This document shows positions 1 to 55,235 of a stretch of 55,235 bases of DNA, in pieces. The notes under the pieces were generated by a model. That model searched no databases. It worked only from the letters and a program-made list of their open reading frames with translations, and had not been told where the DNA came from. The position numbers and the translations under genes are program-made. Source of the stretch: Clostridia bacterium (GTDB lineage: Bacteria; Bacillota; Clostridia; Oscillospirales; Acutalibacteraceae); the NCBI GenBank assembly GCA_017521425.1, contig JAFXCQ010000011.1:1-55235 (forward strand). The letters are read 5' to 3'. The stretch's first letter is position 1; each line of letters begins with the position of its first letter.

Positions 1-2
1 GA

Positions 3-110
3 GGACACCCCTGCGAACAGTGGCATACATCAAATTATATTGTTAATCACTATATTATGGAACGGTTTGGTCTTGAGGAGCATTTGCACATCAATTTCTA
101 TAAGAAATAG
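3..110 (+). CDS. Possible C-terminal fragment of an unknown protein
   Basis: An open frame enters from the left edge and gives 35 residues ending in EHLHINFYKK before a TAG. The composition (His, Glu, aromatic residues) reads like the end of a real protein, but no family is recognised and the fragment is too short to test. It may equally be a chance frame. Confidence 0.25.
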   Translation, partial: GHPCEQWHTSNYIVNHYIMERFGLEEHLHINFYKK

Positions 111-166
111 TGGTGTACTTTTAGGCTTTCTTACCTCAATTTTGCTCCGTTTAGGTAGTCTTTCGC

Positions 167-376
167 AACAAAAAAGCTACGCTTCGGCGTTGTTTTTTGT
201 TGGTGCAAGTAAGTTTGCCCTTAGGCAAGTGAGGTTGCGAAATACAGTGAAGTTTCTGCGAAGTGATGTTTGCTTCGCAAGTGTTTTACTGCAAACTTAA
301 CTTCATTTTGCACCGTAGGTGTAAAACTTCACTGTAACTTGTTACAACTTCACATCGAGCATAGTGAGATACTTCA
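167..376. repeat. Array of small stem-loops punctuated by ACTTCA
   Basis: The gap between position 110 and the next gene holds a repeat-like element, no gene. An inverted repeat AACAAAAAA/TTTTTTGTT spans 167-201. ACTTCA occurs at 300-305, 326-331, 347-352 and 371-376, and the reverse TGAAGT at 248-253. The units between them fold as small hairpins, for example TTTTGCACC-GTA-GGTGTAAA and TGTAAC-TT-GTTACA. The spacing of 21-26 bases is uneven and the spacers are themselves palindromic, so this is not CRISPR. It resembles a repetitive extragenic or MITE-like element. Confidence 0.55.
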
Positions 377-395
377 CTTATATCATTTACCACCA

Positions 396-433
396 AAACG
401 AGTGAGTTTTCATTCCCGAAAACTCACTCGTTT
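396..433 (-). terminator. Strong palindromic terminator
   Basis: Perfect 16-base arms (AAACGAGTGAGTTTTC and its complement) around a 6-base loop lie just after the stop of the - strand membrane protein gene. Confidence 0.8.
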
Positions 434-434
434 A

Positions 435-1082
435 TTATTTTTCTTTATTCTTGTTTAATAACGGTATTGCAATTTTGCGATTGAAAAAGTCAATTAACGG
501 TCCCATAAAGAATGCGGTTAAAATTGTACCGACACCAATAAATGCAGGAATATCTTTTATAGCACCTTTGCCGAGAATAAAAAGCACAGCACCTAAAACA
601 ACACAAACTAAATCCGTTGCAATTCTTATGTATTTGAATTTGCCGAGTTTCCATTTATTGGTGAGAATTAAAGCAATTGCGTCATAAGTAGATACACCGA
701 GGTCTGCTGTCATATAAAGTGACGAAGCAAGGCAGAGAACAACAAAACCGAAAATAAAACAAATAATTCTTACTACCATAGATGCTTCCGGGAAAATTGT
801 AAGCAAGGTGTTATGAGAAAAATCCACAACATAACCCAACAAAAATAAATTCACCATTGTTGCAATATTTATGTAATGCTTGTCAAATACAAGCGCGAAA
901 AGTAAAAGACACGCATTTACTATTACATAAAGTGTTCCAAAATCAATTGGAATCAACTTTTCCATACCACTCATAAAAGACTGGAAAGGGTCAACACCGA
1001 ATGCTGCAAGTTTAAAAAAGCCAACGCTTATACCACCAACAATAACACCAAGAACGGACATTAAAATTCGTTTTGTTTTCAT
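435..1082 (-). CDS. YczE/YitT-family integral membrane protein
   Basis: A 215-residue hydrophobic protein with about five membrane segments. It carries features typical of the YczE/YyaS branch of YitT-like proteins: an early GVDPFQ segment (around residue 29) and an LGVSTYDAI motif (around residue 128) in the second half. The family is widespread in Firmicutes and its transported substrate is not established. The ATG follows AAGGAGC at good spacing. The gene lies directly behind the tRNA-Leu and that tRNA's terminator, and ends at a long palindromic terminator, so it appears to be a single-gene unit. Confidence 0.75.
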   Translation of the reverse strand: MKTKRILMSVLGVIVGGISVGFFKLAAFGVDPFQSFMSGMEKLIPIDFGTLYVIVNACLLLFALVFDKHYINIATMVNLFLLGYVVDFSHNTLLTIFPEASMVVRIICFIFGFVVLCLASSLYMTADLGVSTYDAIALILTNKWKLGKFKYIRIATDLVCVVLGAVLFILGKGAIKDIPAFIGVGTILTAFFMGPLIDFFNRKIAIPLLNKNKEK

Positions 1083-1101
1083 ATAAAGCTCCTTATTAAA
1101 T

Positions 1102-1130
1102 AAAAAAGAGCCCCGCTATTGCGAAGCTCC
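1102..1130 (-). terminator. Terminator of the tRNA-Leu transcript
   Basis: On the - strand, GAGCTTCGCAATAGCGGGGC folds (GAGC/GCTC and CGC/GCG pairs) and is followed by TTTTTT, immediately after the tRNA 3' end and before the ribosome binding site of the YczE-like gene. Confidence 0.7.
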
Positions 1131-1131
1131 T

Positions 1132-1215
1132 TGGTGCGAGAGACGGGACTTGAACCCGTACGGGATTACCACACGCCCCTCAAACGTGCGCGTCTGCCGA
1201 TTCCGCCACTCTCGC
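1132..1215 (-). tRNA. tRNA-Leu, anticodon GAG
   Basis: The - strand reads GCGAGAG (5' acceptor), a D-arm with GGCAGACGC, an anticodon stem CACGT/GCGTG with loop TTGAGGG (anticodon GAG, reading CUC), a variable arm with TGTGGTAATCCCGTA, a T-arm GGGTTCAAGTCCC and CTCTCGC followed by A and an encoded CCA. Length 84 with CCA is normal for a class II tRNA-Leu. Confidence 0.95.
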
Positions 1216-1290
1216 AAGTGCTTAAATAATATAACACCAATTTCTTCATTTGTCAACATATTTTTTAAATTTTTTTAGAAAATTATTTTC

Positions 1291-1319
1291 CTCAACGGGA
1301 CTTGAACCCATCTCTCGCA
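1291..1319 (-). pseudogene. Internally deleted tRNA-Leu relic
   Basis: A 15-base exact copy of the neighbouring tRNA T-arm (ACGGGACTTGAACCC on the + strand at 1295-1309) is followed at once by a copy of the 5' acceptor strand (CTCTCGCA). On the - strand the order is acceptor 5' half joined to the T-arm, with the D- and anticodon arms gone. It cannot make a tRNA. Confidence 0.6.
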
Positions 1320-1358
1320 CTTTCACATCCAACTACAACAAAAATTTCATATTTTCTA

Positions 1359-1408
1359 TTGACAAAATCTTCCTACAAGTGTAAGATGAATTTATACTAC
1401 AGTTGTAG
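1359..1408 (+). promoter_or_regulatory. Promoter with BlaI-type operators
   Basis: TTGACA (1359-1364) and TAAGAT (1382-1387) are separated by 17 bases. Two dyads of BlaI type, TACAAGTGTA (1374-1383) and CTACAGTTGTAG (1397-1408), cover the -10 region and the start of the transcript. This is the expected layout for autorepression by the BlaI-like repressor encoded next. Confidence 0.8.
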
Positions 1409-1454
1409 GAAATTTAAAGAGGGTAAAGCATATCCCCTCTATGGAGGAGTTATT

Positions 1455-1814
1455 ATGAAATTATCTGAAGCTGAATGGTCTGTAATGGAAGTTCTCTGGC
1501 AAGGTGAAAGTTTTGCACTTAAAAACATTGCAACCACGCTTAATGAACTTAATGGATGGAGCAAAAATACTGTTTTTACATATCTTAACCGAATGGAAAC
1601 AAAAGGGCTTGTAAAAATTGACCGCAGTAGTAAAACTCCATATTCTGCCGCGGTAAGTCGGGAAAAATGTGCAAAAAACGAGAGAGATGAACTTTTAAGT
1701 AAAGTATATTCCGGTGCTACATCTGACCTTATTGCTGCTTTTCTTAAAGAATCCCCTATTTCAAAACAAGAAGTTGAAAGATTAAAAAAACTACTTGACG
1801 AAATGGAGGTATAA
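1455..1814 (+). CDS. BlaI/MecI-type transcriptional repressor
   Basis: 119 residues starting MKLSEAEWSVMEVLW, the hallmark opening of penicillinase-repressor winged helices. The recognition region (WSKNTVFTYLNRMETKGLV) is followed by a C-terminal dimerisation helix region with the Glu/Lys-rich end seen in the family. The chosen ATG has GGAGG 7 bases upstream; a longer reading from 1302 would place the promoter inside the gene. It lies 2 bases upstream of the M56 metallopeptidase gene, the usual sensor partner. Known family role: it binds TACA/TGTA dyads and is inactivated after proteolytic signalling by the M56 partner. The genes regulated here besides its own operon are not evident. Confidence 0.9.
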   Translation: MKLSEAEWSVMEVLWQGESFALKNIATTLNELNGWSKNTVFTYLNRMETKGLVKIDRSSKTPYSAAVSREKCAKNERDELLSKVYSGATSDLIAAFLKESPISKQEVERLKKLLDEMEV

Positions 1815-1816
1815 CC

Positions 1817-3802
1817 ATGGTAAATATATGGGAATTTCTTCTTCAGACCATTTCTGTAAGTCTTGTAGCGGGTCTTATACTTATAGTCAAAAATATTTTT
1901 AAAGATAAACTTACCCCTCGTTGGCAATACGGAATATGGGTTTTACTAATACTCAGAATTTTTCTGCCTGTAAAAGCAGATAAATTTGTGCTGTTGCCTT
2001 TTGGGATTTACCTTGAAATGATAAAAAACTACATTGAAAATTTCCTTAGCTCTGCTTATACTCAACCACTTACAGCAACTGATGTTTCAAGTGTTGTTCC
2101 TTATTTCAGCTCCGCACCAAAAAGCATAACAGATGTTTTGTTTGTGATTTACGTCTTGGGTATAGTTGTCTGCTTATGCCATTATTTCTTCTCTTACATA
2201 AAGCTTCGTTTGGTTCTGAAAAAAGGCAACGATATTTCTGCAGAAAAACGAATTGCATTGCAACACATTCTTTCTGAAAACAAAATAAAAAAAATTAAAG
2301 TTATATCTGTTAAGGGAATTAACAGTGCTTTTATCTGTGGTATTTTTTCACCAGTTCTTGCTTTACCTTCTGAAAGAGAAACTGATGAAAAAATCCTGTT
2401 GCACGAAATGATGCATCTTAAACATCTTGATTCTCTTCAGAATTTATTATGGTGTTTTCTTCGTTGTTTACATTGGTGTAACCCGTTTATGCATTATATT
2501 TTTAACATCGTAGGCAACGATATGGAAATGCTTTGCGACCAGAGAGTTCTTGAAAAGCTTGAGGGCGAAGAACGCAGAGAGTATGGTGTTCTTCTTTTGA
2601 ATGAGGTTAACCAAAAATATGCCCGTATGCCGGGAACAACTTCTGTTTCAAATGGTGGTAAAAATATTTCAAAAAGAATTGAAGCTATTGCAAGATTCAA
2701 GAAATATCCTGAAGGTATGGCTCTTGTAAGCATCTGTATTGCTATTTTACTTTCCTTCCCCTGTCTGTTTGTAAGCGCAGGCTTTTCCGCGGATAGCACT
2801 ACTATATATTGGCTCCCCCGAAACGAATATGAATATCAGAAAGCTTTAGCTTATACAAGGTTAAATCGTCCTACTACCATTGCCGGTGCAATTGACACCT
2901 ATGCAAAAGCGCTTATGGAAGATAACAGTATAATGCTTCTTGCTGCTTCTCCTGAAGAAAAGCATCAGGATATAATAAAGAACCTTTACAGTTATTACAA
3001 CGATATAGATATTTATGCATCAGAGGGTCGTCCTTTCTCTGTATTCAACCTTACAAAAACTGCTGATGAAAAATACTCTGCTGTTCTCATTTTCAGCATA
3101 TATGAAGAAGATGTTGAAGGTTATTCAGAGGAAGAAGAGTATGGCTTTGGTGATACTCTTTTTGTACCAATTGAAATATTCAAAGAAAATAACTTCTGGG
3201 TAGTAAGAGAAACCGGTGAGCGAAAAAAATCGAAAAGTTATCTTGATGCAGCTCCTTTAGTACAGATTAACTGTTTAGAAGAGGATGCCCCCATACTTTT
3301 TGAAGATACTATGCAAGGTGAAAACGGTACTCTTTGGGTTAAAGCCTCATCTGTTTACACAATAGCTTATGATTCCGAAGACTCTCAGAATACAACATTC
3401 CTTTCAAACGGTACAAATTATAATAACAACATAAACCTCAGCAGAGATTTCAGCGATTGCCTTATTGAAACAAACTATATCTACACTTATGAGGATGAAG
3501 ACTATAAAAATGTCCGGCATGTATCTATAGAATACACTGCAGACCCCGATGCAGAATTTGAAGCAGAAGGCGGCTCTTCTCTTAATTTTTCCAGCAGTTC
3601 TACTGATGGTAGTGGTAGAAGCAGCCACAGCGTAAATAGCGGCAGAGAATGGGACAGAACCATAAACATCAACGATACTGACAGTAACTACGATTACAAA
3701 AAACTTATGGAGGGTTACAATTCAACCCGCAAACTTGCAGTTTATGTTGATGGTAAACTTGTTGATACATTTACTGTGGAGGTAAACACAAATGGAAACT
3801 AA
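1817..3802 (+). CDS. M56-family membrane metallopeptidase (BlaR1-like) with novel sensor domain
   Basis: 661 residues. N-terminal membrane segments (about residues 5-25, 38-52, 108-128) precede a cytosolic zinc peptidase core with HEMMH at 196-200 and a downstream MEMLCDQRV segment that supplies the usual third zinc ligand. Another membrane segment follows near residues 300-320. The remaining roughly 340 residues should be outside the cell, but they carry no penicillin-binding SxxK/SxN/KTG set that I can see, so this is not a classical beta-lactam sensor. The tail is rich in Ser, Asp and Tyr with low-complexity stretches near residues 580-620. In the family, ligand binding outside triggers self-cleavage and loss of BlaI repression. 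The ligand here is unknown. Confidence 0.85.
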   Translation: MVNIWEFLLQTISVSLVAGLILIVKNIFKDKLTPRWQYGIWVLLILRIFLPVKADKFVLLPFGIYLEMIKNYIENFLSSAYTQPLTATDVSSVVPYFSSAPKSITDVLFVIYVLGIVVCLCHYFFSYIKLRLVLKKGNDISAEKRIALQHILSENKIKKIKVISVKGINSAFICGIFSPVLALPSERETDEKILLHEMMHLKHLDSLQNLLWCFLRCLHWCNPFMHYIFNIVGNDMEMLCDQRVLEKLEGEERREYGVLLLNEVNQKYARMPGTTSVSNGGKNISKRIEAIARFKKYPEGMALVSICIAILLSFPCLFVSAGFSADSTTIYWLPRNEYEYQKALAYTRLNRPTTIAGAIDTYAKALMEDNSIMLLAASPEEKHQDIIKNLYSYYNDIDIYASEGRPFSVFNLTKTADEKYSAVLIFSIYEEDVEGYSEEEEYGFGDTLFVPIEIFKENNFWVVRETGERKKSKSYLDAAPLVQINCLEEDAPILFEDTMQGENGTLWVKASSVYTIAYDSEDSQNTTFLSNGTNYNNNINLSRDFSDCLIETNYIYTYEDEDYKNVRHVSIEYTADPDAEFEAEGGSSLNFSSSSTDGSGRSSHSVNSGREWDRTININDTDSNYDYKKLMEGYNSTRKLAVYVDGKLVDTFTVEVNTNGN

Positions 3803-4406
3803 TACTCTTTCTTCTGCAATTAAAAAAGTTGCTATAAGTTATATACTTATATATTTACACATAAATATTTCGGTAATTGACATACTCCCCGATTGGCTTG
3901 GATATTTTCTTATTGTTTCAGTGTTACCTGTACTTTCTCAAAAAGAAAAATCTGCCCAATTGCTTAAGCCCTTTGGTATTGCTATAGGTATCTGGAATAT
4001 AGTTGAATGGCTACTGAAAATTTCAGGTGATGAATTGAATTTCTACGTTATAAGTCTTGTATTCAGCATCATTACAATTTATTTTCACTTTCAGCTTATT
4101 ACAAATATTGCTGCTCTCGATATTGAAGAAACAAAAAAGAAAAGATTGCTTAATTTAAGAACCGCAACTGTTATACTCCATACAGTATTATCTTTATTGT
4201 TACTTGTACCAACTATTATTGATATTGACGGTGAAATATATTACTATATTCTTATGCTTATGTTAATTCCTCAGCTTGTTATCTGTTTTTGGATATCGGG
4301 TGAACTTTTCATAATTTCAAAAAGTATGAAAGAAAAAGAAGTTGAATTGCCCCAAGCAACTGCAGAAGCAGAAGATGCAGATGAAGAAAAAAGCGATAGT
4401 GAATAA
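3792..4406 (+). CDS. Multi-pass membrane protein of the BlaI/M56 operon
   Basis: 204 residues with about five to six hydrophobic segments and an acidic C-terminus (EAEDADEEKSDSE). The ATG lies inside the last codons of the M56 gene (11-base overlap), so translation is coupled and the protein is probably part of the same signalling unit. No family is recognised. It could be an accessory protein of the sensor or the regulated output of the system. Confidence 0.65.
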   Translation: METNTLSSAIKKVAISYILIYLHINISVIDILPDWLGYFLIVSVLPVLSQKEKSAQLLKPFGIAIGIWNIVEWLLKISGDELNFYVISLVFSIITIYFHFQLITNIAALDIEETKKKRLLNLRTATVILHTVLSLLLLVPTIIDIDGEIYYYILMLMLIPQLVICFWISGELFIISKSMKEKEVELPQATAEAEDADEEKSDSE

Positions 4407-4456
4407 TCATCAATATAAATTTTCTATCATATTGCAAATTCTTTATAAACACTTAC

Positions 4457-4498
4457 AAAAAGAATGACACCCAATCAAAATAGGGTGTCGTTCTTTTT
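4457..4498. terminator. Bidirectional terminator
   Basis: AAAGAATGACACCC pairs with GGGTGTCGTTCTTT across a 10-base loop, with A and T runs on the two sides. It separates the convergent M56 operon and GH92 gene and overlaps the last bases of the latter. Confidence 0.85.
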
Positions 4499-6752
4499 AT
4501 TTTCCCTCACCACTCATTGTAAAAACAAGGTCTCCGCCCTTTATAAGTTCGTCGTGAGTAATGTATATATCTTTAAGCTCTTTACCATTAAAGGTGACCT
4601 TTTCAACATAAATATTTTCGTCGCTCTGGTTTACAGTTGATACTTTAAGTATTTTACCATTTGGCAGGGTTATTTCAGCACAATCAACACAAGGTGAACC
4701 GAGCCAATACTTATCTGTACCCGCTAATGGATAAAAGCCCATAGACGAGAAAACGTACCACGCACTTATTGTTCCGCCATCATCGTTACCGTCAAGTCCG
4801 TCAATATCGGTACTGAAACGATTTTTGAGAGTCCAGCGTACCCATTTTTGTGTAAGGTCACTTCTTCCCGCATTTGCAAAAAGGTACGGTGTATGTATAT
4901 CGTGCTGATTACCAATCCAATAACCTGCACCCGGATTCCAGTTTGCTCTTTTTGGGGCGGCATCCTCCATAAATTTCTGAAGTTCAGAAACAAAATATTC
5001 ATCTGAACCGAAAAGTTCAAGCATTCCGTCAATATCGTGCATTGCACTGTATCTCCAATGCTGTGCACTACCCTCGCAATAGCAACCCACATATTTATCA
5101 AGAAAGCCTAAACCAAAATATGAATTTATATTCGGATTAAAGTTACTGTCAAAGCTTCCGTCCATATTTTTTGCTCTGAAATATTTCGTTTCATCATCAA
5201 AAATGTTTTTGTAATTTAAAGATTTTTCTTTGTACTTTTCTGCATCCTCCGTTTTCCCTAAAACATCAGCAAGAGTTGATAACGCGCCATCATACCAGGC
5301 ATACTCAAGGGTATGGCTTACAGAATCATCTACCCCTTCCATATCATTTGGAACATAGCCATACTCATTATATGCCTCCGCGTATTCCCTTCCTGCTTTT
5401 TCAAGTCTACTGTCAGATGCTTTTTTCATATATTGGTAAGCTTTTTCTATATCAAAATCTCTGTAATTTTTTAGGTAGCTTTCTGTAATTACAATGTTTG
5501 CAGGGTCGCCTATCATTGAGCCTGCATAACCCGCTCCCATTGGCCAACGAGGGAGTGAACCACCCGTTTCTGCCATTCCCATAAGACTTTTAAGGCAATC
5601 GTTCTGCACCCCAGGTTCAATAAGCATATATAATGAATGGGTGTTTCTGCAAGTATCCCACAAAGACATATCACTTCTGTAGGTGTATCCCTCTGCGGTA
5701 TGTACCTTTTTGTCAAAACCAAGGTATTCGCCATTCAAATCGGTGAAATTTGTAGGCATTATCATTGTGTGATAAAGAGCGGTGTAGAAAATCTTCTTAA
5801 TTTCTGTATCTGTGCTTTCAATTTTAATTTTAGAAAGATGATTTTCCCAATTTTTGAGTGTTTTTTCTCTTACCTTGTCAAAATCAAGGTCTTTTGTTTC
5901 GTTCTCGAGATTGAATCTTGCATTTTCTTCACTTACAAAGCTTACAGCAACCTTTAATTCTACACTTTCATTTTCAAGCGAGCCGAAATTTAAATCTGCA
6001 ATAAGATTTGTTTCGTCACCCGTAATTGTACAAGATTTTATTTCTTTATTCGCCTTTGCTGCAAAATATACGGGCAACCCGTCATATCTCTCTGAAAAAA
6101 CTGCTCTTAAAACTGCTCCACCTGTAAGAATTCCTGTTTCTTCATCAAACTCAGCGAAACCATCTGTACTACCGTTATTGCCTGCGGCGCTTGTAACATC
6201 AAGAGTGAGCCTTGCATCCTTCGAGTGATTAAATGTATATCTATGAACACCTGTGTGCTCATCTGCAGTCATTTCTGCAAGGCAACCAAGTGTTTTTAAA
6301 TAAACTGCATAGTAACCCACAGAAGCAACCTCGTTTTTGTGAGAAAACGGAATTACATCTGCTTTTTTTTCACCTATAGCGGGAGTAACTCTGAAAATCC
6401 CGTAATCTGTTGCGCCTGTTCCCGAAAGTCTTGAATGACTGAAACCACGTATATGACCATTTTCGTAATAATATCCTGATGTATTTGTTTTCATAACAAA
6501 CGCGCCACCTACAAAGGATGTGTCAGGCCCGAGTCTTACTGTACCAAACGGAGCACAAGCCGCAGGGCTTAACATACCACAAGTCCACGGTGTACCACCT
6601 GTCCCTGTAAAAAGGTCAACGAACTGTGTATATTCGCCTATAGTAACCTCTGGCATCGTTACATCTTTTGACGAAACACCATTTGAAATACTTCCAAAAA
6701 AAGTTTCAATTGCTATAAGGCCTGAAACCAGGATTCTAACAAATCTCCACAT
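4497..6752 (-). CDS. Secreted GH92 alpha-mannosidase
   Basis: 751 residues with an N-terminal hydrophobic signal segment (about residues 5-22). The GH92 start (FVDLFTGTGG, about 44-53) and the family's C-terminal signature are present: GNDDGGTISAW at 655-665 followed by YPLAGTDKYWLGSP. Asp657/Asp658 match the catalytic base pair and Glu560 in CEGSAQHW matches the general acid region of characterised GH92 enzymes. These are calcium-dependent exo-alpha-mannosidases, usually acting on 1,2-linked mannose of N-glycans or mannan. No lipobox is seen, so export by Sec without lipidation is inferred. It is transcribed alone from an intergenic region shared with a divergent XRE regulator. Confidence 0.92.
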   Translation of the reverse strand: MWRFVRILVSGLIAIETFFGSISNGVSSKDVTMPEVTIGEYTQFVDLFTGTGGTPWTCGMLSPAACAPFGTVRLGPDTSFVGGAFVMKTNTSGYYYENGHIRGFSHSRLSGTGATDYGIFRVTPAIGEKKADVIPFSHKNEVASVGYYAVYLKTLGCLAEMTADEHTGVHRYTFNHSKDARLTLDVTSAAGNNGSTDGFAEFDEETGILTGGAVLRAVFSERYDGLPVYFAAKANKEIKSCTITGDETNLIADLNFGSLENESVELKVAVSFVSEENARFNLENETKDLDFDKVREKTLKNWENHLSKIKIESTDTEIKKIFYTALYHTMIMPTNFTDLNGEYLGFDKKVHTAEGYTYRSDMSLWDTCRNTHSLYMLIEPGVQNDCLKSLMGMAETGGSLPRWPMGAGYAGSMIGDPANIVITESYLKNYRDFDIEKAYQYMKKASDSRLEKAGREYAEAYNEYGYVPNDMEGVDDSVSHTLEYAWYDGALSTLADVLGKTEDAEKYKEKSLNYKNIFDDETKYFRAKNMDGSFDSNFNPNINSYFGLGFLDKYVGCYCEGSAQHWRYSAMHDIDGMLELFGSDEYFVSELQKFMEDAAPKRANWNPGAGYWIGNQHDIHTPYLFANAGRSDLTQKWVRWTLKNRFSTDIDGLDGNDDGGTISAWYVFSSMGFYPLAGTDKYWLGSPCVDCAEITLPNGKILKVSTVNQSDENIYVEKVTFNGKELKDIYITHDELIKGGDLVFTMSGEGK

Positions 6753-6851
6753 AAAATCACTCCTTAAAGGCAGTCAGTATAAATTTATTTTAACATTGGT
6801 AACGATTATATTCAAGGTTTTTATAAGATGCGGTATATAAAATCCCCACTT

Positions 6852-6916
6852 GCAACCACTGGTTGCGTAATTTCCAACTTAACTTTATTGAAAACAAACC
6901 CCTTATGTGATATATT
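6852..6916 (+). promoter_or_regulatory. Promoter and palindrome upstream of the XRE gene
   Basis: TTGAAA (6888-6893), a 17-base spacer and TATATT (6911-6916) form a clear sigma-A type promoter. A perfect dyad GCAACCA-C-TGGTTGC at 6852-6866 lies 21 bases upstream, between the two divergent genes, and is a plausible operator. Confidence 0.6.
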
Positions 6917-6961
6917 TTTTGTAGCAAATAAAACAAAGTATATTGCACAAGGGGGATTATT

Positions 6962-7492
6962 ATGAAATTATATGAAAAGATTACTTTATACAGAAAGAAA
7001 AACGGTCTTTCGCAAGAAGAGTTAGCAGAGAAAATCGGGGTATCAAGACAGGCAGTAAGCAAATGGGAAACGGGTGATGCTCTGCCTGAAATTACAAAAC
7101 TAAAGGCACTTGCAGACACTTTTAATGTGACGGTAGATTTTCTTTTAGATGAAAGCAAAGCCGAATTTTCACAACAAAATGAATCACCAAGTGTCACTAT
7201 GCTTGACAAGTATGCTGACAAAATTGACAATTGTGTTGATAACCTTTCAAATAAATCCGGTACATTCTTTAAAAAATATGGTTGGATTTCGGGTATCCTT
7301 TTAATTCTTTTAGGACTTTACAGAATTCTGACCTGCGTTTTTGCTATTACACCCTTTTTCCAATTTAATTTTATTGATAGTTCAATATCAGGATTTGCTC
7401 TGAGTCTTTCCATCTTTCAGATTCTTATAGGCGTTGCCTTTATTGTTGGTGGAATAATAGTAATAAAAAAATTCAAACCGAAAAGGACTTGA
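6962..7492 (+). CDS. XRE-family regulator with C-terminal membrane segments
   Basis: 176 residues. Residues 1-65 form a Cro/CI-type helix-turn-helix (LSQEELAEKIGVSRQAVSKW, then FNVTVDFLLDE). A short linker leads to two hydrophobic segments (about 108-130 and 145-168), so the protein is a membrane-anchored regulator. This domain plan is common in Clostridia, where such proteins are thought to sense envelope or antibiotic stress. The ATG follows GGGGG at good spacing. It may control itself or the divergent GH92 gene. Confidence 0.85.
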   Translation: MKLYEKITLYRKKNGLSQEELAEKIGVSRQAVSKWETGDALPEITKLKALADTFNVTVDFLLDESKAEFSQQNESPSVTMLDKYADKIDNCVDNLSNKSGTFFKKYGWISGILLILLGLYRILTCVFAITPFFQFNFIDSSISGFALSLSIFQILIGVAFIVGGIIVIKKFKPKRT

Positions 7493-7569
7493 TTTTCAAG
7501 TTCTTTTAATATTTTCCTATTTTCTGGTAACACTAATAATACTTCATTACTTAAAGGAGTATTATTATT

Positions 7570-8238
7570 ATGTTCAAACACGAAAAACAACTTTTTCATC
7601 CCGTTGAAATTGAAAAACCAAACCCACAATATGCGGCACTTTTACAAGAGCAATTAGGTGGTGCAAATGGTGAGCTTAAAGCCGCAATGCAGTATATGTC
7701 ACAAAGTTTCAGAATTAAAGACCCTGAAATAAAAGATTTGTTTTTAGACATTGCCGCTGAAGAATTAGGCCACATGGAAATGATTGCCCAGACTATCAAT
7801 CTTTTAAATGGTCACGATGTTGATGCCTCTCAAGTACCTGCGGGTGAAATTCAGACACACGTTCTTTTAGGTCTTAACCCGGGATTAATAAATGCTTCGG
7901 GCTACTCGTGGACCGGTGACTATGTTACTGTTACAGGTGACCTTTGTGCAGATTTACTTTCTAACATTGCATCTGAACAGAGAGCTAAAGTAGTTTATGA
8001 ATATCTTTATAGACAAATTGATGACAAAAAGGTTAAAGAGACAATAGATTTTCTCTTAAACAGAGAAGAGGCACACAACGCTATGTTCCGCGAAGCCTTT
8101 AACAAAATTCAGAATAGCGGTTCTAATCAAGATTTTGGCACAACCAAAGCCGCAAAAATGTACTTCAGTATGTCAGAGCCTTCCCCTAAAGACAGTAATT
8201 TTGAAGAATTCAAAAGCACCCCGCCGTCATTTAATTAA
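7570..8238 (+). CDS. Manganese (non-haem) catalase, CotJC-like
   Basis: 222 residues of the ferritin-like di-manganese catalase family, which splits hydrogen peroxide into water and oxygen. Candidate metal ligands fall in the family's order and near its spacing: Glu35 (GANGELKAAMQY), Glu65 and His68 (EELGHME), a Glu in SEQRAK (about 138), and His in REEAH (about 171). The length is that of the short CotJC-type branch, often linked to spore coat or stationary phase in Firmicutes. AAAGGAG precedes the ATG. It is flanked by its own downstream terminator, so it is likely monocistronic and suits an anaerobe's oxygen defence. Confidence 0.88.
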   Translation: MFKHEKQLFHPVEIEKPNPQYAALLQEQLGGANGELKAAMQYMSQSFRIKDPEIKDLFLDIAAEELGHMEMIAQTINLLNGHDVDASQVPAGEIQTHVLLGLNPGLINASGYSWTGDYVTVTGDLCADLLSNIASEQRAKVVYEYLYRQIDDKKVKETIDFLLNREEAHNAMFREAFNKIQNSGSNQDFGTTKAAKMYFSMSEPSPKDSNFEEFKSTPPSFN

Positions 8239-8243
8239 AAATT

Positions 8244-8282
8244 CCCCGTGAGCATTTTGATTAGTGTTCACGGGCATTTTTT
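8244..8282 (+). terminator. Terminator of the catalase gene
   Basis: CCCGTGA pairs with TCACGGG across a 16-base loop and is followed by a T run (CATTTTTTG). Confidence 0.8.
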
Positions 8283-8326
8283 GCATTTCACAAATTTTTA
8301 CTGCTATTTTTATACAATATACTTAA

Positions 8327-8355
8327 TTGAATAGTTTAATATTCTATTGTATAAT
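8327..8355 (+). promoter_or_regulatory. Promoter of the GH38-like gene cluster
   Basis: TTGAAT (8327-8332), a 17-base spacer and a perfect TATAAT (8350-8355). A short dyad GAATA-GTTTAA-TATTC (8329-8344) overlaps the -35 box and could be an operator. Confidence 0.65.
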
Positions 8356-8383
8356 TATTTATATTTATTGCTGGGGTGATTTT

Positions 8384-10828
8384 ATGCAAAACGAAAAACT
8401 CTATATTTTAACTTATGAACATGGTGGTTATGTTTTGTGGAAAGACGAAGTAAAGCCTCGACTTTTGAAGATTTTTGACTGGCTCGAAAAATACCCAAAA
8501 TTAAGAATTGGTCTTGATTATGAGTCTTTCACTTTTGATGAGTTTTCAAAATGTGACAAAGAGGTAGTTGATTTAATCAAAAAATTATTGGAAAAATACC
8601 CTGACAGAGTTGGTCTTGGTGCTACTACTTATGGTCAACCGTTGTCTCTTACAATAAATGACGAATCAAATGCCCGACAACTTTCTTACGCAGTAAAAAC
8701 TAACTTGAAATATTTTAATAAAACTCCTGATGTTTATGCAATTTCAGAATTCGCGTTAAATAACCAGACTCCTCAGCTTATTTCACTTTGTGGTTATAAA
8801 GCAGCTCTTTTACGTTCACACGTTATGGGTTACGGATACCCAAAAACATACGACAGTTCCTGGGGTAAGTGGATAGGCAAAGACGGTACGGAGATTCCTG
8901 CAGTGCCTACCTATGACAAGCAAGGCAGAGGTTACAACTGCACAACTGTTGACAATTGGATTTTGTCACGTTGGCCGGTTGACTCTGACCTTTATTCACT
9001 TGAAGATTTCAGAGAAATGTTCAAAAAATATTCTCCTCTTTTAGCATCGAGATATGATGATTTGACTCAACCTATTGAGGAAATTACTGCTGAAATTGAA
9101 AAGCACGATGATTATGAATACGCACTCCTTGAAGATATTCCGTCTATTTATGGTGAGCCCAAAGACGAATACAAAACAACTGACAACGATTTTCATGTGC
9201 AGATGCCTTGGGGCTATTGTGGTAATGAGATTTTTAATGGTTGCCGTCAGGGTGAAGTGAACGCAGTAGAGGCAGAAAGACTTAATGCGCTTTCTGTGAT
9301 GCTTGGTGGTAAATCTCTTGAAGAAAAGTCAGAAGAAGCGTGGAAATACATACTTGCAGCAGAGCATCACGACGTTACTATATGCGGTCTTTTAGACCTT
9401 TCTCGCAGATTTATTCCTACTTCATTAAATGCATCACAATACGTAAAGAATAATTCACTTGAATTTATAAAAGAAAAATTTACTGACAAAAATGATTACT
9501 CTGTTATTGTTATAAATCATCACTCATTTGATATTTGTGAAAATTTAGAAATTTCAGTAGAAAACGATGTCGCTGTGTTTGATGGTGACAAAAAACTTGA
9601 ATGCGAAATAATCGAGAAAAATGGCAAAAAAACCTTAAAATTCCTTGCAGAAGTTTCTCCGTTTACCATTAAGCGATTCACTTTAAAAAATATTGATATT
9701 GAAGAAAACAAGTTGTTCTTCTACAACGAAGGAACTTGCGAACTCACAACTCCTTGCTATAAAATCAAATTAACCGAAAATGGTATTGCGTATATCAAAG
9801 ATATTAAGACAGAAAAAACTATTTTTGGCAACAACACAGGTGAGCTTTTCACAGGTAATATAAATGGCGTTGACTCTATTTCAAAAGGTGAATGGCAAGT
9901 TGAAGTTCACAATAACAGTGCAGTTGCAACACAAAAAGGAGAAATCGGTAGTATTCCATTTGAGTTTACAATGAATTTCTCTGGCAAATCAAGAAGAATT
10001 GATTGTAAATCTCGCTTTACAATGAACAACGAGCTTGTCGGCAGAACTGATGTAACACAGGGCAGACCTGTTCCTTTTACTCTTAACGGTCATCATCATG
10101 AAGATAAACTTTGTCTTTCGCTTAATGTAAATTTAAGCAATAACCGTAAGATGTTCAGAGATTTACCTTACTCTATATCAGAATGGAATGGCGCTTTAAG
10201 AAAAACAGAAAAATACTGGTACCCGAACGATGATATTCTTATTGATGTTGAAGTTTCACCTGAAGAATCTTTTAACAATACTACATATTTTCACGGAATT
10301 TACTGGCTTTGCCTTCGTGACAATGAAAATGGTCTTGCGGTGTTCAACAAAGGTTGTATGGGCGCAGCTTTAAACGGAAACCACCTTTTAATTCCACTTA
10401 TTTATTCAAATGAATATATGTGTGGTACAAGAATTATTGAGGGCGAATTTGAAAACGAATTTGCAATTATGCCATTTTCTTCTGAAATGTCAAATATAGA
10501 CTTACACAAAGCGGCTCTTTGCTATGTTCAACCACCTGTTGCATTAACTGCACCAAAAGGAAATGGCAATTTGAGCGATGCTACATTTTTTGATTACAAA
10601 ACAGAAAACCAAGAAATTATTTTAACCGCACTTTACCCCGAAAATGATTATCTTTTAGCAAGGTTTTGTAATTATTCTGACGAGAATTCTTCTGCTGAAA
10701 TATCATCTGTCTTTGGTGAAATTACCACAGAAACAGACTTGCTTGGTAATGAGTTAAAACCTGTTACAAAAGGTAAATTAGAATTTCACCCTTGGGAAAT
10801 TAAAACTGTTAAAATTGTCAGGAGATAA
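8384..10828 (+). CDS. Divergent GH38-like glycoside hydrolase
   Basis: 814 residues from an ATG with GGGGTGA upstream; an earlier in-frame start at 8327 lies on the promoter. The N-terminal part looks like the GH38/57 (beta/alpha)7 fold (KYPKLRIGLDYESFTFDEF, about 36-54). AAEHHDVTICG, with His328-His329-Asp330, matches the conserved helix-bundle HHD motif of GH38 alpha-mannosidases. The C-terminal half is beta-rich, as in GH38. However, the usual HxDxxW metal/catalytic start is replaced by EHGGYVLW, so substrate and even catalytic activity are uncertain. There is no signal peptide, so it is cytosolic. It is followed at 5 bases by a phosphatase and then by an esterase, suggesting a small glycan-degradation operon. 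Confidence 0.75.
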   Translation: MQNEKLYILTYEHGGYVLWKDEVKPRLLKIFDWLEKYPKLRIGLDYESFTFDEFSKCDKEVVDLIKKLLEKYPDRVGLGATTYGQPLSLTINDESNARQLSYAVKTNLKYFNKTPDVYAISEFALNNQTPQLISLCGYKAALLRSHVMGYGYPKTYDSSWGKWIGKDGTEIPAVPTYDKQGRGYNCTTVDNWILSRWPVDSDLYSLEDFREMFKKYSPLLASRYDDLTQPIEEITAEIEKHDDYEYALLEDIPSIYGEPKDEYKTTDNDFHVQMPWGYCGNEIFNGCRQGEVNAVEAERLNALSVMLGGKSLEEKSEEAWKYILAAEHHDVTICGLLDLSRRFIPTSLNASQYVKNNSLEFIKEKFTDKNDYSVIVINHHSFDICENLEISVENDVAVFDGDKKLECEIIEKNGKKTLKFLAEVSPFTIKRFTLKNIDIEENKLFFYNEGTCELTTPCYKIKLTENGIAYIKDIKTEKTIFGNNTGELFTGNINGVDSISKGEWQVEVHNNSAVATQKGEIGSIPFEFTMNFSGKSRRIDCKSRFTMNNELVGRTDVTQGRPVPFTLNGHHHEDKLCLSLNVNLSNNRKMFRDLPYSISEWNGALRKTEKYWYPNDDILIDVEVSPEESFNNTTYFHGIYWLCLRDNENGLAVFNKGCMGAALNGNHLLIPLIYSNEYMCGTRIIEGEFENEFAIMPFSSEMSNIDLHKAALCYVQPPVALTAPKGNGNLSDATFFDYKTENQEIILTALYPENDYLLARFCNYSDENSSAEISSVFGEITTETDLLGNELKPVTKGKLEFHPWEIKTVKIVRR

Positions 10829-10833
10829 AAATA

Positions 10834-11529
10834 ATGTCTAATGATAAACCAATTATTGAACTTGAGCTTTTTATAATCCGCCACGGGCAAAGCAACGGAA
10901 ATATTAAGAGAAATACAGACGGACTCTCTCACGAAGATTTGCACGACCCTCGCCTTACTGAACTTGGCAAAAATCAAGCTGTTGCTTGTGGCGAAAGGTT
11001 TAAAAATGTAGAGTTTGACGCAATTTATTCGAGCGCACTTTTAAGAGCAGTAGAAACTGCGACTGAAATCATAAAAAAACAACCGAATGAAAAATGTTTA
11101 AAAGTTTTGCCATATTTAACAGAAGCGGGTGTTTCGCCTGAATACAGTCACTCATCATTTACTGAAATAAATAAAATAAACAAAAACGCTTATTTAGCAG
11201 AGGGTATTGACCCCAAAAAATCTTTATTTTATTACAACAAAACGAGCGATGAAAGTGATTTATTTGAAAGGGCTGAAAAAGCACTTGATTATATTCGCAC
11301 CCATCAGCAAGAAGGCGAAAAAATTGCAATTGTGAGTCACGCGGCATTTATAACTTACTTAGTATTTTCTTTAATGGGTTACAAAGAGGCTTGTCCTCTG
11401 TTTGATTTAGATTTCAAAAACACAGGTGTTACAAAGGTTACTATTTATAAAAAAGGTACTAATAAATTTGGTGATATTGTTTTTGAATTTATAAACGACA
11501 CATCACACTTATTCAAGGGGGATTTCTGA
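10834..11529 (+). CDS. Histidine phosphatase family protein
   Basis: 231 residues with the RHGQSNGN signature near the N-terminus (phospho-accepting His at about 17), a mid-protein SSALLRAVETA segment and a late SHAAF motif carrying the second catalytic His. The branch includes phosphoglycerate mutase-like and sugar-phosphate phosphatases. The exact substrate cannot be read from sequence. It lies between the GH38-like and esterase genes with gaps of 5 and 2 bases, so it is co-transcribed and may dephosphorylate a sugar released by them. Confidence 0.88.
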   Translation: MSNDKPIIELELFIIRHGQSNGNIKRNTDGLSHEDLHDPRLTELGKNQAVACGERFKNVEFDAIYSSALLRAVETATEIIKKQPNEKCLKVLPYLTEAGVSPEYSHSSFTEINKINKNAYLAEGIDPKKSLFYYNKTSDESDLFERAEKALDYIRTHQQEGEKIAIVSHAAFITYLVFSLMGYKEACPLFDLDFKNTGVTKVTIYKKGTNKFGDIVFEFINDTSHLFKGDF

Positions 11530-11531
11530 TT

Positions 11532-13772
11532 ATGAAAAAACGCTTAATTTCACTTCTTATTGCACCAATTTTACTTGGTTGTATAAGTACTCCTGCTTTT
11601 GCTTCCAACACAAAAGCAACTCTTTACGATATGTATTCAGATAATATGCTTTTTCAACAAAATGCAATATCTAAAATTTCGGGTACTGCTACTAACGGAA
11701 GTAAAATTGAAATTGAAATTTATAACAGCAAAAACGAAAAACTTTTAACTGCCTCCGCAAAGACTGAAAACAACAACTTTTCTGTTGAATTTTTAGCCCC
11801 AAAAGGAAGTTTTGAAAGTTATTCAATTGTAGTTAAGGAAAACGGAAAAATTTTCAAAACACTTAAAAATGTACTCTTTGGCGAATTGTGGCTTGCAAGT
11901 GGTCAGAGTAATATGCATTATCCATTAGCACAAGCTTCAGGCGGTAAAGAGGATGCTGAAAATCATAAAAAACAATCAGAATACATTCGTGTTATGACAA
12001 TGCCAATCTATGATAAATCTATTGATTCAAGAAGCTATTACGATACCTTACCCTATGAAGAACAAAGTGATGTTAAGGGTTCTTCGTGGATTACCGGTGA
12101 AAGTGAGTCTATTTATGGAGTCAGTGCAGTAGCCTTTTATTTTGCAAATAAGCTTTCCGAGGACTTAAATATACCTGTCGGATTTATAAATGCACCATTA
12201 GGGGGTACGCCGATTGCTACTTGGATTCCACGTGATGCTATTGAAGATAGTGAAGATTTTAAAAACACTTTAATCAATCACGGTCAATATATTTCTAAAA
12301 ACGATTGGAATTCAAAAAGTGGCAATATCTACCAGGATTTAACTGCAAACTACAACATAAGAATTGCACCTTTAAAAAACTTTGCTGTTTCGGGTTTGGT
12401 TTGGTATCAAGGTGAATCTGATGTAATGCTTAATTATTCCCCTGAGGAATATTCCTTAGCCTTTAACCTCTTGCAAGACTCTTACTCAAAGCTTTTTAAC
12501 TTTGAAAATAAAAAAATGCCAATTGTTTTTACACAATTAGCACCATATTCTTATGATGACGATGGCTTTTGTTTGCCCCAAATGAATATCGCTTTTGCAG
12601 ATATTCAAAAACAAGACCCTTCTTCAAGAGCATTGGTTGCTTCTTATGACCTTACACCAACCTACATTCCCGAAGCCGGAGCTATCCATCCTGAACCAAA
12701 AAGACAAATTGGCGAAAGAATGGCTTTTGTATCTCAAGGCCTTGTTTACAATAAAAACAATCTCTCCACCTTTGCTTATGTTAAATCTGTTGAAATTAAA
12801 AACAGCAATATTTTTGTTACATTAGATAATGTCGGTGATGGACTTGCCTCAGACCAAGAAATTTTAAAAGGCTTTTCAATTTGTGGAAACGACGGAATAT
12901 ATCTTAATGCAAATGCAGAAATCATTTCAAAGGATACTATTAAAATCTGGAATGAAAATATTCGAACACCTAAATCTGCAACCTATGCATATAGTGCAAC
13001 CACTAATAATGCAAGGGTTTATTCTACTAACAACGAAAAACTGTTGCCTATTTCACCGTTTATAACAGACAAAAGCTATTGTGAAAAGTTTTGGAAAGAA
13101 AATCATTGGATTGATTGCGATAATGATACTGTATGGCATAACGCAACCAGTCTGACTGCAGGGTATTATGACACCTGGGAAGCAAATAACTGCACTATAA
13201 CATTTTCACGAGAAAATTGCTACAAAGACGGTAACGGTATTAATGTTAATGCAAATGCTTCTGATTTCTCAATAAATCCACTTATGAAAGCAGAGCTTGA
13301 TGGCAATAATACTAATTTCTATGACATAGAAACCGATTACAGCAAATATGTTGAATTGAATTTTTATATAAGAAATAACGGCAAAAAACCTGTTACTCTT
13401 ACGGGCGTTAATTTCTATAAAAACTCAAAATCATATTTCACTCCTGTTGTTTTAGGAACTTCTTCAAATGACTTTATAGTTCCTGCCAATAACGAATGGC
13501 ACAAGGTTACTTTAGACCTGAGCAGAGTAAACTTAAATGGCAATGAAGACGGGCTTCTCTATGCTAACGATAAGCTTAGTGAAATAGAAAACATTAAGCT
13601 TTGCTTTGAGTCAGAAGGACCTGCTTCAAACATCAGTATAGATAACTTCTCATTTGCTACCGCTGAAAGCACTGAAAACTTTAATCTCAACTCAAATATG
13701 ATGACTACACTTACAATTCTTCAATCAATTCTTAATACTATCGTCATTATTATACGAACTATATTTAATTAA
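11532..13772 (+). CDS. Secreted SASA-type carbohydrate esterase
   Basis: 746 residues with a signal peptide (Lys-rich start, hydrophobic 7-18, AFA cleavage site near 25). The SGNH-like SASA domain of sialate O-acetylesterases is clear: LASGQSNM with Ser126, VWYQGESD, and IHPEPKRQIGERMA with His386. The residue three before that His is Gly where NanS-like enzymes have Asp, so a Ser-His dyad or another Asp may serve. About 200 residues after the esterase form a beta-rich, carbohydrate-binding-like domain (Trp-, Tyr- and Asn-rich), and the last 25 residues are hydrophobic and may hold the protein to the membrane. Role: removal of acetyl groups from sialic acid or plant glycans outside the cell. 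Confidence 0.85.
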   Translation: MKKRLISLLIAPILLGCISTPAFASNTKATLYDMYSDNMLFQQNAISKISGTATNGSKIEIEIYNSKNEKLLTASAKTENNNFSVEFLAPKGSFESYSIVVKENGKIFKTLKNVLFGELWLASGQSNMHYPLAQASGGKEDAENHKKQSEYIRVMTMPIYDKSIDSRSYYDTLPYEEQSDVKGSSWITGESESIYGVSAVAFYFANKLSEDLNIPVGFINAPLGGTPIATWIPRDAIEDSEDFKNTLINHGQYISKNDWNSKSGNIYQDLTANYNIRIAPLKNFAVSGLVWYQGESDVMLNYSPEEYSLAFNLLQDSYSKLFNFENKKMPIVFTQLAPYSYDDDGFCLPQMNIAFADIQKQDPSSRALVASYDLTPTYIPEAGAIHPEPKRQIGERMAFVSQGLVYNKNNLSTFAYVKSVEIKNSNIFVTLDNVGDGLASDQEILKGFSICGNDGIYLNANAEIISKDTIKIWNENIRTPKSATYAYSATTNNARVYSTNNEKLLPISPFITDKSYCEKFWKENHWIDCDNDTVWHNATSLTAGYYDTWEANNCTITFSRENCYKDGNGINVNANASDFSINPLMKAELDGNNTNFYDIETDYSKYVELNFYIRNNGKKPVTLTGVNFYKNSKSYFTPVVLGTSSNDFIVPANNEWHKVTLDLSRVNLNGNEDGLLYANDKLSEIENIKLCFESEGPASNISIDNFSFATAESTENFNLNSNMMTTLTILQSILNTIVIIIRTIFN

Positions 13773-13778
13773 AAAATA

Positions 13779-13817
13779 AACCCGAAAAAGAAGTTTACGT
13801 TTCTTTTTCGGGTTTTT
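13779..13817. terminator. Bidirectional terminator
   Basis: AACCCGAAAAAGAA pairs with TTTCTTTTTCGGGTT across a short loop, with a T run. It ends the + strand hydrolase cluster and the - strand gene at 13819. Confidence 0.85.
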
Positions 13818-13818
13818 G

Positions 13819-14256
13819 TTATTTCTTAATTTCTTTTTCTATCAATTTTAAAACTTGTTCGCATTTCATTCCAAAATCGCAAACCAAATCACCTATAAGC
13901 GCATCTATTTCATAAAGTGCCGCACCTGCGTCTTCATCTTTATTAAGGGCTCCGTCTAAATCATACTCTTTTCCATTTATTATTATAAGTCGCGGGTATT
14001 CGTAATCAACAAAAGTGAATTCTGTAACTCTGTCAATCTTTAATTCTTTTAATATAGTTTTAAAACATTTTGCGAGGTCAGAAATTATGTCTTGCGTATT
14101 AACAGAATCACTGAACTGTAATTTATCAAGCGCTTTCATCAAAACAGCAAATTGCTCTTCTTCTGACTTTTCATTGAAAAACTTATCAACGAATTCTTCT
14201 TGCTCTTTTTCCGACAGTTCATTGAAAGCTTTACCGATATTTATTATATCACCCAT
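13819..14256 (-). CDS. Hypothetical acidic cytosolic protein
   Basis: 145 residues, rich in Glu, Asp and Phe, predicted soluble and largely helical (ELSEKEQEEFVDKF, EKSEEEQFAVLMKAL). No family is recognised. It starts one base after the stop of the YgjV-like gene, so the two form a coupled pair. GGAGG lies nine bases upstream of the chosen ATG. Confidence 0.6.
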   Translation of the reverse strand: MGDIINIGKAFNELSEKEQEEFVDKFFNEKSEEEQFAVLMKALDKLQFSDSVNTQDIISDLAKCFKTILKELKIDRVTEFTFVDYEYPRLIIINGKEYDLDGALNKDEDAGAALYEIDALIGDLVCDFGMKCEQVLKLIEKEIKK

Positions 14257-14257
14257 T

Positions 14258-14779
14258 TCATTGAACCTCCATTTTTTGCTTTCTGTATCTTAAAATACCT
14301 ATAACTGATGAGATAATTCCAGCTATTTGTGCAAAAATTGAAGTTGAGAATGGCGAAATAAAATAAATTACCCACGAAGCCATATTGCCAAGTAAAATAT
14401 AACGAATTTTCTGCGGGTCCTTCTGGAACATTGCAAGCATATAAAAAATAGCCGCAATTATTGGTAATATTTCTTTTGGACCAGTAAAGCCAAATAAACC
14501 ACCCGCAATATAAAGAACAAAAAAGATTATTTTTTCTATAAGTGGAACCGCTGTACCCTTTTTGTCATGAATATGTGAAACTATTATTTGCACAATAGCA
14601 ATTAAACAAATTATTACACCTGAATTAAATTCGTTTTTTATAAATAAAACATTTATTGCAACTGCTGCATTTGAAATTATATTTACAAAAAGCATATGTG
14701 TTTTATTTTTTAACTGAAACATCAGAATAGTCATAGCAATTGCTAAAATTCCGAGTGCCTGGCCTATGTAGTATGTCAT
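14258..14779 (-). CDS. YgjV-like inner membrane protein
   Basis: 173 residues from MTYYIGQALG; an upstream start at 14830 would add a basic stretch with no better ribosome site. It has five to six hydrophobic segments and the YgjV pattern: a first helix with GILAIAM, FQLKNKTHML, then SNAAVAINVLFI. Members are proposed small transporters or sensors of unknown function. The protein is probably co-transcribed with the acidic protein that follows. Confidence 0.7.
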   Translation of the reverse strand: MTYYIGQALGILAIAMTILMFQLKNKTHMLFVNIISNAAVAINVLFIKNEFNSGVIICLIAIVQIIVSHIHDKKGTAVPLIEKIIFFVLYIAGGLFGFTGPKEILPIIAAIFYMLAMFQKDPQKIRYILLGNMASWVIYFISPFSTSIFAQIAGIISSVIGILRYRKQKMEVQ

Positions 14780-14884
14780 TTTGTTTCTTCTTTCTTTGGT
14801 TTTGTATTTTTGTCGATAGAATAATAACATATTGAGTTTATTTATTCAACAGTTTAATCAAAAAGTGTGCAGTTTGTTTCCAAA

Positions 14885-15102
14885 ATCGTAGGGGCAAACC
14901 TGTGGTTGCCCGCAAGTAGTATGAGTCAGTTTTTTATTATGGTAAAGCAAATGAGAGTAATAAACCAACAACTTGCGAAGCTAAAGCAACTGCACAGAAA
15001 ACTCAGCTTCGCGTTCATTTTATATATTGCACTCGATTGGTTAATTTTAAAATTTAATTCATCTCCACTACTACGGGCAACCACAGGTTAGCCCCTACGA
15101 TT
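14885..15102. repeat. Inverted-repeat element of the GTAGGGGC type
   Basis: The left arm (14885-14920) begins ATCGTAGGGGCAAACC and runs to GTGGTTGCCCG; the right arm (15068-15102) is its near-perfect complement, beginning CTACTACGGGCAACC. About 150 bases lie between them, with further hairpins such as GAAGCT/AGCTTC. The same arm recurs at 17796, so this is a dispersed palindromic element, possibly a MITE. No gene is seen from 14780 to 15190. Confidence 0.75.
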
Positions 15103-15114
15103 ATAAAAATTAAA

Positions 15115-15167
15115 ACACCCTATCATTTTTAGTTGATACCGAAACCAACTTTAAACGATAGGATGTT
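15115..15167 (-). terminator. Terminator of the HTH/membrane-fusion operon
   Basis: Arms ACACCCTATC and GATAGGATGT, with an inner AGTTG/CAACT pair, are followed on the - strand by TTTTAATTTTT, shortly after the stop of the 15190 gene. Confidence 0.55.
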
Positions 15168-15189
15168 GTCATATATATAACACTTGCAA

Positions 15190-16965
15190 CTATTTTAATT
15201 CTATAGAGTTTATTATTTTATAAGCAAGGTCGGTTGAAGCGAGTTCTTCGGGTAAGCGAACCATCACCCTGCAATCAAGCCATTCTGCATCTTTCTTATT
15301 AAAATCAAATAAATAACTATAACTAATTTCGCCTGTTTCTTCGTCTGTAAATTTTTTGATACTCACAAACCCTTCGATTTCTTCTGTTTCATAAAAATAG
15401 ACTTCATCATAAACAGGAATAGCTACAGCTATCATAATCAAAAGCGGAATATGACAAACAGCCTCTTGTTTATCCCAGTAATTTACTTCCCGCAGGTTCA
15501 TAATTCCACCTAATTTTTGAAAATCATACTGATTTTCGGGATAGAAACCATATTTTTCTACAAGCATATCTTTAGTCGTTTCTTCAAATTTAAGAAACAT
15601 TATTTTAAGAGATTCTCCAAAAAACACGTCTTCATCGGACGTATATTCATTTAACATATCTTCAGAAAAACTTGCAATACCTGAAAAAGACTCACTTTCG
15701 TAATTTTGATTTATAGAGGCAACTATTACTGTTTCATCTACATTATTATGTATCACACTCGTAATAATTTCACTTTGTTGGTCTTTATTTGTTTTTTCTA
15801 TAAACTCTGCTGGGATTTTATATGTAACCTCACCATTTTCTATTATCTGTAGTTCTTCTTTATCTGTAAATCCAATATCAAACTTATCATACTCCGAATA
15901 TTGTTCAAATGTGTAATTAACACCTGAATCAGTATTTTGAAGTAAATAATCAATTGTCGTTTTTAAAACAATCAACATTCCAAAATGAGTTGTTCCCGCA
16001 ACAATTGTTGTTACAAGTAAAACTGAAACAAGTGAGTGTAATACTTTTTTCTTTTTCAAGCATTTTTTATCATTGAGCATTTGGAATTTATTTGAAAATT
16101 CAGAAAAATCTTTAATAGCCCAGTAACAAATATGAGTTGCAACCAGAACTAAATTTAAAACTGCAGGAATAATTCTAAAATACATTTCACGGTCTGTTTC
16201 AGGATAATCCGGAATTGAACCTATAACAAAGCACGCTGCACAAATTAAAATAGTAGATAATATTTTATTTTGCTTTTTATTTGAATTTTTGTTATTTTCT
16301 AAAATTAAAAATACTAAAGGAATCAATGAGCCTATAAGCAGACTAACAAAAAAGCCCCAATGATTTGCATTTAAAACAAGAATACTTATTATAGATATTA
16401 AATTAGCAAAAATTATTAAATAATAATATATTTTTACACGTTTTACCTCGTTGTAATTTGCTTTTTTTATTATTTTGAAAATAGGAACTACTGATGCAAA
16501 GCACAACAAATACGGAATTAACGTGAAAAATGCTGAAAACACGGTACTCTTATCAATATTCTCAATAAATGCCGAATAAAATGCACAACCTGCAAAAATT
16601 GAAAGAAAAATTAAAATAAAATAAACAAATATTTTTAATAAAAATAAACTGATAAATTGTATTTTAAATCTGTTTTTTATAAAATTCTGAAATCTTGCAG
16701 TATTCTGATTTTTTACGAATTCCTCATCAACAAACACTACACCTGTATTATGTAAATCAGGTAAAACAAGCTCCTCGCGTGTTATTGCCTCTTCAGGAAT
16801 CTGTGTGAATAGCGAAATATTTTTAATCTGTCTTTTTGTAAGTGATAATTCACCATTAAGAACTTTTTCGGTGTTTTTCTTTCTTATTCCAAAAAGCTTT
16901 GCCAAATCTTCTTTTTTAAGTTTTTCTTTTTCAAGTATGTAATTTAATAATTCCTTTTGTGTCAT
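15190..16965 (-). CDS. HTH-domain protein fused to a multi-pass membrane region
   Basis: 591 residues. Residues 1-60 form an XRE-like helix-turn-helix (LKKEDLAKLFGIRKKNTEKV). Residues about 100-330 contain roughly eight hydrophobic segments. The remaining 250 residues are soluble, with one hydrophobic stretch near 515-530, and are probably outside. The order DNA-binding, membrane, exterior suggests a one-component sensor that reads an outside signal directly to DNA, but no named family fits the whole chain. The start overlaps the previous stop by 4 bases, making it the last gene of a three-gene operon. Confidence 0.65.
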   Translation of the reverse strand: MTQKELLNYILEKEKLKKEDLAKLFGIRKKNTEKVLNGELSLTKRQIKNISLFTQIPEEAITREELVLPDLHNTGVVFVDEEFVKNQNTARFQNFIKNRFKIQFISLFLLKIFVYFILIFLSIFAGCAFYSAFIENIDKSTVFSAFFTLIPYLLCFASVVPIFKIIKKANYNEVKRVKIYYYLIIFANLISIISILVLNANHWGFFVSLLIGSLIPLVFLILENNKNSNKKQNKILSTILICAACFVIGSIPDYPETDREMYFRIIPAVLNLVLVATHICYWAIKDFSEFSNKFQMLNDKKCLKKKKVLHSLVSVLLVTTIVAGTTHFGMLIVLKTTIDYLLQNTDSGVNYTFEQYSEYDKFDIGFTDKEELQIIENGEVTYKIPAEFIEKTNKDQQSEIITSVIHNNVDETVIVASINQNYESESFSGIASFSEDMLNEYTSDEDVFFGESLKIMFLKFEETTKDMLVEKYGFYPENQYDFQKLGGIMNLREVNYWDKQEAVCHIPLLIMIAVAIPVYDEVYFYETEEIEGFVSIKKFTDEETGEISYSYLFDFNKKDAEWLDCRVMVRLPEELASTDLAYKIINSIELK

Positions 16966-17357
16966 TGTTTTCTCCCCGATTTTAATATATTTTTATATAA
17001 TTTGTATGCTTCGTCAAATTCTGTTTTTTGTACTGTATATTTAACTTCATATTCTTCACTATATGGAAACATTTTTATCTTTTCAGATACTTTCATCATA
17101 AAGTTTGTCATTCCAAGTCTGCTTTGCCCTGTCAGAAGTTTCTTGCTTTTTTCCGTACACAACAATTCTCCGTTATCATACACCAAAATTCCGTTTTTCT
17201 GCAATCTTTCTATTGTTCCTGACAATTCTTCAAAAGTTGGAACAATTCTATAATACGCATCTACCATAGAAATGTATTTACATAAATCAATTTGAGGTTC
17301 TTTAGAAATAACTGCAAGAATAATTCCGTCTGTTTTTGAAAACCCATTTAGGTTCAT
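16962..17357 (-). CDS. Hypothetical protein of the zinc-ribbon/HTH operon
   Basis: 131 residues, soluble and mixed alpha/beta. The first 80 residues (TIERLQKNGILVYDNGELLCTE) look like a winged-helix pair, though the match is weak. It starts two bases after the stop of the zinc-ribbon gene and its own stop overlaps the next start. It may be a DNA-binding or adaptor partner. No named family is recognised. Confidence 0.6.
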   Translation of the reverse strand: MNLNGFSKTDGIILAVISKEPQIDLCKYISMVDAYYRIVPTFEELSGTIERLQKNGILVYDNGELLCTEKSKKLLTGQSRLGMTNFMMKVSEKIKMFPYSEEYEVKYTVQKTEFDEAYKLYKNILKSGRKQ

Positions 17358-17359
17358 AA

Positions 17360-17635
17360 TCAGTAACCACCGTCTCCCATCATCCAGGAATATATAAACG
17401 CAATAAGTAAAAAAAGAATCGCTAAAATTTCAAAAACTGCTCCAATTACCCCTCCAATTGTTAAAGCTATTGTTAACACTCCCAAAAATGATTTTTTATT
17501 TTTTTCATCTTTTTTCTGATAATTCTCTGAAAAATTTTGATAACCAATATTTTCAGAATCACAAATCGCTTTACAAGACGGACAAACTGTTGCTTCATCC
17601 TCTAACATTATACCGCACAGTTTGCAACGTTTCAT
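17360..17635 (-). CDS. Zinc-ribbon membrane protein
   Basis: 91 residues from an ATG behind GGAGTGAG; an earlier ATG at 17656 lacks such a site. Residues 4-21 hold CKLCG and CPSC, the two knuckles of a zinc ribbon. A charged linker follows, then a hydrophobic region (about 47-80) with GGVIGAVFEILAIL. Such proteins are common in Clostridia and their role is unknown. First gene of a tightly packed three-gene unit. Confidence 0.7.
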   Translation of the reverse strand: MKRCKLCGIMLEDEATVCPSCKAICDSENIGYQNFSENYQKKDEKNKKSFLGVLTIALTIGGVIGAVFEILAILFLLIAFIYSWMMGDGGY

Positions 17636-17795
17636 ATTCTCACTCCAATTTATCACTCATTAAAACTAATAATAGCATATCTGTTTAATTTATTCAACAG
17701 TTTTAGGAAACAGGAAATATAAAAAGAAAATTCAGCTTATCATCAAAACTGATTTTAATACTAATTAAAAATGATAGTATGCTGTCGCTCAATTC

Positions 17796-17855
17796 ATCGT
17801 AGGGGCAAACCTGTTGTCAAGAGCATGATGGTATACCTGTGGTTGCCCCTACGAT
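17796..17855. repeat. Second GTAGGGGC-type palindrome
   Basis: ATCGTAGGGGCAAACCTGT and its complement (ending GGTTGCCCCTACGAT) enclose about 22 bases. It shares its arm with the element at 14885. The surrounding non-coding stretch 17657-18165 holds no gene I can support. Confidence 0.75.
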
Positions 17856-18054
17856 AGTTGGAGTTAATTTTTTGTTTCATTTATAATGCTAACGCAGTTC
17901 CTCGATTATTCATTATTCAATATTCATCAGCATAAGCGACTTCATTATTCATTAAAATCTTTAAGAACTCTCCACCACCCAAGAAGCATTACAGAAAACA
18001 TTATATTTACTACTCGCTTGAAAGTAAACTTAAAAAGAAAATAAACAAAAAGGC

Positions 18055-18084
18055 GGTCTGCCTCTCTTCTAAGAGAGGCAGACC
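18055..18084. repeat. Perfect 30-base palindrome
   Basis: GGTCTGCCTCTCTT and its exact complement flank CT. It lies about 80 bases past the stop of the lipase-like gene and could act as its terminator, but no strong T run follows on the - strand. Confidence 0.55.
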
Positions 18085-18165
18085 ATCTCATTAAATTTTT
18101 GTTTTCTTTTATAATCAAGTCCGAGGGACTTCAGAAATTTTCAACTCTCAATTCTCAATTTTCAA

Positions 18166-19605
18166 TTATTTCCCCAGCGGTGATAAATCGAGATTACTAT
18201 TAGCACTCATAAACTGCGGATAACCCTCAAACATATCTACATTTGGTTGAACATCACTTTCTAAAAGTGTGAAAGTAAATTCACTGAATTCTGTGTTATA
18301 ATCTGCCGCAACGTGTGGTGCATTTTTTACAAACCATGTGTTATCTGGGAAAAGTGCGGGTGTTGCGTCAATTACCTCGTCTGGTGAAAGATATTTTGGG
18401 TTTGCCGCTGACATCTGCTCTCCTGAAAGTGTTTTATTTAATGGTGCAACTACTGCAAAGTTTGAGGTAAGCTCTGCTTCTAAAACACCATCACCATTAC
18501 TGTTTGCTTTTGGGTGAACCGGCACAAGAGTGCCATTATAGTTTGAAACAAAAGAAATTTTAACACCGCTGTCTTTTGCATTTTTAAGAGTTTCTTCTGT
18601 ACTGAAAACGAATTTTTTTGTTTCTTCAATTTTTTCTAAAAGAACAGGGTATTCACTCTCGTGACCGCCGAAAATAGTTTCTACACCACTCTCAAAATCT
18701 GCGTCAGGACAAAGTGCCCAGAATCCGCAAAGAGTACCAAAACAATCACGAAGCACTCTGTCATTTGCATCATCAAAGCTATCTGCTACAAGGTCATTTG
18801 CAAAATTTACTGTCTTTTTAAGAACCCCCGCGTAATCTAAAACACCTAAAAGAAGCTTTAAAAAGAAATTACCGTTTGTTGTTCTGTCAAGAAAATCTAC
18901 AAGAACATTCTTGTCAAAAACAATTCTGCCGTTTAAGGCTTCACCGCAAACATAAGTGCCGTTTTGTGCACCTGAAAGATACACCGCAGAGTTAATATTT
19001 TCTGTGCCGAAATAATACATATAAGCAGTTGTAACCATACCGCCCATAGAAGCACAAATAATATTCACTTTATTTTTACCCGTTGTTCTTTTTGCATCCT
19101 CTACAAATGAATTTAATTCAGTTGCAATATCTTTCGGTTGCTTGCGCCAGTCGTAAGTAAAGTAATATGTATTTTCAGCACCGTATTTTTCTACCGCAGT
19201 TTTTACAATACCTTCTTCGCCACCATCAGGGAGATTTGCTACAAAATCAGGGTGATTTGCCATTGAACCGTGGTACTGCACCATTGAGATATTTTCAATA
19301 GTGTTACCGCTTTTGTCACAGGCAAGTGGTGACAAAATCTCGTTAGCAACATCAAAAATACTATTCATAAGCTGACCTTTGGTCATAAACATTGAGGTCA
19401 TAAGTGTGGAAATTATCTTACCTGCATCTACTTGTAAAGCCTTTGTACCGTCAGGGTATGTAAGCCCTGCAAAATCAATACCTCTTACAATAATTACAGG
19501 TGAGCCATTGTAACTACTTTCACTTTTGTTGTCTACTGCAAATGCAGGAACACTCATTGCTAAAAGCAATGTAAAAGCTAAAATTACAGAAATTACTCTT
19601 TTCAT
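18166..19605 (-). CDS. Secreted alpha/beta-hydrolase, lipase/LCAT-like
   Basis: 479 residues with a clear signal peptide (MKRVISVILAFTLLLAMSVP, cleavage near AFA 21-23). PVIIVRGID starts an alpha/beta-hydrolase core. FTYDWRKQP resembles LCAT/PGAP1-type acyltransferases and lipases, and ICASMGGM carries the nucleophile elbow (AxSxGG variant of GxSxG). A late APHVAADYN offers the catalytic His. Likely substrates are lipids or acyl esters outside the cell. It stands alone with AAAGGA upstream. Function beyond esterase is inference. Confidence 0.75.
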   Translation of the reverse strand: MKRVISVILAFTLLLAMSVPAFAVDNKSESSYNGSPVIIVRGIDFAGLTYPDGTKALQVDAGKIISTLMTSMFMTKGQLMNSIFDVANEILSPLACDKSGNTIENISMVQYHGSMANHPDFVANLPDGGEEGIVKTAVEKYGAENTYYFTYDWRKQPKDIATELNSFVEDAKRTTGKNKVNIICASMGGMVTTAYMYYFGTENINSAVYLSGAQNGTYVCGEALNGRIVFDKNVLVDFLDRTTNGNFFLKLLLGVLDYAGVLKKTVNFANDLVADSFDDANDRVLRDCFGTLCGFWALCPDADFESGVETIFGGHESEYPVLLEKIEETKKFVFSTEETLKNAKDSGVKISFVSNYNGTLVPVHPKANSNGDGVLEAELTSNFAVVAPLNKTLSGEQMSAANPKYLSPDEVIDATPALFPDNTWFVKNAPHVAADYNTEFSEFTFTLLESDVQPNVDMFEGYPQFMSANSNLDLSPLGK

Positions 19606-19681
19606 AAATTTTTCCTTTCAAGTGGGAATATATGGTTTATTATAGTATTTTTATATAGAGATTGCAACTGTTTTGTTTGTT

Positions 19682-19712
19682 CAGGAAACAGGAAACAGGA
19701 AGCAGGAAACAG
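19682..19712. repeat. CAGGAAA tandem heptamer
   Basis: Four 7-base units (CAGGAAA three times, CAGGAAG once) followed by CAG, in the spacer between two - strand genes. Confidence 0.7.
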
Positions 19713-19759
19713 TCCTACTTTTTTCCTGTACCGATAACCTAACATTTGTATCCTGACAA

Positions 19760-20593
19760 TTAACTTTCATAATAACTACCCCATTTATTAATTTTATAAA
19801 CTTCCTGATAAACATTAAATATTGTAGGGTGGTAATGTGTTTTTTGAATGTAAAATTTGCCACAGAGTTTTTTGTTAAGCGTAATACAACAATCTCTGGG
19901 GTCAACACCAATCTCAATTTGCTCTTTTTCGTTTATATTCCAGATAATTTTATTATTTGCCAAATGAAACTTTCCTTTAATATCAGGCGTTTCTTTCATC
20001 ATATCATATAACTGCTCTGTTGTTTCAGGAACGATTAACTTTAAAGGTGAATCTTCATTTTCAAATGCTGTTTCGTAACTCCATGTAAGGAAAATGTAAT
20101 CAGGAATTTCAAATTTATTAAGATTGGTTTCTGTACACATTTTCCTTTCAACTAATATTTTAATTGGATAATCTTTTTGAATATTATGTAGTTTATCAAT
20201 TATTTTTTGACACGCTTCTTCTAATGGTTGAAAATCACTATCATAATCTGCTACCCATTTTGAATCCTCGTCATCAAAGAGAATCTGGTAAAAATCAGGA
20301 AACAAAAAGAGTGTGTTTTCATATATAAAATACTCTGTATCTTCTTGCCTTATGTAATCAACCTCTATATTTCTTTCTTTAATACTATTGTAAAATCTGT
20401 ATTCGGGTGAATCCAATTTATGTGCTTTATATGGCAATTGAAAATCTTTAAAATATTGAGAATTTTTGTATTCTTTTATATTTCCCGGCAAATGAATTAA
20501 CTCAGACACGCCCCAAATAATAAGCCCTACAATTATTAACGGAGAAAACAAAATAATTACTACTGCAATCAGAATTTTATAATACCATTTCAC
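19760..20593 (-). CDS. Hypothetical protein with N-terminal membrane anchor
   Basis: 277 residues from a GTG behind AAGGGGTG. Residues 5-30 are one hydrophobic segment; the rest is soluble, acidic and aromatic. No signal cleavage site is obvious, so it is probably anchored. No family is recognised. It heads towards the lipase-like gene but is separated from it by the heptamer repeat, and is not clearly in the same transcript. Confidence 0.6.
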   Translation of the reverse strand: MKWYYKILIAVVIILFSPLIIVGLIIWGVSELIHLPGNIKEYKNSQYFKDFQLPYKAHKLDSPEYRFYNSIKERNIEVDYIRQEDTEYFIYENTLFLFPDFYQILFDDEDSKWVADYDSDFQPLEEACQKIIDKLHNIQKDYPIKILVERKMCTETNLNKFEIPDYIFLTWSYETAFENEDSPLKLIVPETTEQLYDMMKETPDIKGKFHLANNKIIWNINEKEQIEIGVDPRDCCITLNKKLCGKFYIQKTHYHPTIFNVYQEVYKINKWGSYYES

Positions 20594-20646
20594 ATAATCA
20601 CCCCTTGTTTTTTAATATCTAATACCTAAAACTTAACACCTATAAC

Positions 20647-21132
20647 CTACACCCCAAAAATCGCATAATTAGTTTCATCACACGCTTTTGCGATGTAGTT
20701 ACTTTTCTTTAACCCTGTTTTATTTTCTTTATATGCTTTTAAAATTTCTCTGCTCATATTTGTTAAATCGTTACGCTCTAACGCTTCATCGATTGTAAGT
20801 AAAAGAACCTCGCTGTTTTCGTAACCATCGGACTTTGGTGTACCAGAAATATATTCCATAGTAAAAACTGCACACCATTGGTCTGCTTTAAACTGCATAC
20901 AATATAAATCTTTTGCCCTACAAGTTATACCTGTTTCTTCGAGAATTTCCCGTTCTGCAGAAATTAAAGGTATTTCGCCTGTCTTTACATATCCTCCGGG
21001 CAACAAAATTCTGTCCTTTGCTACACCATAAGTATGGCGAACAAGTAAAATTTTTCCATCTATTTCAACAATACCGCAAACAGTAAAATGACGATTATTA
21101 TTTTCTTTTTTGTTTGATTTAAAAAGTGACAT
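20647..21132 (-). CDS. NUDIX hydrolase
   Basis: 161 residues with a nearly complete NUDIX box: GGYVKTGE, then SAEREILEETGI (about residues 46-69), giving the metal-binding REXXEE core. HFTVCGIVEIDGKILLVRHTY is a standard entry strand pair. Substrates of the family are nucleoside diphosphates linked to another group; which one cannot be told. It is next to a histidine phosphatase, both - strand with a 61-base gap. Confidence 0.88.
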   Translation of the reverse strand: MSLFKSNKKENNNRHFTVCGIVEIDGKILLVRHTYGVAKDRILLPGGYVKTGEIPLISAEREILEETGITCRAKDLYCMQFKADQWCAVFTMEYISGTPKSDGYENSEVLLLTIDEALERNDLTNMSREILKAYKENKTGLKKSNYIAKACDETNYAIFGV

Positions 21133-21193
21133 ACTTCTCCCCTTTTCTTTTTACAATGCCGACCGCAAGTCCCGAAACTCTGCATTCTGCATT

Positions 21194-21808
21194 TTAAGCG
21201 TTCACGCTTTTTAGCACCGCTTTTCCATCCTCGCAAATATCAACCTCTGTAACAGAAATATTGTCGAGGGCGAAGAAAAAGTCGCGTGTTTTTATTCCTA
21301 ATGCAGTCGGAATTAAATACTCTAACATTCCGTGGTGGCTGAAAACTGCAACCGTTTGCCCACATTTATAATTCTCTTTTATGTAATCAACTATTTTTTG
21401 TGCTCTTAAATTATTATCTTCTATTTTTTCGCAACCAAATTCATATTTTTCTGTGCCAAAAAGATTTTTTAACATTTTTGTATTTTTATAATATTTTCTA
21501 AGATATTCTTCACTGCAACCGTAATAACCAGGTGTGCAGCCACACTCTATAATTTCGGGGCAGATTTCAATTACAGGTTCGCCTTTTTGTGCTTTACAAA
21601 CACCGACACAAGTTTTAAACGCTCTTAAAAGAGAACTCGAAATAAATGCGTCTATTTTTTCATTTTTTAATTTTTCGCCTAAAATATTACATTGCTCTTC
21701 ACCGAATGGTGTGAGTTCACCGTCACTTGGGTCCCTGCCCTCCCAATTATCATAATTAGTTTGTGCATGACGAATAAAAAGTATTCTTAAACAATCATAG
21801 TTTTCCAT
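21194..21808 (-). CDS. Histidine phosphatase family protein
   Basis: 204 residues with FIRHAQTNYDNWEGRD at the N-terminus (catalytic His about 14), SSSLLRAFKT in the middle and SHHGMLEYL carrying the second His. It is a paralogue of the protein at 10834 and likely a small-molecule phosphatase. The ATG has AAAGGAGC upstream. It starts 15 bases after the stop of the FAD oxidoreductase gene, so it is likely co-transcribed with it. Confidence 0.87.
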   Translation of the reverse strand: MENYDCLRILFIRHAQTNYDNWEGRDPSDGELTPFGEEQCNILGEKLKNEKIDAFISSSLLRAFKTCVGVCKAQKGEPVIEICPEIIECGCTPGYYGCSEEYLRKYYKNTKMLKNLFGTEKYEFGCEKIEDNNLRAQKIVDYIKENYKCGQTVAVFSHHGMLEYLIPTALGIKTRDFFFALDNISVTEVDICEDGKAVLKSVNA

Positions 21809-21823
21809 AACAAATGCTCCTTT

Positions 21824-23125
21824 TTAATTAAAAAGCCCTTCGACTTTCATTTGCCATAATTTAATTTTTTCTTCATCATATTTTTGTGGTATTTTCATTG
21901 CCCACATTTTTGCCTTTAACCCTTTCATTAGGGCTGAAAGAAGGGTTATTACAAAATTTGATTTTTTAATACATTTACTTAACTTAAATATAATCTTCTG
22001 TGGTGTAAGTTTTAAACCATTTCCGCTTGAAAAATTACACAAGTCATCTTCTGTAATAATTCCACTTTCAAAAATATATTTTATATCTTCGTTATCTGAC
22101 ATAAGAAGTGTGCGTTTGACGTAATCTACAAAAAAATGCTCTGCACCTATTTCCTCATAATATTTTACCTGATATCTCCAGAGAGTTTCGACAGAAACAG
22201 AGTTGTTTTTAATAATTTCGTCTGCAAGAATCTGCCCTGCTCTTAACGAATTTGAAATACCGCTACCTGTAATAGGAATTGTCATAAACGCGGCATCTCC
22301 AACAGTTGCGTAACCCCTGCCGACCATTTTTGTTAAAGGGTACCTTACAGGAATACGCCCGAATTTACCACCCATCACAATTTCATCACTGATAAAAGGG
22401 TTAGCTTTTTTAAGTTTTAAAATTGCGTTTTTAAACTCACTCTCGTGCAGTTCTCCTACTCTGCCAATAAGAATATTAACAAGTCCGTCAGGCTCACAAA
22501 TGCACCACGAAATACCGGGCATTCCCAAGTATTTTAAATACACTTTCTTTTTATGATTTTTCGGTAAATTTTCACCAGCTACAGTTTTTACAAATGCTCT
22601 GTAAACTGTAAAAACATCGTTATCGTCTATTTTTTCTGTTATATTAAATATTTTTGCAACTTCTTTTCTGAAAACAGAATCAATTCCACTTGAATCTATA
22701 ACAAGGTCTGAAAAAATCTTTTTGTCGTTTACCCTGACACCCTTTACTTCGTTATCTTCTATAATCAAGCTTTCAACCGGAGTGTTAAACTTGATTTCGG
22801 CACCAGCTTCCTGTGCAATCTTTACAAGCAATAAAACAAAAGCATTTCTTTTTATGCTCCATTCATTTGCATTTTCTTCATTTTCCATATAAAAGGGTTT
22901 TTCAGAAAATGGCGCAACAAACGAAGTACGACCTGTTTTTCTGCTATTATCGGGAAGTATTATTTTTAATTCTTCAAACACAGTTGGCTCAACATCATCG
23001 CGCCAGTCATAGCTTACCTTTTCGGGAGAATTTTTTTCATACACAGTAACCTCGAAGCCATTTTTTGAAAGTTCTTTTGCCGCTTGTAAACCTCCGTGAC
23101 CTGCACCGATAACAACTATTTTCAC
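21824..23125 (-). CDS. FAD-dependent oxidoreductase, geranylgeranyl-reductase/halogenase-like
   Basis: 433 residues starting at GTG behind AGGAGAGG; a longer frame from 23203 has no ribosome site and adds a non-family tail. The FAD site is IGAGHGGLQAAKEL at the N-terminus, with the second FAD motif VGDAAF followed by PITGSGI (about residues 300-320). The layout fits the p-hydroxybenzoate-hydroxylase superfamily branch with geranylgeranyl reductases and flavin-dependent halogenases. The halogenase-specific WxWxIP is not seen. It may modify an isoprenoid or small aromatic compound. It is divergent from a Gfo/Idh/MocA gene. Confidence 0.75.
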   Translation of the reverse strand: MKIVVIGAGHGGLQAAKELSKNGFEVTVYEKNSPEKVSYDWRDDVEPTVFEELKIILPDNSRKTGRTSFVAPFSEKPFYMENEENANEWSIKRNAFVLLLVKIAQEAGAEIKFNTPVESLIIEDNEVKGVRVNDKKIFSDLVIDSSGIDSVFRKEVAKIFNITEKIDDNDVFTVYRAFVKTVAGENLPKNHKKKVYLKYLGMPGISWCICEPDGLVNILIGRVGELHESEFKNAILKLKKANPFISDEIVMGGKFGRIPVRYPLTKMVGRGYATVGDAAFMTIPITGSGISNSLRAGQILADEIIKNNSVSVETLWRYQVKYYEEIGAEHFFVDYVKRTLLMSDNEDIKYIFESGIITEDDLCNFSSGNGLKLTPQKIIFKLSKCIKKSNFVITLLSALMKGLKAKMWAMKIPQKYDEEKIKLWQMKVEGLFN

Positions 23126-23195
23126 AAAAACCTCTCCTGTAGTTTTTGTGTTTATTATTTGCGTTCCCGTAGCCATTATAACAAATAAAAATAAT

Positions 23196-23248
23196 ATAAT
23201 CAATAAACTAAAAATTCTATTGATTATACTTTCATTTTTTGTTAAAAT
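23196..23248 (+). promoter_or_regulatory. Divergent promoter with 10-base dyad
   Basis: TTGATT (23220-23225), a 17-base spacer and TAAAAT (23243-23248) form a promoter for the + strand gene. A perfect dyad ATAATCAATA/TATTGATTAT (23196-23227) overlaps the -35 box and could control both directions. Confidence 0.55.
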
Positions 23249-23268
23249 TCAAATCAGGTGGTGTTATT

Positions 23269-24528
23269 ATGAAAAAATTCAGAATTGGTATTTTAGGTGC
23301 AGGTCGTGGACTCTGTATTGCACAGAATTTAATGCTCATTGATGACTGCGAAGTTGTTGCACTTTGTGAAAACAACGAAGAAAGAGCAAGATGGGGATTT
23401 AAAGAGTTCGGTTTTACTAATGCCGGTAAAGAACTCCCCGTTTTTAAAGATTTTGACGAATTTTTAGAACAGGATTTAGATGCGGTTGTAATTGCAAACT
23501 ATTTTCACGAGCACACACCATTTGCAATAAAATGCTTCCGTAAAAATATTCACGTATTTTGCGAATGTATAAGTAACTCTACATTAGCAGAGGGTGTAGA
23601 TTTAATTCGTGCTTATGAAAAATCAAATTCAATTTTTATGCTTGCAGAAAACTACCCGCAAATGATTTTTAACAGAGAAATGAAACGCGTTTGTGATGGA
23701 GGTTCTCTCGGTAAAATTCTTTATGCAGAGGGTGAATATAACCATCCTGCTCAACCAAGTGATAAAGAATTTACAAAAGGTTTCTGCTATTTCCCTGAAC
23801 ATTGGCGCCACTATTTGCCGAGAACTTATTATGTAACACACTCACTTGCACCTATAATGTGGGCAACAGGTGCTACACCAAAAAGAGTTTCTGCCCAAGC
23901 TATTTTTGAACCATTTACTGATAAAGCTTCTGCCCGTCAGGTTGGTGACAGAGCGGCAATAATAACTACATTTAACGACGACGGCTCTGTTTTTAAATTT
24001 ACTGGTTGTGGTGGATTTGGTGCGCACAGCAACTCTTACAGAATTTGTGGCACTAACGGTCAAGTTGAAAATCTTCGTGGTATGGGCGACAAGGTTATGT
24101 TAAGATATAATAGCTGGTCAATTCCTGAAGGTAAAGAGGAAACTAACCTTTATGAACCCGAGTGGAATGATAAAGACGAAGAATTTATAAAACAAAGCGG
24201 GCACGGTGGTGGTGACTACATAGTTGCAAGAATGTTTATTGAATGCTTAAAAGAAAACAGGCAACCTGAATTCCCTTATGATATTTATTCTGCTATAAAT
24301 ATGTCATCTGTTGCAATTTTAGGTCACCGTTCTGTTTTAAATGGTGGTAAGCCTTACGACATTCCGGATTATCATTTGGAAGAAACTCGTAAGCAATTAG
24401 AAAATGATAACGATTCGCCTTTCTATTATTCAGATGGCAGAGAACCAACAATTCCTTGTTGCTCTCACCCTGATTACAGAGTAACAGATGAACAGATGAA
24501 CGGTTATTTAGAATTTATAAAAGATTAA
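23269..24528 (+). CDS. Gfo/Idh/MocA-family oxidoreductase with altered catalytic motif
   Basis: 419 residues from ATG behind AGGTGGTG. The Rossmann motif FRIGILGAGRGLCIAQ opens the protein, and HVFCECIS sits where the family has EKP, so the usual catalytic Lys is absent. HRSVLNGG and a late DIPDYHLEE are typical of long members that act on sugars or sugar acids. NAD(P)-dependent oxidation of a sugar is the family role, but the lost Lys leaves the chemistry open. It has its own promoter and terminator. Confidence 0.8.
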   Translation: MKKFRIGILGAGRGLCIAQNLMLIDDCEVVALCENNEERARWGFKEFGFTNAGKELPVFKDFDEFLEQDLDAVVIANYFHEHTPFAIKCFRKNIHVFCECISNSTLAEGVDLIRAYEKSNSIFMLAENYPQMIFNREMKRVCDGGSLGKILYAEGEYNHPAQPSDKEFTKGFCYFPEHWRHYLPRTYYVTHSLAPIMWATGATPKRVSAQAIFEPFTDKASARQVGDRAAIITTFNDDGSVFKFTGCGGFGAHSNSYRICGTNGQVENLRGMGDKVMLRYNSWSIPEGKEETNLYEPEWNDKDEEFIKQSGHGGGDYIVARMFIECLKENRQPEFPYDIYSAINMSSVAILGHRSVLNGGKPYDIPDYHLEETRKQLENDNDSPFYYSDGREPTIPCCSHPDYRVTDEQMNGYLEFIKD

Positions 24529-24531
24529 AAC

Positions 24532-24571
24532 AAATCCGATAGTTGATTTTTCTTCAACTATCGGATTTTTT
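24532..24571. terminator. Bidirectional terminator
   Basis: AAATCCGATAGTTGA pairs with TCAACTATCGGATTT, followed by a T run, between convergent genes. Confidence 0.88.
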
Positions 24572-24578
24572 ATAATTA

Positions 24579-25493
24579 TTATTTTTTATGTGTTTCTACA
24601 ACGAGATTGTTCGTATCTACCAATTTCACATCATTTATATTTGTAAAAAACAGCTTAACTTGTTTATATCCGTAATCTTTAGGTGTAAAATCAGGGTATC
24701 TTTCTTTTACTTTTTTGTTTACTTCCCCTATATTAAGACTCTTCTTTTTTGATGACAATATTGTATCTATTACGAATTTTTCTACATTTTTTCTTGTTTT
24801 TGAATTTTTAAATCTTACTAAATTTATATTATTATTTATTATAACTTCTATTTCATCTGAAAGTTGTGCGATAAATTTTGAGAATTTAGAGCAACCGTAG
24901 TTACGACTATCAAAATCAGGAAACTTCTTTTGAATATTATTTTTTACCAAAGAAAGATTTTCGACATAACCGTCGTTTGACTCTAAAAATGCCATTACTT
25001 CGTTTTTGATTTCATTGATTGGAGTTATTTCCTTTTCTGAACCTGCTTCTGCATTTTCTTCATCAATAAGGTCTAAATACTGAAATTTATCGAACGCATT
25101 AACAAACGGTTGAGAAGATTTGCTTTCACCCATTCCTATAACCATTTTACCCTCTTGTCTTATTCTTGACGCAAGTCTTGTAAAATCGCTGTCACTTGAA
25201 GCAATGCAAAAAACTTCAACGGGATTATTATATAAAATATCCATTGCATCAATAACAAGTGCCATATCTGATGAGTTTTTTCCTTTTGTGTTCTGATATT
25301 GCTGAACAGGTGTTATTGCATATTTCTGAATAGGATTTACCCAAGGCTTGGTCCCTTCCTTTGATAAATCGCCATAAACCTTTCTTATTGTTACACTACC
25401 TATTTCTTTTAATTCATCAAAAATGGTATCTATATATTTATAAGAAATATTTTCAGCATCAATTAACAATGCTATTCTGTTTTGATTTTCCAT
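24579..25493 (-). CDS. NYN-domain nuclease with OST-HTH/LOTUS domains
   Basis: 304 residues. Residues 1-145 are an NYN (PIN-like, DUF88/LabA) domain: ALLIDAENIS with the first Asp, SDMALVIDAMD, then IASSDSDFTRLASRIRQEG, giving the acidic metal set. Two OST-HTH/LOTUS-like winged helices follow (about 160-230 and 235-300; FPDFDSRNYGCSKFSKFI and YPDFTPKDYGYKQVKLFF). Such proteins are thought to bind and cut RNA in the cytoplasm. A single gene, convergent with the Gfo/Idh/MocA gene. Confidence 0.88.
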   Translation of the reverse strand: MENQNRIALLIDAENISYKYIDTIFDELKEIGSVTIRKVYGDLSKEGTKPWVNPIQKYAITPVQQYQNTKGKNSSDMALVIDAMDILYNNPVEVFCIASSDSDFTRLASRIRQEGKMVIGMGESKSSQPFVNAFDKFQYLDLIDEENAEAGSEKEITPINEIKNEVMAFLESNDGYVENLSLVKNNIQKKFPDFDSRNYGCSKFSKFIAQLSDEIEVIINNNINLVRFKNSKTRKNVEKFVIDTILSSKKKSLNIGEVNKKVKERYPDFTPKDYGYKQVKLFFTNINDVKLVDTNNLVVETHKK

Positions 25494-25513
25494 AATATCC
25501 CACCATTTTTTAA

Positions 25514-26524
25514 TTAAAACTCATAATTCGGCTTAACCTTTTCCCCTGTTTTTGCTGATTCTACAATTGCAAGGCATACTGCAACAGTTTTTGCGCCCTC
25601 GGTTGCATCTGTAAGAACTTTTTTATCATTAAGAATTGCATCTGCAAAAACCTGGAATTCTTTAACTGCGTTATGATTATTAACTTCAATTTCTATTGTT
25701 TCAGGGTCTTTTGTTACTTGCTTTTCGTCAACAGTAAAGAGTGTCATTGTAGGTGAAGTGTTATCACAGATAAGAGTACCCTTTGTACCATAAATTACAG
25801 TTCTCATTGTGTAGTCACGCTTACAACCAGTTGAAACGAATACTTTACCCATAAGATTTTCGTTGAACTTCATAATTGCAACTGTTGCGTCATCATAAGT
25901 AACATGTGGCAAGAGCCTATGTGTACCATAAGCGAAAACTTCCTGTGGGTCACCTGCAAGCCATCTTATTAAGTCAATTGCGTGACAGCCACCGCCGATA
26001 ACACCGTGACGAAGCGGGTCACATCTCCAAGGCTCCTGAATTAACATATAATCGTGAGCGTATTCTGATTCAATAAAATAAAGCTCGCCCAAAGTACCTG
26101 CTTCAATAATTTCTTTTGCTTTTTCAAATGCAGGAGTAAAGCGACAAATCTGACCAACCATAAATTTTGCATTAGCTTCTTCTGCAGTCTTTACTATTTC
26201 TGAAATATCCTCGCGAGTTAAAGCAAGCGGTTTTTCGCAAAGAACATGTTTACCCGCACGGAGTAAATCGCAAGATACCTTTTTGTGTTGCTGGTCAGGG
26301 ATTGCAACCGTTACAACATCGATATCTTTATTATTTACAATATCCATATAATCAGTTACCCATTTTTCTTCCGGAATATTGTAGCGTTCACCTGCAAAGC
26401 GAAGATTTTCTTCGTTACTATCACAGATTATTGCAATTTCTGCATCCTTACAGTCCATTGCGCCTTCAACGTGACACATACCGAATTTCATACCAATATT
26501 TGCTACTTGTAATTTCTTGTTCAT
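25514..26524 (-). CDS. Gfo/Idh/MocA-family oxidoreductase
   Basis: 336 residues, the standard family length. N-terminal Rossmann fold, CEKPLALT (about 99-106) with the catalytic Lys, and HAIDLIRWLAGDP with the catalytic His. It probably oxidises a sugar, inositol or sugar acid with NAD. Its start overlaps the stop of the PnuC-like gene by 4 bases (ATGA), so it is the last gene of an operon running 29369 to 25514. Confidence 0.9.
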   Translation of the reverse strand: MNKKLQVANIGMKFGMCHVEGAMDCKDAEIAIICDSNEENLRFAGERYNIPEEKWVTDYMDIVNNKDIDVVTVAIPDQQHKKVSCDLLRAGKHVLCEKPLALTREDISEIVKTAEEANAKFMVGQICRFTPAFEKAKEIIEAGTLGELYFIESEYAHDYMLIQEPWRCDPLRHGVIGGGCHAIDLIRWLAGDPQEVFAYGTHRLLPHVTYDDATVAIMKFNENLMGKVFVSTGCKRDYTMRTVIYGTKGTLICDNTSPTMTLFTVDEKQVTKDPETIEIEVNNHNAVKEFQVFADAILNDKKVLTDATEGAKTVAVCLAIVESAKTGEKVKPNYEF

Positions 26525-27186
26525 AATATTTTCCTTTCGTTTTGTTGTTCTTTATAAAATTTTTGTACATTTATAAATGCTACAATTACACAATAAAGTG
26601 CATACACACCATAAATCAAATAGGTAGTTTCTTTCGGGTTGTTTATAACCATCTGAACATTTACTATTAGCCCTGTTACTGCCTGAACAATCCAGAGATA
26701 TGTGTATTCTATATATGCTAACAATGTTAAAACGGATACTGCAAGTCCCAACAAAAATGTAATAGTATCAAAAATTGCGTATTCATATTTAAAATATTTA
26801 AGAACACCTGCTGAAATGCCCCACAACACAAAAAGTGCAACAAGAGATATTATTCTCGTCTTTACCGACATTTTCTTAAAAACAACGGTTTTTTTATACG
26901 CGTTCTTTTTCCAGTTTAAAAATGTACCAAGCTGTAACGGAACACTTAAAAAGATTGCTGATGCTGCCGAAATATAAACACCCATATATAAATATGCCAC
27001 GGTATAAATAACTGCATTTATTGCTCCTATAAGCGAACCGATACGATTTGCTTCTGACTGAAACGACATAACAAACAGTGACACAAATAACGGAATCATC
27101 AGGAAAAATTCCTGCTTAAAATAAATACCGCTTGTAAGAATTGCGAGACCTGTTAAAATTATAATTATTTTTTTATGTGTTTTCAT
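26521..27186 (-). CDS. PnuC-like membrane transporter
   Basis: 221 residues with seven to eight hydrophobic segments. The TFLNWKK segment and the helix order resemble PnuC nicotinamide-riboside/vitamin transporters, but the tell-tale Trp-rich motif is only partly visible. Function in uptake of a small vitamin-like compound is inferred. It is translationally coupled to the downstream oxidoreductase and lies 13 bases after the ICMT-like gene. Confidence 0.65.
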   Translation of the reverse strand: MKTHKKIIIILTGLAILTSGIYFKQEFFLMIPLFVSLFVMSFQSEANRIGSLIGAINAVIYTVAYLYMGVYISAASAIFLSVPLQLGTFLNWKKNAYKKTVVFKKMSVKTRIISLVALFVLWGISAGVLKYFKYEYAIFDTITFLLGLAVSVLTLLAYIEYTYLWIVQAVTGLIVNVQMVINNPKETTYLIYGVYALYCVIVAFINVQKFYKEQQNERKIL

Positions 27187-27199
27187 ATACTATCCAATC

Positions 27200-27871
27200 T
27201 CACCAGATAAATGGTATTAAACGATATTTTACTTTATTTTTATATTCTTTATAACCCTCAAGTTCTTTTTCAAGAAAAGCTTCTTCGTATTTAATTCTGT
27301 TTGCTATTATGAATGGGTAAAAAAGAAAAATTATAAACGAAAACACAGAACCCAACACAAGTGGCATTGCTAAAAACAAAAGCAACGTTGCACTGTACAT
27401 AGGGTGCCTTACAATTCCATAAAGACCTGTGTCTATTACTTTTTGGTTTTCCTGAACCTCTATTGTACGGCTTAAATATGTATTTTCTCTTAAAACCTCT
27501 GCATAAAGCACGTAAGCAATTAAAAATACAACTGATGCTACTATTACAACACTTTTTGGTAGCAAGTACCAATTAAATCGCACACCAAGACCTGCAACAA
27601 CAAACCCTGCAAAAAACATAAGACCGCTTAATTTCACTACCAAATTCTGCTCCTTTTGTTTTTCCTTTGCGTCAAGCCGAGATTTTAATAAGTATGGATT
27701 TTTAAACATCATAACTACACCAGCTATAAATATTGGCACAAAAAGTATTGACATAAAAACCCAACCATATAAATATTTAAAAGTACCTGCAGGTAAAAAT
27801 ACAAGCACACCGACTAAAACAATACCAAGCAAAAATTTCAGTATTGCCTGAAAGAATAATTTGAGTGACAT
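27200..27871 (-). CDS. Isoprenylcysteine carboxylmethyltransferase (ICMT)-like membrane protein
   Basis: 223 residues from an ATG with AAGGAGC upstream; a start 18 bases earlier would place the ribosome site inside the gene. Five hydrophobic segments. The conserved GLYGIVRHPMYSA motif and the C-terminal KYEEAFLEKELEGYKEYKN are the SAM-binding signature of the ICMT/PEMT family. In bacteria, members methylate lipids, small molecules or protein C-termini. Which one is unknown. It follows a SAM methyltransferase gene in the same operon. Confidence 0.85.
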   Translation of the reverse strand: MSLKLFFQAILKFLLGIVLVGVLVFLPAGTFKYLYGWVFMSILFVPIFIAGVVMMFKNPYLLKSRLDAKEKQKEQNLVVKLSGLMFFAGFVVAGLGVRFNWYLLPKSVVIVASVVFLIAYVLYAEVLRENTYLSRTIEVQENQKVIDTGLYGIVRHPMYSATLLLFLAMPLVLGSVFSFIIFLFYPFIIANRIKYEEAFLEKELEGYKEYKNKVKYRLIPFIW

Positions 27872-27881
27872 TTTATGCTCC

Positions 27882-29369
27882 TTATTCATATTTTTCTATA
27901 TATTTTGCTGCCTTATTCTTTATCCATGTTCTGTTGTGCTCTAAAAATGGTTTGATTTCTTCAACATATTGTCCCGCTCCCATTTTATAAAGCGTATCAA
28001 TGACCTGACCATCAACATCATCACTATTAAGTAAATGAGCAATTCTTTCTGAATGCTTACAATACTTTTTCCTACCCAGAAGCATTACAAAGCTTTGTCT
28101 GCCTCTTTTTGCCTTTTCATCAAGACAAATTTTTATAACTCTTTCAATCTGTGTTTCGTTCAGCTTATTGTTATTTTCTGAAATAAGTTGCCTGATCTCT
28201 TCACCCAACTCCCATATTTCATGTTCAAAATCATACCAGTCATGAACATCAGGAGATGATTCCATAAATGGTAAATCCGGTAATACTTCATCGGGAACTA
28301 AATTTTCTGCTTCATTCAATAAATCATCAATCGTTTTTTGTTTTGTATTTTTGTGATATTCAGATACAGAAAAAGCTATATTTTCGTTATCTCTATATTC
28401 TTTTCGAGATGTAAGTTTCATTCCTAAACTATTGCAAATCTCATCAAGATTGTTTAAATCACTGTACATTCGGCAATCTTTAAGGATTTCTATTGTCTCT
28501 TGTTCTGTGAAACCAAAAGGCTCTAAAATTCTATATTGGCGCATAAATGCATTGTTTCTTGAAACAACGACAAATCTTCCGTCATCTGATAAAACTCTGG
28601 AAACTTCTTCTAAAGTTTTATGTATTTCTCGTGATTCATCTAAACCACAAACAGTACATACTGTTTTAAAAGTTTTATCTCTGAATGGCAAATACCAAAA
28701 ATTAGCACACACAGGAATGATAGTTTTCTTTTGATATTTCCCTATACCTAAAGCATTACCAAGACACTCAAAGCCAATGTCAACAGTATATAATTCACTG
28801 TTATTAGGCATATATAATGCAACTGAAGCAGTACCGCCACCAGCACCTGTTGCTAACTCTAAAATTTTATCTGTATTTTCTTTGCAAACTAATTCGCCAA
28901 AGTAACGATACCTATCCCAAAGATTTCCAGTTCCTTTGATTTTAGTTAATGTTCGTTTCTTTCCTATACTTTTTTTAGTGTATTTCTTAAAATCCTTCAT
29001 CTGACTTTTTGTGATGCTTCCGCTTTTATCTCCTGTAATCCACAAACTCGTTTCTTTTTGCTTATACGAATTAAAAGCATTTAAAATATTTTCTTTCGCT
29101 TTATGAACTTCTTTTATGTATTTAACATAGATTTCATTCCAATCAGAAGTATTACCACTATCTATTTCTTCGTAAATTTTTTTAATTACTTCTGGATATT
29201 CCCAAAAAATAATTTCAATAAGTTCACGACTCCAGTCAGGGTTTGTTTTTTCTGGAAGTAAAATAGGAACACCTTTAATTATAGAGTAGTTTTCTTTACC
29301 ATCTGTTGAAACAAGGGTCTTTTTATTTAAAATCAAATCCTTGTGGCTTTGTGGTGAAATAAAAATCAT
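27882..29369 (-). CDS. SAM methyltransferase with Trm112-like start and helical tail
   Basis: 495 residues. The first 40 residues (YSIIKGVPILLPE) resemble a Trm112-like strand set without zinc cysteines. A class I SAM domain spans about 150-330 with motif I ILELATGAGGGT (169-180) and the motif IV region PVCANFWYLPF. Residues about 410-495 form HEAT-like helical pairs (LDEKAKRGRQSFVMLLG, YKMGAGQYVEEIKPFLEHN). Three domains in one chain is unusual. It leads a four-gene operon with ICMT-like, PnuC-like and Gfo/Idh/MocA proteins. Substrate unknown. Confidence 0.75.
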   Translation of the reverse strand: MIFISPQSHKDLILNKKTLVSTDGKENYSIIKGVPILLPEKTNPDWSRELIEIIFWEYPEVIKKIYEEIDSGNTSDWNEIYVKYIKEVHKAKENILNAFNSYKQKETSLWITGDKSGSITKSQMKDFKKYTKKSIGKKRTLTKIKGTGNLWDRYRYFGELVCKENTDKILELATGAGGGTASVALYMPNNSELYTVDIGFECLGNALGIGKYQKKTIIPVCANFWYLPFRDKTFKTVCTVCGLDESREIHKTLEEVSRVLSDDGRFVVVSRNNAFMRQYRILEPFGFTEQETIEILKDCRMYSDLNNLDEICNSLGMKLTSRKEYRDNENIAFSVSEYHKNTKQKTIDDLLNEAENLVPDEVLPDLPFMESSPDVHDWYDFEHEIWELGEEIRQLISENNNKLNETQIERVIKICLDEKAKRGRQSFVMLLGRKKYCKHSERIAHLLNSDDVDGQVIDTLYKMGAGQYVEEIKPFLEHNRTWIKNKAAKYIEKYE

Positions 29370-29480
29370 ATAATTCTCCTCAAGATTGATAAATTATTAT
29401 TTAATTGTAACATAACTTACAAATGTTTTCAATCTGTTTGTGAGTTTACCTATTTTAAAGTTTTTACTTTTCCTTTTCGC

Positions 29481-29508
29481 TTGACTATACTTAAAAAACA
29501 TTTATAAT
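29481..29508 (+). promoter_or_regulatory. Promoter of the GH95-like gene
   Basis: TTGACT (29481-29486), a 16-base spacer and a perfect TATAAT (29503-29508), 16 bases before the ATG. Confidence 0.65.
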
Positions 29509-29523
29509 ATTCTTGGTGATTGA

Positions 29524-31614
29524 ATGAATACATATTTTAATGAATTTACAAATAAGCCTGAAAAGCTTCAGGGTAACGGGGCTTACGAAAAACTCCCGGC
29601 AGGTGCAATTTGTGGAAATGGTGACCTCGGTGTTGTTTTAAGCAATGATGAAACCGACCTTATTATTCATATTTCAAAGTGCGATTTCTGGAAATTTACA
29701 CCGGGCGCTCACAATGACGGTGGCATAAAATCCGTTGGCAACATCCGTATTAAAAATATTGATTTATCAGATTATAACGTTAAACAATATTTTAATGAAG
29801 GTTTACTTAAATGCAAATTTTCTGATACCGAAATTGAGTTTTTTGTAGCACCACAGAATATTATTTATTTTGAAACAAAAACACCTGTGTCAAAAAATTT
29901 ACCTGTTATAAATATTGAAATACCTGACACCTGTAATTCTGTTAATTCAGAATTTGCAGAAAATGATGTAACTTGTTATACTCGTAAATTTACGGGTGAA
30001 AATATTGATATTGAAACTGCGGTAACTGTTTGTTTAAAGAAAATAAGCACTAATAAATCAGACGACTGCAGTATTTCACGCTACTGTGTTTCTGTCTGCA
30101 CCAATTTTGATAGTATTAACCACACAAAAAAGGCAGTAGAAATGGTTTCGGACTGCGATTATGATGCTAATAAAATAAAAACACGAGAAAAATGGCAAAA
30201 ATTCTTTAATTCTTCAAAAGTAACTCTTGAAGATAAAAAAATAGAAAAGCTTTATAATTTAAGTCTTTATCTCCTTGCTTGTTGTATGGGTAATAAAAAA
30301 TTCCCTCCGGGACTTTTTGGTAACTTTATAACTGATGATTTCTTCCCCTGGGCGGGAGATTACCACATGAATTACAACTACGAAGCGCCATATTATTGCA
30401 TTTTTTCTTCTAACCACCCTGAATTATTTGAGGGGTATATGTCACCACTTCACGATATGAGCGAAAATGCGAAAAAATTTGCGGGTTTCTTTGGTTGCAA
30501 AGGATACGCCTTGCCCGTAAGTTTCGGGCCTAAAGCGCTCGATGTTTTCAGCCAGGCAGATTGTAAAGAACACGGTGTTCTTTTCCTCGGTCAGAAAAGC
30601 CACGCCGCTTACGCTTGTGTAATTCCTTTAATGCACTGGTTTTCAACTTATGATAAAGAATATGCTTTAGAAAATTATTATGATTTTATTTTTAATGTTG
30701 CATTATTTTGGGAAGATTATCTCGTTAAAGAAAATGGTAGATATGTAATAAAAAAAGATGCCGCACACGAAATTCCTTTTTATCGTGGTGAAAAGTTCAG
30801 ATATACTACTCATTTTGGTCAGGTAAATACAATAAACGCTATTAACTCACTTGGTCTTGTAAAGTTATTATTTAAAGGTGTTTACGATATGGCTAAGGAA
30901 TTAAATCTTAATTCTGAAAAATACGCTTTATGGGAAGATATAAACGAGAACTTAAGTGAGTTCCCGACATTTATAAAGCATGGTAAAAAATGCTTCAGAT
31001 ACTCAAAATTTGGTATTCGTTGGAGAAACGATAACACCGTAGGACTTCAACATATTTACCCCGCTTCACAAATCGGTTTTGATTCCGGTGAAAAGCTTCT
31101 TAAAATTGCGAAAAATACATATTTTATAAACGACAGAAGGCTTGATGATAACGGCTCTAACTCTTATTTACCTGCAGGTGCAAGAATTGGCGTTGACCCT
31201 GAATTTTTAATTGAAGGTATTCATCAGAATATAAAAGAATTCGGGCTACCTAATGGTCTTTTCCGTCACTATGGCGGTGGAATTGAAAACCTTACTACAA
31301 TTCCTGCAACAATTAACGAGATGCTTATGCAGAGTTTTGAAGGTGTTATAAGATTTTTCCCTTGCTGGAATAAAAAGAGTGATGCTTCATTTACTAATCT
31401 TCGTGCAGATGGTGCTTTTCTCGTTTCCGCCGAATTGAAAGACAAAAAAATTTCTTCAATTAAAATCACAAGTCTTAAAGGCAGACTTTGTAAGGTTAAC
31501 CTTGAAGAAATAAAATCTGTTGTGAGAGAGTCTGACAATAAAGAAATTGAGTTCAAAAGAAATGGTAATATTATTTCTTTTGAAACAGAAGAAAATGAAA
31601 CTTATTTATTATAA
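29524..31614 (+). CDS. GH95-like (alpha/alpha)6 glycoside hydrolase
   Basis: 696 residues without a signal peptide. The N-terminal beta-domain (AGAICGNGDLGVVLS) leads to a helical barrel with FFPWAGDYHMNYNYEAPYY (about 278-296), a pattern seen in GH95 and related clan enzymes. The C-terminal NEMLMQSFEGVIRFFPCW and DASFTNLRADGAFLVSAEL match the GH95 end closely. GH95 acts on alpha-L-fucose or L-galactose of xyloglucan and mucin glycans. This branch is divergent, so the sugar is not certain. It converges on the GH127 operon, which fits joint use on plant oligosaccharides taken into the cell. Confidence 0.78.
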   Translation: MNTYFNEFTNKPEKLQGNGAYEKLPAGAICGNGDLGVVLSNDETDLIIHISKCDFWKFTPGAHNDGGIKSVGNIRIKNIDLSDYNVKQYFNEGLLKCKFSDTEIEFFVAPQNIIYFETKTPVSKNLPVINIEIPDTCNSVNSEFAENDVTCYTRKFTGENIDIETAVTVCLKKISTNKSDDCSISRYCVSVCTNFDSINHTKKAVEMVSDCDYDANKIKTREKWQKFFNSSKVTLEDKKIEKLYNLSLYLLACCMGNKKFPPGLFGNFITDDFFPWAGDYHMNYNYEAPYYCIFSSNHPELFEGYMSPLHDMSENAKKFAGFFGCKGYALPVSFGPKALDVFSQADCKEHGVLFLGQKSHAAYACVIPLMHWFSTYDKEYALENYYDFIFNVALFWEDYLVKENGRYVIKKDAAHEIPFYRGEKFRYTTHFGQVNTINAINSLGLVKLLFKGVYDMAKELNLNSEKYALWEDINENLSEFPTFIKHGKKCFRYSKFGIRWRNDNTVGLQHIYPASQIGFDSGEKLLKIAKNTYFINDRRLDDNGSNSYLPAGARIGVDPEFLIEGIHQNIKEFGLPNGLFRHYGGGIENLTTIPATINEMLMQSFEGVIRFFPCWNKKSDASFTNLRADGAFLVSAELKDKKISSIKITSLKGRLCKVNLEEIKSVVRESDNKEIEFKRNGNIISFETEENETYLL

Positions 31615-31619
31615 AGAAC

Positions 31620-31658
31620 AACTGAAGTTACCCTTTCGGATAACTTCAGTTTTATTTT
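31620..31658. terminator. Bidirectional terminator
   Basis: AACTGAAGTTA pairs with TAACTTCAGTT and is followed by TTATTTT, between the convergent GH95-like and DUF2804 genes. Confidence 0.85.
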
Positions 31659-32751
31659 ACCACCTGTTTTCAACGTACTCACAGAATGTGAAAAGGTTTT
31701 TAATATCTAATTTTGTACCATCGTCAAGTGTTACATCGCCATTCCACACGCCGTACACCTGATGGCAATTCATTCTGCCAACTTTAAAATCAACGTCAGA
31801 ATGATTATCTAAAGTCGGCACCATTGTCATATTGAATCTACCATCCTCAGAAATGAATTTCCACGGCTCCATAAATCTGTTTTTGGGGAATTTTTCAACA
31901 TCTACTGCACCGATTTTATGAATTTTCCCGTCATAAAAAATACAGGTTTCTGTGGCATTACTTTCATCACCGATAGCCCAGGTTATTTCAAAACCGAAAA
32001 GGTGCTTTTTGCCACCTTCATCATATATATACTGGCTACCGCTACCCCAGTACCAAACCATTTCGTGAACTGTATTAACTCTACCCCAGTCAAGAGAACA
32101 AAACGCTTTATCTTTTGTAAATTCATATTCGTAATCGCCAAACTTGAATTTACCCTCACAAGGCATACAAAGTTGTTTTGTAGTCATAAAATATTTTGTT
32201 TTGTCTTCGCTGAACGGGAAAACAGTCGTAATGCTTTCGAGTCCATCCATTATTTCCATACTTGCGAAAACTTCTACTGGTTTACTTTTATATTCACCCT
32301 TGTAATTAAGAGTACGTTCATTTTCTTTTGTATTAAAATCAAATTCGGTTTTACCTATTTTATCTTTAAATCGAGAAGGTCTGTCGGGTATGGAATGAGA
32401 AACGTGCTTATTTGCACCCACAAAATACTGTACAGAATCACAAATTACTTTACCTGTTTTTAAATCCAGAAGTTTTGCTGCAACATATCCGCCGATATTT
32501 ATATTTGCAAAACTTACAAGAATTTGCATTTCATCATCAAAGATAGTATAAAAATCCCATTCTTTTCTGCTTATGATTCCCTTTTTTACATAATCTCTGT
32601 TATATAGGAACACATTTTTTCTTGCCCAACCTTTTGCTAATAAAGTCCCATCGGGTGAGAGTAACGGGGTTTCTTTGGTGTATTCAATCTGCTTTGATTT
32701 TTCTTTCCATTCCTTAAACGGGATATAAGTCCTTTTTAATTCTTCCAACAC
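31657..32751 (-). CDS. DUF2804 family protein
   Basis: 364 residues of a beta-rich fold. DUF2804 features: LLSPDGTLLAKGWARK near the N-terminus, FCSLDWGRVNTVHEMVWYWGSGS in the middle, and VKFGRMNCHQVYGVWNGD-like end. The family has a double lipocalin-like fold with no settled function, and is often near carbohydrate genes. The gene follows GH127 after a 3-base gap, so co-translation is likely and a role in the same pathway, perhaps as sugar-modifying or binding protein, is inferred. Confidence 0.85.
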   Translation of the reverse strand: MLEELKRTYIPFKEWKEKSKQIEYTKETPLLSPDGTLLAKGWARKNVFLYNRDYVKKGIISRKEWDFYTIFDDEMQILVSFANINIGGYVAAKLLDLKTGKVICDSVQYFVGANKHVSHSIPDRPSRFKDKIGKTEFDFNTKENERTLNYKGEYKSKPVEVFASMEIMDGLESITTVFPFSEDKTKYFMTTKQLCMPCEGKFKFGDYEYEFTKDKAFCSLDWGRVNTVHEMVWYWGSGSQYIYDEGGKKHLFGFEITWAIGDESNATETCIFYDGKIHKIGAVDVEKFPKNRFMEPWKFISEDGRFNMTMVPTLDNHSDVDFKVGRMNCHQVYGVWNGDVTLDDGTKLDIKNLFTFCEYVENRW

Positions 32752-32754
32752 TTT

Positions 32755-34575
32755 TCACCTTTGATTATTTTTTAAAAGCGGCATTTCTGTCATTCTGAGT
32801 CTTGCACATCCATACGGACAGAGTGCCTTTGTCTCTATGTCAGAAATCGGCTCACGTGATTTTGGTGTTTTTCTCGCAATACTTTTATACGGGAATTTAA
32901 GTCCCCAATTTACTTTTTGCATATTTGCTTTTATTGTTACAGGTGGATTATCCTGTGAAAATGGAACATCTCCTACTTTGTTGTAAACAACTTCATAATC
33001 TTCATTTGAAAATCCGAAATTCCAAGGTGTTTTGGGTATAAACTGATAATCACAATATGGGAATTTGCGTTCTACTCCTTTTTTAGTGTATTCACGCATC
33101 TGTTTTTCATATTCAATCGGAACAGAGAAAAGCAATGAACCCATCTGTAAAGCGTAAAGGTTATTTGGTCTTTGTTTTAAAAATGGTATTGTTTCAAATT
33201 CCACTTCAATTTCTGTTTTACCGCTATTTATTCTGAATTCAAGGTCTTTTGTTTCTTTTTCTTCACCATTTACTTTAAGATTTTTTGCAAATGACGGAAC
33301 ACGGATTATAAATTGGAAATCTCTTTCTGCATCAATATAATAATGCATTTTATTATTAAACGGATAATCGGTCTTAAGTTTAATTGTGACTCCATTATCA
33401 TTTAAAACAGACGGTAACATAACAGAATTTATTATTGTGTCGCCATTATGCATAAATGCTGAGAGTGCAAATTTTGGCCAACCCTGGTTGAAGTTTGCAG
33501 TACAGCAACCAAAATTCGGCTCAAGACCAAACGTATGTGCATAAGGACCGTTTGTACTCCATGGTGCCATTATCATAGTTTTCTCACACGCAATCTGATT
33601 TACCTGCTGCACGTACTGATGAACCCACATATCTTCACTTAAAGTTGCAGGAAGCGCATTAAACGCTAACATTTCAAGGCGCTCAGCCCATTTGCTGTCA
33701 CCCGTAACTTTAAAAAGTTCTTCATAAGAATACATCTGTTCAACCACTGCACAACATTCTGTTCCTCTCGTCGGGTCAAGTCCCGAGAGAACCTCGTCAC
33801 CTGTAAAACCTTCAAAAGCAGTACTATTATATTTATCGAGAATTTCTCTGAGTTTTTCTGCATTATCGGTGTATTCTTCACCAAGTAATTCATAAGAAAC
33901 AGCTTCACTTTTAAGCATCATAGCAATATTAACTATATGTGTGTTAAATTTCCAATTGTGACTCGGTTTCTTCCATTTTTCCGTTGCCTGATTATAGTCA
34001 TAACCTTGTTTTTTAATTATTTTTGCAAGGTCCTTTATCCAATCTTCTTTATATTTTTCATATATAAAGTTTAATGAAATAAAACTTTCAAACCATCTGT
34101 ATTCACCCCATCTGAACAGTTTTATTTCGCCGCTTTTAAGAAGTTCATAGTAATTTTTAAGAACTTTATAAATAACTTCAGGAATTCTCTCGTCACCTGA
34201 ACAGTCATAATAAACCTTAAGTGTTTTACAAATAAGTTGTATTGCCCATGTATCATATTTTTCGCGTTTTTCTTTTTCACAAGGACAAATCCAGCCGTCA
34301 GCTTCTTGTGAAGAAACAATTGCATCAATATATTTTTTTACAGTAGCTATCATTTCTTCATTTTCTAAAAGATATGCAAGCGGAATAAAGCCGTCGAGCC
34401 AATAAGGCACTCTTTCCCAGCCTTCACAATTACCGCCAATCCATGCGCTGTCACGGATATCCGGCCAGATTTTATGTAAATTACCGCTTAAACCGTTTGC
34501 CTGAATTTCAAGCTGTCTTTTAAGCCAACCTTCTGGTTTTATTTCTTTTGAGGTATAAAAATTCCATTTGCTCAT
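32755..34575 (-). CDS. GH127 beta-L-arabinofuranosidase
   Basis: 606 residues, no signal peptide, hence cytosolic. The (alpha/alpha)6 start WERVPYWLDGFIPLAYLL and the zinc/nucleophile residues of the HypBA1 type are all seen: Glu273 and Cys275 in GTECCAV, and Cys357-Cys358 in NFGCCTANFNQGWPKF. In the characterised enzyme the second site Cys is the nucleophile, held by zinc. GH127 removes beta-L-arabinofuranose from hydroxyproline-linked oligosaccharides of plant cell-wall glycoproteins. It overlaps the MFS gene by 4 bases. Confidence 0.93.
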   Translation of the reverse strand: MSKWNFYTSKEIKPEGWLKRQLEIQANGLSGNLHKIWPDIRDSAWIGGNCEGWERVPYWLDGFIPLAYLLENEEMIATVKKYIDAIVSSQEADGWICPCEKEKREKYDTWAIQLICKTLKVYYDCSGDERIPEVIYKVLKNYYELLKSGEIKLFRWGEYRWFESFISLNFIYEKYKEDWIKDLAKIIKKQGYDYNQATEKWKKPSHNWKFNTHIVNIAMMLKSEAVSYELLGEEYTDNAEKLREILDKYNSTAFEGFTGDEVLSGLDPTRGTECCAVVEQMYSYEELFKVTGDSKWAERLEMLAFNALPATLSEDMWVHQYVQQVNQIACEKTMIMAPWSTNGPYAHTFGLEPNFGCCTANFNQGWPKFALSAFMHNGDTIINSVMLPSVLNDNGVTIKLKTDYPFNNKMHYYIDAERDFQFIIRVPSFAKNLKVNGEEKETKDLEFRINSGKTEIEVEFETIPFLKQRPNNLYALQMGSLLFSVPIEYEKQMREYTKKGVERKFPYCDYQFIPKTPWNFGFSNEDYEVVYNKVGDVPFSQDNPPVTIKANMQKVNWGLKFPYKSIARKTPKSREPISDIETKALCPYGCARLRMTEMPLLKNNQR

Positions 34576-35963
34576 ACATTTTCACCTGTCGCTTTTTCTA
34601 ATTTAAAACCTTTTTTGATAAGGAAATATAACGGAACAAGTGCTAATACGCACACTACCCCTGCCCATAAAAACATATCTTTTGCAGGAACAATAACTTC
34701 TGCATTTGCTTCATTGATAATAGTTTGTGCGGCGTGTCTGCAAGCCATATCACCAATAACAGGACCTATAACCATAGGAAGAAGTACCGCGAAAATCATT
34801 CTTATACCCTGAAAAAGACCTGCCTTGCCTTCAGGAATAAAGTCTTTAATAGTTGCACCAAATAAAATATTAACAAGTGCATTACCTAAAACAACCGGTA
34901 ATATGCTTACAAGAATAACATAGATACTTGTACTTGTTGAAAGCAAGAAAAATCCTATTGTAAGTACAACAACACCAACCACAAGACAAAAACCTTTTTT
35001 CTCTGTTGCGAGTTTAAGGAGTGTAACAATACACGCAAGAAGAATTGCGACAACAACTACCGCTGTAATAATAACGGGTGCTTTTAAAAGATTTTCTACA
35101 CCGCCGTTATCCGGAATAATAACATATTGAACGTATGTAAGAAGATATGGGTAAAACACCTGGAAAGCAATAATTGCAAAGCAGAATGATATTAAAGCTA
35201 AATAAAGTCTTGAGTTTTCTTTAATAACAGATGGTCTGAAACCATAGAAAAGTTCTGCAAGATAATTAGATGAACTTTCTCTTTGCAATGTTTTTGGTGG
35301 GTCTTTTATAAGAAATAAACCCGCTACACCACACAAAGTTACAACTAAACCTAAACCTACAAAGAAAATTTTATAACTGATAGTACCTGCCTGAGCAAAA
35401 CTACCCACACCGGTTACTGCCAATGAAGATACAGTTCCCACCACTGATAGTACTGTTTCAACTAACGGTCTTTGCTTTGGTACCGTAACATCTGTTACCC
35501 ACGCCTGAAAGGCTGCATCGTTACTTGTTGAACCCATAAAGGTCATTACAATATCCATAAGAATAACAAACCAGACGGTAGTACCTAAAATTCTTGCTTC
35601 ATCTGTAAGATTAAAAAGATTTGCAATATTTTCTTTTGTGATAAAACCGAACATGGCAGTAACTATACCCCAGAGAATATAGCCCACAGAAATAAACATT
35701 TTTCTGTTCTTGAGTTTATCACTTAAAGCACCCATTATAAATGTAGTTACAACTGCCGCTATTGCAGAGAGTGCTACCATTCGCGCTACTGCAGTTGTTG
35801 CTTCCATTGAGCCTAAAATTGCCGCTTGTGATACGTCAGCATAAATTTCATTTGTAATAAATGTATTGAAATACATATTTTCAGTATTCCAAGCAATACC
35901 GCCCATAAAACAGAAGAGAGTTATTATAAACCAATTTTTCTTACTTAATTTTTCTTTAACCAT
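34572..35963 (-). CDS. MFS sugar transporter, GPH type
   Basis: 463 residues with twelve membrane segments. The early loop LSDKLKNRKMFISVGY and a GPH-like first half fit glycoside-pentoside-hexuronide:cation symporters. It is in an operon with GH127, so import of arabinose-containing oligosaccharides is inferred. It overlaps GH127 by an ATGA stop/start and lies 26 bases after the phosphoesterase gene. Confidence 0.85.
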   Translation of the reverse strand: MVKEKLSKKNWFIITLFCFMGGIAWNTENMYFNTFITNEIYADVSQAAILGSMEATTAVARMVALSAIAAVVTTFIMGALSDKLKNRKMFISVGYILWGIVTAMFGFITKENIANLFNLTDEARILGTTVWFVILMDIVMTFMGSTSNDAAFQAWVTDVTVPKQRPLVETVLSVVGTVSSLAVTGVGSFAQAGTISYKIFFVGLGLVVTLCGVAGLFLIKDPPKTLQRESSSNYLAELFYGFRPSVIKENSRLYLALISFCFAIIAFQVFYPYLLTYVQYVIIPDNGGVENLLKAPVIITAVVVVAILLACIVTLLKLATEKKGFCLVVGVVVLTIGFFLLSTSTSIYVILVSILPVVLGNALVNILFGATIKDFIPEGKAGLFQGIRMIFAVLLPMVIGPVIGDMACRHAAQTIINEANAEVIVPAKDMFLWAGVVCVLALVPLYFLIKKGFKLEKATGENV

Positions 35964-35989
35964 TTTCTTTTCCCCTATAAAATCTGTTT

Positions 35990-37285
35990 TTATTCCGGTA
36001 TTACCTGATAAGTAACATCCTCATACTGCATAGTTACTTCTTCGCGGGTAAATTCTTCAAGATTATATCTATCTGAATAATAATTATATTTATCAATATA
36101 AAAAGTTGTGTCGGGTTTTAGGGTAATCATTGTACAACCACGTTGTGAACCGAGCTTGTCGATACCTGAATATGCAAAATAATCAACACTGTAACCATAA
36201 CTGAAAGTAACACCTTTATATCTAAAAGTAGTACTGTTCACATGGTCGTGGCCATTGTGAATTGCTTGTGTTGAACCGAGCTCAAGCATTTTTTCAAAAA
36301 GGTCATCTTCACCGTAACCGCAACAAACCTGTCTGCCAGTTTCACCGATTAAACCTTCAATATATTCAAAATCCTCTGTATTTTGGTAATCATTTTCTTT
36401 AAACTCATTCCACGCATCATCCATTTCTACTAATGGAATATGGAAAAATGCCTGTGTTTTAACAGTACCGAAATCTTTGAACAATCCACCGTTTACATCA
36501 CCCTGAATTGCTTTGATTTTATTACTGTTTTCGTCATTCATTCTCTTTATTTCAGATTCATACCATTCAACCTGATTCACATGAATATTATCGTAAGTAC
36601 CTTTAATACTTTCAATAATGTTATCTTTAATATATGCCTGAGAGTCGATTAAAACTATTGCCTGAGTAATTATTCCTTTTGAATTTTTCACTTCAATAGT
36701 GTGATTTCCGAAACCGTCAACATCTTCAGGGCCTGCCTGGAACAAACAATGTTCAAATTCACCACTGCCATAAAGAGCCGCAACTGCTTCCCTGTCAAAA
36801 TATGAATATGCTTCGGAATCATGGTTACCAAGAGTAACATCCCAGTAAACACCGAGAGTTTCCATAAGATTGCCAAAAGCCTTTATTCCACTGTAATTAT
36901 TGAAAGTACCCGCCGAATATGGCACAGGGAAAGCAATATCACCAGTTACGATTACTAAGTCCGGTTTCTCTTTTGTCACCATAAGTGCTACCGCATTAAG
37001 TGCTTTTTCGTCTGAATTTTTTGAAAGGAAACCGCCACCTATGTGAATATCTGTAAGGTGCATTACATTAAAATCGCCATCAGTTGTAAAATACCAGTAA
37101 CCATTTTCATCCTTTTCAGGAATAAGTTGATTTTCATATTCTACCTTTTCATATAAACTTCCCTTTTTCATAAGATTCTGAACAGATACAACATTTAGAC
37201 CTGTTACAATAACTGCAATAGCCATAATTACAGAAATTATAATAAGTGTAACCTTGCTTGATTTTTTAGTATTTTCTTTTGCCAT
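35990..37285 (-). CDS. Membrane-anchored metallophosphoesterase
   Basis: 431 residues from an ATG behind TAGGAGTAG; an upstream start at 37342 would overlap the gene before. One N-terminal membrane segment (about 12-34) leaves the domain outside. The phosphoesterase motifs are all present: HLTDIHIGG, VTGDIAF, VTLGNHDSEAY, a late HNGHDHVNST. The calcineurin-like fold uses two metals. Substrate unknown: phosphate esters of glycans or teichoic acid are possible given the operon. Confidence 0.87.
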   Translation of the reverse strand: MAKENTKKSSKVTLIIISVIMAIAVIVTGLNVVSVQNLMKKGSLYEKVEYENQLIPEKDENGYWYFTTDGDFNVMHLTDIHIGGGFLSKNSDEKALNAVALMVTKEKPDLVIVTGDIAFPVPYSAGTFNNYSGIKAFGNLMETLGVYWDVTLGNHDSEAYSYFDREAVAALYGSGEFEHCLFQAGPEDVDGFGNHTIEVKNSKGIITQAIVLIDSQAYIKDNIIESIKGTYDNIHVNQVEWYESEIKRMNDENSNKIKAIQGDVNGGLFKDFGTVKTQAFFHIPLVEMDDAWNEFKENDYQNTEDFEYIEGLIGETGRQVCCGYGEDDLFEKMLELGSTQAIHNGHDHVNSTTFRYKGVTFSYGYSVDYFAYSGIDKLGSQRGCTMITLKPDTTFYIDKYNYYSDRYNLEEFTREEVTMQYEDVTYQVIPE

Positions 37286-37289
37286 AGTC

Positions 37290-38147
37290 TTATCTACTCC
37301 TACTTTTCTTTTTAAAAATCCCGTGGGATTTATCAAAAACACGTTTTTTTACAGTTGAGTTTAACGGTTCATCCAACACCCACGGTAATTCGATTTGAAA
37401 AACAGAAAAAGTAAAAAATTTTCCCGTTTGTTCATTTGGGCAAACAAAATCATCGTTAACAACTATGCTCAAAAATAAATTATCATAAATATCTATTTCA
37501 TATTTACTTGCTTCAATAATTTCTCCGCAAACTGTATAATCAACAGACAAGTAGTCAATTGAGTTTTCTAGTTCAATACTGCTACTCTCATCAGGCTTTG
37601 AAACATCAACACCAAACTCACTTAAAAATTCTTTGAGTTTTGGGAGTTTTTCTTCTATTTGTGCATAAAAATTACGACAATTTGAACATTCGCAGAGAGA
37701 ATGTGTTTTATAATACGCTTTTGTTTTTTCTACATCAACAGAGAATTTCCAATCATCTTTTTCGATTGTTTTCATATTTCTTTCTCTATCAAAATGCAAA
37801 ATATATTCCGACTCTTGTTTCATTGATAAAAACGCTTCATTTTCAGTACCGAAAAAAGAAGCTGCAGAAGATTTGTCTCTCGTCTCCCATAAAGCGGGAT
37901 ATGCATTAGCATCATCACAACAATATTTCCATTCGTCTTCATCCAAAACACATATTTCTTCATAAGTATATTTATAAAAACCGGTTGAGCTTTTTAAAAT
38001 TATAAATCTTTTCGTTTTGTCACTGTTGTAAATGACTTTAACAATTTCATAATCAGTAAAAGACAACTGTTTATCATATAAAGCTTCAACAAGTTCTTCT
38101 ATTGGATATGCTTTTTTTCTTTTTCTCTTTAAAATTCGTTGATGCAA
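37290..38147 (-). CDS. Hypothetical protein heading the GH127 operon
   Basis: 285 residues from a TTG codon with AGGGGG upstream. Soluble, acidic, with many Tyr and Phe; CECSNCRNFY (about 150-160) holds two close Cys that could bind metal. No family is recognised. Its stop lies just 4 bases before the start of the phosphoesterase gene. It could be a regulator or a cytosolic adaptor. The promoter lies directly upstream. Confidence 0.55.
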   Translation of the reverse strand: MHQRILKRKRKKAYPIEELVEALYDKQLSFTDYEIVKVIYNSDKTKRFIILKSSTGFYKYTYEEICVLDEDEWKYCCDDANAYPALWETRDKSSAASFFGTENEAFLSMKQESEYILHFDRERNMKTIEKDDWKFSVDVEKTKAYYKTHSLCECSNCRNFYAQIEEKLPKLKEFLSEFGVDVSKPDESSSIELENSIDYLSVDYTVCGEIIEASKYEIDIYDNLFLSIVVNDDFVCPNEQTGKFFTFSVFQIELPWVLDEPLNSTVKKRVFDKSHGIFKKKSRSR

Positions 38148-38170
38148 CTGTACACCCCCTAATACAAATC

Positions 38171-38206
38171 AGTATATCATAAACAACTTAACTTTACAAT
38201 TGTAAA
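38171..38206 (-). promoter_or_regulatory. Promoter and palindrome of the GH127 operon
   Basis: On the - strand, TTGTAA (38199-38194), a 17-base spacer and TATACT (38176-38171). The perfect 14-base palindrome TTTACAATTGTAAA (38193-38206) covers the -35 box, as expected for a repressor site. The same core recurs at 41034. Confidence 0.7.
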
Positions 38207-38212
38207 AAACAA

Positions 38213-38238
38213 AGATACACCCTTTTATGAGTGTATCT
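38213..38238 (-). terminator. Terminator of the redox pair operon
   Basis: AGATACAC/GTGTATCT around a 10-base loop, followed on the - strand by TTTGTTTTTT. It ends the transcript of the ferredoxin-reductase-like gene. Confidence 0.75.
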
Positions 38239-38262
38239 CTGCTTTTATCAATATTATTTTCC

Positions 38263-39435
38263 TTAGTTTATTCTTACAACAAGGTCACTTTCAGGGAAGC
38301 TACAGCAAGGGTGAATAAAACCAAACTGCACGTCTGCCATACGGCGTTTATCTTCGCCTTCAGGAATATAAACTTTACCGCTTACAAGCTTACTTCTGCA
38401 AAATCCACATTCACCTGTGTGACATCTTGCTGGAACAACTATACCGGCACGCTCAAAAGCACAAAGAACGGTTTCGTTACTACTTGCTTTAATAACTGTT
38501 TCGTTTCCACGGTCAATAACTGTAATATTATATTCTTCTGCATTTTCTTCAGCCTTTTTACCAGAAGAAAATACTTCAAAGCGGATATATTTTTTCTCTT
38601 TATTAAGCTTTGGAAGTTCTGTTTCAAGGAATTTGTATAATCCACCAGGACCACATACAAAAATACTGTAATTTTCTGTCGGAGCATACTTTTTAATTAT
38701 ATCTGCTCCTACAAAACCCTTTTCGTAGCCTTCTTCTTCACTATGGCTTAACACATAAACCACTTTGATTTTCTCGTTTTTCTCTGAGAGAGAATCAAGT
38801 TCTGATTTAAAAAGAATTTCTTCTGATGTTCTACAACCATAAAGTAAAGTAAGACTGCAGTCTTCTTCACCCTCATCTATTGCTCTTGCGAGAGAAAGGA
38901 ATGGTGTAATACCACTACCACCTGCAATAGCAACTATATTTTGGGCATCTCTTAACTTGCTGTAAATCATATTACCTTCAGGAGCGTAAGCGATAACTTT
39001 GTCGCCGACTTTCCAGTTATCTAAAATATAATCTGAAACAAATCCGTCGTTTATACGCTTAACAGTAATCTGATATTCACCATTTAATGCACCAAGAGGT
39101 GAAGACGCAATAGAATATGAACGTGTTACAACTGCACTACCTATTGTAAGCTTAAATGTAAGATACTGACCTGCTTTAAAATATGCAAGCGGTGCAACTT
39201 CGCTTTTAAAATAATAACTTTTTGCTATATCTTTATGCTCTTCAATTTTTGTTATAACGAGTGACTGTTCTTTCGGGTGAATACTTTTAGCTACTTTGTT
39301 TACACCAAAATCATCAGTACGGGTTGGTAAAGTTGCCTCAGCACTGTTTATAAACTGTTTTCTCTCTGTTAAAAACTTCACTGTATTAACGGCATCTTTA
39401 AATCCACCATTTACAGAAAACTTTTTCTTGCTCAT
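38263..39435 (-). CDS. Flavin reductase with C-terminal 2Fe-2S ferredoxin domain
   Basis: 390 residues. Residues about 60-160 hold the FAD-binding RSYSIASSP, followed by the NAD-binding part (SGITPFLSLAR, FVCGPGGLYKFL). The C-terminal plant-type ferredoxin domain has CHTGECGFC (Cys338, 343, 346) and a fourth Cys at 377 or 378. The order flavin, NAD, 2Fe-2S matches the phenol-hydroxylase/vanillate-demethylase reductase group, which moves electrons from NAD(P)H to a partner oxygenase or reductase. The start abuts the stop of the desaturase-like gene, so the partner is probably that enzyme. Confidence 0.87.
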   Translation of the reverse strand: MSKKKFSVNGGFKDAVNTVKFLTERKQFINSAEATLPTRTDDFGVNKVAKSIHPKEQSLVITKIEEHKDIAKSYYFKSEVAPLAYFKAGQYLTFKLTIGSAVVTRSYSIASSPLGALNGEYQITVKRINDGFVSDYILDNWKVGDKVIAYAPEGNMIYSKLRDAQNIVAIAGGSGITPFLSLARAIDEGEEDCSLTLLYGCRTSEEILFKSELDSLSEKNEKIKVVYVLSHSEEEGYEKGFVGADIIKKYAPTENYSIFVCGPGGLYKFLETELPKLNKEKKYIRFEVFSSGKKAEENAEEYNITVIDRGNETVIKASSNETVLCAFERAGIVVPARCHTGECGFCRSKLVSGKVYIPEGEDKRRMADVQFGFIHPCCSFPESDLVVRIN

Positions 39436-40980
39436 TTACTTTACCTCCTTTTCCATACCGAGTATTGCATTTTTTGCTGCCATATCACCTGTTGTGTAAC
39501 TTGGTGAGTAACCCATATGCCTTGTAGTATAACCACCAGCAAAATAAAGACCAGGTATTCCCTTATCTATCATATCAAATACAATTCTTTTTACAATGCC
39601 GTCTTCCTTAGTTGCTTCGTAACCGTAAATTGTACCTGCAGGGGCATCTGTGTAACGAGCGTATGTCATAGGTGTTGCAATTTCAATTTCTTCAATATAA
39701 TCTTTAATTGCAATACCTGTTGCCTTTTCAAAATTGTCTATCATTTTTTCTGCAAATGCTTGCTTTGTTTTGTAATAATCCTTAACAGAAACATTACTCC
39801 ACTCGTCACCTGCGAAAATAGATGTCATATAAAGTATGCTTGTGCCTTCAGGGGAACAATCTTCAATCGCTTTATTAAGGCACACTGTTGCCTGAACATC
39901 ATTTGTTTCAATTTTTTTGCTTAATTCGTAACACTTTCTGTTATCGTTATCAGGATAAATAAAGTATGTATGATTATTAAGACCTATTTCTTCTGCTGAA
40001 CGGTTAAGACCTAAAAATACCGCAAAGCCTTTTGCGCCTAATGTTTTAGCATTAACCTCTTTTTTGAGCTTTTCAGGAATAACCTTTTCATCTATTAACT
40101 TTGTATATGCATTATAAGGAGATGCATTACAAACAACCGCTTTTGCGTTTACAACTGTTCCGTCTTCAAGCGTAACACCTGTTACTGCACCATTTTCAAT
40201 ATTGATTTTCTTTACAGCAGTATTAAACCATGCTTCACCGCCATTTTCTGTAAATGCTTCAAGTAAAGCAGTGCTTATCTGGTGGCTTCTTCCTTTTGGA
40301 ATAACCGCACCGTCAATAATATAAGCGTGAAGCATTGTGAAATAGTGAATAACATTGAGTTCGTCTGTTGGCTGACCAAGGTAACACCAATAAGCATTGA
40401 TAATATCTCTTGTTACCTGACTTGCCCCGAGGGATTTTAAAACTTCATCAACAGAGTAGTTTGCAATTTTCAAGAAATCTGTATGTTCTGAAAAAATCTC
40501 TTTAATCATAGAAGGCTTGAAGTCCTCAATATCACTTACAAAATCAAGAGTTTTTTCAATACTTTCAATAATGTCAAAAATCTTTGTTACTACCGCAGCA
40601 GAACCCTTGTCATACTCCTCAAGTTTTGCAATAAATTTTTCTTTACCCAAAGGCATTACATAGTCACACTTATTTTTTTCATCGAGTGTAATAACTCTGA
40701 ATGCTTCATCAAGAGCTACCCATTCTATTTTATCTGCCGCACCAACTTCTTTAAAAATTTTCTGTAAAGGTGACTTTCCTGTAATTGAACCAACACCACA
40801 AAGTTCGTGAAGTGATGCTTCAAATTCAAAGCGACCTCTTACAAAACTTGTTGCAAAGCCACCCGGTAAATTATGGCGTTCAATAAGCAAAGTTTTTTTG
40901 CCCTCTTTTGCAAGACGGGCAGAAGCCACAAGTCCGCCATTACCCGCACCTATAACAATTGCGTCATAGTTTTTAACCAT
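39436..40980 (-). CDS. Phytoene-desaturase/retinol-saturase-like FAD oxidoreductase
   Basis: 514 residues. The dinucleotide-binding IVIGAGNGGLVASARLAKEG and GGFATSF show the CrtI-like amine-oxidase superfamily, and the C-terminal FAD strip PGLYFAGGY occurs near residue 490. The closest visible group is the CrtI/retinol saturase/CrtISO branch, which adds or removes hydrogen at conjugated polyenes. No carotenoid genes are in the window, so the substrate is open. The 2Fe-2S reductase follows with no gap, which would supply electrons for saturation. The promoter carries the ACAATTG site. Confidence 0.82.
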   Translation of the reverse strand: MVKNYDAIVIGAGNGGLVASARLAKEGKKTLLIERHNLPGGFATSFVRGRFEFEASLHELCGVGSITGKSPLQKIFKEVGAADKIEWVALDEAFRVITLDEKNKCDYVMPLGKEKFIAKLEEYDKGSAAVVTKIFDIIESIEKTLDFVSDIEDFKPSMIKEIFSEHTDFLKIANYSVDEVLKSLGASQVTRDIINAYWCYLGQPTDELNVIHYFTMLHAYIIDGAVIPKGRSHQISTALLEAFTENGGEAWFNTAVKKINIENGAVTGVTLEDGTVVNAKAVVCNASPYNAYTKLIDEKVIPEKLKKEVNAKTLGAKGFAVFLGLNRSAEEIGLNNHTYFIYPDNDNRKCYELSKKIETNDVQATVCLNKAIEDCSPEGTSILYMTSIFAGDEWSNVSVKDYYKTKQAFAEKMIDNFEKATGIAIKDYIEEIEIATPMTYARYTDAPAGTIYGYEATKEDGIVKRIVFDMIDKGIPGLYFAGGYTTRHMGYSPSYTTGDMAAKNAILGMEKEVK

Positions 40981-41011
40981 ATTCCCACTTCTTTCGTAAT
41001 AATATAATTTT

Positions 41012-41043
41012 ATTATAGCATATAAAAAAAGAGTTTACAATTG
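41012..41043 (-). promoter_or_regulatory. Promoter of the redox pair with ACAATTG site
   Basis: On the - strand, TTGTAA (41040-41035), a 17-base spacer and TATAAT (41017-41012). AACAATTGTAAA covers the -35 box just as in the GH127 operon promoter. Confidence 0.65.
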
Positions 41044-41070
41044 TTTTATTACCTGTTGAATATGAATATA

Positions 41071-41110
41071 AAAAATCCGCACCATAGCAGTTTGCTACAG
41101 TGCGGATTTT
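41071..41110 (-). terminator. Terminator hairpin with GTGCGGATT stem
   Basis: AAAATCCGCAC and GTGCGGATTTT enclose TAGCA/TGCTA. It is homologous to the terminator at 42578 and ends the XRE-like gene. Confidence 0.8.
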
Positions 41111-41120
41111 CTGGATCTAT

Positions 41121-42212
41121 TTATTCAATATTACTTAATATATTTTTAAATTTGGGATTATCTCTGAATTTTTCTGAAAGCGGATATCTTTCACCTAAAA
41201 GATATTTCACCCTGCTTTGCATTTTGTCCGTTCCAAGATTTGTTTTTGTTTTTTCAAACTTTGCGCCACAAACAGTAGGTGATGTACTTACCGAAACTTC
41301 CGGTAAACTGTCAAAAATTTTAGCAAGTCGGACCTCCTCGTTAAAGCAATTCAATGCTCCATCTTCATCGCCTTTCAAATACTTTTTAACACCAAGATAA
41401 CCGTAGTCATAAATAATATGATTAAAGCTCTTTCCGTAATCTTCATCAGGCATAACCGCATGAAGTAAGCCGATAAAACTTTCCAAGATTTTTTCATCAT
41501 ATTCTGTAGGACCTTCATACGCTCTGAATAAACTTTCACCGAGCAATCTCAAAAGTTCAGAAACGCCATTTGCGCAGGCTTGTTTTTTCTTTTCAGGATA
41601 ATCGTAATAAATATACATAGCCTCGAAATCTCTCGCGTTTTGCATCAACGGCATACTCAATAAAACTTTTTCAGCTTCCGAAATATCCACATCACTACCA
41701 GGAATATTACTCAATTTGCTTAAATACCTACACATAAGTTTTTTTGCCCATATTCTTATGCTATCAATAGTACAATGCTCCTGAATCATTTCGTAAATAT
41801 TCTGTACCTCTGTTCTTACAGAAATTAAGTGGTCTGCCTTATCTTGTGTACTTGTAAGGCAATTCAGATATTTCACAAGTAAATCAAAATCACCCGGAAA
41901 TTCGCACACCGCCTCTTTCATAAGAGTTGTGACATCTTCAAATTTATGCTCGCTCCAAAGTTTTGAATATTCACTACAATAATATTGTTTTTTTCTTTCT
42001 TGTTCCATTTTGTTGATTCCAAGAAGATTATCAACGCTTGTATCAAAAAAAGATGCAATTGCAGGAAGCATTGTTATATCAGGATAAGTTTCATTTCTCT
42101 CCCACTTACTTATGCTTTGATTTGTGACTCCAAGAAAATTTGCAAGTGTCTCCTGTGTTATGTCTTTTTCCTTTCGCATTGATTTTATTGTTTGACCAAT
42201 ATTGATTGTCAA
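41121..42212 (-). CDS. XRE-family regulator with helical repeat domain
   Basis: 363 residues from a TTG codon with GGAGATGA upstream. Residues 1-65 form the HTH (DITQETLANFLGVTNQSISKW). The remaining 300 residues are helical, with repeated short hairpins like tetratricopeptide repeats. This layout is typical of Firmicute regulators that sense a peptide or small ligand in the repeat domain. Target genes are unknown. Confidence 0.83.
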   Translation of the reverse strand: MTINIGQTIKSMRKEKDITQETLANFLGVTNQSISKWERNETYPDITMLPAIASFFDTSVDNLLGINKMEQERKKQYYCSEYSKLWSEHKFEDVTTLMKEAVCEFPGDFDLLVKYLNCLTSTQDKADHLISVRTEVQNIYEMIQEHCTIDSIRIWAKKLMCRYLSKLSNIPGSDVDISEAEKVLLSMPLMQNARDFEAMYIYYDYPEKKKQACANGVSELLRLLGESLFRAYEGPTEYDEKILESFIGLLHAVMPDEDYGKSFNHIIYDYGYLGVKKYLKGDEDGALNCFNEEVRLAKIFDSLPEVSVSTSPTVCGAKFEKTKTNLGTDKMQSRVKYLLGERYPLSEKFRDNPKFKNILSNIE

Positions 42213-42309
42213 TTAAATCATCTCCATTTTTAAAATCAACAGCGCCGTTGTTATCTGTATCGTACCAACTTTTTAAGAGAAAATCAATAACTTCTTTGGA
42301 GATATAAAA

Positions 42310-42480
42310 TCAACTGTTGGTTGGATTTTTTGCGGTATGGTTGATTGTATCCCTTATTATACCGTTGTCTTTTATAAACTCAACACAGCTATCCTGTAAA
42401 TAATTAACAAAATCTAAAGCAGTCTGCTTCATCTCACCGCTTAAATTCTCAACAATGTAATCAAAGACACTCTTATTCAT
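42310..42480 (-). pseudogene. Small ORF, probable fragment of a longer gene
   Basis: 56 residues from an ATG (AAAGGAAG further upstream): MNKSVFDYIVENLSGEMKQT. The same frame continues after the TGA at 42310-42312 for about 34 codons (KEVIDFLLKSWYDTDNNGAV) into the start of the XRE gene. The downstream stretch has an EF-hand-like DTDNNGAVDF. This looks like a remnant of a longer gene with a stop and a missing middle or end. A short functional peptide cannot be excluded. Confidence 0.45.
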
Positions 42481-42532
42481 ATCAGCATAACGCTTCCTTT
42501 GCAATGATTTTATATATTAATGATAGCATAAA

Positions 42533-42548
42533 TTGAAATGTATTTCAA
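42533..42548. promoter_or_regulatory. 16-base palindrome at a -35 box
   Basis: TTGAAAT-GT-ATTTCAA, perfect 7-base arms. On the - strand, TTCAAT (42538-42533), 17 bases and TATAAA form a promoter for the small ORF, so the palindrome may be its operator. Confidence 0.5.
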
Positions 42549-42577
42549 CGTTTCAAAATCTCTCTGCAAACAACAGT

Positions 42578-42615
42578 AATCCGCACCATAGCAATCTGCT
42601 ACGATACGGATTTTT
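42578..42615 (-). terminator. Terminator hairpin, homologue of the one at 41071
   Basis: AATCCG/CGGATT outer stem and TAGCA/TGCTA inner stem with a T run, right after the AraC-like gene. Confidence 0.8.
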
Positions 42616-42619
42616 CATA

Positions 42620-43489
42620 TTATTTCTTTACAACAGGAACCCATATTTCACTGCGATAATCGTGGCTTCCCATATTACCTTCGGTATAAGCTTCGATATC
42701 CATTTCATAAGTAGGTTCATAGCCTGATGTCGGGAAGAATTCCGAAACGATTTTGTGCCACATATCCTGCATAGCTTTCGGCATTGAACCTTTACACTCA
42801 AACACCGCCCATATTCTTGCGGGAATCGTGTTTTTTCTGAATTCCTCAGGAATCTCAGTGTTTTTATCACATTTCGCTGCGATTGAATAATCAAAAGTCT
42901 TTGCGTTTTCGTGAAGATTTCCGTAGCACACACCAAATATAAAGGTTTTGTCTGTTGTTAATTCTGTAAGTTTTTTAACTGTACCATCTTTGTGTGAGCG
43001 TGTCCAAAAATCAGGAATACTTTTGGCATTTTCTGGATTTTCAACAGTGTGCGTGCTAACCTTTTCAATAATATCAAAAGCTTCTTTTTCTACAATTTTA
43101 TAGTCCATTATACTGCCTCCGCTTAATGTAATTTTTACACAAAGGCGAGAAAAAGACTTGAGTTTTGAACCATCCTTTTTAGCTTCGGACGGAGTAATTC
43201 CGTGAAACCTTGTAAAAGCCCTTGTAAAACTTTCAGGACTTTCATATCCATATTTGAATGCAATATCAATTACTTTTGAATCAGAAATACACAGCTCATT
43301 GCCGGCAAGAGTAAGCCTTCTGTTTCTGATGTAGTCTCCTAAAGTAATCCCACACAAAATACTGAAAATCCTTTGAAAATAGAATTCCGAACAAGCTGCT
43401 TCTTTTGCAACAAGTGCCATGTCAATTTCATCAGTCAGATGATTCTCAATATAATTTATTGCATTCTGTATACCTGTAACCCAATCCAT
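42620..43489 (-). CDS. AraC-family regulator with GyrI-like effector domain
   Basis: 289 residues from ATG behind GAGGTGA; the GTG nine bases upstream overlaps that site. Residues 1-105 hold the double HTH (MALVAKEAACSEFYFQRIF, and IDIAFKYGYESPESFTRAFTR), followed by a GyrI/AraE-like effector-binding domain (IPARIWAVFECKG, TYEMDIEAYTEG). Such proteins (Rob/BmrR-like) bind hydrophobic compounds and switch efflux or detoxification genes. The targets are not in sight. Confidence 0.9.
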   Translation of the reverse strand: MDWVTGIQNAINYIENHLTDEIDMALVAKEAACSEFYFQRIFSILCGITLGDYIRNRRLTLAGNELCISDSKVIDIAFKYGYESPESFTRAFTRFHGITPSEAKKDGSKLKSFSRLCVKITLSGGSIMDYKIVEKEAFDIIEKVSTHTVENPENAKSIPDFWTRSHKDGTVKKLTELTTDKTFIFGVCYGNLHENAKTFDYSIAAKCDKNTEIPEEFRKNTIPARIWAVFECKGSMPKAMQDMWHKIVSEFFPTSGYEPTYEMDIEAYTEGNMGSHDYRSEIWVPVVKK

Positions 43490-43626
43490 ATCGCTCACCT
43501 CTTTGTGTGGTTACATTATAAAACAAAGTAAATAACAATTCCTGACTTTTTATGCTCAATGTTGTATGGATATATTTTAGCATACCTTATACGTTGTTTC
43601 AATCAAAGAGATATGCATTTTAGTTG

Positions 43627-43655
43627 TTGAAAAGGCATACTGTTTGTGTTATAAT
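43627..43655 (+). promoter_or_regulatory. Promoter of the attenuated kinase gene
   Basis: TTGAAA (43627-43632), 17 bases, TATAAT (43650-43655). Transcription starts about 300 bases before the kinase, leaving a long leader. Confidence 0.8.
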
Positions 43656-43703
43656 ATATTTAAATAAATCTGCAAAAGCGGATTCCGAAAGGAGAACAAT
43701 TGT

Positions 43704-43736
43704 ATGAAAGTTTTTTATGAGGTAATCGAATCTTAA
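43704..43736 (+). CDS. 10-codon leader peptide
   Basis: AAAGGAGAA and a good gap precede ATG; the peptide is MKVFYEVIES and then TAA. It is followed by several hairpins and a terminator, the layout of leader peptides that sense ribosome stalling by antibiotics. Confidence 0.65.
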   Translation: MKVFYEVIES

Positions 43737-43832
43737 ACTGAATATGTGGTGCATACGATTTCGAGGTTTCGACCTCTTTGTTGTTGTGCCGTTTTAAAGT
43801 AACCTTTCGTGAATACTATAACTTTCGGTTGT

Positions 43833-43918
43833 AGCACACTTTTGGGTGTGTTATTTTTATACCTAAAATCAGCCGTAGGAAGTACCCACTAACAAGGGTT
43901 GCTTTCTACGGCATTTTT
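43833..43918 (+). promoter_or_regulatory. Terminator/antiterminator hairpins of the kinase leader
   Basis: A first hairpin (AGCACAC/GTGTGTT, 43833-43852) is followed by ATTTTTAT. A second (GCCGTAG to CTACGGC, 43872-43912, with inner CCC/GGG) is followed by ATTTTTG. Between them and the leader peptide, GAGGTTTCGACCTC is a further small hairpin. Two consecutive terminators suggest that transcription into the kinase gene depends on readthrough controlled by translation of the leader. Confidence 0.6.
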
Positions 43919-43963
43919 GCGCCCATTTTAGATTAATTAACATAAATATTTGGAGGAATAACA

Positions 43964-44929
43964 GTGAATAAACATATAATAGAAAACAATTATAATTTGA
44001 AAGTATCTGATATACAACTTCTTGATAAGCATTTTGGCACTGAGCTTTATTTAATCAACACAGATATAGGCAAATACATAGTTAAAGTTCTGCCGTTGTA
44101 TATGGAAAATGTAAAAAACGAAGGTGAACTTACCGAATATCTTTATAATCACGGACTTAAAGTTGCAAGATTTATGAAAAGCAAAGAAGATGCTTATGTG
44201 GTAAAAACCCCTGAATATCAGTTTACCGTTCAACAGTTTATTGAAGGTAAATCACTATCGGTGAATACTGCACCCGATTGGTTTATCAGCAAATCTGCTG
44301 AATTTCTTGGTCAAACAGCATTGTTGTTGAAAGATTATGATGGATTATCGTTACGATTTGGCAAAGACTTCTTTTCAACTAAAACAGTTCGCAGGAAAAT
44401 ATGGCAATACAAAAAGGAACTTGCGAAAGCGAAAAAGGCAAAAGAAGTGAACATTGTACCAATTTGGGAAGAACAAATCCGGCATCTCAAGAAAATTTCA
44501 AAAATCCATATTGCTACTAAAAAACTGACTTATGCCAATTCGCACGGTGATTATCACATAGGTCAGGCAATCATACATAACAATGATTTCACGGTTGTTG
44601 ACTGGAGTTCAGCTTGTAGGTTGCCTATTTGTTTGGATATTATTACATCTTATGTCTTTTCGAGTCCCACTTGTGCTGAAGGTGTGATTGATGCAGACGG
44701 ACTGAAGAAATATATCAAGCATTTCACAGAAAAGTTCCCATTAACCGAGTACGACATAAAAGCAATGCCTTATGTATTGTATTTTTGGCACTGCATGTGT
44801 AATTACCGACCTGATGAACTCTGTGATATTCCTGACAGTTATAAAGCTATCGCTAAACTCATAAACAACTTTTTGAATTGGCTTTATGATAATGTTGAAG
44901 AATTGTCTAAAGAATTATTGAAGAGCTAA
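43964..44929 (+). CDS. Aminoglycoside-phosphotransferase/CotS-like kinase
   Basis: 321 residues from a GTG behind GGAGG. The protein-kinase-like APH fold is seen in SHGDYHIGQAII (catalytic loop, HGDxH) and VVDWSSA (metal-binding Asp). N-terminal lysine in YIVKVLP would bind ATP. The family phosphorylates antibiotics, choline, or homoserine, and includes spore-coat CotS-like kinases. The leader attenuation suggests induction by a ribosome-stalling drug, so a resistance role is plausible but not proven. Confidence 0.82.
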   Translation: MNKHIIENNYNLKVSDIQLLDKHFGTELYLINTDIGKYIVKVLPLYMENVKNEGELTEYLYNHGLKVARFMKSKEDAYVVKTPEYQFTVQQFIEGKSLSVNTAPDWFISKSAEFLGQTALLLKDYDGLSLRFGKDFFSTKTVRRKIWQYKKELAKAKKAKEVNIVPIWEEQIRHLKKISKIHIATKKLTYANSHGDYHIGQAIIHNNDFTVVDWSSACRLPICLDIITSYVFSSPTCAEGVIDADGLKKYIKHFTEKFPLTEYDIKAMPYVLYFWHCMCNYRPDELCDIPDSYKAIAKLINNFLNWLYDNVEELSKELLKS

Positions 44930-44939
44930 GGGAAGCATA

Positions 44940-45109
44940 AAACCTACGACAACATCGGTCAGAAACATTGTCGCCTTGCTTCGTTACTCACTCGCAATGC
45001 TCTGTGTTTCTTCCTCTCGAAAACTTGCCTTCATCTGCCACCGGCAGCGGCAAGTCTTCGAGCAGTTAACAGCCAGACTCGTCTGTTGTAAACAGGTTGT
45101 CGTAAGTTT
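44940..45109. repeat. Nested palindromic element downstream of the kinase
   Basis: Outer inverted repeat AAACCTACGACAAC (44940-44953) and GTTGTCGTAAGTTT (45096-45109), 13 of 14 bases paired. Inside, CTCGAA-ACTTGCC pairs with GGCAAGT-TTCGAG (45016-45062) with an inner CTGCC/GGCAG, and CAGAC-TC-GTCTG (45074-45085). No gene is in the 44930-45190 spacer. It looks like a MITE or REP-type insertion. Confidence 0.65.
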
Positions 45110-45126
45110 GAGTTCTAATTAAAAAA

Positions 45127-45166
45127 CCAAAAAAATACACACCCTATTGGGTGTGCATTTTTTTGG
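45127..45166. terminator. Bidirectional terminator
   Basis: CCAAAAAAATACACACCC and its near complement, with A and T runs on either side, between convergent genes. Confidence 0.85.
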
Positions 45167-45190
45167 AACCCCACCCCTTTTTCGAACCCC

Positions 45191-46621
45191 CTACGCAATT
45201 CGTTCTCTTGCTCTTTTGACAATCTCAAGCACTGTATCAAATGAAATCTCGTTACCTTTTTCTTCTTCAGAAATCAATCCATATCTGAATGCTTTATTTG
45301 AAATGTCCTTAAATAACTTTTCTACACTCTCATCATCATGTTCTAAATATGCTAAGTATAAGATCGTAGTGTTCCTCATTATTATATCATAATCAAAACA
45401 ATTTTTTGCATAATGTCCGTTCGTGTCAATCGCTCTAAGACAATCTTTAGGCAACATATGTGCAACAACATTTATAAATTTGATTATTTCATTTTCAGAA
45501 TATGCACTAGAAAAAATAGTGTCATGTGCCTTTGACCTACTAACATCATCATAAACAGTCATGAGCTCACGAGTCAAATTGCAATTATTCCTTTCTTTCA
45601 GTGCCCATTGACCATTATAGGAAATAAAACATTCTTTCAATTCTGGGTGCTCATTTATTACATTTTTATATTCTTCTTCTGTAAAAATACAACAAGAAAG
45701 TCCTCCGGGTGTTTCATTATTTAAGTGAATAAAATCCTGACCTTTATGAGAAAGATCCAAACGCAATTCATAACAATCATAATTGGGATAGCCATATAAT
45801 ATCTGTAATCTTGTTGTGTTATCATTTTTTGTTCGTTCACATAATGGTTTTGATGTATCCGTATAAAGTATGTTAACACTTGTGGCTATTATTCTCCCAT
45901 TTTTTAATATATGAAACAACTTATTATACATATCATTTGCAATTCCATTTACCTCAGCATCAAAACATGGCGAATGTTTTAAAATTTGGCATATCGTTAC
46001 AAAATACAATGCATTTATTCTTGTTTGAAACTCATACTTCAATATCATTGTTACTATTCGCAACAAAGCTTTATCATATTCTAAACAATCCGAAGATATC
46101 ACAAGCAACTTCAAAAATTTTATATAATCTCTCGGAGAAAAACTCTCTGCAGAATCATACATTGTATTTTCTAATGAAAAAACATTTTTATACATACACT
46201 CATAAGTTGCTGTAATAGCATTTACCATATCGAATAAATGATTTACAGAATTAAATATACAAATATTTTCTTCAACTTCTTCCTCTTCTGTACTATCAAA
46301 AATATCTTCTAAATTTTTATATGCAAAATAAACTTTAATTATCGCATCAAAGAAGGTGTTTTTGAAATACCCACCACAATCAATTACATCTTCACCAAAT
46401 TGTATTATAGCTTGCTCAAATGGAAAGCAAACATCACTCTCAAGAGCTTTATAAAGCAAGTCAAAATCCACCTCTAAAAAATATGCGATTTCTTGAATTT
46501 GCTCTTCCTTCAATGCATATATTGGTGCTGCCCCATAAGCTATTGCTAAAGTGTAAATGGTTTTTTCATAATCTGAAAGACTTTGCTCGCAAAAAATGTA
46601 TGGTTCCATATTAAACTTCAT
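45191..46621 (-). CDS. Hypothetical protein, second gene of the DUF4062 module
   Basis: 476 residues from an ATG behind GGAGGG. Soluble, helical and acidic, with no transmembrane segment. The early half is rich in Phe, Leu and Tyr helices, and SYNGQWALKERNNC and DIIMRNTTILYL stand out in the later half. No family or catalytic motif is recognised. It lies 46 bases after the DUF4062 gene on the same strand, so they form an operon. It could be an effector, sensor or immunity partner of that protein. Confidence 0.6.
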   Translation of the reverse strand: MKFNMEPYIFCEQSLSDYEKTIYTLAIAYGAAPIYALKEEQIQEIAYFLEVDFDLLYKALESDVCFPFEQAIIQFGEDVIDCGGYFKNTFFDAIIKVYFAYKNLEDIFDSTEEEEVEENICIFNSVNHLFDMVNAITATYECMYKNVFSLENTMYDSAESFSPRDYIKFLKLLVISSDCLEYDKALLRIVTMILKYEFQTRINALYFVTICQILKHSPCFDAEVNGIANDMYNKLFHILKNGRIIATSVNILYTDTSKPLCERTKNDNTTRLQILYGYPNYDCYELRLDLSHKGQDFIHLNNETPGGLSCCIFTEEEYKNVINEHPELKECFISYNGQWALKERNNCNLTRELMTVYDDVSRSKAHDTIFSSAYSENEIIKFINVVAHMLPKDCLRAIDTNGHYAKNCFDYDIIMRNTTILYLAYLEHDDESVEKLFKDISNKAFRYGLISEEEKGNEISFDTVLEIVKRARERIA

Positions 46622-46667
46622 TTTTTCCCTCCTTTTTGAAAATTGTAATTTTTCTCATTCACAATAT

Positions 46668-49460
46668 TCACGTTTTGCCTTTAATCTCTGAACAAACTAA
46701 CCTTACAACATAATTTGCATCGTTTTCACATTTTGAAATTATGTACTCTCTTGTTCTTTCCATAATACCTTCTGACGAATTCATATTTTGTAATATTAAA
46801 TTCTTAATATACACACTTTCATTATCAACAAGATTAATTAGCTTATTATTAATTATATTCCGATTATTCGGATTCCTTAATAATTTAATTAAAATTCTTG
46901 TCGCATTCCATCTTATATCTAGATGGTCTGAATTCAACCATTGCAAAACATTTTGTAAAAGAACTATTTCGATATTTTCAGGGAATTTAACCATATCATT
47001 ATTTTCTAAATATTTGATAATCATTCCAACAACAGAAATTGTCGTTGGTGTATCATTTTGTATATATGGAAATAATTCTAACAATTTTACATAAGTATCT
47101 TTGCCCATAGCTGTATACAATAGTTGCAACCCAATTTTTAATGATATTTTATTTACATTAGAAAGCATTGGAAAACTTATATCCGCTTCTATGTTTTTCC
47201 CTTCTTGAAATATTTTTTCAAATAATTCTATATTTCTTTTATAATCCTCATCAAAATTCAAAACTATAGTTATTAGAAGTGATATCGCATCAAGTTTTAT
47301 AAGCAAATTTTCTTTTGAATTCAAAAGAGTATCGCAGGTTACAGAAATTACTGAATCTAAAATATCTGGTAAACATTGAACCTCTTTTGCAATTAATATA
47401 GATCTTATAACTGCTATATCTCTTACCCCTCGACTAAAATAAGTTCCGTTTTTCCCTTGGTTCTTATTTTTTTCACGAACATTTTCTACATATTGCTGCA
47501 CAAATATTGGTAAATCAATTTGTTCATTTTCTGTAGTTTCTAACTTATAATCTCCATTATAATAACTTGGAAGATACTCTAAAATTGCTTTATCCAATTC
47601 TTCAGTCAAGTTTCTATTTTGTTTTCTGAAACCACATAAAAAAACCGGCGAATATTTAATTTGTTCAAGTTCATTTTCATCTTTTAAAACAATTAAAATG
47701 TGCTCTATTAAATTTTTAGCAAAAGATTCACTCATCTTATTAAGATCAACTTTTTGAAGAAGTTTAAATATATCAGTGTACCATCTACTGTAATGATTAT
47801 CCATAAACATACAACAGATTTCTGAAACAACATCTTGTGACATCCTGTGTAAAACATTTGATAAACAATAAAAAATACTTTGTCCAAGATAAATCGTAGC
47901 ATTTTCTTCTTGAATCCAAACTTTAATTTCTGATACAAGTTCACTCTCTAATTCGTTGTATTTTTTGTCAGCAAGATAATACCCTACAACGCCGAATCCA
48001 ATCAATTGGCTAATTAATCTCTTATACTTAATCGGATGATTATTACAATACTCCATTACCTCCTCTGCATCCTTTTCAGACATATTATTTAATATTTCTG
48101 GATATGAATCTAAAAGTGCTTTTACTTCTTTTTCTTTCCCTTCATACACAGCTATTTTGAGCATTCCGAATTTAAAGGACCAATCACTATATTTATTACT
48201 TAAATAAAACAGAAAGTTTTTTATTTTCTCGTGTAATAATAATATATGGGTTAGCGAACCATTATAAATAGAAACAATATACAAACTTGCAATCAAATCA
48301 CCATATACTTCCAAGTTATTCCCCATTGAAACGGTATATGGAGAAGTTGTTTTTTCTTTATAAAAACCTTCTATATACCTTTCATTCAGTGACTCATTAA
48401 TTCTATCAAGAACAGGATAGTATAACTCCTCGCTACTTTCTGTTAACTCTTTTTGGGCTTCGCTTTCCCAAAAAGAATTCTTAATTATCCCTAAAGTTAA
48501 ACTTTGATTCCTTAAATCTACTAAAATGTCTTTAATTATCCATGGTGAACAGTTTGTTTCCTTTGCAAGTTTCAGTGCAGATTCTAAATATTCAATACAT
48601 TTCTCGATATCACCCAAAAAATATGACTGTATTGCTTGCCAACGTATCTTTATAATTTCAAAATGGCCTTTTGCTTGAGACTTGGCAAGACAATCTAAAA
48701 ACATTCCTGTATTAAATTGTTTTATTGAAGTTCCTTTCAGCAATACAGATAAAAATTGGTGCCCCCACTCATCTATTTCACTTGTATTTTCTATTTGTTC
48801 TGTAAAAGTATGATATGTTTCACCAATTACATATTCTAAAAGATAGCCTTTACATTTATCTATATTTTTTAAAATTGTTTTAGGCATTGTAGGGAGATAT
48901 GTTTCTTCTGAACCTACAATATCTATTCCTTGATATTCGAATTTACCATCAACATATCTTTCAGAGATTTTGTTTGTACAATAATAGTGATAGATATCAA
49001 CAATATCATTAACAAGAGCTTGTGCTCCATCGTAACTCAATTCATCAAATTTATTTACTGTTTTGCTTTTTGCAAATTGTGCACCCATAAGATTTTGTTC
49101 AACAGCTGTTTTTTCTTTAGAAGTTTCATCGCAGAAGTAATAAAGTGCTTTTATCCTATGCTTTTTTACCGTATCAATTTCTACTTGTACTCCAGGAGTA
49201 ACACCATCAGCATTATCAATTAAAAAAATACATACATCGCTATCCTCTAGTGCCCAAGTATAATGAGAACCTGCTGTTAATGTAGAGGCTCCCCTATCTT
49301 CAAACAAATACACTTCAGCCAAATTTGTGCTTTCAATGGCTTCTTTTAATTCTGCTCGAACACGGTCATACTTCGCCTTATCTCCGCATATTGAACTAAT
49401 AAAAACTTTAATTTTTCTTTCAGGCTTTATTACTGTTCTGGGTGTTTTTTCTCCAGTCAT
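46668..49460 (-). CDS. DUF4062-domain protein with long helical repeat tail
   Basis: 930 residues from ATG behind GAGAGGTG. The N-terminal 150 residues form a DUF4062 domain (a TIR/Rossmann-like alpha/beta fold): IKVFISSICGDKAKYDRVR, then SDVCIFLIDN and EIDTVKKHRIKALYYF. The remaining 780 residues look like helical TPR/HEAT-type repeats. No P-loop (GxxGxGKS) is visible, so unlike many DUF4062 defence proteins it is not a STAND NTPase. DUF4062 often heads proteins in antiphage islands. With a partner gene and mobile neighbours, a defence function is inferred. Confidence 0.72.
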   Translation of the reverse strand: MTGEKTPRTVIKPERKIKVFISSICGDKAKYDRVRAELKEAIESTNLAEVYLFEDRGASTLTAGSHYTWALEDSDVCIFLIDNADGVTPGVQVEIDTVKKHRIKALYYFCDETSKEKTAVEQNLMGAQFAKSKTVNKFDELSYDGAQALVNDIVDIYHYYCTNKISERYVDGKFEYQGIDIVGSEETYLPTMPKTILKNIDKCKGYLLEYVIGETYHTFTEQIENTSEIDEWGHQFLSVLLKGTSIKQFNTGMFLDCLAKSQAKGHFEIIKIRWQAIQSYFLGDIEKCIEYLESALKLAKETNCSPWIIKDILVDLRNQSLTLGIIKNSFWESEAQKELTESSEELYYPVLDRINESLNERYIEGFYKEKTTSPYTVSMGNNLEVYGDLIASLYIVSIYNGSLTHILLLHEKIKNFLFYLSNKYSDWSFKFGMLKIAVYEGKEKEVKALLDSYPEILNNMSEKDAEEVMEYCNNHPIKYKRLISQLIGFGVVGYYLADKKYNELESELVSEIKVWIQEENATIYLGQSIFYCLSNVLHRMSQDVVSEICCMFMDNHYSRWYTDIFKLLQKVDLNKMSESFAKNLIEHILIVLKDENELEQIKYSPVFLCGFRKQNRNLTEELDKAILEYLPSYYNGDYKLETTENEQIDLPIFVQQYVENVREKNKNQGKNGTYFSRGVRDIAVIRSILIAKEVQCLPDILDSVISVTCDTLLNSKENLLIKLDAISLLITIVLNFDEDYKRNIELFEKIFQEGKNIEADISFPMLSNVNKISLKIGLQLLYTAMGKDTYVKLLELFPYIQNDTPTTISVVGMIIKYLENNDMVKFPENIEIVLLQNVLQWLNSDHLDIRWNATRILIKLLRNPNNRNIINNKLINLVDNESVYIKNLILQNMNSSEGIMERTREYIISKCENDANYVVRLVCSEIKGKT

Positions 49461-49543
49461 AAAACACACCTCTCTTTTACAATCTATATAATTATTTTAT
49501 CATAGAATGAAATAATTCGCAATAAAACACTACAGAAACAATA

Positions 49544-49592
49544 ATACCTACAAACAAAACTAACTCGTCTGATTTGTTTGTAGGTATTTGTC
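49544..49592. terminator. Terminator after the winged-helix remnant
   Basis: ATACCTACAAACAAA and its complement flank a 22-base loop region, followed by TTGTC. It serves the - strand remnant gene. Confidence 0.65.
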
Positions 49593-49595
49593 AAT

Positions 49596-49782
49596 TTATT
49601 TTACTGTTATATATTTTTGATTTTTACTATTGGGTTTTTCTGGAACAGTCATTGAAATTCGACCTTGTTCTATTAATGGATTGAGATGTTTTCTAACAGT
49701 TCTCTTATCACTATATCCCAACATCTTTAAAATCTCCAAAATACTTTTTGGTTCTTTACAAAAAACTAAAACTTTTCTTCGG
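49596..49782 (-). pseudogene. C-terminal winged-helix remnant of an interrupted gene
   Basis: About 60 residues reading VFCKEPKSILEILKMLGY, then HLNPLIEQGRISMTVPEKP and NQKYITVK, a winged helix found at the C-terminus of AlbA/Fic-like ATP-binding regulators. The 5' part of the frame is replaced by the end of the recombinase gene, read in another frame, so the original gene was cut by the mobile element. The break is at about 49770-49780. Confidence 0.7.
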
Positions 49783-51388
49783 CAGAAATACCACCTTTTA
49801 GTACAACTATAATCCTTCGGTCTTTCATCACTCTTATGCACTCTACAAGTCTTCTAATTATAATATTATCAAACTCATCAAACGAAACATCGGCATCTCG
49901 AAACATAGAAATAATCCTATTAAACTCACTATTTGCTCTTTCATCTAATATTGATGATTTTTCTGCAATTTCAAGTTTATCTCTTAAAACTTGAATTTGA
50001 TTAAACTTGTTTTTTATTTCGTTTAAATACCTATCTGTATTTCCGCCTGTACTTTTCATTAAGTGCATTAAATCTTCTGCCTGCTCAGTCAAATCACTAA
50101 TTTGACTTTCAATTACATATGCGTCACAGGAATTTGAAGAATTACTTATAACGAATCGCAAATTGTTTTCCAACAATCTTAAAGTATCATCCTTATTACT
50201 AAATAGTTTATTTAGACATCTACATATTGCTGCATGTAGTTTCTGTTCTTCTGCTCCTACTGCATCACATATTTCGTGTCCGTGTTCTATCCTATTGAGG
50301 CATCTCCATACATATTGTCTTTTCCCTCTTTTGGTTTTTCCTGTTCTCCGATAAGCACTACCGCACTCACCACACACCAACAATTCAGAAAGGGCATATT
50401 TACCACTATACTTTGCTTGCTCTGTTATTCCTAAAGATGAACGCTTATGCCTATTACTCCTTCGTGCCAATTCCATTTGAACTTCGTTAAACTTAACTCT
50501 ATCAATAATTGCAGGATGATTATTTGAAACAAGATATTTAGGTAACTCCCCTCTATTTATTCTTGTTTTCTTTGAAAGACAATCAGGCCTGTACGTCTTC
50601 TGCAATATTAAATCTCCCACATATTTTTCATTTTGCAACATAGATCTTATTATTTTTTTATCCCATACAGATTTACCTGTCAATGTTTTATAATTGTTTT
50701 TTTCAAGATAAGTTTTAATCTGGTCAACACTATATCCATCTAAATATCTATCAAAAATAATTCTAACTACCTCTGCCTGTTCAGGTATTATTTTAGGAAC
50801 TCCGTCTTCTCCTCGTCTATAACCAAAACAAGTAAAATTTGAACAATATTTACCACAACGCATACTCTGGTGAATACCCCATTTAACATTGGCACTTATG
50901 TTTTCGCTTTCAGCTTGTGCAATAACACTGAACAAACCAATAAGCATTTCATTTTCAGCTTTTAGGGAGTCGATTGCTTGTTCTTCAAAATATACCCCTA
51001 TGTTCATAGCACGAAGCTTTCTTACCCAGCTAAGACTATCAACGGTATTTCTGGCAAAACGAGAAATTGACTTGGTTAATATCATATCAATTTTGCCTTT
51101 TTCGCAATCTCTCATCAATCGCAAGAAATCTTTTCGTTTAGTAGTAACCGTACCTGTAATACCTTCATCTGCATAAACACCTGCAAATGTCCAACTCGGA
51201 TTTTTTGCAATTGCTTCCGTATAATAAGCTATCTGTGATTCATAACTGTTCAACTGCTCTTCTTCATCAGTTGATACACGACAGTAAGCAGCTACTCGAA
51301 GTTTTGTGTTCATTCTGTTATTTTGGACTAATAATGGATTTGCCTCTATTTTGGTTACTCTTTTTTCTAAATCAACTTGCATTTTCAA
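49766..51388 (-). CDS. Large serine recombinase 1
   Basis: 540 residues. Resolvase domain with AAYCRVSTDEEEQ (catalytic Ser39), YADEGITGT and KSISRFARNT. The recombinase domain follows (FGYRRGEDGVPKIIPEQAEVV), then a zinc ribbon CGECGSAY with RCLN and HEIC, and a coiled coil (about 405-480). Its stop lies exactly at the joint with the winged-helix remnant. It overlaps the next upstream gene by 17 bases. It should catalyse integration and excision of the element. Confidence 0.92.
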   Translation of the reverse strand: MKMQVDLEKRVTKIEANPLLVQNNRMNTKLRVAAYCRVSTDEEEQLNSYESQIAYYTEAIAKNPSWTFAGVYADEGITGTVTTKRKDFLRLMRDCEKGKIDMILTKSISRFARNTVDSLSWVRKLRAMNIGVYFEEQAIDSLKAENEMLIGLFSVIAQAESENISANVKWGIHQSMRCGKYCSNFTCFGYRRGEDGVPKIIPEQAEVVRIIFDRYLDGYSVDQIKTYLEKNNYKTLTGKSVWDKKIIRSMLQNEKYVGDLILQKTYRPDCLSKKTRINRGELPKYLVSNNHPAIIDRVKFNEVQMELARRSNRHKRSSLGITEQAKYSGKYALSELLVCGECGSAYRRTGKTKRGKRQYVWRCLNRIEHGHEICDAVGAEEQKLHAAICRCLNKLFSNKDDTLRLLENNLRFVISNSSNSCDAYVIESQISDLTEQAEDLMHLMKSTGGNTDRYLNEIKNKFNQIQVLRDKLEIAEKSSILDERANSEFNRIISMFRDADVSFDEFDNIIIRRLVECIRVMKDRRIIVVLKGGISAEEKF

Positions 51389-52238
51389 CGACTCCCTTCT
51401 TTGTTATTTTTGAATTATTTATAAAAACTGATGTTATACTACCATCAGAATTTATTATTACTTGTTTTATGTATTCTTTCATTTCATTATATTGGATACT
51501 TTCAACAACTGAAATGTCGCATATCTCTTCTTTTAATTCGTCTGTAATTTCCCCACTATCGAACTTACAACAATCAAATCTTATCTTTGCAATATTTAAG
51601 ATACCATTTGCTATTGTTTTGTAATCAAGTTCAGGTTGCTCCAACAGTCTAATAAGTTCATTTTCCCCCTTAGTTACTTCTATTGTCGGTTGGTATTGTG
51701 AATTTGCAATAACATTAAAGAGTTCCAAATTTCTTACACCACTATTAAAATTATCTGTTACTGCTTTTTCAAGCGTGTCATCATCAATATATTTTAAACA
51801 ATTACAACCTTTCGAGCACATCCACTTTTCTCTTGAACCCCAAGTGTTCACTCTTTTATATCTGCTACCACATTCACCACAAATTGTTATTTTTCTTAAC
51901 AATTCTACTTTTGGAGAGTGTTTTTCCTGTTTACAGGATTTTTTCTCTTTTATTGATTTTGCTTTATCGAACAATGAAGTTGAAATAATCATAGGATAAA
52001 TTTCATTACCCATATACTTTTCATTTTCAAGCATTCTATTAATCGTGTTTTTATTCCATTTAACTTCATCTTGAAAATACACAATTTTTTTCTCGGTGAG
52101 CATAGAAGCAATACTATTAAGTGTATTCCCTTCAACATATAAAGAAAAGACTTCTTTCACAACCTCTGATTCTTCGTCGTGAACTACTGTTTTTCCATTT
52201 TTCACCTGATAACCATAGAGCGTTGTTCGTATTGCCAT
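51372..52238 (-). CDS. Recombinase-like protein lacking the catalytic domain
   Basis: 288 residues. Starts directly in the recombinase domain (LYGYQVKNGKTVVHDEESEV) and has the zinc ribbon CGECGSRYKR with CSKGC. The resolvase domain with catalytic Ser is missing, and there is no in-frame remnant of it upstream because the previous gene ends one base before. It is probably a DNA-binding helper, such as a directionality or targeting factor for its two full-length neighbours. Confidence 0.85.
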   Translation of the reverse strand: MAIRTTLYGYQVKNGKTVVHDEESEVVKEVFSLYVEGNTLNSIASMLTEKKIVYFQDEVKWNKNTINRMLENEKYMGNEIYPMIISTSLFDKAKSIKEKKSCKQEKHSPKVELLRKITICGECGSRYKRVNTWGSREKWMCSKGCNCLKYIDDDTLEKAVTDNFNSGVRNLELFNVIANSQYQPTIEVTKGENELIRLLEQPELDYKTIANGILNIAKIRFDCCKFDSGEITDELKEEICDISVVESIQYNEMKEYIKQVIINSDGSITSVFINNSKITKKGVVENAS

Positions 52239-53795
52239 TTATCGCACCTCTTTCATATTAGTTTTAAGTTGCAAACCACCTTTTAATTTAAAGGTTACTG
52301 CACCATTATTCCCAACAATAACTTTATCAACAACCGATAAAAATAAAGATTTATCAAATCGTAAAATGACTTTTGGATATTCACACAATATCTCTTTTAA
52401 AACTCTTAATCCCTCTATAAGTTTTTCATCTTCATTTGCATTCAATATTTTTAATCTTTTTCTTCTAAGTTCTGTTATTTTATGTTTCAATTCAGAAGTT
52501 CTTTCAAGGTAAGAAACATCGTCAATTATTCCAGTTGTATGAAGCTCTGTGTAAGTATTATTTTTATTACAAAGATTGGCTATTTCAATATCAATTTGAG
52601 AAATCTCACTATTTTGTCTTGCAATTTTTTCTCGAAGATTTAGCAGTTGTTTTAAAGTATTATCGACTATTTCTTTTTCAAATCTCCTCAACTTGTTATA
52701 CATCTGCACAAATGCTTTTTCTATTTCATCTTCACTGATATTCTTGCTACTACAAGAATGACCAGCCATTCTCTTTCTTGAACACACCCAATAAACAACT
52801 TCATTTTGTATCTTTCTTTTGTATGACCATCCACACTCTTCACATTCAATTAGCCCAGTAAAGAAATGCTTCTGTGGAGCTTTTCTAACTCTTGTAACTT
52901 GCTTCATTCTAAATTGAACAAGTTCAAACATTTCACGTGTGATTATAGCTTTATGAGAATTGGAAACATAATATCTATCAAGCTCCCCTTTGTTAGGAAT
53001 ATTTTTTAATGGAAGCATTTGTGGCGTGTATGTCTTTTGCAACAAACTATCCCCTATATACTTTTCGTTTGTTAAAATGTATCTTATTCCTGGTATCGAC
53101 CAGTTACCAAACACATTTTGAATACCCTCATCATTTAAAATGGACACGATTTTTGCAATTCCGTTACCGGTAAGATAAAGTTCAAAAATTTTTTTTACTA
53201 CTTCTGCTTCTTCAGGAACAATCAAAAGGTGGCTTTCTTTATCAAGTCTATAGCCATAAGGAGCATTGCAGGTGATAAATTCACCATTTTCCATTTTCAT
53301 ACGGATAGCCGTTGACACTCTTTTTGAACCCGCTAATGCCTCACTCTGTGCAAAAGCACTTTTTACATAAAGAATAAGTTCTGAATTCATTATTTGGGTA
53401 TCAACATTGTCATTTTCAAATAGCACCGTAACACCAAAAGAACGAAGTGTTCTTATTGATTCAAGACATTCAAGAGAATTTCTAGCAAATCTTGAGACAC
53501 TTTTTACAAAGATTCGATCTAATTTCCCATTAGAAGCATCTTTCATCATTCTTTTGAACTCATCTCTCTTATTCACACAAGTTCCTGTTATTCCCTCATC
53601 TGCATATATATCAACCAATTCCATTTTAGGGTTAGTCATAATATATTCTGTATAATATCTAAACTGTGCCGAAAAAGAATTTGTTTGGTCCTCAGAATCA
53701 GTACTGACACGACAATAAGCTGCAACCCGTTCTTTCCCTTGCTGATTCATTTGTGTTATTGTTGGCTGAATCATTTTTACAATTCTCTCTGTCAT
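52239..53795 (-). CDS. Large serine recombinase 2
   Basis: 518 residues from ATG behind GAGGAGG; an earlier in-frame codon at 53822 precedes this site. AAYCRVSTDSEDQ gives Ser31; ADEGITGT, KSVSRFARNS, then the recombinase domain (APYGYRLDKESHLLIVPEEAEVV in two halves) and a zinc ribbon CEECGWSYKR with CSRKR. It is a paralogue of the 49766 recombinase with about the same layout. It ends one base before the middle gene. Confidence 0.92.
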   Translation of the reverse strand: MTERIVKMIQPTITQMNQQGKERVAAYCRVSTDSEDQTNSFSAQFRYYTEYIMTNPKMELVDIYADEGITGTCVNKRDEFKRMMKDASNGKLDRIFVKSVSRFARNSLECLESIRTLRSFGVTVLFENDNVDTQIMNSELILYVKSAFAQSEALAGSKRVSTAIRMKMENGEFITCNAPYGYRLDKESHLLIVPEEAEVVKKIFELYLTGNGIAKIVSILNDEGIQNVFGNWSIPGIRYILTNEKYIGDSLLQKTYTPQMLPLKNIPNKGELDRYYVSNSHKAIITREMFELVQFRMKQVTRVRKAPQKHFFTGLIECEECGWSYKRKIQNEVVYWVCSRKRMAGHSCSSKNISEDEIEKAFVQMYNKLRRFEKEIVDNTLKQLLNLREKIARQNSEISQIDIEIANLCNKNNTYTELHTTGIIDDVSYLERTSELKHKITELRRKRLKILNANEDEKLIEGLRVLKEILCEYPKVILRFDKSLFLSVVDKVIVGNNGAVTFKLKGGLQLKTNMKEVR

Positions 53796-53858
53796 ATCAT
53801 TACCTCCTCTTTTGTACCACATTATATCTATTAATTTTTTAAAAATCCCAGGTGCGAT

Positions 53859-54014
53859 TTATCCAATTGGAAGATAATCGCACATTAAAGTCTCAGCATT
53901 TCTCTTGTTCACTTTTTCAACAAGCACCTCATCTATTTTTCCTTCATTAAAGATTTTTTTGAGCATCCCCCAAGCAGCAAGGTATATCATTTGTTTCTTT
54001 ATTGCATCTTCCAT
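53859..54014 (-). CDS. Small SHOCT-like peptide
   Basis: 51 residues: MEDAIKKQMIYLAAWGMLKK, then IFNEGKIDEVLVEKVNKRNA. The AAWGMLKK.IFNEGKID pattern is that of SHOCT domains, often encoded near recombinases. GGAGACAATT lies upstream. It is between mazF and the recombinases, in the same operon. Role unknown, perhaps oligomerisation or a recombination accessory factor. Confidence 0.72.
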   Translation of the reverse strand: MEDAIKKQMIYLAAWGMLKKIFNEGKIDEVLVEKVNKRNAETLMCDYLPIG

Positions 54015-54029
54015 TTATAATTGTCTCCT

Positions 54030-54377
54030 CTATTCCAAACCTAAACTAATTTTTATAGCATTATCTACTTCTTCCATAATTGAAGAAGGTATCGTCCCAA
54101 CAAATTTTAATATTTGTTGTTTATCTATAGTGGTAATTTGTTCGAGTTGTATAATTGATTCTTTTGATAATCCTTCAATATTTATAACAATGTGTGTCGG
54201 CATTTTGCGTTTCTTTTCAGATTTACTTGTAATTGTTGCAACAATAAGCGTTGTGCTGTGTTTATTACCTGTATCATTCTGAATAACTACAACCGGTCTC
54301 ATTCCTGCCTGAACTGAACCTATCATTAAATCAAAATCAACATAATAAATGTCTCCTCGTTTTACATTTTCTTCCAT
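54030..54377 (-). CDS. MazF/PemK-family endoribonuclease toxin-like
   Basis: 115 residues: VKRGDIYYVDFD opens the SH3-like barrel, RPVVVIQND follows, and LIVATITSK and IIQLEQITTIDKQQI end the fold. MazF-type toxins cut mRNA. No MazE-like antitoxin gene is adjacent; the next genes are the SHOCT peptide and the recombinases. It may act as a regulator or maintenance factor of the element. GAGGAGG precedes the ATG. Confidence 0.88.
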   Translation of the reverse strand: MEENVKRGDIYYVDFDLMIGSVQAGMRPVVVIQNDTGNKHSTTLIVATITSKSEKKRKMPTHIVINIEGLSKESIIQLEQITTIDKQQILKFVGTIPSSIMEEVDNAIKISLGLE

Positions 54378-54402
54378 TTCTTTTTTTCCTCCTCTATGTA
54401 AA

Positions 54403-54735
54403 GAAAACTTGCAATTGTCTACAAGTTTTCAAGAAATTTGCAGTATTCTTCCTGTCCCCTGCAAAAGGAAATCTTCAGACGAGTATATGCTTTATACTCT
54501 CATTGGAATCTCACCACCGCCTATTACGTTGCCGGCCACGAACAGAAGTATCATTATTCCTTGTGCTTGTCATCGCCACCATTGGGAGCAACCCAACTTT
54601 CTCCATATAAGTATTTATCGCTCGCTTCTTTTTGGAAGGTCTTGGCGTACCTATGAACACAGCTTAAGGTTTCACCTCAGCACAAGTAACGTATCCGAAG
54701 ATTTGGTATTCAATTTTCAAGGTTCTTTCGAGAGA
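54403..54735 (-). ncRNA. Candidate structured leader RNA of the mazF-recombinase operon
   Basis: A non-coding stretch upstream of mazF, read on the - strand, contains several strong stem-loops: TTGGG/CCCAA (54582-54596), GGAAT/ATTCC (54505-54560), GAGTATA/TATACTC (54481-54499), TTTGCAG/CTGCAAA (54437-54465) and GAAAACTTG/CAAGTTTTC (54403-54430). The last lies just before the mazF ribosome site and is followed by TTTAC, so it may terminate or attenuate. CTTGAAAATTGAATACC (54704-54720) resembles strings of rRNA spacers. GC content is above that of the flanks and no long frame fits. Confidence 0.5.
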
Positions 54736-54975
54736 TTTAACCCCTCACCATTACATTGCACGCTTTTTTCTTTTTTGATTGAAAAAATTTCTAAAAAAAT
54801 TTTAATTTTATTTCCTGTTTTAAAAATAACACTAATTTTTTAATAACAAAAAAGATGTCCCAAGCCAATAATTAGCTTAGTCCATCCCTTTAAAACCTTA
54901 TTAAATTTTAATATAATATCTACTGTATTTGAAATTTAAAGTTACAATAAAGAACATAAAGTACATTTACCAAAC

Positions 54976-55016
54976 AAACCGAGCCGAACTCTATTTCAGA
55001 ATTCAGCTCGGTTTTG
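54976..55016 (-). terminator. Terminator of the ART-like gene
   Basis: AACCGAGC/GCTCGGTT with inner GAA/TTC pairing, followed by TTTG on the - strand. The stretch 54780-54975 holds only A/T-rich DNA and a weak GATG/CATC hairpin, no gene. Confidence 0.75.
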
Positions 55017-55024
55017 TTATTTTG

Positions 55025-55235
55025 TTATTGTTTTTTCTTTTTCGTCTTCAATTTTATATAACTCAAAATTTGAATATGCATGCCAGATTTTTTTGTCGGA
55101 TTGGTTGTCCACCATTCAGCGAGATTTTCATCTAAAAAGAAATATATACCATCACCTAGCCAATGTTCATCATTAGGTTTATATATAAACCCATTTTTTA
55201 AAATATCATTAACAACACTTGCATCAGTACCATGA
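55025..55235 (-). CDS. ADP-ribosyltransferase-like protein, 3' part
   Basis: The last 69 residues of a gene entering from the right edge. HGTDASVVNDILKNGF and HWLGDGIYFFLDENLAEW show the H-G-T and GIYF motifs of an ART/DUF3990-like fold, common in toxins. After a run of seven A at about 55097, the tail SGMHIQIL fits poorly. The +2 frame gives IWHAYSNFELYKIEDEKEK and a stop at 55017, which reads better. A frameshift at the A run, real or a sequencing error, is likely. Confidence 0.6.
   Translation of the reverse strand, partial: HGTDASVVNDILKNGFIYKPNDEHWLGDGIYFFLDENLAEWWTTNPTKKSGMHIQILSYIKLKTKKKKQ

Follow-up and report, generated by a model that had tools for sequence, protein, structure and literature searches.

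A probable canT-type antiterminator RNA at the head of a mazF-recombinase operon in a Clostridia element

Between orf8 and xis, Tn916 carries a region called canT, which Wirachman and Grossman (2024, PMC11658703) showed to be a processive antiterminator that acts in cis and in a single orientation, most likely as an RNA. It is not complemented in trans, is independent of other Tn916 genes and passes intrinsic terminators. Excision is normal in canT mutants, and genes beyond the terminator T1 are not expressed. According to its authors, the predicted structures of canT are hard to interpret (PMC11658703).

Other known antiterminators share features with the RNA described here. The put RNA of HK022 and the EAR element of Bacillus eps operons, to which we liken it by description, bring about processive antitermination by RNA alone (PMC8955417, PMC11658703). 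The conAn1/conAn2 system of the conjugative element pLS20 likewise has a protein gene, a large RNA and a long operon, and uses RNA-based processive antitermination (PMC8955417). rRNA operons use boxA antitermination (PMC5725501, PMC10931766, PMC12691694), and their boxA, near the 5' end of the transcript, is nearly identical to the site described below; the gamma-proteobacterial boxA consensus is GYTCTTTAANA (PMC5725501).

The window analysed here is the whole of a 55,235-nucleotide contig from a Clostridia bacterium. One of its intergenic regions contains a large leader RNA, the core of which belongs to Rfam family RF02913, 'pemK RNA'. This motif was reportedly described in an earlier paper and has so far been known just as a motif.

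Leader RNA and operon in the window

The interval 54403-54735 is flanked by a PARP-like ORF and a mazF gene, both on the minus strand. The features of the window discussed below are as follows.

55025..55234, minus strand: 69-aa ORF cut by the contig end, similar to the PARP catalytic domain (PF00644, 18.1 bits; cut-off 26.7)
54433..54726, minus strand, 3' limit approximate: whole conserved leader RNA of canT/pemK type (R1 model, RF02913 and fitted consensus helices)
54707..54724, minus strand: boxA-like sequence AACCTTGAAAATTGAATA (22.3 bits with a position weight matrix, PWM, from rRNA leaders)
54558..54726, minus strand: 5' domain (R1 covariance model, 119.6 bits, E 1.2e-18)
54500..54557, minus strand: core, RF02913 'pemK RNA' (55.4 bits; gathering score 34.8)
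54481..54499, minus strand: hairpin conserved on the 3' side of the core (all six consensus pairs present in the window)
54403..54430, minus strand: final hairpin ahead of mazF, not part of the conserved RNA (9 bp, perfect; paired in the minimum free energy structure)
54030..54377, minus strand: mazF/pemK-family gene, first of the operon (PF02452, 110.7 bits)
53859..54014, minus strand: 51-aa ORF (a similar ORF follows mazF in relatives L065 and L071)
52239..53822, minus strand: serine recombinase 1 (PF00239, PF07508, PF13408)
51372..52238, minus strand: serine recombinase 2, lacking the catalytic resolvase domain (PF07508 and PF13408 only)
49766..51388, minus strand: serine recombinase 3 (PF00239, PF07508, PF13408)
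49596..49841, minus strand: 81-aa ORF with a match to the Fic-like C-terminal domain (40.2 bits); it overlaps the end of recombinase 3
49535..49590, minus strand, limits approximate: terminator-like hairpin and T tract, the latter from 49544 (-16.8 kcal/mol, sense strand)
45165..45166, no strand: left edge of the element, where synteny ends (the same-genus genomes G585 and G594 align with the window as far as 45165 and diverge beyond it)

An earlier note on this DNA had pointed out stem-loops in the interval. They are present on the minus strand and run towards the mazF ribosome site (GGAGG, 54388-54392). Two of the stems on that strand are a perfect one of 8 bp, in which 54679-54686 pairs with 54560-54567, and one of 9 bp, in which 54693-54701 pairs with 54472-54480. 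The stem said to lie directly before the ribosome site is the hairpin 54403-54430, with GGAGG following; its conservation was not seen among relatives. The statement that the interval has no reading frame was nearly right: frames of 49 aa on the minus strand and of 72 and 164 aa on the plus strand exist, none of which we take as a gene.

The folding energy of the leader stretch is unremarkable. Its minimum free energy is -88.4, compared with -82.6 +/- 5.9 in 100 dinucleotide shuffles (z = -0.98), and 16 of the 100 shuffles fold as well; the opposite strand gives a z of -1.17. The density of hairpins is thus no evidence by itself, and we rejected hairpin stability and density as arguments for a structured RNA. 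We regard the structured RNA as real because of its homology to RF02913 and to the R1 model of the 5' domain, and because the consensus fold shows covariation.

RF02913 is the only family of Rfam 15 above its gathering score in the leader stretch, and the match spans model positions 1-61 of 61. The window core is of the short type, 58 nt in length, and lacks an extra hairpin that is present in Tn916 and many relatives. The Rfam model covers only about one fifth of the conserved RNA, as homology extends approximately 170 nt beyond the core on its 5' side: when 200 family-level genomes were searched at the DNA level, the two best relatives aligned over query positions 20-246, corresponding to 54726-54500 of the window. 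R1, a covariance model restricted to the 5' domain, was built from 39 of the 48 sequences used for the covariation analysis (see below), without the window, the core or Tn916. Each of the 17 class-level loci that had not been used to train it is found at E <= 0.0065.

The RF02913 RNA is present in 57 of 200 genomes at the family level, 121 of 391 at the class level and 26 of 398 at the phylum level. A strict pattern matched two stretches on viral contigs, and matches were obtained in two phage records and two plasmid records, both of these searches having low sensitivity for the leader RNA. The window's own genome contains a second copy (L002, G000:C14:4891-4990; RF02913 54.2 bits, R1 81.7 bits), which precedes an integrase of the Phage_integrase family and then a second similar ORF.

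The likely genes from mazF to the left edge all read in one direction, over about 9 kb. The 51-aa ORF had been taken for a SHOCT protein; searches of Pfam (E <= 0.05) and NCBIfam (E <= 0.01) gave no match to it. A match to recombinase 2 lies between matches to recombinases 1 and 3 at nine further loci of 97, so this short paralogue appears to have been kept. The putative cargo between the recombinases and the left edge (45191-49469, minus strand) comprises a 933-aa ORF that resembles DUF4062 at a score under the Pfam cut-off and a 476-aa ORF that matches nothing in Pfam or NCBIfam and ends 25 nt short of the edge. The right end of the element, for which a search of the window's own genome gave no clear answer, lies outside the contig.

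Consensus fold and relationship to canT

Covariation was analysed in 48 non-redundant sequences out of 76 having both ends of the RNA, a selection that left out relatives without a 3' motif (GTCGAGGAC), among them the window. We used our own R-scape-like script, which applies a G-test with APC and reshuffles substitutions on a FastTree tree; E-values rest on 60 null alignments. Nine pairs have a covariation E below 0.05. Seven lie within the 79-pair RNAalifold structure and one outside it; we identify an eighth covarying pair, columns 185-270, as the one that closes the Rfam core. In the hairpin corresponding to 54481-54499, two pairs reach E 0.000 and one more 0.067. Covariation supports the consensus fold of the leader RNA. 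The window, added after the fold was made, keeps 59 of 68 gap-free consensus pairs, and five of the nine failing pairs belong to an outer helix that joins boxA to the 3' end.

This outer helix, between boxA and GTCGAGGAC, was drawn by RNAalifold and we do not retain it as a general closing helix. It shows no covariation, only three of eight positions pair in the window, and the 3' motif is present at just 63 of 190 loci; the helix is accordingly taken as limited to some relatives.

With the Rfam match, a covariance model made from homologues, and covariation (from our own script, not from R-scape), the checks proposed in the earlier note have given positive results. Its suggestion of a structured regulatory leader RNA of the element is supported, RF02913 being typed as cis-regulatory in Rfam.

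For comparison with Tn916 we used the family member on pCF10 (L367). Its orf8-xis gap matches RF02913 at 55.0 bits, and directly 5' of this canT core R1 finds the 5' domain at 45.1 bits (E 6e-6). Two mutations made for other reasons have already tested the RF02913 RNA family. canT(S3) is a change of ATA to TGC located 283 nt after the orf8 stop (PMC11658703), and it replaces precisely the ATA with which the RF02913 core opens, core positions 1-3; canT(delta162) spans the core. Each of them abolishes antitermination in a 452-nt canT construct; the effect of S3 was small or absent when the canT fragment was 400 bp long (PMC11658703). The RF02913 core thus offers a reason why S3 kills canT in the longer construct, and the consensus fold is now supplied for RNAs of this type. 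Conversely, the Rfam family is now joined to canT, its one member with bench evidence, and the orphan family gains a likely and testable function because it includes canT.

The window RNA and canT have in common the RF02913 core, the 5' domain, a boxA-like start and a place before recombination genes. They differ in that the core is 58 nt long without the extra hairpin in the window and 101 nt long in Tn916, and in that canT precedes xis-int, whereas the window RNA precedes mazF and three serine recombinases, the recombination module of a Gram-positive mobile element, with the element edge at 45165. The gene order in Tn916 is sigma-like gene, HTH gene, RNA, excisionase, integrase. Many relatives share it, with sigma-like or HTH genes before the RNA and a recombinase or integrase after. 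Counting only loci with at least 900 nt of room, an upstream sigma-like and/or HTH_16 gene is found at 31 of 79 family-level, 32 of 69 named and 16 of 20 class-level loci (79 of 168 together). In the window only about 510 nt lie upstream of the RNA before the contig ends at 55235, and these contain the PARP-like ORF and no Orf7- or Orf8-like genes.

We consider it likely, from this homology and gene order, that the leader is a canT-type antiterminator RNA heading the integration operon of its element. The earlier note had speculated about a control of excision timing; the homologue canT does otherwise, its mutants excising normally and losing expression beyond T1 (PMC11658703). Processive antitermination would fit better than a role in either excision timing or toxin level. 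The available text of PMC11658703 contains neither 'pemK' nor 'Rfam', and 'boxA' has a count of zero in it. None of the papers in the literature searched links pemK RNA to canT.

We also looked for homology to conAn2 of pLS20, which we take to be the gap after gene 28, and found none with either model: there is no RF02913 match near the start of the pLS20 operon, one R1 scan had no match at E <= 1, and the best R1 score among the pLS20 stretches was 12.5 bits (E 0.78), elsewhere in pLS20.

The boxA-like 5' end

The 16S pattern was unmatched in the window's own genome, and for this reason the same-genus genome G057 and the rRNA leaders of the family stand in for the host. The rRNA leader of G057 reads CGAACCTTGAAAATTAAACAACG. 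The 16S pattern was also unmatched in 11 of 25 family genomes; all 22 16S leaders found, from the other 14, contain the site NACCTTGAAAATTAAACAAC, 157-203 nt before the 16S gene; we take this site to be the Gram-positive form of the antitermination boxA. Among 18 class-level genomes, a convincing boxA in the 16S leader was found by the pattern in five and not in the other 13. Judged against these stand-ins, the boxA-like sequence of the window resembles that of a host rRNA leader at its score of 22.3 bits. In Tn916 the boxA-like site reads TGTTCTTTGAAAACTGAATA.

The PWM behind this score is made from eight distinct rRNA sites, three from family genomes and five from class genomes. It replaced an earlier, narrow PWM made from three sites of one family, which had put 43 of 167 loci and 0 of 149 controls above the 99% shuffle level. 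With the eight-site PWM, 125 of 190 loci score above that level (65 of 94 family, 45 of 76 named, 15 of 20 class), compared with 2 of 168 control stretches taken upstream and 2 of 173 taken downstream; seven of 197 loci were left out as their upstream sequence was too short. A run of R1 on 12 rRNA loci was not used: its matches at boxA, in L311 (E 0.3) and L169 (E 0.68), were no better than the noise in L353 and L303.

Given the high frequency of the site compared with the controls, the leader might be understood as an rRNA-type boxA/Nus leader with a mainly anti-Rho function, in which boxA is the active part and the structured region only accessory. Consistent with this, the site persists at 77 of 127 loci without the 3' motif (and is present at 47 of 63 loci with it). 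We find this explanation rather improbable, as canT passes intrinsic terminators and the change S3, which lies in the core, abolishes the activity of the 452-nt fragment (PMC11658703). The active 452-nt fragment, moreover, starts at TTGAAAACTG, inside boxA, unless the vector supplies the rest; this and the 13 class-level genomes without a convincing boxA in the 16S leader speak against a firm role for boxA. Unlike the boxA of rRNA operons, that of the window adjoins a mobile-element RNA, and its use of Nus factors is putative. The role of an rRNA-type boxA in the transcription of mobile elements now becomes directly testable.

The TTGA within boxA was also considered as a -35 element and rejected. 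None of 143 loci has more than four of the six TATAAT matches at a spacing of 16-18 nt; 15 loci have four matches and 80 have three, the background being 8% with four and 1.3% with more. This result bears on the possibility that the interval is a DNA site (attachment site, operator or promoter) with inverted repeats that mimic RNA stems. Such a site would account for the abundant inverted repeats and for the adjoining recombinase genes. We nevertheless regard it as extremely unlikely, given the missing TATAAT, the pairs that covary across 48 non-redundant sequences, the element edge some 9 kb away at 45165, and the orientation specificity of canT (PMC11658703).

Neighbouring genes, terminators and antitermination

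Three sets of loci were compared: a family set of 97 RF02913 loci from the 57 positive family-level genomes, a named set of 80 out of at least 119 named stretches matching the pattern, and a class set of 20 loci chosen among the class-level matches listed. Downstream genes were classified by phmmer with seeds, Pfam-checked except for three of the four integrase seeds, and only within 60-1500 nt; L071, with mazF and recombinases further on, is thus counted as having none.

In the family set, the RNA is followed by a serine recombinase at 28 loci, mazF and a serine recombinase at 15, mazF and a tyrosine integrase at 11, parA-parB at seven, a tyrosine integrase at seven, mazF alone at five, parB at one, mazF and the 51-aa ORF at one, and mazF, the 51-aa ORF and a serine recombinase at one; 16 loci have no seed match and five meet the contig end. 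The named set comprises mazF with a serine recombinase (25), mazF with a tyrosine integrase (16), mazF (11), a tyrosine integrase (11), a serine recombinase (6), the contig end (7) and none (4), and the class set a serine recombinase (9), a tyrosine integrase (6), parA-parB (3) and none (2). The leader RNA is usually accompanied by the module with which a mobile element integrates or transfers and is not tied to mazF, and in this respect the family name 'pemK RNA' is misleading, as the mazF/pemK partner that it implies is often absent.

mazF is found within 1500 nt downstream at 33 of 97 family, 52 of 80 named and 0 of 20 class loci. These figures do not support control of toxin level, which the earlier note had also suggested, as a general job of the RNA: recombinases, integrases or parA-parB take the place of mazF at many loci. 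In favour of a gene-specific cis-regulator of MazF, the reading implied by the family name, which would sense something and set toxin translation or attenuation, mazF is the first gene in the window. In L073, L077, L083 and L091, furthermore, a hairpin of -22 to -24 kcal/mol followed by an identical T tract, TTTTACTTA, separates the RNA from mazF. The association of RNA and mazF is not constant, however; in Tn916 the corresponding place is taken by xis-int, and canT needs no further Tn916 gene (PMC11658703). We therefore think it very unlikely that the RNA is a dedicated MazF regulator.

Terminators between the RNA and the first gene were considered as a proof of antitermination and proved too rare. 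Strong sense terminators are present in 17 of 159 gaps, compared with 9 of the 159 when read antisense and 4 of 477 shuffles; a laxer cut-off gave 31 of 93 sense and 23 of 93 antisense. Since strong terminators occur in just 17 of 159 gaps, our case for antitermination rests on the homology to canT and not on terminators. The same count is relevant to another explanation, a free-standing non-coding RNA that is itself the product, perhaps bound by a protein of the element, with boxA merely ensuring full-length transcription. The fold is indeed large and well conserved, and boxA is typical for long untranslated transcripts (PMC10931766, PMC12691694). Yet no general terminator closes the RNA before the first gene, and canT acts in cis without complementation in trans (PMC11658703), which together make a free-standing product unlikely.

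Under a canT-type mechanism, the RNA would be made at the head of the mazF-recombinase operon and fold while leaving RNA polymerase. It would remain with its polymerase, which would then pass terminators further down. In this way a single promoter could serve all the co-directional genes between the start of mazF and the left edge (about 9 kb), past the hairpin near 49544. Once the element is circular, transcription would perhaps cross the junction into the remaining genes, as in Tn916. The boxA-like 5' end may help by recruiting host NusB-S10 factors of the rRNA type. For the window copy we infer its synthesis and activity, its promoter, the terminators passed and the use of Nus factors from the comparisons above. 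No promoter for the RNA was found in the contig. In some relatives, such as L097, a terminator-like hairpin lies only about 20 nt before boxA, which leaves little room for a promoter between the two. Terminator-like hairpins occur 5' of the core at 40 of 90 family loci, at a distance of approximately 120-380 nt.

More generally, and only tentatively, 'pemK RNA' may be a single widespread canT class of antiterminator that combines an rRNA-type boxA with a large structured RNA travelling with RNA polymerase, by which elements pass insulating terminators along an rRNA-like, Nus-assisted route. As part of the same tentative proposal, the RNA may be interchangeable before serine recombinase, tyrosine integrase, mazF and parA-parB operons, in Clostridia and beyond.

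One closed genome contains a pair of loci (L354-L355, G173:C1:167479-185245) that mark an element of about 17 kb, with the RNA leading into parA-parB at one of its ends. The opposite end has four ORFs named by eye, of which one is mazF-like, two are small and HTH-like and one is integrase-like.
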